Shown here: positions 1 to 37,065 of the stretch, piece by piece
Layout: each line of letters starts with the position of its first letter
Numbering within the stretch: the stretch's first letter is position 1
Source of the DNA: Pirellulales bacterium
GTDB lineage: Bacteria > Planctomycetota > Planctomycetia > Pirellulales > JADZDJ01
Direction: 5' to 3'
Assembly: GCA_035499655.1 (NCBI GenBank)
Contig: DATJYL010000153.1
Location: 1-37,065 of the forward strand
DNA length: 37,065 nucleotides
Position numbers and translations under genes: made by a program
Notes under the pieces: generated by a model
Databases searched by the model: none
Told to the model about the DNA's origin: nothing
Seen by the model: the letters and a program-made list of their open reading frames with translations, nothing else

Positions 1-620
1 TCCACCAGCGATTCGCGGCAGCCGTACAGGTTGTCGAACTTGCTCTTGGTGACCGAATCGTTCACGTTGATGGCGGGCACTTTCAGCTCGCCCCGTTCGT
101 GCATTTGGTACAGCCGATGCACGCCGGTCGTAGTCTCTTCGCTCAGCCCCTTAATGCCCGACAGCAGCTCCGGATATTTTTGATGCACCATCGCCGTGAG
201 GTCGCCGCCGTCGTCCAAAATCAAATTCAGCGGCTGGCCGTCGGGGAAGAACAATGTTTGCTCAATGCACCAATCGAACTCCTCGTTCGTTTCGCCTTTC
301 CAAGCGAACACCGGGCAAGTTCCCTTTTTGGCGATGGCCGCCGCCGCGTGGTCTTGCGTGGAGAAAATGTTGCAACTGCTCCAGGTTACTTTCGCGCCCA
401 GCTCTTCCAGCGTTTCGATCAGCACCGCCGTTTGAATGGTCATGTGCAGACAGCCGGCAATGCGGGCTCCGGCCAAGGGCTTGCTCTTGCCGTATTTTTT
501 CCGCAGCGCCATCAGGCCGGGCATTTCCTGCTCGGCCAGCATAATTTCCTTGCGGCCCCAATCGGCCAGGGCGAGATCGGTAACTTTGTACGGCAATTTT
601 TTCTCAACGGCAGTGGCCAC
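1..620 (-). CDS. ahcY: Adenosylhomocysteinase, N-terminal part (3' end outside window)
   Basis: S-adenosylhomocysteine hydrolase splits SAH into adenosine and homocysteine in the cytoplasmic methyl cycle. About 206 codons are visible. Family blocks read in order: [19 protein letters not shown] near residue 17, [15 protein letters not shown] near 58, [18 protein letters not shown] near 80, DDGGDLTAM near 131, [10 protein letters not shown] near 152 and [19 protein letters not shown] near 187. The glutamate of SEETTTGV and the lysine of VTKSK are substrate-site residues in this family. The NAD-binding Rossmann domain lies outside the window. The start is GTG at 620, preceded by an AGGAG ribosome site; the frame has no ATG near its 5' end, so an ATG-only caller would miss it. 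A good promoter lies 83-111 bases upstream. I looked for a SAH riboswitch in the 144-base leader region and saw none. Identification is very secure. Confidence 0.95.
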
Positions 621-702
621 GGTGAACTCCTGAATTGAATCATTTAAAAAACCGCGCTAACTCTTTACAGTGCAAGCGCTTCCGGAATTTCTTGAACCAC
701 CC

Positions 703-731
703 ATTCTAAGCACCGCCGGCGATTTTCGCAA
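703..731 (-). promoter_or_regulatory. Probable sigma-70 promoter of ahcY
   Basis: On the minus strand, TTGCGA (726-731) and TAGAAT (703-708) are separated by exactly 17 bases. The -10 matches consensus at 5 of 6 positions and the -35 at 4 of 6. Transcription would start near 696 and give a leader of about 75 bases before the GTG start of ahcY. It lies after the end of trpF, so ahcY probably has its own transcript. Confidence 0.5.
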
Positions 732-764
732 GCGCGGTAGTCGCACGAACAGTTCCTAATCCAC

Positions 765-1499
765 TTATGGCTTAGCGACTTCGTCGAAAGCACGTTTCGC
801 CTCGTCGATAAACGCTTTCACTTTGGCCGGGTCTTTTTTGCCCGGGGCGCTTTCCACACCGCTGGCGGTATCAACGGCGATGGGCCGAGCCGTTTGTATT
901 GCGGTAGCCACGTTCTTGGGCGAAAGCCCCCCAGCCAAAATGATCGACACTGCTGAGGCTGGATTAACTCGCGGCCGTAATTGTTGCCAACGCGAAAGAG
1001 TATCGCCGTGTTTTTGCCACATCGCAATGGTATCCCATTTGAGTGGAATCCCGGTTCCACCAAAGAGATCATTATCCCATGAATCAATCAATACCCAACT
1101 TTGTTTGCATCCCAATTCAACGCAATGTTTCAGGTAATTATCCATCAATCTGCCATCTTGTTCCCAACGCAGTGCCTTAATCATTGGAATTGTGTGAGTC
1201 TTACCGAACGCAGCTAAAAACTCCGGTGACTCTTTGCCATGAAATTGCACCATGTCAAGCGCAGCAGCAGTCATCGCATCATCTACATCTTCTCCCAGAG
1301 GATTTACGAATACACCTACTTTCTGCACGTGGGAAGGAATGGCATGGGCGATTTCCCATGCTTGCTGAAGAGACACGCATCGTTTACTGCCCGAATAAAA
1401 ATTCAATCCAATTGCATCTGCGCCGGCTTCAACAACGGCCTCCGCATCTTGAGGCGTTGTCACCCCGCAAATTTTGATTTGAAACGGCAACCGGCTCAT
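765..1499 (-). CDS. trpF: Phosphoribosylanthranilate isomerase
   Basis: TrpF converts N-(5-phosphoribosyl)anthranilate to CdRP in tryptophan synthesis; it is a cytoplasmic TIM barrel. The first strand carries the signature FQIKICGVTTPQDA with the catalytic cysteine, followed by ADAIGLNFY. The catalytic aspartate region reads WVLIDS, followed by the GGTG loop. The phosphate-binding end reads ILAGGLSPKNV and VDTASGVESAPGKKD. At about 244 residues it is longer than the usual 200-220; an extra stretch of about 20 residues lies between the GGTG loop and the ILAGGL strand. I chose ATG 1499; an in-frame GTG at 1523 would add 8 residues, and neither has a strong ribosome site. No other trp gene is in the window, so it is detached from a trp operon. 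The gene looks more AT-rich than its neighbours. Confidence 0.93.
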   Translation of the reverse strand: MSRLPFQIKICGVTTPQDAEAVVEAGADAIGLNFYSGSKRCVSLQQAWEIAHAIPSHVQKVGVFVNPLGEDVDDAMTAAALDMVQFHGKESPEFLAAFGKTHTIPMIKALRWEQDGRLMDNYLKHCVELGCKQSWVLIDSWDNDLFGGTGIPLKWDTIAMWQKHGDTLSRWQQLRPRVNPASAVSIILAGGLSPKNVATAIQTARPIAVDTASGVESAPGKKDPAKVKAFIDEAKRAFDEVAKP

Positions 1500-1555
1500 C
1501 GGCACACCAAGCATAATTTTCACACGGCATCGCGCTCAAAAAATAACCGTCCCCA

Positions 1556-1584
1556 ATTATACGCTAGCACCCATGGTGTGCCGA
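1556..1584 (-). promoter_or_regulatory. Possible promoter of trpF
   Basis: A perfect TATAAT on the minus strand (1556-1561) has TCGGCA (1579-1584; 4 of 6 matches) 17 bases upstream. Transcription would begin near 1549, leaving a 25-50 base leader for either candidate trpF start. The rest of the gap to 1789 shows only a pyrimidine-rich stretch at about 1700-1785. Confidence 0.45.
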
Positions 1585-1789
1585 CTGCCCAATACATAGC
1601 CCGACTGTGCCGGTCGGGCGTGCGGCGTTACAACGCCATCCGCTCAAAACCGTTTCATGCTGTCTGGATTGCCCCGCCGATACGAATCGATATACGCCAT
1701 CATCCCGTTTCTGCCTTCAGCTTTCTGCCTTTTTCCGTCCGCCTTCCGCTTACCGCACACTGCCTACCGTCTACCGCCAGCCGCCTGCT

Positions 1790-3133
1790 ATGTCCACAAT
1801 CACTAAAACCGCCTGGCGCCGCCTGTACGTGTTTCTGGCCCTTGCGCTGGCTGTGTTTTTGTTGGCGCTAATAAGCGTCGGCTTCATCTGCCACGGCTTC
1901 GCCATGTCGCCGGCGAGCGCAGTCCAAGCCTCGGGCGCACAGCAGTCGGCGAACAGTGCGGGCGCATCGCCGACCAATGGCAGCCAAACCGAGGAAGTCG
2001 AGCCCGACGAAGTTCAGCCGCTTCCCGTCCCGCCGGAAATCAAAACCGCTATCGCGGCTGCCAACAAAAATGGGCTGGCCGCTTATCGCGCCACGCAAAA
2101 TGCCGTCGATCAATATCAGGCCACGGAAATCGAGCTACAAGATTTGCTGGATCAGCATTTCGACGATTTGCTGCACGCGGCCCAAACCGCCGCCGATCAA
2201 AAAACCGCGCCGGCCGAAGAAAATCAATCATTGCCCGCGCCGCAACCGGCGCCTGCGGCTGCCGCGCCGCAAATGGCCATCAATCCGCGCTGGCAGGACT
2301 TGGAAAACCAAATCGTTCAATATCGAAAACAGCGCGTGGCTCTGTTAGATACGCTGCTTCCCACACACCCCAGCGTGCGGCAACTCGATCTTTCGTTGTC
2401 GGAACTCGAACGCCAGCTCGAGACAGTCCCCAAGGAAATTCCCGCCTCGCAAGCGGAATCCGCACCACTGGCCACCTCCGCCGCGCCACAGCCTGAGCAA
2501 AACGCTACGGCGAATGCACCGCCTGCCTCCGACGCGCGCCGGGCGTCCCATCTTCCATCGGCCTCCAGTGTCTTTGCACAATTGCTCCCCGTCTGGCAAA
2601 ACACCGCCGAGCAATATCACGAATTGACCACGCGCTTGCAATCGCAGCAGGACGTTTGTTATCAGGCCCTGAATACCGAAAGCACCGCCTGGCAACGGAA
2701 AGCCCAAATTCCGGCCAATTACCTGGCCACGCTCACCGTGCCCAAACCCGCGCCTGCGATTGAGTCCCGCCCGCCGATGGTCGGCGCCGATCCGCGCCTG
2801 GCAATCTGGTGGTGTGGCGTGCTGGCCATCGGCGTCGCGGCTTTGGTGGCCCGCCGGGCGCAAGTGTCGGAGGCGGTGTTTCGCACGGCCTCAGAAGTGC
2901 GCCAGCGGCTGGCCCTGACCATTCTCGGCTTCTTGCCGCAAAATTCCCTGGCCCGGACCTCGCAACATCCGCCGTCCGAACCGCGCTGGATCGGCCGCAC
3001 GCTAATCGCCGCCGAATTGTGCCTCTTGGTGCTGGCGGCCGTGCTGGCGGCAATGTCGATCTCCGACCGGCAATTCTTCACACATTTCTTAGCCAATCCG
3101 CTGGCTGCTTGCTCGCAAAAGTTCTGGTGCTAG
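1790..3133 (+). CDS. Wzz/GumC-like polysaccharide co-polymerase (chain-length determinant)
   Basis: Inner-membrane protein of about 447 residues. TM1 is at residues 12-35 (YVFLALALAVFLLALISVGF). A long Ala/Pro/Gln-rich, coiled-coil-like periplasmic region follows and contains THPSVRQLDLSLSELERQLE, the HPxVxxL...LExxL pattern typical of Wzz/GumC proteins. A proline-rich stalk precedes TM2 (LAIWWCGVLAIGVAALVAR), and TM2 is followed by VFRTASEVRQRLALTILGFLP, which matches the cytoplasmic 'FRTxxDVxxxLxLPVLGxIP' segment of co-polymerases. Oddly, a third hydrophobic segment (LIAAELCLLVLAAVLAAMSI) lies near the C terminus. The start is ATG 1790; an open frame extends upstream to 1607 but lacks coding character. 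The next genes encode an ExeA-like ATPase and a BY-kinase-like protein, the usual partners of such proteins in EPS loci. Sequence similarity is weak, so the assignment rests on architecture and context. Confidence 0.65.
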   Translation: MSTITKTAWRRLYVFLALALAVFLLALISVGFICHGFAMSPASAVQASGAQQSANSAGASPTNGSQTEEVEPDEVQPLPVPPEIKTAIAAANKNGLAAYRATQNAVDQYQATEIELQDLLDQHFDDLLHAAQTAADQKTAPAEENQSLPAPQPAPAAAAPQMAINPRWQDLENQIVQYRKQRVALLDTLLPTHPSVRQLDLSLSELERQLETVPKEIPASQAESAPLATSAAPQPEQNATANAPPASDARRASHLPSASSVFAQLLPVWQNTAEQYHELTTRLQSQQDVCYQALNTESTAWQRKAQIPANYLATLTVPKPAPAIESRPPMVGADPRLAIWWCGVLAIGVAALVARRAQVSEAVFRTASEVRQRLALTILGFLPQNSLARTSQHPPSEPRWIGRTLIAAELCLLVLAAVLAAMSISDRQFFTHFLANPLAACSQKFWC

Positions 3134-3220
3134 CACCGCCCGCTGTTCGGCTTAATCCGCCGCGCTGCCAAACGCCGAAGCTATCTAACAGCGCATGCAG
3201 CAATGACGAATGTCCAAATC

Positions 3221-3281
3221 CCAATGACCAATGAGTGTTGCTGCTTCATATTGGTCATTGGTGCTTTGACATTGGTCATTG
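3221..3281 (+). repeat. Palindromic intergenic repeat, CCAATGACCAAT family, copy 1
   Basis: CCAATGACCAAT (3221-3232) pairs perfectly with ATTGGTCATTGG (3250-3261): a 12-bp stem and a 17-base loop. A further half-copy CATTGGTCATTG is at 3270-3281. The whole block resembles the inverted copy at 30956-31000. There is no T-tract, so it is not a classical terminator. It sits between the co-polymerase and ATPase genes. Confidence 0.8.
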
Positions 3282-3319
3282 ATTTAGTTTAACCCGCGAT
3301 CCTTCCTACAACGCTTTCA

Positions 3320-4924
3320 ATGTACGAATCGTTTTTCGGTTTCAATGAGCGTCCGTTCGCCGCTGCGGCGTTAGCCAAGCGCTATTTTCGCAGCGAGTCC
3401 AGCGAGGCCGCTCGCGAAAACCTGGCCCGCTGCATCGACCGCGCCGAAGGCGTCGGCTTGCTCATCGGACCGTCCGGAACAGGCAAGACATTGTTGTGCC
3501 AGGTGCTGGCGGAGCAATTCCGCCGTTCGATGCAGGTAGCGCTGTTGGCCAGCGGACAACTTTGCACGCGCCGTGCCATGCTGCAGGCCATCTTATTCGA
3601 ACTCGGCTTGCCGTTTCGCGGAATGGAAGAAGGCGACTTGCGGCTCGCGCTGGTCGATCATCTTTCCCCCCGTGCAAAATCGGCCGATGCCGCGCAGCAG
3701 GACGCTGGCGCCGTCCCCTCCTCGCTCTCTGCCCCCCCGCTGCTGCTCATCGTCGACGAAGCCCACACGCTGCCCATGCGGCTGTTGGAAGAGTTGCGCC
3801 TGATCACCAATCTGGTGCGCGGCGGTCAGCCCCGGGTGCGGCTGGTGTTGGCCGGCGGCCCGCAATTGGAAGATCGCTTCGCCCATCCGAAAATGGAATC
3901 GTTCAATCAGCGCGTTGCGGCCCGCTGCTACTTGGAAACGCTCGACCGGCAGCAAACCATCGAATACGTTCGCCATCAAGTTCTGCAAGTCGGCGGCCAG
4001 CCCGATCGCATTTTCACTTCCGATGCGCTGGAAGCGGTGGCCCATGCCACCGGCGGCATTCCGCGGCTGATCAACCAGGTGTGCGATCATGTTCTGCTGC
4101 TGGCCTTTGCCGGCGGAGTGGAGCAAATCACTGCCCCAGGCGTCGAAGAAGCCTGGGCCGATTTGCAACAATTGCCAACGCCCTGGAACGCAGCGCCGGG
4201 CGCGCCGGCGCCGGTGAACGAAAACAGCGTCGTCGAGTTCGGCAGCCTCGATGATGAACTGGCCGACGAACTTCCTCCCGCCGTGCCGTTCCGCGCCCCT
4301 GCCGATCAGGCCAATGCACAAGCAGCTCAGCAAGCCAATCCGCTGGAAGCTTTACGGGAAACGATCGCCCCGCCCCGCGAGTTCCACGACGATTTTCATC
4401 CCGCCGGCAGCATCGGGCCCGAAGTGGAATTGGTGTTCCCGCACGGGTCAAATCCATTCCACGGCGATTTCGCCGAGGAAGAAGTGGTGATCGACCGCTA
4501 CACGTCGTTGCAGGCCGACGCCTTGGCCCATCGCCCATTGGTCCGCAGCGCCGAAAGCCGCTCGTTGGCCGCGCTTCTGAAAGCGGCCCATTCCGTCGTG
4601 GAAAAATTGTCCCAGGAAAAGCCCGCGATGGCCCTTGCACCGTCCACCTGGCCCGGCGGCGTTCCCGCGCAGCCAGCGCCACTCTCCTCCGCGCCCCCCA
4701 CCGCTACGCAAGTCACGGACGATGCCGCCGCAATCGAAAATACCAGCGCTGAACAAACGATGCCGCCCGCCGCCGTCACGCCATACCAAACCGGGCCTAT
4801 CCACGACGATAATTTAATCGTCATCGAAGAACCGCCGAGATTGAAGCCGCCCCAACCCAAGCAGCCTATCCGCGTTCGCCGCCAGGAATATCGCCAACTG
4901 TTCGCCCAATTGCGCCGCGGCTAG
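3320..4924 (+). CDS. ExeA/XrtA-locus-type AAA ATPase with long C-terminal extension
   Basis: Cytoplasmic AAA+ ATPase of 534 residues. The N terminus MYESFFGFNERPF is the hallmark of the GspA/ExeA family and of the ATPase found in exosortase-type EPS loci. Walker A is GPSGTGKT (50-57), Walker B is LLLIVDE (141-147), a sensor-1-like strand is RLVLAGG near 174-180, and ATGGIPRLINQVCDHVLLLA (243-262) is the conserved sensor-2/lid helix. All ATPase motifs look intact. After about residue 290 comes an acidic and proline-rich extension of about 240 residues, ending in a WPGGVPAQPAP motif and RRQEYRQLFAQLR. The downstream BY-kinase-like protein has a related WPGG motif and EFRELRDQLL. Family members are usually nearer 270-350 residues, so the tail is extra. 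It probably acts with the flanking co-polymerase and kinase-like protein; the substrate is unknown. Confidence 0.85.
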   Translation: MYESFFGFNERPFAAAALAKRYFRSESSEAARENLARCIDRAEGVGLLIGPSGTGKTLLCQVLAEQFRRSMQVALLASGQLCTRRAMLQAILFELGLPFRGMEEGDLRLALVDHLSPRAKSADAAQQDAGAVPSSLSAPPLLLIVDEAHTLPMRLLEELRLITNLVRGGQPRVRLVLAGGPQLEDRFAHPKMESFNQRVAARCYLETLDRQQTIEYVRHQVLQVGGQPDRIFTSDALEAVAHATGGIPRLINQVCDHVLLLAFAGGVEQITAPGVEEAWADLQQLPTPWNAAPGAPAPVNENSVVEFGSLDDELADELPPAVPFRAPADQANAQAAQQANPLEALRETIAPPREFHDDFHPAGSIGPEVELVFPHGSNPFHGDFAEEEVVIDRYTSLQADALAHRPLVRSAESRSLAALLKAAHSVVEKLSQEKPAMALAPSTWPGGVPAQPAPLSSAPPTATQVTDDAAAIENTSAEQTMPPAAVTPYQTGPIHDDNLIVIEEPPRLKPPQPKQPIRVRRQEYRQLFAQLRRG

Positions 4925-4949
4925 CGTTCGCTATCCGACTCCCCGCCTC

Positions 4950-6635
4950 ATGAGCTTAATCCTAAAATCGCTGACGCGGATCGAAACGCGACCGTTAAAT
5001 CCGGTCAGTCAGCCGGAACCGGCCTCAATCGATCCAACGCCTGGGCTAATCGATATTCAGCCCGAACCAGTGGCCGATCAGCCCAATGCAACGGCCGCAA
5101 TTCTAGAGCCCGCTGCCTCGCCCCCCGTCGCCGTCGGCAGTCCACAGGAAATCTTCCCCTTGGAAGAAATCGACCCGCTTGACGAAATCGTCGCTCCGCT
5201 GGAACTGGCTTTCGACCAGTCCAAAGCAAATCTCGCCGTCCCCCTCGCACCCTTGCCGGATCAGATTGAACCGCTCCTTGCGGAGCAACTTTCGCCGTTG
5301 CCCGCCTTGGCCGAGTTCAACCTCACCGATCCGCTCCCGCTTGTGGCCAATTGGGCCCAGCCCGCACAGGCCGAGTCCCTCCCTCCCGAACACCAGCAGC
5401 CCGAGATCACCCATTCCGAGCCGGCGTCGTCCTCCCCCGCTTTGCCGCCGGCAGAACGGGTGATGCCCGTCGAACAACCCTCCACGGTCAAACCGCTGGC
5501 CGTGGAAACCATTGCCGCGTTCACCGCCGATTTCCAACCCGGCTCCCATGTCGACTGGCTGCACCTGGAACAATTGCAAAACATGGTCACGGCCAATCTG
5601 GCCAATCTCACGGCGTCCGATTACGACCTTGCGGAAATCGACTTGAGCCATATCGCCCCGGCTCCATCCACCGTATATCCGTCGCCGCCTGCTGAGGTCC
5701 CTCCGCCATCTCCAGCGCCGGAAGTGATTGAATGGCAGGCTGAAGTGTTCCGTTTGCACGCCGCCGAAGTTGAACGATTGCAAGCCGAGGTTGTCCGGTT
5801 GCAAGCCGAAGCGACCGCCCCCAAAAACACAACACCATCGGTCCCCGCCGCTCCAGAACCTGCCCTGCCAGACGCTTCCCTCGAAGTTCCTGCCCCGCCG
5901 GCTCCCACCCCGGCTGTCAGCCCGGCAAATTGGCCCGGCGGAATTCCCGCATTACCATCGTCGCTTGAACCGCCGCAACAGTCACAGCCCCCGCTCAACA
6001 TCCGGCCTGAATTTCGCGAATTGCGCGACCAATTGCTGGCCAAGCTTAATTTAACGCAGCATCCCACGCTGCTGCTCGTCGACGCCGGCCGCGAAACGGG
6101 AAACGCTTCTTGGCTCTGGCCCCTGGCCGCGGCCATCCTCGACAAACTGAACGCCGCCCGCGGCCACTCAAATTCGCGAATTCTGCTCGTCGAAGCCACC
6201 GATGCCGATTGCCGCCTGGCACAAACCCTTGGATTCGACACGCACCTCGGCTTAAACCACGTGTTGAATAACCGCTCCACCTGGCAGGCCGCCATCCAAT
6301 CCACCTTGCATCCGCAAATCAAACTGCTCTGCCGCGGCTCGGAATATCTCCAGGCCGTGTCACCGCAGCGGCTTAAAGAATCGTGGTCCGAGTTGTCGCG
6401 ACAGTTCGATTTGCTGCTGGTCGCCGCCGGCCCGGCGTGTAAATCTACATCAACAAGCAATTCCGCCGCTACCAAAACGTCGGCCCTTTGCACCAGCGAT
6501 CTCTTCCCCTTGGCCGCCGCCGCCATGCTTTACGTGGAATTGGGCGCCACCTCCGCCGCGGCCGCCGCCGACGCCAAACGCCTGCTCGACGCCCACCGGA
6601 TTCCGGTGCTAGGCTGTGTTATACAGCCCACATAG
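4950..6635 (+). CDS. BY-kinase-like (CpsD/Wzc C-domain) protein with degenerate nucleotide site
   Basis: A 561-residue protein starting MSLILKSLTRIE, which resembles the MSLIEKALEKL start of EPS-locus tyrosine autokinases. Residues 20-345 are low-complexity Pro/Ala/Glu-rich with a heptad coiled coil near 262-289 (EVERLQAEVVRLQAE). Residues 346-561 follow the BY-kinase fold order: RPEFRELRDQLL (the usual EAYRxLRTNL), LLLVDAGRETGNAS at the Walker A position, ILLVEATDADCRLAQTLGF at Walker A', GLNHVL, FDLLLVAAGP at Walker B and IPVLGCVIQ at the end. Walker A lysine is replaced (GRETGNAS: Asn385), the Walker A' aspartate is Glu415, and the Walker B aspartate is Ala492. No tyrosine cluster ends the protein. 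I infer a catalytically dead structural or regulatory subunit. It starts 25 bases after the ATPase gene. Fold assignment is good; loss of activity is inference. Confidence 0.72.
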   Translation: MSLILKSLTRIETRPLNPVSQPEPASIDPTPGLIDIQPEPVADQPNATAAILEPAASPPVAVGSPQEIFPLEEIDPLDEIVAPLELAFDQSKANLAVPLAPLPDQIEPLLAEQLSPLPALAEFNLTDPLPLVANWAQPAQAESLPPEHQQPEITHSEPASSSPALPPAERVMPVEQPSTVKPLAVETIAAFTADFQPGSHVDWLHLEQLQNMVTANLANLTASDYDLAEIDLSHIAPAPSTVYPSPPAEVPPPSPAPEVIEWQAEVFRLHAAEVERLQAEVVRLQAEATAPKNTTPSVPAAPEPALPDASLEVPAPPAPTPAVSPANWPGGIPALPSSLEPPQQSQPPLNIRPEFRELRDQLLAKLNLTQHPTLLLVDAGRETGNASWLWPLAAAILDKLNAARGHSNSRILLVEATDADCRLAQTLGFDTHLGLNHVLNNRSTWQAAIQSTLHPQIKLLCRGSEYLQAVSPQRLKESWSELSRQFDLLLVAAGPACKSTSTSNSAATKTSALCTSDLFPLAAAAMLYVELGATSAAAAADAKRLLDAHRIPVLGCVIQPT

Positions 6636-6657
6636 TCTTTGGCCGTGCAGCAAGACC

Positions 6658-7551
6658 ATGAATATATCGCAGCCTGCAAAACTACCGGACCCACGGTCCA
6701 GTGAGCCGGAACCAGGGACGACCACCACCAAAACGCTGGTGATGACCTGCACGCTGAACGAAATTGAAAATCTGCCGCGGCTTGTCGACGAGATTTTCGC
6801 CTTCGCTCCCCAAGTCGACATTCTGGTGATCGACGACAACTCGCCCGACGGCACCGGCCAATGGTGCGACCAGCAAACCGCCGCCGGTCGCCGCCTTCAC
6901 TGCCTGCATCGCAGTGGCAAATTGGGCCTGGGCACGGCCATTATCGTCGGCATGCAGTATGCCATCGACCACGGCTACGATTACGTCCTGAACATGGATG
7001 CCGATTTCAGCCATCACCCGCGCTATCTCCCCGCCATGCTCGCCGGCATGGAAGGAAACAATCAACCTCTCCCTTTGGGAGAGGGTCGGGACGACCTTCC
7101 CCCTCGCCCTTTGGGAGATGGCCGGGTCTCCCCAGGCGACTCGCCGTGGCGAGGTGAGGGTGCTGCACCCGTCGACGTCATGATCGGTTCCCGCTACGTT
7201 CCCGGCGGCGGCACTGTCGGCTGGCCCCTCAAACGCAAACTGATGAGCCGCGCCGTCAATTTATACGCCCGCTGGTTGTTGTGGCTTAAGCCCCGCGACA
7301 TCAGCGGCGGTTACCGCTGCTACCGCGTGGCGAAACTGAAAGAATTGCCCTTCGATCAAATCCGCTCCCGCGGTTACTCCTTCCAGGAAGAAGTCCTCTG
7401 GCTGCTCCGCCGCCGCGGGGCCACATTCGGCGAAACGCCCATCCTGTTTGCCGACCGCGAGCGCGGACAATCCAAAATCAACCGCGCCGAAGCCTGGGCC
7501 GCTTTGCGCATCATCTTCGGGCTCGGCCTGCGGAATTTAGCCGGCAAATAA
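6658..7551 (+). CDS. GT2 polyprenol-phosphate mannosyltransferase-like (DPM1-type)
   Basis: About 297 residues. It probably transfers a sugar from a nucleotide donor to a polyprenyl phosphate at the inner membrane, supplying lipid-linked sugar for polysaccharide or protein glycosylation. Motifs in order: TLNEIENLPRLVDEI, ILVIDDNSPDGTG, GLGTAIIVGMQYAIDHGYDY, MDADFSHHPRYLP (catalytic DxD), VMIGSRYVPGG, and DISGGYRCYR. This is the DPM1 pattern. There is no C-terminal membrane domain, so it is the short soluble form. Start ATG 6658 gives a normal N terminus; the gene begins 22 bases after the kinase-like gene and is probably in the same operon. About 35 residues (roughly 135-170) before the VMIGSRY block are an insertion encoded by intergenic-type palindromic repeat DNA (7063-7168). 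The donor sugar cannot be read from sequence. Confidence 0.88.
   Translation: MNISQPAKLPDPRSSEPEPGTTTTKTLVMTCTLNEIENLPRLVDEIFAFAPQVDILVIDDNSPDGTGQWCDQQTAAGRRLHCLHRSGKLGLGTAIIVGMQYAIDHGYDYVLNMDADFSHHPRYLPAMLAGMEGNNQPLPLGEGRDDLPPRPLGDGRVSPGDSPWRGEGAAPVDVMIGSRYVPGGGTVGWPLKRKLMSRAVNLYARWLLWLKPRDISGGYRCYRVAKLKELPFDQIRSRGYSFQEEVLWLLRRRGATFGETPILFADRERGQSKINRAEAWAALRIIFGLGLRNLAGK
7063..7168 (+). repeat. Palindromic repeat inserted within the GT2 reading frame
   Basis: CCTCTCCC-TTT-GGGAGAGG (7066-7084) is a perfect 8-bp hairpin. A degenerate second unit CGCCCTTTGGGAGATGG follows near 7108-7124, and CTCGCC-GT-GGCGAG (7140-7153) forms a third hairpin before GTGAGGGT. The encoded peptide is itself repetitive (LPLGEGR...RPLGDGR) and has no counterpart in the enzyme family as I know it. 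Sequences of this type are typical of noncoding palindromic repeats in GC-rich bacteria. Confidence 0.7.
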
Positions 7552-7614
7552 TTGAGTTGGTCACCCCAGGCGCTCAATATCAATCGAGTCGTCGCGGCCT
7601 TCAAAATATCCGCC

Positions 7615-8121
7615 TCAAATCTTTCTTGAATCATATGCCCAGTGCAGCAGCGCCTGCCGTTGCCGTCGCCGGCATTTCAAATCTCCCCGCCGGCAATGCG
7701 CTTGAATTTGCGCCGCGTGCCGCCGGATGGCCCGCCAACGCTTAATTTGCCGCTCGTCGTCCAGGCAGCGACGGCCCATGTAATACCGGCAGTACCATTG
7801 GAACCAGCCGCGTGGGTCTTCGTGGTAAATCCATCCGTTGCGCCGCCACACCGCCAGCGGCTGCGAGGCATTCACGCCAAAATAATTCAGCGCCGCATCG
7901 TGCCGCTTCGGGCACAACTTGGCCCGATCGAACCACTGGTCCGGAAATTCCCCGGTGCAATCGGTCATGTACTTCCCGCCAAACACGCCAAACTCCAGCA
8001 TTTGCTGCGGCGTCAGTTGCGGGCGGAAATCGGGATGAAAATTCTTCCCCACCGGCTCCGTGCAATAGTAGACGTAATTTTTCTGCATCTGGTCATTGAC
8101 CACCACACGGCGTTTTTTCAT
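7615..8121 (-). CDS. Conserved hypothetical protein rich in W, Y and R
   Basis: About 168 residues, no signal peptide, no membrane segment, very basic C-terminal half. Recognisable blocks are MQKNYVYYCTEPVGKNF, QMLEFGVFGGKYMTDC, LNYFGVNASQPLAVWRRNGW, EDPRGWFQWYCRYYMGRR, DERQIKRW and RQRQALLHWAYDSRKI. I have the impression of a widespread uncharacterised family with this ending, but I know no function. The start is ATG 8121, preceded by GGAAG; the open frame continues upstream to 8265 but that part overlaps the divergent flavoprotein gene and looks noncoding. The protein may bind nucleic acid given its Arg content, but that is only a guess. It converges with the GT2 gene and diverges from the YhiN-like gene. 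Confidence 0.75.
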   Translation of the reverse strand: MKKRRVVVNDQMQKNYVYYCTEPVGKNFHPDFRPQLTPQQMLEFGVFGGKYMTDCTGEFPDQWFDRAKLCPKRHDAALNYFGVNASQPLAVWRRNGWIYHEDPRGWFQWYCRYYMGRRCLDDERQIKRWRAIRRHAAQIQAHCRRGDLKCRRRQRQALLHWAYDSRKI

Positions 8122-8237
8122 GTGATATTCGCTTCCGGCCGCGGCACGGTAAGATGGTTGCTCAAAATTTGGCGCGGCTTGCAGCCCTCTGTTCAATGCC
8201 GTTCGTCCGCGCACCAGTATAGAATTTTCCGCCCACG

Positions 8238-9533
8238 TTGAGGTGCCCCATTTCCGCCGCCGCAAATTCCCACTGGCAGGTCCTGGTCATCGGCGCCGGC
8301 GCTGCCGGCTTGGTGGCGGCCGAACGTGCGGCTTCGCGCGGTCTCAAAACCCTGCTGCTGGAGCGCAACTTCCGGCCCGGCGTCAAAATTCTCATGTCCG
8401 GCGGCACGCGCTGCAATCTCACCCAAAATACCGACGCCCGCGGCATTGTCGCCGCTTACGGTCCGCCCGGTCGATTTCTCCACTCGGCCTTGGCGGCACT
8501 CAGCCCACAAGATTTGGTGGCCCTCGTCGAAGACGAAGGCGTGCCCACCAAAATCGAAGAAACCGGCAAAATTTTTCCCGTGAGCAACAAAGCGGCCGAC
8601 GTGCTCCGGGCTTTTCTAGACCGCTTGCACCGCAGCGGTTGCGAGCTGGCACTGGAAGAGTCGCTTGTCGGCTTAGCGCGAATCGAAGATTCGGCTAGCG
8701 GACTAGTTGGCTTTCGGCTGACGACCGACAAACGAACTCTCACCGCTGAACGCCTGATCATCACCACCGGCGGCCAATCGTATCCCGGCAGCGGAACCAC
8801 CGGCGACGGTTACCGCTGGGCCGCGACTTTTGGTCACACCATCGTGCCACCCCGCCCGGCCTTGGTCCCCATTACCACTTCAGCCCCCTGGGTGCGCGAA
8901 CTCTCCGGCATCACCATTCCCGACGTGGTGCTACGCTTGCTGGAGCCAGAGACAAATCAATCCAACCCTAAACAAAAAATCCTCGACACCCGCCGCGGCT
9001 CACTGCTATTCACGCACTTTGGTTTGTCCGGCCCGGTCGTGCTCGACATCAGCCGTCACATCAGCGGTCATCCGCATCCGCAGGCGCTGCATCTGGAGTG
9101 CGATTTTCTGCCGAACATCAAAACCGCCGAATTAGATTCGCAGCTTCGGCAGCAGGCCGCCGCCGAAGGCAAAAAGCAACTTCTCTCGCTGGTGCCGGAA
9201 TTGTTGCCCCGCCGCTTGGCCGAAGTTCTACTGCGCGAAGCCAGTCTGCCCCCCGATAAAAAAGCCGGCGAACTGAGCAACGCCAACCGTGCAACGCTGA
9301 TCCGCGCTCTCAAGCAACTGCCAATCCCCGTCACCGGCACCCGCGGCTTCGGAAAAGCAGAAGTGACCGCCGGCGGCGTCGCGCTGGGTGAAATCGATTC
9401 CAGCACGCTGCAAAGCAAACTGGTTCCCGGCCTGTTTTTCGCCGGTGAAGTGCTCGATCTCGACGGCCCCATCGGCGGCTACAACTTCCAAGCCGCCTTC
9501 AGCACCGGCTGGCTGGCAGGGAAGAATGTGTGA
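8238..9533 (+). CDS. HI0933/YhiN-family FAD-dependent oxidoreductase
   Basis: A 431-residue cytoplasmic flavoprotein of the HI0933/YhiN (BaiN-like) family. The N-terminal dinucleotide fold reads VLVIGAGAAGLVAAERAA (GxGxxG) followed by the acidic end of strand 2 (LLLERN). The family signatures KILMSGGTRCNLT and GKIFPVSNKAADVL are present. ITTGGQSYPGSGTTGDGY is the second FAD contact, HFGLSGPVVLDIS lies mid-protein, and GFGKAEVTAGGVAL and GLFFAGEVLDLDGPIGGYN close the FAD site near the C terminus. Length fits the family. The only start consistent with the N terminus is TTG at 8238, giving a short leader before the Rossmann strand. The physiological substrate is unknown for most of the family. 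Confidence 0.92.
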   Translation: MRCPISAAANSHWQVLVIGAGAAGLVAAERAASRGLKTLLLERNFRPGVKILMSGGTRCNLTQNTDARGIVAAYGPPGRFLHSALAALSPQDLVALVEDEGVPTKIEETGKIFPVSNKAADVLRAFLDRLHRSGCELALEESLVGLARIEDSASGLVGFRLTTDKRTLTAERLIITTGGQSYPGSGTTGDGYRWAATFGHTIVPPRPALVPITTSAPWVRELSGITIPDVVLRLLEPETNQSNPKQKILDTRRGSLLFTHFGLSGPVVLDISRHISGHPHPQALHLECDFLPNIKTAELDSQLRQQAAAEGKKQLLSLVPELLPRRLAEVLLREASLPPDKKAGELSNANRATLIRALKQLPIPVTGTRGFGKAEVTAGGVALGEIDSSTLQSKLVPGLFFAGEVLDLDGPIGGYNFQAAFSTGWLAGKNV

Positions 9534-9573
9534 AAAATCGCACCTCGTGGAGAAAATGTACGATCGCCGGACG

Positions 9574-10362
9574 CTACTCTGTCGAAAGATTGAGACCGTC
9601 GGTGTCCAATCCGGTCGTTGCTGGCTGGCGCGAGTGAGTCACGCTCGTGTAAACAATCATCCCAACCAGAATCGCAGCCAATACAATGCTTGCGCCAATC
9701 GTGCCCAGTTCCAATCCACCTTGGGCATGTGTTTTGGTGAGTAAATCGCCAAACGTGGCGCCGAAGGGACGAGTGAGCACAAAGGCGATCCAAAACAGCA
9801 GCACGCGGCTGAGTTGGGTGAAGTATGCCAGCAGCGCGACCAAAGCGATCAGCCCGCCGATGAGTGCTGCCCCGCCCAAAAAACCCAGGCCGGAATCGTC
9901 GGCTAAAAAATCACCCAGGGCCGTGCCCAGCGTGTTGGAAAACAAAATCGCCACCCAATAAAACATTTCCGCCCTGGTCGTGCGAATGTTGCTGACCGAC
10001 AGCGATTTTTCGCTCAACCGCCAAATGGCCAGCACGGTGGCCAAGCAGCAAATCAGAATCAACGAGCCCTTGGCGTAGCCCAACCCCAGCGTGCGATCCA
10101 TGCAGTCCGACATGGTCGTGCCGGCCATGCTGGTTGTGAGAATTACCGTCCAATACAGCGCGGGAATAAATCGCTTGGATGCCAACTGAGCCGTCACCGA
10201 AACAAAAAACAGCCCGATCAAAATCGCCGAACTCAGCGCGTAGCCCACGTTCAGCGTCATCGAAATCAAATCACCCGCCGTTTCACCCAGCGTCGTGGCG
10301 CAAATTTTCATTACCCAAAACGCCAGCGTAACCTGCGCAACTTTATTGGAGTGAGCGTGCAT
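9574..10362 (-). CDS. DUF347-repeat (COG4705-type) membrane protein
   Basis: A 262-residue inner-membrane protein with about eight hydrophobic segments. The GTxxxD-type motif characteristic of DUF347 repeats occurs four times: ATTLGETAGDLIS near residue 22, TTSMAGTTMSDCMD near 76, SNTLGTALGDFLAD near 142 and TRPFGATFGDLLTK near 198, each beside a hydrophobic pair. Four copies suggest internal pseudo-repeat symmetry, as in small channels or transporters. Substrate unknown. The ATG at 10362 lies 27 bases after the DUF5615 gene in the same direction, so it may be the last gene of that run. No Shine-Dalgarno is visible at the start. Confidence 0.82.
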   Translation of the reverse strand: MHAHSNKVAQVTLAFWVMKICATTLGETAGDLISMTLNVGYALSSAILIGLFFVSVTAQLASKRFIPALYWTVILTTSMAGTTMSDCMDRTLGLGYAKGSLILICCLATVLAIWRLSEKSLSVSNIRTTRAEMFYWVAILFSNTLGTALGDFLADDSGLGFLGGAALIGGLIALVALLAYFTQLSRVLLFWIAFVLTRPFGATFGDLLTKTHAQGGLELGTIGASIVLAAILVGMIVYTSVTHSRQPATTGLDTDGLNLSTE

Positions 10363-10389
10363 GGGGCGGTTGCGGGGAGAAAATTCCAG

Positions 10390-10713
10390 TCAGGATCGGA
10401 TTTCTAAAATCTCGCCTGGTTTAATCGTCGTCAAGGCGTTTAAGGTTGCGGGCACGAGCGGAATCAAATCGGCCAAACGATTGCTCACTGCGGCCAACAC
10501 AACAATCGCCACTCCCGCCGTCTGTAAATTCTGCTGATAGCGAAGATTTTGATCGGTCGTTAGAAAAATTTCCATCCCTTGATTTGACATCAACTCCAAC
10601 AACTCACCGTTTTTCTTTCCTGTCCAGCCCATTTCGGGCACGGTATGCACTTCGTGCCCGACCAAATGCACGGCTAGGCGGCGCGGTACGCATTCGTCAA
10701 GCAGAACGCGCAT
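10390..10713 (-). CDS. DUF5615 PIN-like toxin
   Basis: A 107-residue PIN-like protein starting MRVLLDECVPRRLAVHL, the DUF5615 (Mut7-C-like) signature with D6 and E7 at the putative metal site. A second acidic cluster reads FLTTDQNLRYQQN (TD motif), and an arginine-containing helix NRLADLIPLVPATLNAL follows. The pattern fits the toxin-like partner of DUF433 proteins; it is expected to be an RNase, although activity of this subfamily is not generally demonstrated. Its ATG lies 17 bases inside the end of the upstream DUF433 gene, so the two are translationally coupled. Confidence 0.88.
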   Translation of the reverse strand: MRVLLDECVPRRLAVHLVGHEVHTVPEMGWTGKKNGELLELMSNQGMEIFLTTDQNLRYQQNLQTAGVAIVVLAAVSNRLADLIPLVPATLNALTTIKPGEILEIRS

Positions 10714-10918
10714 TGCCCACTAAAGATTGTTTGGCGTATTCCAAAGCCGCAACCGCTTGTTGGCGAGTCACGCTGGGGAAATCTTGCAGGAATTCGTCGA
10801 GCGAGTCACCGGCCTCCAAATAGTCCAACAAAATATGCGCCGGCACCCGCGTGCCAACGAACACCGGCGTGCCGCCGAGAATATCTGGATCCGACTGAAC
10901 TGGCAAATTGTTTGTCAT
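10697..10918 (-). CDS. DUF433 antitoxin-like protein
   Basis: A 73-residue protein with the DUF433 core: DPDILGGTPVFVGTRVPAHILLDYLEAGDSLDEFLQDFPSVTRQQAVAALEYA. The 'I.GG.Pvi.GTRv' turn and the closing helix-turn-helix-like segment are characteristic. These proteins are the usual partner of DUF5615 PIN-like toxins and are thought to bind DNA and neutralise the toxin. TATAAT on the coding strand (10925-10930) ends 7 bases before the ATG, so a transcript started from it would begin at or next to the start codon; no ribosome site is seen. It begins 16 bases after the preceding small exported protein gene. Confidence 0.88.
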   Translation of the reverse strand: MTNNLPVQSDPDILGGTPVFVGTRVPAHILLDYLEAGDSLDEFLQDFPSVTRQQAVAALEYAKQSLVGNARSA

Positions 10919-10934
10919 GCTTCAATTATAGCTC

Positions 10935-11526
10935 TTATTGCTTTGGAAAATTTTCATCGATATTCAAACGGACAATCGCCATATGCGAAGCTAAGGCGAC
11001 AAAAACGGAGCCGTGAACAATGATGCGATAGTTTCCCTCCCGGTACCACGTATCCGATGCGCTTTGCACTTTTGTCGTAGACACCGAGATCGTTCTGCCA
11101 TTGTTGCGGAAGCCGAATTGGCTCAATCCGCCAAAATAATGATTCAACAGCACCATGGCACACATGGTGTCGGAATTGCCTTGCTTATCTACAGCCAACG
11201 CTTCTTCGCCCAGATCGACCATCCATTCAATCGTTGTGAATGTGTGGTAATCCTCTCGGTAAATGGCATTTCGAAAAGCCTCATCCATATCTTTCGATTC
11301 TTCGCCATCGCTCTTGAATTCGTCGAAAACATTTTTTTGTAGGGGGCCCGCAAACGAAACGCCCGGCAAAGGTTCCTTGGCCTGGTTTAGCAAAAAGTCA
11401 TTTACCCGATTGCGTTCCTGTAAAAAACGCATTAACTCTAGTGGATGGCAAATTGGCGCCAGCCCATAGACCAATCACAATGCCAAGAGCAACGACTAGC
11501 GCGGTGCCGATAATGAGAAATCGCAT
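10935..11526 (-). CDS. Small exported/anchored hypothetical protein, apparently frameshifted
   Basis: An ATG at 11526 with an AGGAG site 7 bases upstream encodes a clean signal/anchor sequence, MRFLIIGTALVVALGIVIGL, then runs into a stop at about 11400. The rest of the protein continues in another frame (LQERNRVNDFLLNQ... to ENFPKQ, ending at 10935). The two frames join exactly at a run of six T on the coding strand (A6 at 11422-11427): removing one T gives ...NAFLQERNRVND... and a continuous protein of about 196 residues. The sequence as given could only use a TTG at 11474 or an ATG at 11432 for the main body, losing the signal. Either a sequence error, a broken gene, or slippage. The body contains a Glu/Asp-rich middle and a strand-rich end; I recognise no family. 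It lies 41 bases after the SGNH hydrolase gene. Confidence 0.55.
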
Positions 11527-11567
11527 GACAAGCTCCTGCGATCAGCAGTTTCTGTCAAAATCTCGAC

Positions 11568-12446
11568 TTATTTTTTCTCCCCCATCAACTCCGCCACCTT
11601 GGGCTCAATTGCGGCGGCCCAAATTTCGTACCCTTTGGCGTTGGGGTGCAAATGGTCCGGCATCACGTCGTCGGGAATCGTGCCGTCGGGCTGCAAAAAC
11701 TTATCGCCAATGTCCATGTAGAAAATCATTTTGTCGTCGGCCAGCTTGGAAATCATGGCGTTGGCGTCCGCAATTTTCTGCCGCTGCACTTTGGTCGCTT
11801 CTTTCACGGCGGCAATTTTGGCCGGCACTTCGCTTTCATCGATCGTATCGGCTCCCTTCTTGGCCGCCGCGGCTTTCAATTGTGTCTTCGCCACGGCTTC
11901 CAATTGTTCGTCGGTGTTGGGGCCGCGAGGAAAAATGCCCAACAGCAGCAATTTCGTGTCGGGCAATTTCTCCCGCAGTTGATGCACAATGGCGGTTACG
12001 CCGTCGGCAATTTCCTCGGCCGTATTATCTTTGCCGTTGGAGTTGTTGGTGCCGATCATGATCACGGCCAGTTTCGGATGAATCCCGTCAATGTTCCCCT
12101 GGTCATGCCGCCACAGCACATGTTGCGTGCGGTCGCCGCTGATGCCGTCGTTCATTGCCTTGCGATTGCCGTAGTATTTGTCCCACACATCCTTGCCCCG
12201 CGTTTCCCACCCCTGCGTAATCGAATCTCCCACGAACAACAAATCCACGTCCCCCTGCTTGGCCCGTTCCGAAATCTTGTCGATTCGGCCTTGCGTTCCC
12301 GTGTGAATCGCCGGCGCGGTGGCCGTGTTCTTCGGCGGTGCGGTCGCCGTGGCGCCCTCGTCTGCGCCCCAAATCAATCGGTTCGAAAACAAAATCGCCA
12401 GACTGGCCACGGCGGCCAACATCACCTGTCGCGAAATGGATTTCAT
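11568..12446 (-). CDS. Exported SGNH/GDSL hydrolase
   Basis: About 292 residues with a signal peptide (residues 1-28, ending LIWGADE). Block I is LLFVGDSITQGW with the nucleophile Ser75; block II/III is in GISGDRTQHVLWR; block III reads VIMIGTNNS with the oxyanion Asn; block V is MPDHLHPNAKGY with the catalytic Asp and His. This matches GDSL esterases of the platelet-activating-factor acetylhydrolase-like group common in planctomycetes, where they are thought to deacetylate polysaccharides. Between blocks III and V there is a charged Ala/Lys-rich helical insertion (AVAKTQLKAAAAKKGADTI and on). The ATG at 12446 has GAGGAG upstream; the open frame extends to 12653 but that part is not coding-like. 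It heads a run of five minus-strand genes. Confidence 0.88.
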   Translation of the reverse strand: MKSISRQVMLAAVASLAILFSNRLIWGADEGATATAPPKNTATAPAIHTGTQGRIDKISERAKQGDVDLLFVGDSITQGWETRGKDVWDKYYGNRKAMNDGISGDRTQHVLWRHDQGNIDGIHPKLAVIMIGTNNSNGKDNTAEEIADGVTAIVHQLREKLPDTKLLLLGIFPRGPNTDEQLEAVAKTQLKAAAAKKGADTIDESEVPAKIAAVKEATKVQRQKIADANAMISKLADDKMIFYMDIGDKFLQPDGTIPDDVMPDHLHPNAKGYEIWAAAIEPKVAELMGEKK

Positions 12447-12768
12447 CTTTCGGCTCCTCGCTCGGTTTTTAATGGTGCTGCAAAAGTCACGCGTTGGCAT
12501 TTCTTTCCCCAACCGCTGCCAACCGTAAACCAGCATAAGCCTTGCCAATTCTGAAAGAAAGGTGCCGCTCCAAATTGCGCCTATATTCCACAGGCGAACT
12601 GCAGCCGCAATCGGCTTAGTGCCAACTCCGGTGCCCTCACCGACACAGCGCACCGGCCGTTGAGAACCATCGCTCGGCCGGTTATGCTAATGCCAAGCGT
12701 TGACGTTTTCGGGGGGGAACAAGTTGCCGGAACTATTTCCGGTCTGTTTTTGTGGAGTTGAAGTTGCC
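12447..12768. other. Divergent intergenic region, SGNH hydrolase / DUF6807
   Basis: About 320 bases between divergent starts. It holds one good plus-strand promoter (12660-12688) and a G7 run at 12711-12718. I found no convincing minus-strand promoter for the hydrolase; an AATATA at about 12590 on the minus strand is the best remnant. No RNA gene seen. Confidence 0.5.
12660..12688 (+). promoter_or_regulatory. Probable promoter of the DUF6807 gene
   Basis: TTGAGA (12660-12665; 5 of 6 matches) and TATGCT (12683-12688; 4 of 6) with a 17-base spacer. The start of transcription near 12695 argues for translation from ATG 12769 and not from an in-frame codon at 12700. Confidence 0.45.
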
Positions 12769-14172
12769 ATGCGATGTTGTTTTCCCGCGAGTCGGGCCAT
12801 GTTTTTCGCCAGCTGGCTGATGGCCGCCGTCGTGCTGCTTGCGGCGGCCGCCGAACTTCGCGCCGCCCAAAATTCGCTCGCCTTTTCGGTCGCCGCCGGC
12901 CAGCATGACCGTGTGAACACGCCCGTCTGTGTCGAAATCACGATCGATCCGACTCTCAAAAACGCCGCCTGGGCCACACTGACCGATAGCGCCGGCAATT
13001 CGCTCTTCGGCCAAGTGACGGCTCCCAGTTTATTGGCCACGCCGGCCGCCGGCAAATCTGGCGAAGTCGCGCGCGAATTGCATTTCATTCTGCCGAATTT
13101 GAAAGCCGGCCAAACCGCCGATTTCACGGCGGAAATTATGGAACACCTGGGATTGGGCGGCAAAGCACCTACACAATTCCAATGGCACGACACGCCCGGC
13201 GACCATGACGATTTAACCTTCGGCAATCGCCCCGTGCTGCGCTACATGTATCATCCGCTCGACGAATCGTCCGACGACGCCCGCATGGCGACGTTCAAAC
13301 CGTACCATCACGTGTTCGATCCCGACACCGGCACGCAACTGCTGACCAAAGGACCCGAAGGCCAGCCCAACGATTGGCCCCATCATCACGGCGTGTTTTA
13401 CGGCTTTCGTCACGTCACGTACGACGGCGGCAAAAAAGTCGACATTTGGCATTGCCCGGCCGCCTTTCAGGAACATTCCGCCTTCCTGGCCAGCGAAGCC
13501 GGGCCCGTGCTAGGCCGTCAACTGATGGAGATCAGTTGGGTGGCCGAGCCCAGCCGCGCCGACGGCATCAACCATTACCCGGCGACACCCGGCGCTCCCA
13601 ACGCCACCTTCGCCAAAGAACAGCGCGAAGTCACCGTTTACGCCGTCCCTGGCGGCACGCTGCTGCAATTCGCTTCCCGGTTGAATGCCGTTTTACCCCC
13701 CGTGCATTTAGATGGCGACCCGCAGCACGCCGGTTTCCATTTCCGGGCCAACCTGGAAGTCATGAAAGAAACGAATGACCAAACGTATTTCTTGCGCCCC
13801 GATGGCAAAGGCCCGCTGACCGTCCACAAAGGCAAGGGCAATCAAGGCGACGAAACCCGTAATTGGGAGGCCAAGGGCAATCCGCCCGATGCCCGCACGG
13901 TGAACATGCCCTGGGACGCCATGAGTTTCGTCGTCGCCGGCAAGCGTTACACGGTGGCGTATTTGGACAACGACAAAAACCCCAAGCCGTCGCGCGGCAG
14001 TGAGCGCGAATACGGCCGCATCGGCAATTACTTCGTCGCCGATCTGAACGATCCGGAAAAGCCGCTCAACGTCGACTACCAGCTCTGGATTCAATCCGGC
14101 GAAACAACCGTCGACCAGTGCGCCGCCCTCGACGCCGATTTCAACGACCCGCCCACCGTCACGCTGAAGTAA
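12769..14172 (+). CDS. Exported DUF6807 (PmoA-like) protein, larger paralogue
   Basis: About 467 residues with a signal peptide (FFASWLMAAVVLLAAAAELRAAQ; cleavage probably after LRA). It contains the DUF6807/'methane oxygenase PmoA' region: RPVLRYMYHPLDE near 150, TKGPEGQPNDWPHHHGVFYGF near 192-212 (the DHPHHRGLWF-type block), WHCPAAFQEHSAFL, then a beta-rich second half with FHFRANLEVMKETNDQTYFLRP, NMPWDAMSFVVAGKRYTVAYLDN and an ending like LNVDYQLWIQSG. Despite the Pfam name there is no methane oxidation here; in planctomycetes these proteins are secreted and of unknown function, probably carbohydrate-related. Residues 30-135 form an extra N-terminal beta domain. The ATG at 12769 follows TGGAG. 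A second, shorter member lies at 26840-27910. Confidence 0.83.
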   Translation: MRCCFPASRAMFFASWLMAAVVLLAAAAELRAAQNSLAFSVAAGQHDRVNTPVCVEITIDPTLKNAAWATLTDSAGNSLFGQVTAPSLLATPAAGKSGEVARELHFILPNLKAGQTADFTAEIMEHLGLGGKAPTQFQWHDTPGDHDDLTFGNRPVLRYMYHPLDESSDDARMATFKPYHHVFDPDTGTQLLTKGPEGQPNDWPHHHGVFYGFRHVTYDGGKKVDIWHCPAAFQEHSAFLASEAGPVLGRQLMEISWVAEPSRADGINHYPATPGAPNATFAKEQREVTVYAVPGGTLLQFASRLNAVLPPVHLDGDPQHAGFHFRANLEVMKETNDQTYFLRPDGKGPLTVHKGKGNQGDETRNWEAKGNPPDARTVNMPWDAMSFVVAGKRYTVAYLDNDKNPKPSRGSEREYGRIGNYFVADLNDPEKPLNVDYQLWIQSGETTVDQCAALDADFNDPPTVTLK

Positions 14173-14188
14173 TCTCTTTGCATAAAGC

Positions 14189-14205
14189 CGCGACCGTTGG
14201 TCGCG
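14189..14205. repeat. Hairpin downstream of DUF6807 gene
   Basis: CGCGACC-GTT-GGTCGCG, a perfect 7-bp stem with a 3-base loop, 17 bases after the stop codon. There is no T-tract, so intrinsic termination is unproven. It may be a dispersed hairpin repeat of the kind also seen at 34740-34787. Confidence 0.5.
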
Positions 14206-14244
14206 CTCCGGGTATGGGCAAAGCGGGCTTAGTTCCCCAGCGGT

Positions 14245-14273
14245 TTGACCGCCCGCGCGCCAAACTCTAAAAT
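14245..14273 (+). promoter_or_regulatory. Strong predicted promoter of acs
   Basis: TTGACC (14245-14250; 5 of 6) and TAAAAT (14268-14273; 5 of 6) with a 17-base spacer. Transcription from about 14280 leaves a leader of about 43 bases containing GGGGAG before ATG 14323. An upstream in-frame TTG start at 14245 would coincide with the -35 box and is ruled out. Confidence 0.65.
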
Positions 14274-14322
14274 CGCCATTCACAGCGATTTTTCTTTTCC
14301 ATTCGGCGCGGGGAGTTCTCTT

Positions 14323-16302
14323 ATGGCTCAGCAAACCAAGGCGCATTCGGGCACTGCTCAATCCGGCCAGCTCGACACCGTCATGCACGAAGCGAGGCTT
14401 TTCCCGCCACCGCCGGAATTTGCCGCAAAAGCCCGCATTAAATCGCTGGCCGAATACGAAACACTGTGGTACGAAGCCGCCGCCGACATCGAAAAATTCT
14501 GGGGCAGCCTGGCGAGCGAACTTCACTGGTTCCAGCCCTTCACCAAAGTGCTGCAGTGGAACGAGCCGTTCGCTCATTGGTTTGTCGGCGGCAAAACTAA
14601 CGCTTCGTACAACTGCCTCGACGCGCATCTCAACTCTGCCACGCGCAATAAAGCGGCTCTGATATGGGAAGGGGAGCCCGGCGAGCAGCGCACGCTCACC
14701 TACCAAGAACTGCATCACGAAGTGTGCAAATTCGCCAACTGCTTAAAAAAACTCGGCCTCAAACCCGGCGATGTCGCGTCGATTTACATGCCCATGACGC
14801 CGGAACTGGCCATCGCCATGTTGGCCTGCGCCCGCATTGGCGTGGTGCACTCGGTCATCTTCGGCGGCTTCTCCAGCGAAGCCATCGCCGACCGCAACAA
14901 CGACGCCCAGGCGAAACTCATCATCACGGCCGATGCTGGCTGGCGCCGCGGCCAGCAACTCCCGCTCAAAGCCAATGTCGATGCCGCCCTGGCCAAATCC
15001 CCCACGGTGAAAAACTGCATCGTGCTGCGGCGCGTGGGAATCCCCGTTCACATGCAGCCCGGGCGCGACCACTGGTGGCAAGACCTCATGGAAAACGCTT
15101 CCGCCGATTGCCCCGCCACGCCGCTCGACAGCGAAGCCCCGCTGTTCATTCTGTACACCAGCGGCAGCACTGGCAAACCCAAGGGCATCAAACACACGAC
15201 CGCCGGTTACAATCTGTTCGCCAAAAAAACGTTCGAGTGGGTCTTCGATTACCGCCCCGACGACGTCTTTTGGTGCACCGCCGATTGCGGCTGGGTCACC
15301 GGTCACAGTTACGTTGTGTATGGCCCGCTCTCGGCCGGAGCCACGGTGTTTATGTACGAGGGCGCGCCCAACTGGCCCGACGAAGGCCGCTTCTGGCGGC
15401 TCATCGAAAACTACCGCATCACCGTGTTCTACACGGCGCCGACGGCCATCCGCGCCTTCATCAAATGGGGCGATCACTGGGTCGATAAGTGCGATCTCTC
15501 CAGCCTCCGACTCTTGGGCACGGTGGGCGAAGGCATCAATCCCGAAGCTTGGATGTGGTATCACAACAAAATCGGCCGCCAGCGCTGCCCCATTGTCGAC
15601 ACCTGGTGGCAAACCGAAACTGGCGGCATCATGATGAGCCCGCTCCCCGGGGCCATTGCCACCAAGCCCGGCAGTTGCACCAAGCCCCTGCCCGGCATCA
15701 TCCCCGATATTGTCGATTCCGCCGGCAAATCGGTCCCCCCCGGACATGGCGGCTGGCTGGTGATGAAACAACCGTGGCCCGGCATGCTCCGCGGCATTTG
15801 GGGCGACGATGCGCGTTATCAGGAGCAGTATTGGTCCAAAGTGCCCCACAGGTATCTCGCCGGCGACAACGCCCGCTGCGATGCCGACGGTTACTACTGG
15901 ATCATGGGCCGCATTGACGACGTGCTGAACGTGGCCGGCCACCGGCTCAGCACCATCGAAATCGAAAGTGCCCTGGTCAGCCATCCCGCCGTGGCCGAAG
16001 CCGCCGCTGTTGGCCGCCCGCACGAACTCAAAGGCGACGCCGTGGCCGTCTTCGTCGTCCTCAAAAGCGGCATGCCCGGCGAATCGTTGCGCGAAGAGCT
16101 CAAGCAGCACGTCCGCAAGGAAATCGGCGCGCTGGCCGTGCCCGACGACATCCGCTTCACCGCCACGCTTCCCAAAACCCGTTCGGGCAAAATCATGCGC
16201 CGCCTGCTGCGCGACATCGCCGCCGGCAAAGAATCCACCGGCGACACCACCACACTGGAAGATTATTCGGTCCTCGCCAAACTCCGCGGGAATGAGGAGT
16301 AA
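14323..16302 (+). CDS. acs: Acetyl-CoA synthetase (AMP-forming)
   Basis: A 659-residue cytoplasmic ANL-family enzyme forming acetyl-CoA from acetate, ATP and CoA through acetyl-AMP. In order: [15 protein letters not shown] near 55, [18 protein letters not shown] near 86, the P-loop-like A3 motif [14 protein letters not shown] near 275, [20 protein letters not shown] near 320, [10 protein letters not shown] near 426, [21 protein letters not shown] with the A8 hinge, [13 protein letters not shown], and [15 protein letters not shown] at the end, whose SGK lysine is the acetylation-regulated residue in Acs. Length and motifs are canonical. The start ATG 14323 follows GGGGAG at 7-8 bases. It has its own promoter (14245-14273) and terminator (16330-16362), so it is probably monocistronic. 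Confidence 0.97.
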
Positions 16303-16329
16303 TGTCCCATCCACTGCTTATTTTATTTA

Positions 16330-16362
16330 GCCCCGGGTCAACGACCCGGGGCCGCGTTTTTT
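16330..16362 (+). terminator. Rho-independent terminator of acs
   Basis: GCCCCGGGTC-AAC-GACCCGGGGC (16330-16352), a perfect 10-bp GC-rich stem with a 3-base loop, followed by CGCG and six T (16357-16362), 28 bases after the acs stop. This is the clearest intrinsic terminator in the window. Confidence 0.85.
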
Positions 16363-16460
16363 ACTGCGTTCTCCATCCGGTTGCGGTTTAGCCGCGACGC
16401 TGTAGCGGAGCGGGTATTCTCATATTTCTCCGCACCCCTCGATCCTCGTCCCTTGTCAAC

Positions 16461-17429
16461 TCATTCCGGAAACAACTTCGTCGACAAATACCGCTCGCCC
16501 AAATCGGGCAGCACGACCACGATCAGCTTGCCTTTATTCTCCGGTTTCTTGGCCAGTTGCAAAGCGGCCCAGGCGGCAGCGCCGGAGCTGATGCCCACCA
16601 TCAGCCCCTCTTGCTTGGCCAGTTGGCGAGCGGTTTCCATCGCGTCTTCGTCCTGCACTTGCACCACGTCGTCGACGATGTCCACATTCAGCACGTCCGG
16701 GATGAACCCGGCGCCGATGCCTTGAATCGTGTGCCGGCCCGGTTTTAGCGGCTCACCTTTCCGCCGCTGCGTAATCACAGGACTGTTCACCGGCTCGACG
16801 GCGATCATTTTCACGCCGGGCTTGCGTTTCTTCAGCACTTCGCCCACGCCGGTAATCGTGCCGCCGGTCCCCACGCCACTCACCACAATGTCGACTTGCC
16901 CGTCGGTGTCTTTCCAAATTTCTTCGGCCGTGGTTTTGCGGTGGACTTCCGGATTCGCCGGATTTTTGAACTGCTGCGGCATGAAGTAGTTTTTATTTTG
17001 GGCGCACAGTTCTTCCGCCTTGCGAACCGCGCCGGGCATCCCTTCCGCCGCCGGCGTGAGCACCAATTCCGCGCCCAAAGCCTTCAGCATGCGGCGCCGC
17101 TCCAAGCTCATGCTTTCGGGCATGGTGACCATCAGTTTGTAACCCCGGGCCGCGCACACGTAGGCCAGCCCAATGCCCGTGTTGCCGCTGGTCGGCTCGA
17201 TGACGACCGTATCTTTGTTGATTTTTCCGTCGCGCTCGGCGGCGTCGATCATTGCCCGGCCGATGCGGTCTTTTACACTCCACAGTGGATTCAGGTTTTC
17301 CATTTTCGCGGCGATCGTGGCCCCGCAGCCCGCGGTAATGTGTCGCAGTTTCACCAACGGCGTGTTCCCCACGCACCGGGTAATGTCTTGTTTTATTCCA
17401 GAGGGTGTCGATGCGGTGGCAGTGGCCAT
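16461..17429 (-). CDS. cysK: Cysteine synthase A (O-acetylserine sulfhydrylase)
   Basis: A 322-residue cytoplasmic PLP enzyme making cysteine from O-acetylserine and sulfide. [11 protein letters not shown] opens the fold; the PLP lysine is in [23 protein letters not shown] binds the substrate carboxylate; [14 protein letters not shown] binds the PLP phosphate; [10 protein letters not shown] and [12 protein letters not shown] close the site. Length and order match Cys[10 protein letters not shown] differs slightly from the usual NPxxSVKDR (Trp), a common variant. I chose ATG 17429 with GAGG 8 bases upstream; an in-frame TTG two codons earlier is less likely. A near-consensus promoter (17503-17532) and a perfect palindrome (17551-17569) lie upstream, suggesting regulated, independent transcription. 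Confidence 0.95.
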
Positions 17430-17502
17430 GTTCAAACCTCACTCTCTCTAGGGGCGAAAAAAGGTGGGCACTTCAACGGCGGTGGCCCGCAAATCCTGCC
17501 GG

Positions 17503-17532
17503 ATTATAAATCTTCGCCAAACCGCAGGTCAA
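17503..17532 (-). promoter_or_regulatory. Strong predicted promoter of cysK
   Basis: On the minus strand TTGACC (17527-17532; 5 of 6) and a perfect TATAAT (17503-17508) are 18 bases apart. Transcription would begin near 17497, giving a leader of about 68 bases. Confidence 0.65.
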
Positions 17533-17550
17533 CCGCACATCCCGGCAATA

Positions 17551-17569
17551 GTTCACTGCGTCAGTGAAC
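17551..17569. promoter_or_regulatory. Perfect palindrome upstream of cysK promoter; candidate operator
   Basis: GTTCACTG-CGT-CAGTGAAC, an 8-bp perfect dyad with a 3-base centre, located 19 bases beyond the -35 box (centred near -63). The position suits an activator or repressor site. It has no T-tract on either side, so it does not look like a terminator of the upstream coiled-coil gene. Confidence 0.4.
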
Positions 17570-17650
17570 AAAGAATTCCCCGCAACAGCGGAGATGAAAA
17601 GCAAACCAGCGCGCCGATCGATGAACGAATTCGCAGCGCGACCCACGAAA

Positions 17651-17720
17651 CCCCAGGCGACCAAAACCCAGACACCAGGCGACCAGACACCAAGAACCCC
17701 AGACACCCAGACACCCGACA
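17651..17720. repeat. Short direct repeats of the CCAGACACC type
   Basis: About 70 bases built of CCAGACACC / CCAGGCGACC units (GGTGTCTGG on the other strand) directly after the stop codon of the coiled-coil gene. I count at least four CCAGACACC-like units. The AC-biased composition differs from the surroundings. With the cysK promoter and palindrome this fills the 292-base gap 17430-17721. Confidence 0.6.
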
Positions 17721-17721
17721 C

Positions 17722-18303
17722 TCAATTCCGATACTGCAACAAGCCGACGCGGAAGCCCAAATCGTGCAACTGCTCCTGCATTTGCAGCAGGACCCATTCC
17801 TCGGCGTCTTGCGGAGAAACTTTGTCCAATAGCGCCGCCGCCGCCAACCGCGCTTGGGCCAAATCGACATCGGCCTGCCGTCGATCAATTTCCACCTTGC
17901 TAATCGCCCCCGGGACGCGTGTATTCACGCTTTGCGCTTGTTGCAAGTTTTCCTGCGCGAAGGCCAGCGCATCTTTGGCGGCAATCATGTATGGGTTGTC
18001 GCCTCCCGGCGGAGTGGTCCCCTGCATCACGGCGACACGCGCTTTCGCCACCGCCACGTCGTTTTCCAATCCCCGGACCACGGAACTGGGAATGGTTTCC
18101 GGCGCCTTGGAATTGGCTTCTCGGGCCTTGGCCAAGTCGGCCTGAACAACCTGCAACACCGCTTGAGCGTAGGCAATTTTCGCTTGCTTCCACTCGTCGC
18201 TGCTGCTTTTGTTGTCTTGTCCGGAGACGATTCTGCCGCTGCTCCACCACACGACTCCCAGCATGGTCACGCCGACGAATGCCCATACGATTTTTGTGTT
18301 CAT
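17722..18303 (-). CDS. Exported coiled-coil hypothetical protein
   Basis: About 193 residues. Residues 5-27 (IVWAFVGVTMLGVVWWSSGRI) are a signal peptide or N-terminal anchor. The remainder is highly charged and Ala/Gln/Glu-rich with heptad character (WKQAKIAYAQAVLQVVQADLAKAREAN; VEIDRRQADVDLAQARLAAAALL), interrupted by a Gly/Pro segment (GTTPPGGDNPY). The shape recalls the hairpin of TolC-type or membrane-fusion proteins but no beta-barrel or lipoyl domain is present. I know no function. Start ATG 18303 follows GAAGGAAAG. Just upstream lie two GC-rich hairpins (18332-18347 and 18393-18411) in the 273-base gap before the DUF1361 gene. Confidence 0.72.
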   Translation of the reverse strand: MNTKIVWAFVGVTMLGVVWWSSGRIVSGQDNKSSSDEWKQAKIAYAQAVLQVVQADLAKAREANSKAPETIPSSVVRGLENDVAVAKARVAVMQGTTPPGGDNPYMIAAKDALAFAQENLQQAQSVNTRVPGAISKVEIDRRQADVDLAQARLAAAALLDKVSPQDAEEWVLLQMQEQLHDLGFRVGLLQYRN

Positions 18304-18576
18304 GGTCTTTCCTTCACCGCGAAATATAAAGTGGCGCCGGGGCGCCATCCCCAAGATGGTCGCAGCCGCTGCCAGGTTGAGCTTTGTGGTTACCGCGGCA
18401 GCTTGCCGCGGGCCGTTATTATCGTTACAGGCAATACGTTGAATTCCCATACTCGCCCGGTTAGCAAGCGTAGCACACGCCGTGGCCCCAAGATAAGCGG
18501 CTTCCCGGCAATTTCCGTTGGGTCGATTTGGAAACCGGCCAATGCCAGCCCGGCACTGCGCCAATTCAACCGGGTG

Positions 18577-19257
18577 TTACTCCCCCGGCGGCAAGGCCAT
18601 CCGGTCCGCCGGATGCACGGTGGCCGCGGGCGCAAACAGCGGTTTTCGCCGGTGGCGCACGTATTCCCAAACGGCCAAATCGACAAACTTTACCACGTAA
18701 TACAACACGCTGATGACCACAAAATACCGCAGCACCATCAGCACGCCATAGTTCTCTCCCATGAACGATTCAATCGCCTGGTGCGCCAACCGCTGCGGTT
18801 TGGTGACAATGTCCCAACTGTTCAACCGCAAATACCTTCCCCAATACACGCCGACCGCGCACAGCAAATTCATGGCCAGTTCCTCCGGAACAATCCAAGT
18901 TCGATGATGCCGCCAACGCAAGTAATCGCCAAAGCGAATCAGCGAAATCACGTGCGCCTGGAACCCCACAAATATGAACAACGCGTATTTCGGAATCACA
19001 ATGTACGCCACGCTCCATTCCGGCAGCTTGGTCTCTTCATCACGAATTTCGTCGATGAAGTGGATGATGTCGGTCAGCGTGTAGGCCGCATTCGGCAAAA
19101 ACACAATGAAGGCGACAAACAACGGCCACCACAATCTCCCGCGCTGCTGGGTTTCTCGGAACAGCCACAACGACAATCCCAAGGGCACCAGCGCCAAAAA
19201 CAGATTCCAGCCCAGATGAAAGTGCGGCCGCAGGGCGAGATAGATCCAATCCACCAT
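18577..19257 (-). CDS. DUF1361 integral membrane protein
   Basis: A 226-residue protein with about six hydrophobic segments. The DUF1361 signature is visible: NLFLALVPLGLSLWLF near 18, then LWWPLFVAFIVFLPNAAYTLTDIIHF (the LFLPNAPYxxTDLIHL block) near 42-68. Later segments include YIVIPKYALFIFVGFQAHVISL and a last membrane span LRYFVVISVLYYVVKFVDLAVW before a basic, Pro-rich tail. Function of the family is unknown. ATG 19257 lacks an obvious ribosome site. It lies 63 bases after the end of the HEAT-repeat gene, same direction. Confidence 0.83.
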   Translation of the reverse strand: MVDWIYLALRPHFHLGWNLFLALVPLGLSLWLFRETQQRGRLWWPLFVAFIVFLPNAAYTLTDIIHFIDEIRDEETKLPEWSVAYIVIPKYALFIFVGFQAHVISLIRFGDYLRWRHHRTWIVPEELAMNLLCAVGVYWGRYLRLNSWDIVTKPQRLAHQAIESFMGENYGVLMVLRYFVVISVLYYVVKFVDLAVWEYVRHRRKPLFAPAATVHPADRMALPPGE

Positions 19258-19320
19258 AGCGAAGCATCGCGGATGAATGTCGAACGACGAAGGGCCAATG
19301 CCAGTCCCTGGCCTGGCTCG

Positions 19321-21090
19321 TTATTTGTTGCTTCCCGCTTGAATTTTCTTCAGAGCTTCCACGGCCGCGGCACGGACTTTGGGCGAGTCGTCTTGCTCGG
19401 CCGCTTTTTGCAAGTCAGGAATCGCCGATTTTGCCGCCGCGCCGATCCTGCCCAACGCGTTGGCCGACTCAACTCTGGCCAATTCGTGCTCCGAATCTCC
19501 CAGGGCCTTCGCCAACAGGGGCACCGCCATGCTTTGCAGGGCTTTGTCAGCCGGCTGGATGTGCAACAGCGCCCAAACACTGGCAACTTTCAAAAATTTG
19601 TCGTCGCTTTTCATATTGTCACGCAATTTGGGAACCGCATCGGCGGCGTCCGGCCCAATTTTTCCCAGCGCATAACAGGCCGTGTACTGCACGCGAGGCT
19701 CGTCGCTGCCCAGGTGCTCGATCAGTGCCGGCACGGCGGTTTTGGCGGCCGGCCCAATGGCGGCCAGCGCGAACTCCACTTCCCGACGATATTCCGGATC
19801 AGGGTCTTTCAACTCCAAAATCAGCGCCGGCACGGCATCCTTCGCCTTGGGACCCAATCGCCGCAGCACTTCCACGGCCAGCGCTTGCATGTCGTCGTTC
19901 TGCAAAGCCTTGATGAGCCGAGGAACCGCCGCCTCGCCCAGCGAGGACAGCGCATCCACCACGTTGCCCCGCACCTCCGGGTCTTTGTCAGCCAACAAAT
20001 CGCTCATGGCCGAGATGACCATCTCTTGCGGCGCGTGCAGTTCCAGCAAGCCCCGCGCGGCGGCTCCCCGCACATGCTGGTTGGGGTCTTTCAATCCCGT
20101 CACCAACAGCGAAACCGCCCGCTGCACACCGGCTTTGTCGTCAGGATTGATTTTCGCCAGCGCCCACGCGGAAATCATTTTCAAGAAGGGGTCGTCGCTG
20201 TCCAGTTGCTGGGCCAGCTGCGGCGCGGCGTCCTTAATGCCAATTTGACCGACGGCAAGTGCGGCCGCGTATCGCACCGCGTATTGCTGATCAGACAAGG
20301 CTTTTACCAATTGCGGGCCCGCAGATTTGGAGTCGGGACCGATTGCGGCCAGCGCCATGATTGCTTCTCGCCGCACGGCCGGATGCTTGTCTTGTTCTTG
20401 CACCACGCGAATCAGTTCCGGCACTGCCGCTTTAGCCTTGGGTCCCGCGTCGGCCAATCCGATACATGCAGCATGGACCGCTTTGTCGTTTTTCAGTTCG
20501 CCGATCAATACGTTAATTCCGTCGTCCCCCGCATCGGCCAGCGCATTCAAAGCTGGTACGACGAGAGCGGGATCCATGTTGCTCTGCTCCAACACTTGTT
20601 TCAAAATCGGCGCCAGCGTGTCGAATTTAAGATGCATCGCCACCAATGCATCGATGGCTTTGCGACGAACGTTGCCATTCTTGTCGCTCAACAGCGCAAC
20701 CAACTCTGGCACGGCCGGTTGGCTGGCGTCGCCAATTTCTTCCAAGGCATTGGCCGCGTAACCGCGCACCATGGCGTCGTTGCTTTTCAGCGCGGCGGTC
20801 AACGCCGGTACGGCATCCTTTGCCGCGGGTCCAATGGCACTCAGAGCGCGAGCGGCATGCCATTGCAATGGTGCGTCGCCGGTGTTCAAGGCCTTGATGA
20901 GCGCCGGTACGGTCGGTTTGGCTGCCGGACCCAAGTCCACGATGTCGTCGGTGGCTTTCAGCTGCGCGGCCGAGTCTCCACTGGCCAGCGTTTTCGTCAA
21001 ATTCGCGAGTTGCGCATCGTCTGCAGTCGCGGCCATGGCCATGCCCATCGTCAACACCGAAGACAACACGACCGCCCTAGGCAAATACAT
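19321..21090 (-). CDS. Exported HEAT-repeat protein
   Basis: A 589-residue protein with a signal peptide (MYLPRAVVLSSVLTMGMAMAATADD) and about 14 HEAT/PBS-lyase-type repeats of 37-40 residues filling the rest. Typical unit features are 'AVPALIKAL', 'R.AAxALGxIGPAA' and alternating Ala-rich helices, e.g. PTVPALIKALNTGDAPLQW, DAVPALTAALKSNDAMVRG and SAIPDLQKAAEQDDSPKVR. This makes an alpha-solenoid, probably a periplasmic scaffold for protein binding; no catalytic domain is present. Planctomycetes have many such proteins. ATG 21090 follows GGAGTGGAAT, and a TTGCAA-N17-TACTAT promoter lies about 95 bases upstream. Confidence 0.9.
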   Translation of the reverse strand: MYLPRAVVLSSVLTMGMAMAATADDAQLANLTKTLASGDSAAQLKATDDIVDLGPAAKPTVPALIKALNTGDAPLQWHAARALSAIGPAAKDAVPALTAALKSNDAMVRGYAANALEEIGDASQPAVPELVALLSDKNGNVRRKAIDALVAMHLKFDTLAPILKQVLEQSNMDPALVVPALNALADAGDDGINVLIGELKNDKAVHAACIGLADAGPKAKAAVPELIRVVQEQDKHPAVRREAIMALAAIGPDSKSAGPQLVKALSDQQYAVRYAAALAVGQIGIKDAAPQLAQQLDSDDPFLKMISAWALAKINPDDKAGVQRAVSLLVTGLKDPNQHVRGAAARGLLELHAPQEMVISAMSDLLADKDPEVRGNVVDALSSLGEAAVPRLIKALQNDDMQALAVEVLRRLGPKAKDAVPALILELKDPDPEYRREVEFALAAIGPAAKTAVPALIEHLGSDEPRVQYTACYALGKIGPDAADAVPKLRDNMKSDDKFLKVASVWALLHIQPADKALQSMAVPLLAKALGDSEHELARVESANALGRIGAAAKSAIPDLQKAAEQDDSPKVRAAAVEALKKIQAGSNK

Positions 21091-21183
21091 ATTCCACTCC
21101 GAAAAAATGATCGAATGTCAGGAAAGAAACTGGCAAAAACTGCCACGACTGCCTGCAGAGTTGATTCGCACACGCCTTTCATT

Positions 21184-21212
21184 ATAGTATTGAAGAACCG
21201 GCGCGTTTGCAA
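21184..21212 (-). promoter_or_regulatory. Predicted promoter of the HEAT-repeat gene
   Basis: Minus strand TTGCAA (21207-21212) and TACTAT (21184-21189) are 17 bases apart, continuing as TACTATAAT so that a second -10 register, TATAAT (21181-21186), also exists. The same TTGCAA-N17-TACTATAA arrangement occurs upstream of blaI (30868-30896). Confidence 0.5.
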
Positions 21213-21222
21213 ACCGTTCGCT

Positions 21223-21260
21223 AGACTGCTTGATCGGGTCTGGCTAGTTTCAAGCAGTCT
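21223..21260. repeat. 11-bp perfect inverted repeat in divergent promoter region
   Basis: AGACTGCTTGA (21223-21233) pairs with TCAAGCAGTCT (21250-21260) around a 16-base loop. It lies between the HEAT-gene promoter and the promoter of the plus-strand exported protein. There is no T-tract, so a protein-binding or structural role is more likely than termination. Confidence 0.6.
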
Positions 21261-21300
21261 TGGTCCGCCCAGATATTTCAGGCGCATCGCTGCGACGGCG

Positions 21301-21329
21301 TTCGCACTCGTAGGTACCTACAATATCAA
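21301..21329 (+). promoter_or_regulatory. Possible promoter with embedded 12-bp palindrome
   Basis: TTCGCA (21301-21306) and TATCAA (21324-21329), each 4 of 6 matches, are 17 bases apart. The spacer carries the perfect palindrome GTAGGTACCTAC (21310-21321). A dyad inside the spacer would let a dimeric repressor block RNA polymerase. The gene starts 22 bases downstream of the -10. Confidence 0.4.
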
Positions 21330-21350
21330 TTGCTTCCGCGGAGTTCGAGC

Positions 21351-21998
21351 ATGAATCGCGTTGTAATCCTGTCGCTGGGTTTTGCACTGGCGGCGATGGT
21401 TTGTATGGCCCACGCTCAATATCTGTATTCGCCTTACTACAACGGCAATTCGGCCAGCACCGTGGGCCAAAGTTACGCCATGGGCATGGCCGACCTGGTG
21501 CGCGCCGCCGGCGATAGGAATTTGAACAATAGCCAGGCGAGCATCAATTATGAGCAGGCCGCTTCCATGGATATGGACAACCAAATTAAAAACGAAAAAA
21601 CCTATTTCGAAATGCGGAAGATGAACACTTCCTATCGAAAAGCGGAGCAAAGCCCGGGACTGACTTCCGAAGATTCCTGGCGCTACGCCCAAATGTTCGC
21701 GCCCAAGCGGCTGACTTCCACTCAGTTAGATCCAGTAACCGGCCAAATTTACTGGCCAATCTTTTTTCAAGACCCGCGCTATAAAAAGTATTGCGACCAG
21801 CTCAATAACTTGTTCGTTCAGCGGGAGACTTCGCACGGCGGTATCGGGTACGACACCTACATGCAGATTCAGAAGGCCACCGATGCCCTCAAGGACGAGG
21901 TGAAAAAGAACATCAATATGTACCAGCCAAGCGATTACATCACCATGAAAAACTTTGTCGATAGCCTGGCGTACGAAGCCAAGCTTCCGGCTGTCTGA
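21351..21998 (+). CDS. Exported hypothetical protein
   Basis: About 215 residues with a classical signal peptide (VVILSLGFALAAMVCMAHA, cleaved before QYLYS). The mature part is helical and polar with Tyr, Met and Asn enrichment: YAMGMADLVRAAGDRNLNNSQA, then NYEQAASMDMDNQIKNEKTYFEMRK, and WPIFFQDPRYKKYCDQLNNLF. Similar helix-rich exported proteins of unknown role are common in Pirellulaceae. No membrane segment besides the signal, no catalytic motif. ATG 21351 follows GGAG at 8 bases; an in-frame codon at 21330 would overlap the putative promoter and is rejected. Confidence 0.8.
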   Translation: MNRVVILSLGFALAAMVCMAHAQYLYSPYYNGNSASTVGQSYAMGMADLVRAAGDRNLNNSQASINYEQAASMDMDNQIKNEKTYFEMRKMNTSYRKAEQSPGLTSEDSWRYAQMFAPKRLTSTQLDPVTGQIYWPIFFQDPRYKKYCDQLNNLFVQRETSHGGIGYDTYMQIQKATDALKDEVKKNINMYQPSDYITMKNFVDSLAYEAKLPAV

Positions 21999-22357
21999 TG
22001 TTCGCCCGGGATTGCCGTTGACCACCGTGACTTGCTCTGGCGATCCGCTAGGTTCATGTTCGAATCGCAGGCCTTCCGCCTCTTCGCCCGCGCAATCGCC
22101 ACAGGCGGTGTTTTCGGGCCGCCAATTCTAACGACGTTATCAGTTGCGCGCACGGTGGTGCGAAAAAACAACGGCGGCGTTGACTTTTCGCCACACGTTG
22201 CCAAAACGCATGCTAGGCTTTCAAGTGAAGGAAGGAATAGTTTGTCTGCGCGCACAGGTTTGCTGAACCGGCGCAGTTGATTGGCTCACTCGGAGCATGG
22301 AGGCGCAGGGAAAAACCAAGCTCGAAGCTCGTATCCGGCAGGCCGGGCGAAATTCGA
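21999..22357. other. Intergenic region with no recognisable element
   Basis: About 360 bases between the exported protein and the DUF11 protein. A GTTCGAATC at about 22057 resembles a tRNA T-loop but no cloverleaf surrounds it. TTGACT at about 22180 lacks a properly spaced -10. I see no terminator. Confidence 0.4.
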
Positions 22358-24568
22358 ATGAATTTTGCAACTCAAAACTCGAACGTCATACGTTTCCGCT
22401 TTCGTGCTCTGTCGCTCCGCGCGCTGCTCGGTTTGCTGGCTATTCTCATGGGCCGCCCATTCTCGTTCGGCCAGCAAACCGCACCGACGGGCCACAACTG
22501 GTTTGGCTCGGCGGGAGTGGAAACCATGGAATATCCGGGCGAAAAGCATTTTTGGAACCAGGCCGGGCTGGTGATTAGCCCCGCCCGAATTCTAGCCCAA
22601 GTTGGCACCGAGGTGCCGATGTTTGCCGCCGTGTGCGACGGCAAAGGTCAATTGGAGCCGTACGAGAAAGTCGAATGGATGTTAGACCAAAGCAGCGTGG
22701 GTTCGCTGGTTTCAGTCAACGAGCCGTATCGTCCGTTCTATTTAGATTTGTTTTCCAGCACGCCGCGCAAAATCGACAATAGCTATGCTTGGTCCGAGAC
22801 GCTGCCCATTAACGTCATTCTCACCCGTGGCACGCCGCAAATCAACGACGACATGGTCATGCCGCGCGGCTATGCCTGGGTAACGGTGACCTCGGCTCGC
22901 GAGGGGACCAGCTACGTCACCGCTTATGCTCCGGACGTGTATTCCTGGGAAGTGCGGCAGAAATCGGCGACCATTCGCTGGATCGACGCCGAGTGGACTT
23001 TTCCCGAACCCGCCTGTGTGCCAATGGGCGAGCATGCCTTGTTAACTACTTGCGTGCGGCGACACACCACCAAGGCGCCGGTTTCGGATTGGATTGTGAA
23101 ATACTGCATTACCGGCGGAGCCGAAGCCACATTTGGCCACGATGGCAGCAAATCGACCGAAGTGGCCACCGATGCCGATGGAAAATCGACCGTCGAAGTT
23201 GTTCCCGCAGCCGCCGCCAATGGGGCCACTTGCATTTCGATGGAGCTAATTCGCTCCGAATGTGCGACTCCCAGTGATCAAGAACGGATTTCAATTGCCA
23301 CGGCGGCCACGCAAGTAAGCTGGGCCATCAAGGACGGCGACGGCGCTGCCGCCCCAGCGGCGGCAACACCAGCGCCTGTTCCGTCACCGGCCGCAGCGCC
23401 TCCCTCGATCGCTCCTCCGACGCTGCCGCCCGCAGCGCCTTCGACAACTCCGCCTGTTGCGCCACCGCCGGCACAGCCCGCTCCTGCGCCGAAAATCTCG
23501 CTCAATGTCACTGGTCCGGAGACCGCACAGCCGGGCACGGATATCGAATACACCATTGAAATCGCCAACCAAGGGAATGCGCCGGCCGCCAATTTGATTA
23601 TCACAGATCGCTACGATCAAGGCTTGGAACACGCAACGAAAAGCAACCCCATCCAGAGAAAAGATTTGCCGACCATAGCGCCCGGCCAATCGACCAAAGT
23701 CGGAATCAAATTTCGAGTCGTGCGCACCGGTCAATTATGCCACGTCGTCGAAGTACTGGGTCCTGGCGGCATCGACGAGAAAAAACAGGTGTGCGTCAAC
23801 GTGGTCGGCGAGCCGACGGTGGAGCAGCCCGCCATGTCGCTCAACATCGCCACGCCGCAAAAAGTGTATACGGTGGGGAACCAGGTGCTATTTACCATTG
23901 TGGTGGAGAACACCGGCACGACGGTTCCCGCCCAACAAGTTCGTTGGGTGACTTATTTTGATCCGTCGCTGCGTGTGGAGCAGGGGACGCAAGGGGCCCA
24001 GCGCACCAGCGACGGCGGCGTGCAGTTTAGCGCTGACAATATACCACCTGGTGCAAAACAGACGAGTCAAATCCAGTGTACTTGCATTGCCGCGTCGCCG
24101 CATGCCTGCGGTCGAGTTACTTTGACCGATCTGTCCAAGCTCAGTTTTGCCCAAGACGCCTGCTTGGAAATTCAGCCGGCGCCGCCGTCTGCGAACCCAC
24201 AAAGCAATTTGCGGTTAAAAGTTCTGGCATTGAACAACCCCGTGAAAGTCGGTTCCACGGCGACATTCCGCATCACGCTCACTAATGCCGGTGTTAATCC
24301 GGAACAAAATGTCCGGCTTTCGATCGCCATTCCCGATACGATGACCTACGTGCACACCACCGCGCCAGTCAGCGAATCGGCCTTCGACGCGCCGAATGTT
24401 CGCTTCGAGCCCATCCTTGAGATGCGTGGGGGGATTGGGGAATCAATTCCCTTTGACGTGCAATTGAAGGCGAACAGCGCTGGGCCCGCCCAATTGACCG
24501 CTCAAGTCACCAGCGCAAACCAGACTCAGCCATTGACCGACTCTGCCACAGCGACTATTTTGCCCTAA
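22358..24568 (+). CDS. Surface/exported protein with three DUF11 repeats
   Basis: About 736 residues. Signal segment SLRALLGLLAILMGRPFSFGQ (cleavage likely near FG-QQ). Residues 60-330 hold beta-rich Ig-like parts (ARILAQVGTEVPMFAAVCDG; SDWIVKYCITGGAEATF with DADGKSTVEVVP, which resembles a Big-1 type fold). Residues 330-376 are a Pro/Ala linker. Then come three DUF11/CARDB-like domains: SLNVTGPETAQPGTDIEYTI near 380, SLNIATPQKVYTVGNQVLFT near 493 and LRLKVLALNNPVKVGSTATF near 617, each with an 'xNxG.xxAxxV' strand. Probably an extracellular adhesin or matrix protein. No C-terminal sorting motif is visible: it ends QPLTDSATATILP. ATG 22358 has a weak ribosome site; an upstream in-frame codon at 22277 would add 27 nonhydrophobic residues. 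Confidence 0.85.
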   Translation: MNFATQNSNVIRFRFRALSLRALLGLLAILMGRPFSFGQQTAPTGHNWFGSAGVETMEYPGEKHFWNQAGLVISPARILAQVGTEVPMFAAVCDGKGQLEPYEKVEWMLDQSSVGSLVSVNEPYRPFYLDLFSSTPRKIDNSYAWSETLPINVILTRGTPQINDDMVMPRGYAWVTVTSAREGTSYVTAYAPDVYSWEVRQKSATIRWIDAEWTFPEPACVPMGEHALLTTCVRRHTTKAPVSDWIVKYCITGGAEATFGHDGSKSTEVATDADGKSTVEVVPAAAANGATCISMELIRSECATPSDQERISIATAATQVSWAIKDGDGAAAPAAATPAPVPSPAAAPPSIAPPTLPPAAPSTTPPVAPPPAQPAPAPKISLNVTGPETAQPGTDIEYTIEIANQGNAPAANLIITDRYDQGLEHATKSNPIQRKDLPTIAPGQSTKVGIKFRVVRTGQLCHVVEVLGPGGIDEKKQVCVNVVGEPTVEQPAMSLNIATPQKVYTVGNQVLFTIVVENTGTTVPAQQVRWVTYFDPSLRVEQGTQGAQRTSDGGVQFSADNIPPGAKQTSQIQCTCIAASPHACGRVTLTDLSKLSFAQDACLEIQPAPPSANPQSNLRLKVLALNNPVKVGSTATFRITLTNAGVNPEQNVRLSIAIPDTMTYVHTTAPVSESAFDAPNVRFEPILEMRGGIGESIPFDVQLKANSAGPAQLTAQVTSANQTQPLTDSATATILP

Positions 24569-24617
24569 TTGGCGAGGGGTCAGCCGATAAGTGGTTAGCA
24601 CGTCAGTGGTGCATGGG

Positions 24618-25004
24618 ATGGCACGCTTTGTAATTTTGCTTCACGAACTCTCCGGGCAGCAACGCGGCGGCGCGCATTTCGATTTCATGCTGGAGCAAGG
24701 CGCTATCCTGCGAACCTGGGCGCTGGGAGAAAAGCCGACTGCGGGCCGCGAAATCATTGCCCATGCGCTGGCCGATCATCGGATCGATTATTTGGAATAC
24801 GAGGGGCCGGTTTCAAAGAATCGTGGGAGCGTTTCCCGTTGGGATTTCGGCACGTACGAATCGCTGGTCGATTCGCAGGCGGAAATCATCGTCCAACTTC
24901 GCGGCCAGCAACTGACAGGCACAGCCCATTTACGACCCGCGGGGGAGAAGTCTCAGCCAATCGCGACCGAGCCTCAACGATGGATATTCAGTTTTTCGGT
25001 TTGA
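24618..25004 (+). CDS. Stand-alone LigD 3'-phosphoesterase-like protein
   Basis: A 128-residue single-domain protein resembling the phosphoesterase (PE) domain at the N terminus of bacterial LigD, which trims 3' ends in nonhomologous end joining. The match is: FVILLHE (His9), AHFDFMLEQG (His20, Asp22), LRTWAL, LADHRIDYLEYEGPVSKNRGSV (His54; the usual DHxxxYxxFEG block) and WDFGTY. The arginine that follows HxD in LigD (HxDxR) is Met24 here, so catalysis may be altered. No ligase or polymerase domain follows and no Ku gene is in the window. ATG 24618 gives the cleanest N terminus; a GTG-type start at 24591 would add nine residues. Its 3' end overlaps the convergent gene by 31 bases. Confidence 0.75.
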   Translation: MARFVILLHELSGQQRGGAHFDFMLEQGAILRTWALGEKPTAGREIIAHALADHRIDYLEYEGPVSKNRGSVSRWDFGTYESLVDSQAEIIVQLRGQQLTGTAHLRPAGEKSQPIATEPQRWIFSFSV

Positions 25005-25891
25005 ACTTCTGCGGAAGAATTCTGCTGGATATTGGCCGTGGGCTCTGGCGTCGCTGTCTTCTGACCGGACGGTTCCTGGGCTGAAGATTCCTGGCTGACG
25101 GGTTGTTGATCCGACGATTCCAGGGCTGCGGCGGGCTGTTGTGCCACGGAACCGACGGCCTGGGCATTTTGGCAATGTCCGGCCATGTAGATTTCTCCCT
25201 CGTTAACTTCCAGAGATTCAAGACGCTGCATGAACTGATCACTGGAATGGTCGGCCCAGGGCATCGTTATGGTTAACAGCGGGTCGCCGTCGATTTGAGC
25301 AACGTCGATTTGTAAACCAACTTCCTGGCCGGCGGTAATAAAATCGTTCACCAACCCGCCCAGGGGCAACGGCAGAAGTCCGGCCCGGGCTTTGCAAATT
25401 CTGACGGCCACCACGTTCGTTTCACGCAAGTAGACCTCAGCTTCCAACGACACGATCGCTGCCCAACCTAGCTTGTGCCACACAAAGGCGATCTGCGCGC
25501 GATTGTTCTCAATCGATATCCGAGGTTCGCTGATGCTGGGCGGAAACAAGCGCGGATGATTTTGCAGCACGTCGTAAGCCAGCCAACCGTTAATTTGGTC
25601 GGCGGTAAACAAGGCATGCCACTGGCCTGCCCGGCGAAGATTATTGGCCAGGGCGGCAGCTTCATGAAGCAAGGCGTCGCTGGCGTGTTTCGCGGAAGCG
25701 GGTCCTTCGGCCAATACTTGCTGATAGAATGCAGGCCCTTGCTGACAAGCCCAATACGCTGCTGCCATCAGCACTGCCAGCGCAAAGACCGCGGCAGCAC
25801 CGACCATCACATACAGGCGAAGCTTGTTTGACACAGGCGGGCGGATAAAAAAAGCCAGGAACCCCCCCCGTGAGACCTCCGAAACCGGCAT
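24974..25891 (-). CDS. Single-span membrane-anchored hypothetical protein
   Basis: A 305-residue protein with one N-terminal membrane segment (LYVMVGAAAVFALAVLMAAAYW, about 26-47). The periplasmic part contains FTADQINGWLAYDVLQNHPRLFPPSISEPRISIENNRAQIAF, a pattern I associate with uncharacterised planctomycete proteins of this layout. The last 50 residues are Gln/Ser/Glu/Pro-rich. A run of eight G on the coding strand (8 C at 25862-25869) falls at codons 8-10. ATG 25891 has no strong ribosome site. No known function; csrA lies directly upstream in the same direction. Confidence 0.75.
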   Translation of the reverse strand: MPVSEVSRGGFLAFFIRPPVSNKLRLYVMVGAAAVFALAVLMAAAYWACQQGPAFYQQVLAEGPASAKHASDALLHEAAALANNLRRAGQWHALFTADQINGWLAYDVLQNHPRLFPPSISEPRISIENNRAQIAFVWHKLGWAAIVSLEAEVYLRETNVVAVRICKARAGLLPLPLGGLVNDFITAGQEVGLQIDVAQIDGDPLLTITMPWADHSSDQFMQRLESLEVNEGEIYMAGHCQNAQAVGSVAQQPAAALESSDQQPVSQESSAQEPSGQKTATPEPTANIQQNSSAEVQTEKLNIHR

Positions 25892-25982
25892 TTCGCTTTA
25901 GAAACGGCCAATTCCAGCGGCAGGATAGTAGGGATTGGCTTTCGGAAGGTCAATGCGGATTGGACTGCAGGAACCGAGGCCG

Positions 25983-26213
25983 TTACTCGCTGGCCGGCTC
26001 ATTTTTGAAAGACTGCAACAAGGCCATTTCATGGCCCGGATCCTTCGAGTGCCCCGGCGACAGGCTCGTTTCCAATTCGTCGCGCAGAACAAGCATATCA
26101 GCAGGAGCTTCGATCCCCAGCCTCACCTTGTCGCCGGCCACGCGCACCACGGTGACCACAATATCTTTGCCCAGGCGTATCCGCTCGCTTTGTTTTCGGG
26201 ACAACACTAACAT
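25983..26213 (-). CDS. csrA: Carbon storage regulator CsrA
   Basis: A 76-residue RNA-binding post-transcriptional regulator that binds GGA motifs in mRNA leaders as a dimer. N terminus MLVLSRKQSERIRLG (strand 1, with the conserved Arg-Lys region), then IVVTVVRVAGDKVRLGIEAPADMLVLRDEL, the canonical strands 2-5 with VRLGIEAP and the RNA-contact arginine near the end. A tail of about 25 extra residues is slightly longer than usual. The start ATG 26213 follows GGAGG. No flagellar or fliW gene lies nearby. A promoter with -35 TTGACG lies at 26249-26277. Confidence 0.96.
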   Translation of the reverse strand: MLVLSRKQSERIRLGKDIVVTVVRVAGDKVRLGIEAPADMLVLRDELETSLSPGHSKDPGHEMALLQSFKNEPASE

Positions 26214-26248
26214 GACCCGTGCCTCCGTGAGTGTCTGATTTATGAACT

Positions 26249-26277
26249 TTTGTACAGTAAAGCGAACAGTCCGTCAA
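26249..26277 (-). promoter_or_regulatory. Predicted promoter of csrA
   Basis: Minus strand TTGACG (26272-26277; 5 of 6) and TACAAA (26249-26254; 4 of 6) with a 17-base spacer; leader of about 28 bases to the ATG. Confidence 0.5.
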
Positions 26278-26330
26278 GTGGAATTTGTCATGCTGCTGCG
26301 ATTGGCCAGCGCTATTGGGTGAACCAGGGC

Positions 26331-26651
26331 CTAGGCCGCGCAGGGCATTAAAGTCAGGGCACTCGTTAATCGAGTGCGATGAAACCGCTGGCCGGTCGAA
26401 TTGTAGAACAGAATCGTGTTGCGCTCAGTTTCCCAAATTGCCGTAACTTTTACCGATCGGGGTCCGTGCAGGCAGAAAAAGATGCCGCATGGTTTACTGC
26501 CCCGGACTAACAAGCGTTCGGTCATCCGGAAGGCGTCCAGCTCAAGCTGATCGTGCTGGCATAAGATTTTGCTGACATAATTTCTCAATGTTTCCAAGTT
26601 GTGCAGGCGCTCCATGTTAGTCAACATTGGATGCGTGATCTCCTGTGTCAT
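26331..26651 (-). CDS. Small conserved hypothetical protein
   Basis: Up to 106 residues. The core reads MTERLLVRGSKPCGIFFCLHGPRSVKVTAIWETERNTILFYNSTGQRFHRTRL, a compact beta-rich pattern that I recognise as recurrent in planctomycetes but without known function. It has no signal peptide and few charged repeats; Cys and Gly residues in KPCGIFFCLHGPR are striking. Starts at 26651 (ATG) and 26627 (ATG, with CAGGAG about 12 bases upstream) are both possible. It lies upstream of csrA in the same direction, with the csrA promoter between them. Confidence 0.7.
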   Translation of the reverse strand: MTQEITHPMLTNMERLHNLETLRNYVSKILCQHDQLELDAFRMTERLLVRGSKPCGIFFCLHGPRSVKVTAIWETERNTILFYNSTGQRFHRTRLTSALTLMPCAA

Positions 26652-26839
26652 GCACTGCGGCGATAATTAAGGGCCACTGTGCGGATTGGATAAGCGAGGG
26701 CAACTGCTGATAGATTATGCTATCGGCAATTTGGGCAAGATTACTTCGGCGCGGGCCCCGGTTTTTGGCAGAAAGCCAGAAAATGGCCATATCACGGGTC
26801 GGATTTTTTCTGAAATGAATCCTCAGCAGCGCCGTTCAA

Positions 26840-27910
26840 CTACGGTTTTTCGGCCTCATATTTGGTGAAAGCCTCCGCAATATGGCCTTCTTTTTCGTCG
26901 CCTTTATGAAATATCACGCGAAAATGGAAACTCATCGTGTCGCCGGCTTTGAGCGTGGTGCTGGCCTTGGGCAAGGTGTCGTCAAAGACGTGCTGACCAA
27001 ACACATTGGCTGCGAATAAGCCATAATCGCGCGTGTGCCAACGGGTTGGGTAACCAAAGCTGCTGGGGTGTTCCAAGATTGCAATTCCGAGCTGTTCTCC
27101 TTCGACCGGCCCATGATAATCGACCCACGATGCCCGATTGCCCCATACAGCTCGCTGACACTTGGGGTCGCCGGTAGCGCCCTTGGGAAACTGTTCAGGA
27201 TTCTCGTCTTCGTCGACTTTTCCATCACTGTTGACGAACGTGCCCCCCTGCTTGGCATCGACGCGCATCGTATCGGGAACTCGAATTCCAAACACCCCGT
27301 CTTTTTCATCGCCGAAAACGACATCTCCATCGGTGGCCTTCAGCGTAATATCAAAGTCGATAATGCGATTATCGCCATCGGTGCTGCAAGTAATGGCGCG
27401 CTCATCTTCCAGCAATTTTTTACCGTCTGGGTCGAGCCAATCGTTGGTAGTGACGATTTTTGCCTTCGGGCCGCCCGACACTTCCACGAAGTCCTTGTGT
27501 TTGGTGGAACCCGTCGGGGGATTTGGATGTTCTTCCCATAAATTGTTGCCGTCCACGCTTTGGTAGCTGAACCACAAGGAGCGGTGCCACGGATGATCGT
27601 CGGTAAGGATGTCGCCTTTGGGAAGCTTGCCGCCTTTGGCCGACTTTTCTTCGTCGACCGCTGCGGTATCCATCGGCCACGGCCGCGTCATCGGTTTGCC
27701 TGTCGGGCCAATAATGGGCCACAACACGGGCTTTTTGCCCGATTGAATCACGTATTTTGTGAACAGCTTGCCGTCCAAGTTGACGGTCACGCCGTCAGCG
27801 GTTTTCTCGACGGTAAAATCGCCCGCTTGAGTCCGCACCGCAAAGTTTGCCGCGAACATCAAACCGATGATTACGAGACTGGTTTTCCTTACGCTTTGAC
27901 CACAACGCAT
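26840..27910 (-). CDS. Exported DUF6807 (PmoA-like) protein, shorter paralogue
   Basis: A 356-residue secreted protein: signal peptide SLVIIGLMFAANFAVRTQA before GDFT, a short beta domain (VEKTADGVTVNLDGKLFTKYV), then the DUF6807 core with KPVLWPIIGPTGKPMTRPWP, DDHPWHRSLWFSYQSVDG (near-exact DHPHHRGLWF block), RAITCSTDGDNRIIDFDITL, GIRVPDTMRVD, AVWGNRASWVDYHGPVEG, IAILEHPSSFGYPTRWHTRDYGLFAANVFG and a final LKAGDTMSFHFRVIFHKGD. This is the canonical family order. ATG 27910 follows GGGAG. The larger paralogue lies at 12769-14172. Function unproven; probably extracellular carbohydrate-related. Confidence 0.88.
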   Translation of the reverse strand: MRCGQSVRKTSLVIIGLMFAANFAVRTQAGDFTVEKTADGVTVNLDGKLFTKYVIQSGKKPVLWPIIGPTGKPMTRPWPMDTAAVDEEKSAKGGKLPKGDILTDDHPWHRSLWFSYQSVDGNNLWEEHPNPPTGSTKHKDFVEVSGGPKAKIVTTNDWLDPDGKKLLEDERAITCSTDGDNRIIDFDITLKATDGDVVFGDEKDGVFGIRVPDTMRVDAKQGGTFVNSDGKVDEDENPEQFPKGATGDPKCQRAVWGNRASWVDYHGPVEGEQLGIAILEHPSSFGYPTRWHTRDYGLFAANVFGQHVFDDTLPKASTTLKAGDTMSFHFRVIFHKGDEKEGHIAEAFTKYEAEKP

Positions 27911-28110
27911 GATGATTGCTCCCGAGTAGTTTGCGCGGTTGATTGGATTTTTAGATCCTCAAAATGGAATCGATGTTTCTCCGAATTCGGAAACCATCGC
28001 CCGCCGTGAGCACACGGCGGTCCATTCACTGGAACCCCCACGGCTTTATGCTAACAGCGTCGGTCGCATGATGCCAGCAGGGGTTTGGCAAGGGCGCCAA
28101 ATTGCCAACG

Positions 28111-30114
28111 CTATTTTCCGGCCGATGGATTTGCGGGCTCTGCTCCCGGCGCGGGATTTTGTTCTGCCGGCGCGTTTGCAATCCGGAATACAAACAGGGC
28201 TCGCTGCGGCGTAGGTCTGGGAGAAGCGATAGCCAGCGATGAGCTGACTGAGAGGGCAACCGGCGGGGCCGAGGCGGCGGCTCCGGTCGGGGGTACTGCC
28301 GGCAATCCAGCGGCAGGCGCCGTGGCGTTGGACAACCCTTCGATCGGCGCCGCTGATTTTGACAACTCACCGACCAGCACCTGGTTTGGAGTGTTGACGG
28401 GTGCGGTCAGCGATTGATTGATGGAAAGCGTATTTGTTCCAGCCGTTCGAGCGCCGTGTCCACGTTCGCCGCCAGCGCCAGATTCGCCATTACTGCCTGC
28501 TTCGCTACCGCCGCTGAAACTGCCACCGGTACCGAATCCGCCGCCCCCCAATCCGCCGACATTAATTGCGCTGCTGCGGGCACCACGATCAAGCGCCTCC
28601 GAATCAACCGATTTTTTCTCATCGCTGGAAAGACTATCCGCAGCGATTTTTGATACATCGAACGAAGGCTGCTCGGTTGGCGGCGGCAAGTCCAATCGGA
28701 TAGCGCGGCTTAGCGACTGGCTGTCGGTTTTCTGCTGGCCGGCCAACGCAGTCGAGTTGTATTGAGAGATTGCGTTTTGGGCGGAATCCTTCTCGGTTTT
28801 GTTGAGTGCATCCCGATCGGAGTACCACTTTCCGTTGGCGTCCTCCTTCACGATCTTCGACGGAACGGTGGTCACGGCGACCGCAGAAAACAGTTGCGGC
28901 TCATGACGCAAATCGGCCAGCGTCTGCTGAATTTGCTCCGGCGTGGCTTCCACCATGACAAGATCCACGGGCTGCTGACCGGCAGGATTCAACGTTCCCG
29001 ACAATTCGGCTTTTCTTGTCCCCAAGGCGGCATTCGCTCCGGGAGCATTCACGGCGGAAACCGAATCGATCGCCCCGCTGAGTTCACGTTGCTGCAGCAT
29101 GTGGCGAACATCGCCGCTGGGATTTTTAGATTGTTCCACGGCTTTGGTGGAACCCAAGGCGAAATGAAGTGGATGCTTTTGCGCCTCCAGCGCAATTTGA
29201 TTTTTGGCCAACAATTGGTCGAATTTCCCTTGCCGCGCGGCCTCGGGCGACATTTCCACTTGAACCAACAGTAGATTGTCGGACGTGCCAGTCGTCGGGA
29301 CCTCGGCGGCAGGCGGTTTCGCCGACAGCCGGCCGGCGGTAAAGCCATAGAAATCGTGGTTGGTGTCGGCCAGCGGAACGTCTGCCGGAGCGGGCTGCGA
29401 AGTGGCAGATTTATCGGCAGCGATCAGGCCACGGGAAACAAGACCGCCGTCGTCATTGTGGGCACGGTTGCGCATTCGATCATCTGCGAATTGCTCATTC
29501 CCAGGTTGCGCCGAGCCGTTTTCGGCAGGCTTCAGTTCCGGAAGGGATGGAAGCTGTTTTGCAGTGGCTACTTGTTGTTCCGGCGCCGCCGGAGCGCGAA
29601 CAACCATGGGTTCGTCGATTGGCCCTCCTTTGCGGCGGTTTTGTTCAGGCGGTCGGTTGGAGACCATAATCAACACCGCAGCGGCAACGGCCAGCAGCGA
29701 CCAAACCACACCCCGGCGGTTCACGGGGAAGCGCCGAATGACTGATGGCCGGTGGCGAGTGCCGGCGGATGCGGGTTGAAAAGCTGGCTGATTCGAATGT
29801 TGATTCGTCTCAGGAAGCGGCGCGGCTTCCGGGATTGACGCCGCGGTCGTGTTATCGATTAGGCCCTGCTGATGGGCCAGTTCTCCTTCGGCCTTTTGCA
29901 GGACGCGCTGGGCAAAATCGATCTCCAGCCGGTGCTGCGGCAGCTCCTGCAATCCGGCGCGCAAGGCCCGCAATTCTTCCAGCAACTGCCGGGCTTCGGC
30001 ATTGGCGGAAAGCAGTTGTTCGGCGCGGGCACGCTCTTCGGCAGACAGCTCGCCGTCGAGGTAAGCGCTAATCAGAATGTCGTTTTCCGAATGAGCCATA
30101 AAAGTATTTGTCAC
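28111..30114 (-). CDS. Membrane anti-sigma factor with large Gly/Ser-rich extracellular region
   Basis: 667 residues. Residues 12-90 form the anti-sigma domain: ILISAYLDGELSAEERARAEQLL... with ARQLLEELRALRAGLQELP. It resembles zinc anti-sigma domains but has no His-x3-Cys-x2-Cys, so it should not bind zinc. One membrane segment (GVVWSLLAVAAAVLIMVS, about 132-150) follows a Pro-rich linker. The outer part has two parallel segments (LLLVQVEMSPEAARQGKFDQLL; VDLVMVEATPEQIQQTLADL), then a Gly/Ser/Ala/Pro-rich tract ending RALFVFRIANAPAEQN. The start GTG 30114 overlaps the sigma factor stop codon by 4 bases (GTGA), so translation is coupled. The outer domain probably senses an envelope signal. Confidence 0.85.
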   Translation of the reverse strand: MTNTFMAHSENDILISAYLDGELSAEERARAEQLLSANAEARQLLEELRALRAGLQELPQHRLEIDFAQRVLQKAEGELAHQQGLIDNTTAASIPEAAPLPETNQHSNQPAFQPASAGTRHRPSVIRRFPVNRRGVVWSLLAVAAAVLIMVSNRPPEQNRRKGGPIDEPMVVRAPAAPEQQVATAKQLPSLPELKPAENGSAQPGNEQFADDRMRNRAHNDDGGLVSRGLIAADKSATSQPAPADVPLADTNHDFYGFTAGRLSAKPPAAEVPTTGTSDNLLLVQVEMSPEAARQGKFDQLLAKNQIALEAQKHPLHFALGSTKAVEQSKNPSGDVRHMLQQRELSGAIDSVSAVNAPGANAALGTRKAELSGTLNPAGQQPVDLVMVEATPEQIQQTLADLRHEPQLFSAVAVTTVPSKIVKEDANGKWYSDRDALNKTEKDSAQNAISQYNSTALAGQQKTDSQSLSRAIRLDLPPPTEQPSFDVSKIAADSLSSDEKKSVDSEALDRGARSSAINVGGLGGGGFGTGGSFSGGSEAGSNGESGAGGERGHGARTAGTNTLSINQSLTAPVNTPNQVLVGELSKSAAPIEGLSNATAPAAGLPAVPPTGAAASAPPVALSVSSSLAIASPRPTPQRALFVFRIANAPAEQNPAPGAEPANPSAGK

Positions 30115-30668
30115 TGCGTCACGAGGACGCCTTTCAGTAATTCCCGCAATTCCATCCGCGCTCGGTGCAAGCGGCTGCGAACGGTGCCCAACGGCAGATC
30201 GAGCATTTGGGCGATGGCTTCGTACGAATGGCCGTCAATTTCGCGCAGCACCAGCACCGTGCGGAAATCGTCGTCCAGCGTTGCCAGCGCTTCTTGCACC
30301 CGAGCGGCCCGTTCCTGCTGTTCCAGCGGCTCCGATGGCGGGTCGACGCGCCCGATGGGTTCGTAACCGGTCGCCTCGCGGTGTTCGTAAACCGACAGGG
30401 TGGGTTTTTTTCGTCTCCGGCGGCTGGCGGCCATGTTCAGTGCAATGCGGTACAGCCACGTATAAAACGCACTGGACCGTTGAAACGAGCGCAATTTGAT
30501 GAACGCCTGGACAAACGCGTCCTGGCACACGTCGCGCCCATCTTCCGCCGACCCCGTCACGTGGACCAGCGTGTTGTACAGCCGGTCCTGGTAACGGGTA
30601 ACCAAGCGTCCGAAGGCTGACGAGTTTCCCTGTAACGTTTCGTCAATGAGTTGCAGGTCGTCGTTCAC
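30111..30668 (-). CDS. ECF-family RNA polymerase sigma factor
   Basis: A 185-residue sigma factor. Region 2: FGRLVTRYQDRLYNTL, DGRDVCQDAFVQAFIKL (2.2) and SSAFYTWLYRIALNMAASRRRRKK (2.3-2.4). Region 4: VQEALATLDDDFRTVLVLREIDGHSYEAIAQMLDLPLGTVRSRLHRARMELRELL with the helix-turn-helix EIAQ...TVRSRLHRAR. I chose GTG 30668 because GGAG lies 5 bases upstream; an ATG at 30683 has no ribosome site and more distant in-frame starts are noncoding. The anti-sigma gene follows with a 4-base overlap. The target promoter is unknown; the region 30669-31044 could be autoregulated. Confidence 0.93.
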   Translation of the reverse strand: MNDDLQLIDETLQGNSSAFGRLVTRYQDRLYNTLVHVTGSAEDGRDVCQDAFVQAFIKLRSFQRSSAFYTWLYRIALNMAASRRRRKKPTLSVYEHREATGYEPIGRVDPPSEPLEQQERAARVQEALATLDDDFRTVLVLREIDGHSYEAIAQMLDLPLGTVRSRLHRARMELRELLKGVLVTQ

Positions 30669-30762
30669 CGTAACTCCACACATTGGACGCCGCGAAAGCG
30701 GGGAAAGTTCCCCCCGAAAACACTGCGTTTTACCCAGCAAATCGGAAGAGCCGGAGCAAATC

Positions 30763-30790
30763 ATCATGGGCGTTTTCGCGGGAATGTCAA
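30763..30790 (-). promoter_or_regulatory. Possible promoter of the ECF sigma operon
   Basis: A perfect TTGACA (30785-30790) on the minus strand with CATGAT (30763-30768; 4 of 6) 16 bases downstream. The short spacer makes it weak. No ECF-type GGAAC -35 was seen. Confidence 0.3.
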
Positions 30791-30867
30791 ACAAGTTACG
30801 ACGAGTTTTATACGGATATACGCAAACTAAGGGCCAAAAAGAATTCTTCCCGCAGAGAAAAAATCGC

Positions 30868-30896
30868 TTGCAAGACCGGAAGTTCTCTGCTACTAT
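30868..30896 (+). promoter_or_regulatory. Possible promoter of blaI-M56 operon
   Basis: TTGCAA (30868-30873), 17 bases, TACTAT (30891-30896), continuing as TACTATAAAA. The match to the HEAT-gene promoter (same boxes and spacer) raises confidence. The predicted leader is about 140 bases and contains the palindromic repeat. Confidence 0.4.
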
Positions 30897-30955
30897 AAAA
30901 CCAAATCTAAGAAACCAAATGTCGCCGAGGCGGCGGAACGACCAATGACCAAGCA

Positions 30956-30995
30956 CCAATGACCAATGTTTGAATGAAATATCATTGGTCATTGG
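30956..30995 (+). repeat. Palindromic intergenic repeat, CCAATGACCAAT family, copy 2
   Basis: CCAATGACCAATG (30956-30968) pairs perfectly with CATTGGTCATTGG (30983-30995): a 13-bp stem, 14-base loop. A further half-unit ACCAATGACC is at 30941-30950. Its reverse complement aligns with copy 1 (3221-3281) including flanking AAATCCCAATG and GGTGCTT, while the loops differ. It lies 50 bases before the blaI start. Confidence 0.8.
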
Positions 30996-31044
30996 GATTT
31001 CGTCATTCGACATTGATGTGTTTTCCAATTCGGGAGGAGTGAGC

Positions 31045-31428
31045 ATGGCCAGGCCGCGTGCCAAAGAATTGACCGAGCGTGAACTGGAAGTCATGCAGGT
31101 GTTTTGGAAACACGGCGAGCTGGATGCCGTCGAAGCCCGCGAGCAATTGGCCGCCGCCGGGTTGGATCGGGCCTACACCACCATTGCCACGCTGGTGCGG
31201 ATTTTGGTGGAAAAGGGATTTTTGAAGCAATTGCCCGGCGAGCGGCCGTTTCGCTTTCGGCCTACGCGCTCGCAGGAAGAAGTCTCGGGCCGCATGTTGG
31301 CCGACGTTGTCGAGCGGTTGTTCCAAGGCTCGCGCGAGCAGTTGTTGGTACAACTGCTGAAACAAAAAAAGCTGACCGTCAAAGAGCGGATTATGCTGCA
31401 AGAAATTTTGAAGGAGCATCAATCATGA
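31045..31428 (+). CDS. BlaI/MecI/CopY-family transcriptional repressor
   Basis: A 127-residue winged-helix repressor: LTERELEVMQVFWKHGELDAVE (helices 1-2), ARAYTTIATLVRILVEKGFLKQ-type recognition helix (YTTIATLVRILVEKGFL), wing ERPFRFRPTRSQEEV, then a C-terminal dimerisation helix with LLVQLLKQKKLTVKERIMLQEIL. Family members repress an adjacent operon until cleaved or displaced through their M56 peptidase partner. The ATG at 31045 follows GGGAGGAG. Its stop codon overlaps the ATG of the M56 gene by 4 bases (ATGA), so the two are translationally coupled. Confidence 0.93.
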   Translation: MARPRAKELTERELEVMQVFWKHGELDAVEAREQLAAAGLDRAYTTIATLVRILVEKGFLKQLPGERPFRFRPTRSQEEVSGRMLADVVERLFQGSREQLLVQLLKQKKLTVKERIMLQEILKEHQS

Positions 31429-34400
31429 ACCCTATTACCGCGGCGATTGTTTGGATGATCATCCAAGTCTTGCTGTTCTCGCTGATTGGCGGAGCCGCGT
31501 TTGTGCTGCTGCGGCGTCGCGGACCCAGCGCGGCAGTGGCTTGTGCCGCAATGGTGTTGGCGCTGACATTGCCGCTGGTGTTGTTGTTGGCCAGTCCTTG
31601 GCCGCGATGGATTGAAAAAGCCGAAGTCCGAAATCCGAAAGTCGAAACCAATTCAAAAATCGAAGACCAAAACACGATGGATCTGGGCGATCGCTCCAGC
31701 CTGCCGACAAAGGGAGAGGGAGTAAATGCCGCCAAGGGGTCCGTGCTCTCGACCGCGGCAGCTTGGTGGCAAACGGCGACGCAGTGGTTGCAGCCGGGCG
31801 CCAATTTTGCCTCTGCAGATAGCGCTCCGCCGCAAGCGGTCTGGACTCAATGGATTCCGTGGATGCTGGCGGCGGGAATCGGATTGGGTTTGGCGCGATT
31901 GGCGGCCGGCGTGTGGGCGGTGGGCAGGTTACGCAGCCGGTCACGGCCGATTGATGATCCGACATTGACCGCGCTGCTTCGGCAACTGGCGGTGGAATTG
32001 AATGCGCCGCCGGTTGCGTTATGTCAGACAGACCAACTGCGCTCGGCGGCGACCATCGGCTGGCGGCGGCCCGTGTTGCTGTTGCCTGCTGATTGGCCAC
32101 AGTGGACCGAAACGGAGCGGCGCGTCGTGTTGGCCCATGAGTTGGCCCACGTGGCGCGGCGAGATTATTTGACGGCGCTGTTGGCCCGGCTGGTGTCGGC
32201 GATTCATTTTTATCAGCCGTTGGTGTTGTGGTTGGGCCGGCAGTTGCGGATTCAGCAAGAATTGGCCGCCGACGCGCAGGCGGCGGCGCTGGCCGGCGAC
32301 CGGCAAACGTATTTAGCCACGCTGGCGCAACTGGCGCTACGCGCCGATGACCAGCCGTTGCCGTGGGCAGCTCGGGCGTTTTTGCCGGGCACCAGCATGC
32401 TGATTAAGCGTGTGGCGTGGCTGAAGCGTGGGCAAGATCGAAAAGTCGAAAAGTCGCTGAGTCGAAGTGGCAAATGCATTTTGGCGGGAGTGTTTGTGGC
32501 GATGGCGGTTGGCGTGGCCGGAATTCGCGGACCGCAAGAGACGGGATCAATGGTGGCGGTGGCGGCGGGGTCAGAGGACGCTAAGCCGCAAGCGGATGGG
32601 AAGTCGGATGAAGCCAAACAAGCTGAGAAGAAAAAAGATAATGGCCCGGCGTGGGATGTTTCGAATCCGCAGCCGGCGGCGCTGCGCACATTTCAATTTG
32701 TGCCGGCCGATGCCAAGTTGGTCGTCGCCGTTGATCCGCATGAGCTAGCGAAAATTGCACCGGCGACGCAGCCGTTGGTCGACATGTTGAACAAAGAATT
32801 CGAAGCCAAAAACGGATTCAAACTGACCGAAGTGACGGATTTTGAGCTCATTTGGACGCACTCCACCAAGCAGCCTGACCGGATTGTCGCTCGAACGGAA
32901 AAGGCCGTGGGTTGGAAAGACGTACTGCGGCGGCACAATCCGGATTTTTTGGAAACGAAGCACGTGGGCGACCATGAATACTTCATTTGGAAAGACAGTC
33001 CTGACTTCGGCCCGTGCCTGTACATGGTGGACGATCGGACGATTGTGGCCGGCAGCGAGGAACAGATTCAAACGGTAATTCGCGGCGGCGAAAAGCTGAT
33101 GGACGCCAACACGTTTCCGGAATTCATGGGCAATCCGCTGGCATATCGGGCGGAAATACCGTTCATCAAGCAGATGGCGGGGTTGGACAAGCTGCCGAAG
33201 GATTTTGAATCGAACCCAGTCGCAGCGATGTTTTTGCCGCTGCTGGATCATGTGCAGATCGTCCGGGCGTTTGCCGGACCGGATGGGCAGAAATCTGGCA
33301 GCGCCTTTTTCGCCGCGCTGGGGGAATGCGATTCTGCTGACGGCGCCCAGCAGGTGGCCAACACGTTGGGGGCGCTGCGCACCCTGGGGCAGAATTTGCT
33401 TCAGGCCAAAATGCAGGCCTGGCGGCAAACGGAGGAAAAGACCGCCAGCCAGGAGCAAGCGACGCAGATTCATCAATTTTTTGACATTTTGACCAAATCC
33501 TTGGCTGACGTGAAGATAGATGCGGCGGACAAGACGGTTCATGTTTCGGCCAACGTCGAAGCAGGCCCGGCACTGGTGGCAGGCTTTTTAATGCCGGCGA
33601 TGGCGTCGGCGAAAGAAGCGAAGTTGCGCACGCAGAGCATGAACAATCTAAAAATGCTGGCGCTGGCACTACTGAATTACGAAGATGCGCGCAAACATTT
33701 TCCACCGGCTGTAATTCGGGATAAAAACGGCAAGCCGCTGTTGAGTTGGCGAGTGGCAGTTTTGCCATTCATCGATCCGTGGGATGAGAACAAGGCGTTG
33801 TACGACCAGTTTCATCTCGATGAACCGTGGGATAGCGAACACAACCGCGAACTGATCAAAAAAATGCCTAAAGAATTTCGCGATCCGCATGATCCGGAAA
33901 GCAGTACGAATGCTTCGTATTTCATGCCGACGGGCAAAGGAATGGTTGGCGGCAGCGAAAATGGAACGCAAATGAAGGAGATTCGAGACGGCACGGCGAT
34001 GACGATTTTGCTCGTGGAAGCCAAGCGCGATATTCCCTGGACCAAGCCGGAGGATATCGAAATCGAAGCTGATCCGACCAAGCCATTGCCGACGTTCGGA
34101 GGGCATTTGCCCGACAACGTTTTTGGAGCCTTGTTTTGCGATGGGCACGTGCAGGTTATTTCCAACGAGGCCGATCCGAAAGCATTGCGGGCCGTGTTCA
34201 CTATCGACGGCCGCGAGCCGGTGGATTGGGGAAGACTAAATTCGAAGCCGGCGGATAAATCTTGGGATGCCAGCCCGGGCCCGCCGCCGGACGTGAAGCC
34301 GGTTGAACCACAGAAATCGTCGGTTCCGTCTGATCGCAGTTCGGGCATCACTCCGCCGAAAATTGAATTTCACCGGGCCGATGATCAACCGGCGACGGGG

Positions 34401-34733
34401 TTGACCGAGGCTACGGCGCCTGAGGGCCCGAATGTGAAAATTTATTTGCACCCGGAAGCGGAGCTGACAAACGCCGACATTGCCGAGGCCACGGCGACGA
34501 CCGACGGCCTGGGTCAGCCCGCGATTTCAGTTTCGTTTACTGCACAAGGGGCGAAAAAAATGTCGAAGCTGACCGAAGAAAACCTCGGCAAGCCGATGGT
34601 CATCATGGTCGATGGCAAAGTGTTGAGTGCGCCGACCATTCGCAGCAAAATTGCCGATGGAAAGGCCCAAATCTCCGGCCACTTCACCCAGGAAGAAGCG
34701 GAGCGGATTGCCAAGGGCATCAACGGAGGGTAG
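31425..34733 (+). CDS. M56 (BlaR1-like) metallopeptidase with DUF1559-like and SecD-head-like domains
   Basis: A 1102-residue protein starting MNPITAAIVW. Membrane segments: about 9-29, 36-57, 142-166, and a last one 350-367. Between them lies the M56 protease: VVLAHELAHVARRDYL (HExxH at 238-242) and QEELAADAQAAAL as the downstream acidic helix. After TM4, residues about 400-720 form an uncharacterised domain (FVPADAKLVVAVDPHELAK onward). Residues about 728-940 match the DUF1559 pilin-like C-domain: AKLRTQSMNNLKMLALALLN, FPPAV, LSWRVAVLPFIDP, NVFGALFCDGHVQVIS. Residues about 1000-1102 resemble the SecD P1 head (ISVSFTAQGAKKMSKLTEEN, VDGKVLSAPTIRSKI, QISGHFTQEEAERIAKGI). Residues about 64-95 derive from repeat-like DNA. 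It probably senses an envelope signal and relieves BlaI repression. Domain boundaries are approximate. Confidence 0.85.
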   Translation: MNPITAAIVWMIIQVLLFSLIGGAAFVLLRRRGPSAAVACAAMVLALTLPLVLLLASPWPRWIEKAEVRNPKVETNSKIEDQNTMDLGDRSSLPTKGEGVNAAKGSVLSTAAAWWQTATQWLQPGANFASADSAPPQAVWTQWIPWMLAAGIGLGLARLAAGVWAVGRLRSRSRPIDDPTLTALLRQLAVELNAPPVALCQTDQLRSAATIGWRRPVLLLPADWPQWTETERRVVLAHELAHVARRDYLTALLARLVSAIHFYQPLVLWLGRQLRIQQELAADAQAAALAGDRQTYLATLAQLALRADDQPLPWAARAFLPGTSMLIKRVAWLKRGQDRKVEKSLSRSGKCILAGVFVAMAVGVAGIRGPQETGSMVAVAAGSEDAKPQADGKSDEAKQAEKKKDNGPAWDVSNPQPAALRTFQFVPADAKLVVAVDPHELAKIAPATQPLVDMLNKEFEAKNGFKLTEVTDFELIWTHSTKQPDRIVARTEKAVGWKDVLRRHNPDFLETKHVGDHEYFIWKDSPDFGPCLYMVDDRTIVAGSEEQIQTVIRGGEKLMDANTFPEFMGNPLAYRAEIPFIKQMAGLDKLPKDFESNPVAAMFLPLLDHVQIVRAFAGPDGQKSGSAFFAALGECDSADGAQQVANTLGALRTLGQNLLQAKMQAWRQTEEKTASQEQATQIHQFFDILTKSLADVKIDAADKTVHVSANVEAGPALVAGFLMPAMASAKEAKLRTQSMNNLKMLALALLNYEDARKHFPPAVIRDKNGKPLLSWRVAVLPFIDPWDENKALYDQFHLDEPWDSEHNRELIKKMPKEFRDPHDPESSTNASYFMPTGKGMVGGSENGTQMKEIRDGTAMTILLVEAKRDIPWTKPEDIEIEADPTKPLPTFGGHLPDNVFGALFCDGHVQVISNEADPKALRAVFTIDGREPVDWGRLNSKPADKSWDASPGPPPDVKPVEPQKSSVPSDRSSGITPPKIEFHRADDQPATGLTEATAPEGPNVKIYLHPEAELTNADIAEATATTDGLGQPAISVSFTAQGAKKMSKLTEENLGKPMVIMVDGKVLSAPTIRSKIADGKAQISGHFTQEEAERIAKGINGG

Positions 34734-34739
34734 CGCGCC

Positions 34740-34787
34740 CAAGCCGACCGCTTGTGGTCGGAGGTCGACGGCAAAGCCGTCGGCTTG
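34740..34787. repeat. Nested hairpin between convergent M56 and lgt genes
   Basis: An outer 9-bp stem (CAAGCCGAC 34740-34748 / GTCGGCTTG 34779-34787) encloses two smaller hairpins, CGACC...GGTCG (34745-34760) and CGACGGC-AAA-GCCGTCG (34766-34782). The alternatives compete. No T-tract exists on either strand, yet the site between two convergent genes suggests termination or a dispersed repeat. Confidence 0.5.
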
Positions 34788-34790
34788 GAA

Positions 34791-36134
34791 TTACGTCGCG
34801 CTGATTTGCGGCGATTGGAAGTATTTCAGCCGCGGGCTGCGAATGACGAAAATCCACAGCGTGATGGCGGCCACCATCAGCAGCACGCTGATGTTTTGCG
34901 AAATGGTCATGCCGGTGCGGGCCACGAGCGGCTCGTCGGTGCGGATCGATTCTTCCAGAATTCGCATCACCGGGTAAATGGTGATCATCAAAGCCGTCAC
35001 TTCGCCGGCGTGCCGGCGGAATGGATACCAGGCCAGCAGAAACAGCGTGAGCAACAGCGCGCCCAACGCACTGTACAACTGCGTGGGATGCACCGGCAGG
35101 CTGCGCGGCGGCAGCGGCGCGGGAGCGGTCAATGTCCACGTGTGCCCAGCCAGTTGGCCGCCGGCATCGATCACTCGGAAAGTGACTTTCGTTCCGGGCT
35201 GTTGAATGTTGGTCAGCGCTTCGACCGCGCCGGCCACGGTGAGATCGGCGGTTTCGTCGGCCGGATAGGGATATTGCTTATCCGAATGGGGCGGCTCGAC
35301 GACGATGGCTGTCAAACGGTCGCCCACGTGCAGGCCGGCCTGAGCGACGGGCGAATTATCGTCCAGCGATTGGATGGTTGCCGGTGCGAATGGATTAAAA
35401 TCGAAATGAATGCCGTCGAGCACAAGCTGTCCGCGATCGGCCTGATTCATGTACGCCGGCGAACCGACGGGAAACGTGACCGCCCAGGGACGATCGCACA
35501 AGCCACCGTAGCAGCAACCGTTAAGAAAGCACCCGACGCGCCCCAAGGCCAGGCCCAAAACCAGACTGGGGGCGATGATATCGGCGAATTTGAGCACCGG
35601 AAGCTTGTGCCGCATGAAGAACCAACTGGCCGCGATGCAGCCGCCGGCAAATGAACCGTACACGACCAGCCCGCCCTGGGTGTAATTGACGATCGCGCCC
35701 AAAGTCGCTGCCAGCGTGGGACGCTGATATTCCTGCCAGTATTCGATAATGTAAAACAGCCGCGCCCCAGCAATCGCCGCCACGCACATCCACAGGGCCA
35801 GCGAGTAAACGAGATCCGGATCGTATCCTTCTTGCTTCGCGCGATACACGGCCAGCGCCACGCCCGCCACGACGCCCAGGAAAACCATCACTCCATAACC
35901 GCGGATCGGCAGACCCACATCGTCGGACAACCGCGGCAGCACCCAGGCCAGCACGGCGCCGAGCAGCAGCATGATGGGAATTTCACTCCACACCGCGTTC
36001 ATCGGCGCATGCTGATAGAACAGCCAGCCGAGCCGCGAAATGCAAATGACAACCCACACCGCCAGCAAAATGCCGAACCCCAATAATGGTAGGCCGCCGA
36101 CTTGGTTCGGGATGTGAAACAGGATGGTTTGCAT
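34791..36134 (-). CDS. lgt: Prolipoprotein diacylglyceryl transferase with internal PDZ-like insertion
   Basis: A 447-residue inner-membrane enzyme that transfers diacylglyceryl from phosphatidylglycerol to the lipobox cysteine of prolipoproteins. Lgt landmarks: QGGLVVYGSFAGG (153-165), the catalytic-arginine loop LGLALGRVGCFLNGCCYGG (193-211), VTFPVGSPAY (219-228), and after the insertion VHPTQLYSALGAL (348-360). Around 225-345 a domain of about 110 residues interrupts the enzyme; its core ATIQSLDDNSPVAQAGLHVGDRLTAI and a closing VTFRVIDAGG are PDZ-like. Usual Lgt is about 260-330 residues. ATG 36134 is chosen; open frame extends to 36233 but is repeat DNA. No strong ribosome site. Confidence 0.88.
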   Translation of the reverse strand: MQTILFHIPNQVGGLPLLGFGILLAVWVVICISRLGWLFYQHAPMNAVWSEIPIMLLLGAVLAWVLPRLSDDVGLPIRGYGVMVFLGVVAGVALAVYRAKQEGYDPDLVYSLALWMCVAAIAGARLFYIIEYWQEYQRPTLAATLGAIVNYTQGGLVVYGSFAGGCIAASWFFMRHKLPVLKFADIIAPSLVLGLALGRVGCFLNGCCYGGLCDRPWAVTFPVGSPAYMNQADRGQLVLDGIHFDFNPFAPATIQSLDDNSPVAQAGLHVGDRLTAIVVEPPHSDKQYPYPADETADLTVAGAVEALTNIQQPGTKVTFRVIDAGGQLAGHTWTLTAPAPLPPRSLPVHPTQLYSALGALLLTLFLLAWYPFRRHAGEVTALMITIYPVMRILEESIRTDEPLVARTGMTISQNISVLLMVAAITLWIFVIRSPRLKYFQSPQISAT

Positions 36135-36141
36135 GTGTTTT

Positions 36142-36292
36142 AACCGCAGAGACGCAGAGTCGCGGAGAGGAAAGCAAATGTAGGAATTAGGATTTAGAAT
36201 GTAGGATGTAAGAATTGAGGAGCTTGTTTTCAAATCTTACATCCTCCTACATCCTAAATTGTTTTCTCCGCGTCTCTGCGTCTCCGCGGTTC
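36142..36292. repeat. Nested inverted repeats between panC and lgt
   Basis: Two oppositely oriented, imperfect copies of the CCGCAGAGACGCAGAG type (36142-36173 and 36262-36292) flank an inner palindrome: GGATGTAAGA (36204-36213) pairs with TCTTACATCC (36235-36244). Additional GTAGGA-like units surround it. The whole gap between panC and lgt (156 bases) is this element; it may fold into one long hairpin. No promoter could be read inside it. Confidence 0.7.
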
Positions 36293-37065
36293 AATTCCTT
36301 TCGGAGGGTCCAAACAGTTCGTTGTCGATCAGCCGGGTTTGTCCCACATGGGCGGCGACCAGCGCGACGGCGGACGTTTCGATATGGTTGAGTTCCGCCA
36401 GCGTTTCCGCATCGGCAACCGTGGCGTAATCCATTTGCACGTCCGGCTCGTTGGTGATCATCCGTCGCATCGCTTCGCAGATTTTCGCGGCGTTGCGCTC
36501 GCCGGCATCGAACATTTCGCGGGCAAACTGTAGGCTGCGCGGTAGAACCAGGGCGTGTTGCCGCTGCTCGGCGGTTAAATACACATTTCGCGAGCTGAGG
36601 GCCAGGCCATCGGCATCGCGGACCGTGGGGCAAACGACAATTTCGATAGGCAAATTAAGATCGGCGACCATGCGTCGCACGGCCAGTGCTTGTTGATAAT
36701 CTTTGCGGCCAAAATATGCCCGATCGGCCGGCGCGATTTGAAACAGCTTCATCACCACGGTGGCCACGCCACGAAAATGCCCCGGCCGCAGCGCTCCTTC
36801 CCACGGTTCCGCCAGGCCGTTCAATTCGACCGAGGTGCCAAAGCCAGGCGGATACATTTCACTGGCCTCGGGTGCAAACACTAGTGGCACGCCGAGCACC
36901 GCCAACTGCGCGACATCGGCTTCCAAATTTCGCGGATACTTGGCGAAATCTTCCGCCGGCGAAAATTGTTTCGGATTGACGAAGATCGAAACGACCGTGA
37001 AATCACACTCGCTCTGGCTGCGTTTCACCAGACTCAGATGGCCCGCGTGCAGGGCGCCCATCGTG
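36291..37065 (-). CDS. panC: Pantothenate synthetase (5' end outside window)
   Basis: PanC joins pantoate and beta-alanine using ATP to give pantothenate, the coenzyme A precursor. About 256 residues are visible. The nucleotide-binding block TMGALHAGHLSLVKRS (HxGH) is at the start, followed by SIFVNPKQFSPAEDFAKYPR, FAPEASEMYPPGF, GALRPGHFRGVATVV, the ATP-site ADRAYFGRKDYQQ, PTVRDADGLALSSRNVYL (with the KMSKS-like SSRN), and a C-terminal dimerisation domain. About 25-30 N-terminal residues lie beyond the window edge at 37065. It is separated from the downstream lgt by the repeat at 36142-36292; no terminator is visible. Confidence 0.95.
   Translation of the reverse strand, partial: TMGALHAGHLSLVKRSQSECDFTVVSIFVNPKQFSPAEDFAKYPRNLEADVAQLAVLGVPLVFAPEASEMYPPGFGTSVELNGLAEPWEGALRPGHFRGVATVVMKLFQIAPADRAYFGRKDYQQALAVRRMVADLNLPIEIVVCPTVRDADGLALSSRNVYLTAEQRQHALVLPRSLQFAREMFDAGERNAAKICEAMRRMITNEPDVQMDYATVADAETLAELNHIETSAVALVAAHVGQTRLIDNELFGPSERN

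Follow-up and report, generated by a model that had tools for sequence, protein, structure and literature searches.

A prolipoprotein diacylglyceryl transferase of Pirellulales carrying a PDZ domain in its periplasmic head

We analysed a stretch of 37,065 nucleotides from a Pirellulales bacterium (contig DATJYL010000153.1 of assembly GCA_035499655.1), hereafter the window. Its lgt gene encodes a phosphatidylglycerol:prolipoprotein diacylglyceryl transferase (Lgt) in which, as sequence profiles and structure models make near certain, the insert is a genuine PDZ domain of the HtrA type, complete in this enzyme. The inserted domain is old and, by sequence comparison, retained across two orders of planctomycete bacteria; evolution placed a standard peptide-binding module in the head of Lgt. 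Lipoprotein biosynthesis is committed at the step that Lgt catalyses, the first of the pathway, and the enzyme is regarded as constitutive and as a target for antibiotics. A PDZ in the head bears on the question of how Lgt deals with the polypeptide portion of its substrate.

The enzyme and its inserted domain

The reading frame of the gene is intact, with 447 codons running on the minus strand from an ATG at 36134 to a stop at 34791, and a genome-wide search found a single Lgt copy in the 4.54 Mb genome. The protein scored 184.5 bits against Pfam LGT (PF01790; curated cut-off 24.9; E 2.6e-54), the match being split into two blocks, and 121.6 bits against TIGR00544 (cut-off 118.9). Alignment to the E. 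coli structure 5azb, together with the signature motif, placed the essential E. coli residues Y26, R143, G154 and R239 at Y80, R199, G210 and R391, which are near-invariant in A1 and A2 (aligned relatives); by the same alignment, Y387, R391, E395 and R398 correspond to E. coli Y235, R239, E243 and R246. Y159, C202 and C207 stand at the positions of E. coli H103, N146 and E151, and Tyr for H103 and Cys for N146 and E151 are natural Lgt variants in a 2026 survey (PMC13251419). With its catalytic residues retained, the protein is a functional-looking transferase. The genome encodes one LspA and one full-length Lnt, so that this Lgt serves the whole pathway; as the sole Lgt of such a genome, it is probably active in diacylglyceryl transfer. 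Coordinates of the features are collected in Table 1.

Within the signature motif, the string GCFLNGCCYG contains three cysteines where E. coli has N146, E151 and L152, and these are invariant among the aligned relatives; a metal or disulfide role on the periplasmic side is conceivable. Two other genes flank lgt. Directly upstream lies panC (36291-37061, minus strand). Convergent with lgt, a plus-strand gene (31104-34733) encodes an unusual fusion that joins a BlaR1-type M56 peptidase (Pfam E 3.4e-23) and DUF1559 (SBP_bac_10; 1.1e-23) to a SecDF P1 head subdomain at the C-terminus (1.5e-26).

Table 1. Features of the lgt gene in the window
Feature	Position	Strand	Basis
lgt with PDZ insertion, 447 aa	34791..36134	(-)	Pfam LGT 2.6e-54; sole Lgt of genome; AF2 model vs 5azb
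N-terminal extension, residues 1-73: start motif and two extra predicted membrane helices	35916..36134	(-)	Model helices 22-40 and 45-69
Lgt catalytic body, first block, residues 74-227	35454..35915	(-)	Best Pfam LGT stretch, profile positions 7-155
Lgt signature motif GRVGCFLNGCCYG, residues 198-210 (E. coli G142-G154)	35505..35543	(-)	Near-invariant in A1/A2; N146C and E151C
Head element SPAYMNQADRG, residues 225-235, kept in PDZ-less Lgts; PDZ comes after	35430..35462	(-)	Model helix 226-233; junction comparison
PDZ domain in periplasmic head, residues 239-341 (about 105 residues)	35112..35420	(-)	VIA Z 9.9 to HtrA-type PDZ; profile E 1.6e-20; insert folded alone
Carboxylate-binding-loop equivalent DGIHF, residues 240-244	35403..35417	(-)	Pattern G-hydrophobic-x-hydrophobic
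PDZ helix alphaB, residues 300-308, one wall of peptide groove	35211..35237	(-)	DSSP of model
Lgt catalytic body, second block, residues 345-435, with Y387, R391, E395, R398	34830..35102	(-)	Pfam LGT; alignment to 5azb

Ahead of the standard seven-helix body, the protein carries an N-terminal extension of about 70 residues that is common to Pirellulales and Planctomycetales and absent in the Gemmatales-like proteins L143, L146 and L158. In sequence (MQTILFHIPNQVGGLPLLGFG, followed by GLPIRGYGVM), the extension looks as though the start of Lgt had been repeated in part.

The initial annotation had proposed that a PDZ-like core of about 110 residues splits the enzyme between VTFPVGSPAY and VHPTQLY. 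The stretch from one motif to the other is about 120 residues long, and profile, model and orthologues agree in placing the PDZ there, at about residues 239-341 on the periplasmic side. The window sequence alone matched PDZ_2 at 18.1 bits (E 0.0033) for the insert and 14.4 bits for the whole protein, against a cut-off of 27 that is a detection limit and not a defining trait; so weak a match could not decide the call from a single sequence, and this sub-threshold score is what spoke for a chance resemblance of a low-complexity loop. PDZ_6 was matched by 30 of 37 orthologues, with a best E of 2.3e-11. A profile built from 21 inserts retrieved 436 PDB sequences at E <= 0.01, the best being DegP-like HtrA (1.6e-20) and RseP-type proteases (4.6e-20).

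The AlphaFold2 model that had been suggested as a check was computed from 47 input sequences (mean pLDDT 90.4, pTM 0.85) and contains the PDZ fold. Foldseek ranked 5azb first and PDZ proteases next. By VIA-align, the model matched E. coli Lgt 5azb with a Z of 22.3 and an rmsd of 3.2 over 258 residues, which indicates that the seven-helix Lgt fold is present, and its residues from about 239 to 341 matched the PDZ domains of HtrA, DegS, DegQ, Prc, CtpB and RseP with Z of 8.6-9.9 and rmsd of 1.7-2.8 across 77-90 residues. The insert modelled on its own adopted the PDZ fold again. The profile E of 1.6e-20, two independent AF2 models and the structural matches thus rule out chance resemblance, to which we give virtually no probability.

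In the alignment to 5azb, the insert takes the place of a short stretch of the E. coli chain, between positions 169 and 194. That stretch belongs to the periplasmic head, between the signature-motif helix TM4 and TM5 (PMC4728403, PMC13251419). PDZ-less relatives read FP-x-SPPW-x-x-Q-x-x-x-G-LL, then about 10-20 residues, then RSLPVHPTQLY, and from this junction it follows that the PDZ sits after the head helix and before the LPVHPTQ segment. In Lgts of Phycisphaerae and unclassified Planctomycetota (L137, L139, L148, L149 and L152), the same head loop, from NGCC to an HPTQ-like motif, is occupied by inserts of unrelated sequence, about 140-165 residues long, in which charged and helical-looking stretches abound; within the phylum, this loop is a hot spot for insertions.

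Distribution, loss and constraint

In Pirellulales, the insert occurred at one and the same junction across some 20 sampled families, among them named records of Rhodopirellula, Blastopirellula, Lacipirellula, Botrimarina, Mariniblastus and Thermoguttaceae, some of them reduced. A Gemmatales-like group (families f112, f113, f114 and f115, including the Gemmataceae record L146) likewise carried it widely and at that junction, the order names of the sampled relatives being inferred. The insert was absent from sampled Planctomycetales, Isosphaerales-like f111 and other classes. A survey of the insertion's distribution, also suggested by the initial annotation, therefore places it in two orders and not throughout the phylum, and no earlier description was met in the literature searched.

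Within Pirellulales, the PDZ is gone from L063, in the window's own family, from f100 (L062, L277, L278 and relatives) and from L064, L065 and L282. In a quick tree of the Lgt body only, the PDZ label needs seven changes, and PDZ-less Pirellulales branch off inside clades that carry the PDZ, at three points with starred support. Since PDZ-less members nested among PDZ-bearing ones point to losses, the tree indicates that the domain was lost at least three times within the order, once in the window's own family. One further sequence in this part of the tree, L128, comes from a MAG contig titled Candidatus Kuenenia stuttgartiensis; its Lgt groups with the PDZ-less f100 clade, which suggests a mislabelled or contaminated bin.

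In the same quick tree, Pirellulales and the Gemmatales-like group each pair with a PDZ-less order. Profiles of the Pirellulales inserts scored the Gemmatales-like inserts at a median of 43.3 bits versus 32.9 for other PDZs of the window genome (p 0.0008; reverse p 0.01), and the insertion junction coincides in the two orders. To separate one PDZ origin from two in these orders, a tree built from the PDZ only had too few columns.

The groove of the domain is largely preserved. The window PDZ has, by model and alignment, both elements that form it, the GIHF loop and helix alphaB. The G-hydrophobic-x-hydrophobic loop is kept in 21/21 aligned inserts and its glycine is likewise found in 21/21 and is nearly invariant in A1 and A2; these values come from the 21-insert alignment and A1/A2, as insert trimming partly built the loop columns into the alignment used for the alphaB positions. 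In that alignment, one alphaB position is Ala in 23 of 28 sequences and another is Leu or Ile in 27 of 28. The alignments thus indicate that the ligand-binding features, loop and alphaB, are conserved in most families. Between the window and its nearest relative, the congener L033, NG86 dN/dS was about 0.21 for the PDZ versus about 0.11-0.12 for the body, consistent with a PDZ under purifying selection in the window's genus and less constrained than the enzyme body.

Elsewhere the domain is eroded. The recognisable part of the PDZ profile ends after about 38 of its 78 positions in marine Pirellulaceae and their relatives (L095, L099-L101, L107-L111, L116-L119 and L134, among others), and helix alphaB seems, by inspection, to have been lost in marine Pirellulaceae; the insert is still about 105-135 aa long in many of these half-PDZ proteins. 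Several Lacipirellulaceae (L285-L290) have a degraded SPAxxAGL element, or alphaA, and the Gemmatales-like L214, L220, L230, L231 and L236 hold some 70 extra residues within the PDZ, after the NG turn. Together, the losses, the half-PDZ forms and the degraded alphaA argue that lipidation as such can proceed without the PDZ.

Losses and half-PDZ forms count for two readings in which no peptide is bound or function hardly matters. The PDZ might bind no peptide and be a rigid spacer or lid over the head that makes Lgt more stable or suits it to the periplasm of planctomycetes. Proteins in which alphaB seems gone still have the first half of the domain, the insert keeps its length in many such proteins, and in Phycisphaerae the same loop is filled by unrelated inserts of about 150 aa, all of which would suit a lid; however, the groove-forming loop and alphaB are conserved in most families and PDZ-less sister enzymes show that the body can manage without one, so that we regard a purely structural role as unlikely, though a serious candidate. 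Alternatively, a PDZ may have landed once or twice in an insertion-tolerant head loop as a nearly neutral decoration that is now drifting. Multiple losses, relics, half-PDZ forms, the insertions within some Gemmatales-like PDZs and a PDZ evolving faster than the body would fit such drift, which is hard to reconcile with order-wide retention, a groove recognisable in most families and a dN/dS that, within the genus of the window, is far below 1 for the PDZ; we consider it quite improbable.

A docking site on the head and its alternatives

The reading that we tentatively favour, at somewhat short of even chances, is that the PDZ is an accessory docking site on the Lgt head for a peptide, most likely the mature part of preprolipoproteins; binding, the nature of the ligand and any effect on catalysis are all conjectural here. 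The seven-helix body would carry out ordinary diacylglycerol transfer, while the PDZ on its periplasmic face would dock extended or C-terminal segments of the mature parts as they leave the Sec channel. Docking would then keep substrates close to the active site or influence which of them are processed. In E. coli, head swaps alter Lgt function, and their authors propose that the flexible linkers of preprolipoproteins contact the head; substrate specificity was assigned to the head and arms in the same 2026 study (PMC13251419).

The initial annotation had also suggested that the domain could select substrates or link lipidation to proteolysis or secretion. Given the head-swap effects and the proposed contact between linker and head, such selection or linkage via the PDZ is plausible; outright losses and the half-PDZ forms of marine Pirellulaceae weaken PDZ-based selection as a general rule. 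A stronger version, which we hold to be doubtful, is that the PDZ acts as a substrate checkpoint, reading preprolipoprotein C-termini or unfolded segments in the periplasm, so that lipidation would be selective or coupled to completed translocation. If this were true, Lgt would be a gate and not a constitutive enzyme.

The ligand could instead be an envelope protein, such as a translocon component, LspA, a protease or a chaperone, whose recruitment would link lipidation to translocation, maturation or quality control. Bacterial PDZ proteins are mostly proteases (PMC6411480), the window genome has 34 PDZ_6 matches, and an engineered Lgt-PDZ clusters partners in E. coli (PMC9893748), all of which could accommodate partner docking. 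The neighbourhood of the gene speaks against it: no dedicated partner gene adjoining lgt was found, and panC is the only recurrent neighbour, a panC-like motif being found by motif check in the lgt flanks of 33/46 Pirellulales loci (L082-L127), so that the panC-lgt pair looks conserved. The C-termini of LspA and Lnt are expected on the cytoplasmic side, and these enzymes would thus offer the PDZ no periplasmic tail. Taken together, we find recruitment of a partner rather unlikely. For docking of the substrate itself, nature provides a set of enzymes with and without the PDZ (for example the window's lineage versus L063, of the same family), which makes the question of how head and substrate interact directly testable.

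Comparison with known systems

Searches of the open-access literature, with subscription papers and domain-architecture databases outside their scope, found no description of a natural Lgt-PDZ protein, also when combined with planctomycetes. A survey of microbial PDZ proteins (PMC6411480) contains no mention of Lgt or lipoproteins, and the lipocone paper mentions Lgt and PDZ separately only. Automated annotation may already show the architecture.

The nearest construct by composition is synthetic. Engineered scaffolds in E. coli (PMC9893748) also join Lgt and PDZ, but there a mouse PDZ is fused to one end of Lgt, which serves as an anchor, whereas the window PDZ is natural and internal. Another periplasmic PDZ on an inner-membrane protein is that of EpsC in type II secretion (PDB 2i6v), which is reported to be necessary for secretion of one substrate (PMC12369372); EpsC differs in being no enzyme and in having a PDZ that is not inserted in a catalytic domain.

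The PDZ domains of HtrA, DegP, DegQ and DegS and of Prc and CtpA share with the insert the fold, the bacterial PDZ topology, the glycine loop and alphaB. They adjoin protease domains, whereas the host of the window PDZ is a lipid transferase with no protease attached. RseP-type site-2 proteases come closer in layout, being multi-pass membrane enzymes with a periplasmic PDZ between membrane segments, and the 21-insert profile matched the PDZ tandem of an A. aeolicus RseP-type homologue at E 4.6e-20. RseP itself, a zinc protease, carries two PDZ domains and belongs to an enzyme family unrelated to Lgt; by analogy, such proteases may nonetheless be the closest guide to how Lgt-PDZ works.

Compared with E. 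coli Lgt (5AZB/5AZC; PF01790), finally, the window enzyme has the same body fold, signature motif and essential-residue equivalents, and the same periplasmic head element that takes the insertion. The E. coli protein has its own head without a PDZ, whereas the window Lgt adds a PDZ of about 105 residues and two N-terminal helices. The enzyme is thus already known, and what is new is a PDZ-bearing form of it and not a new kind of system.
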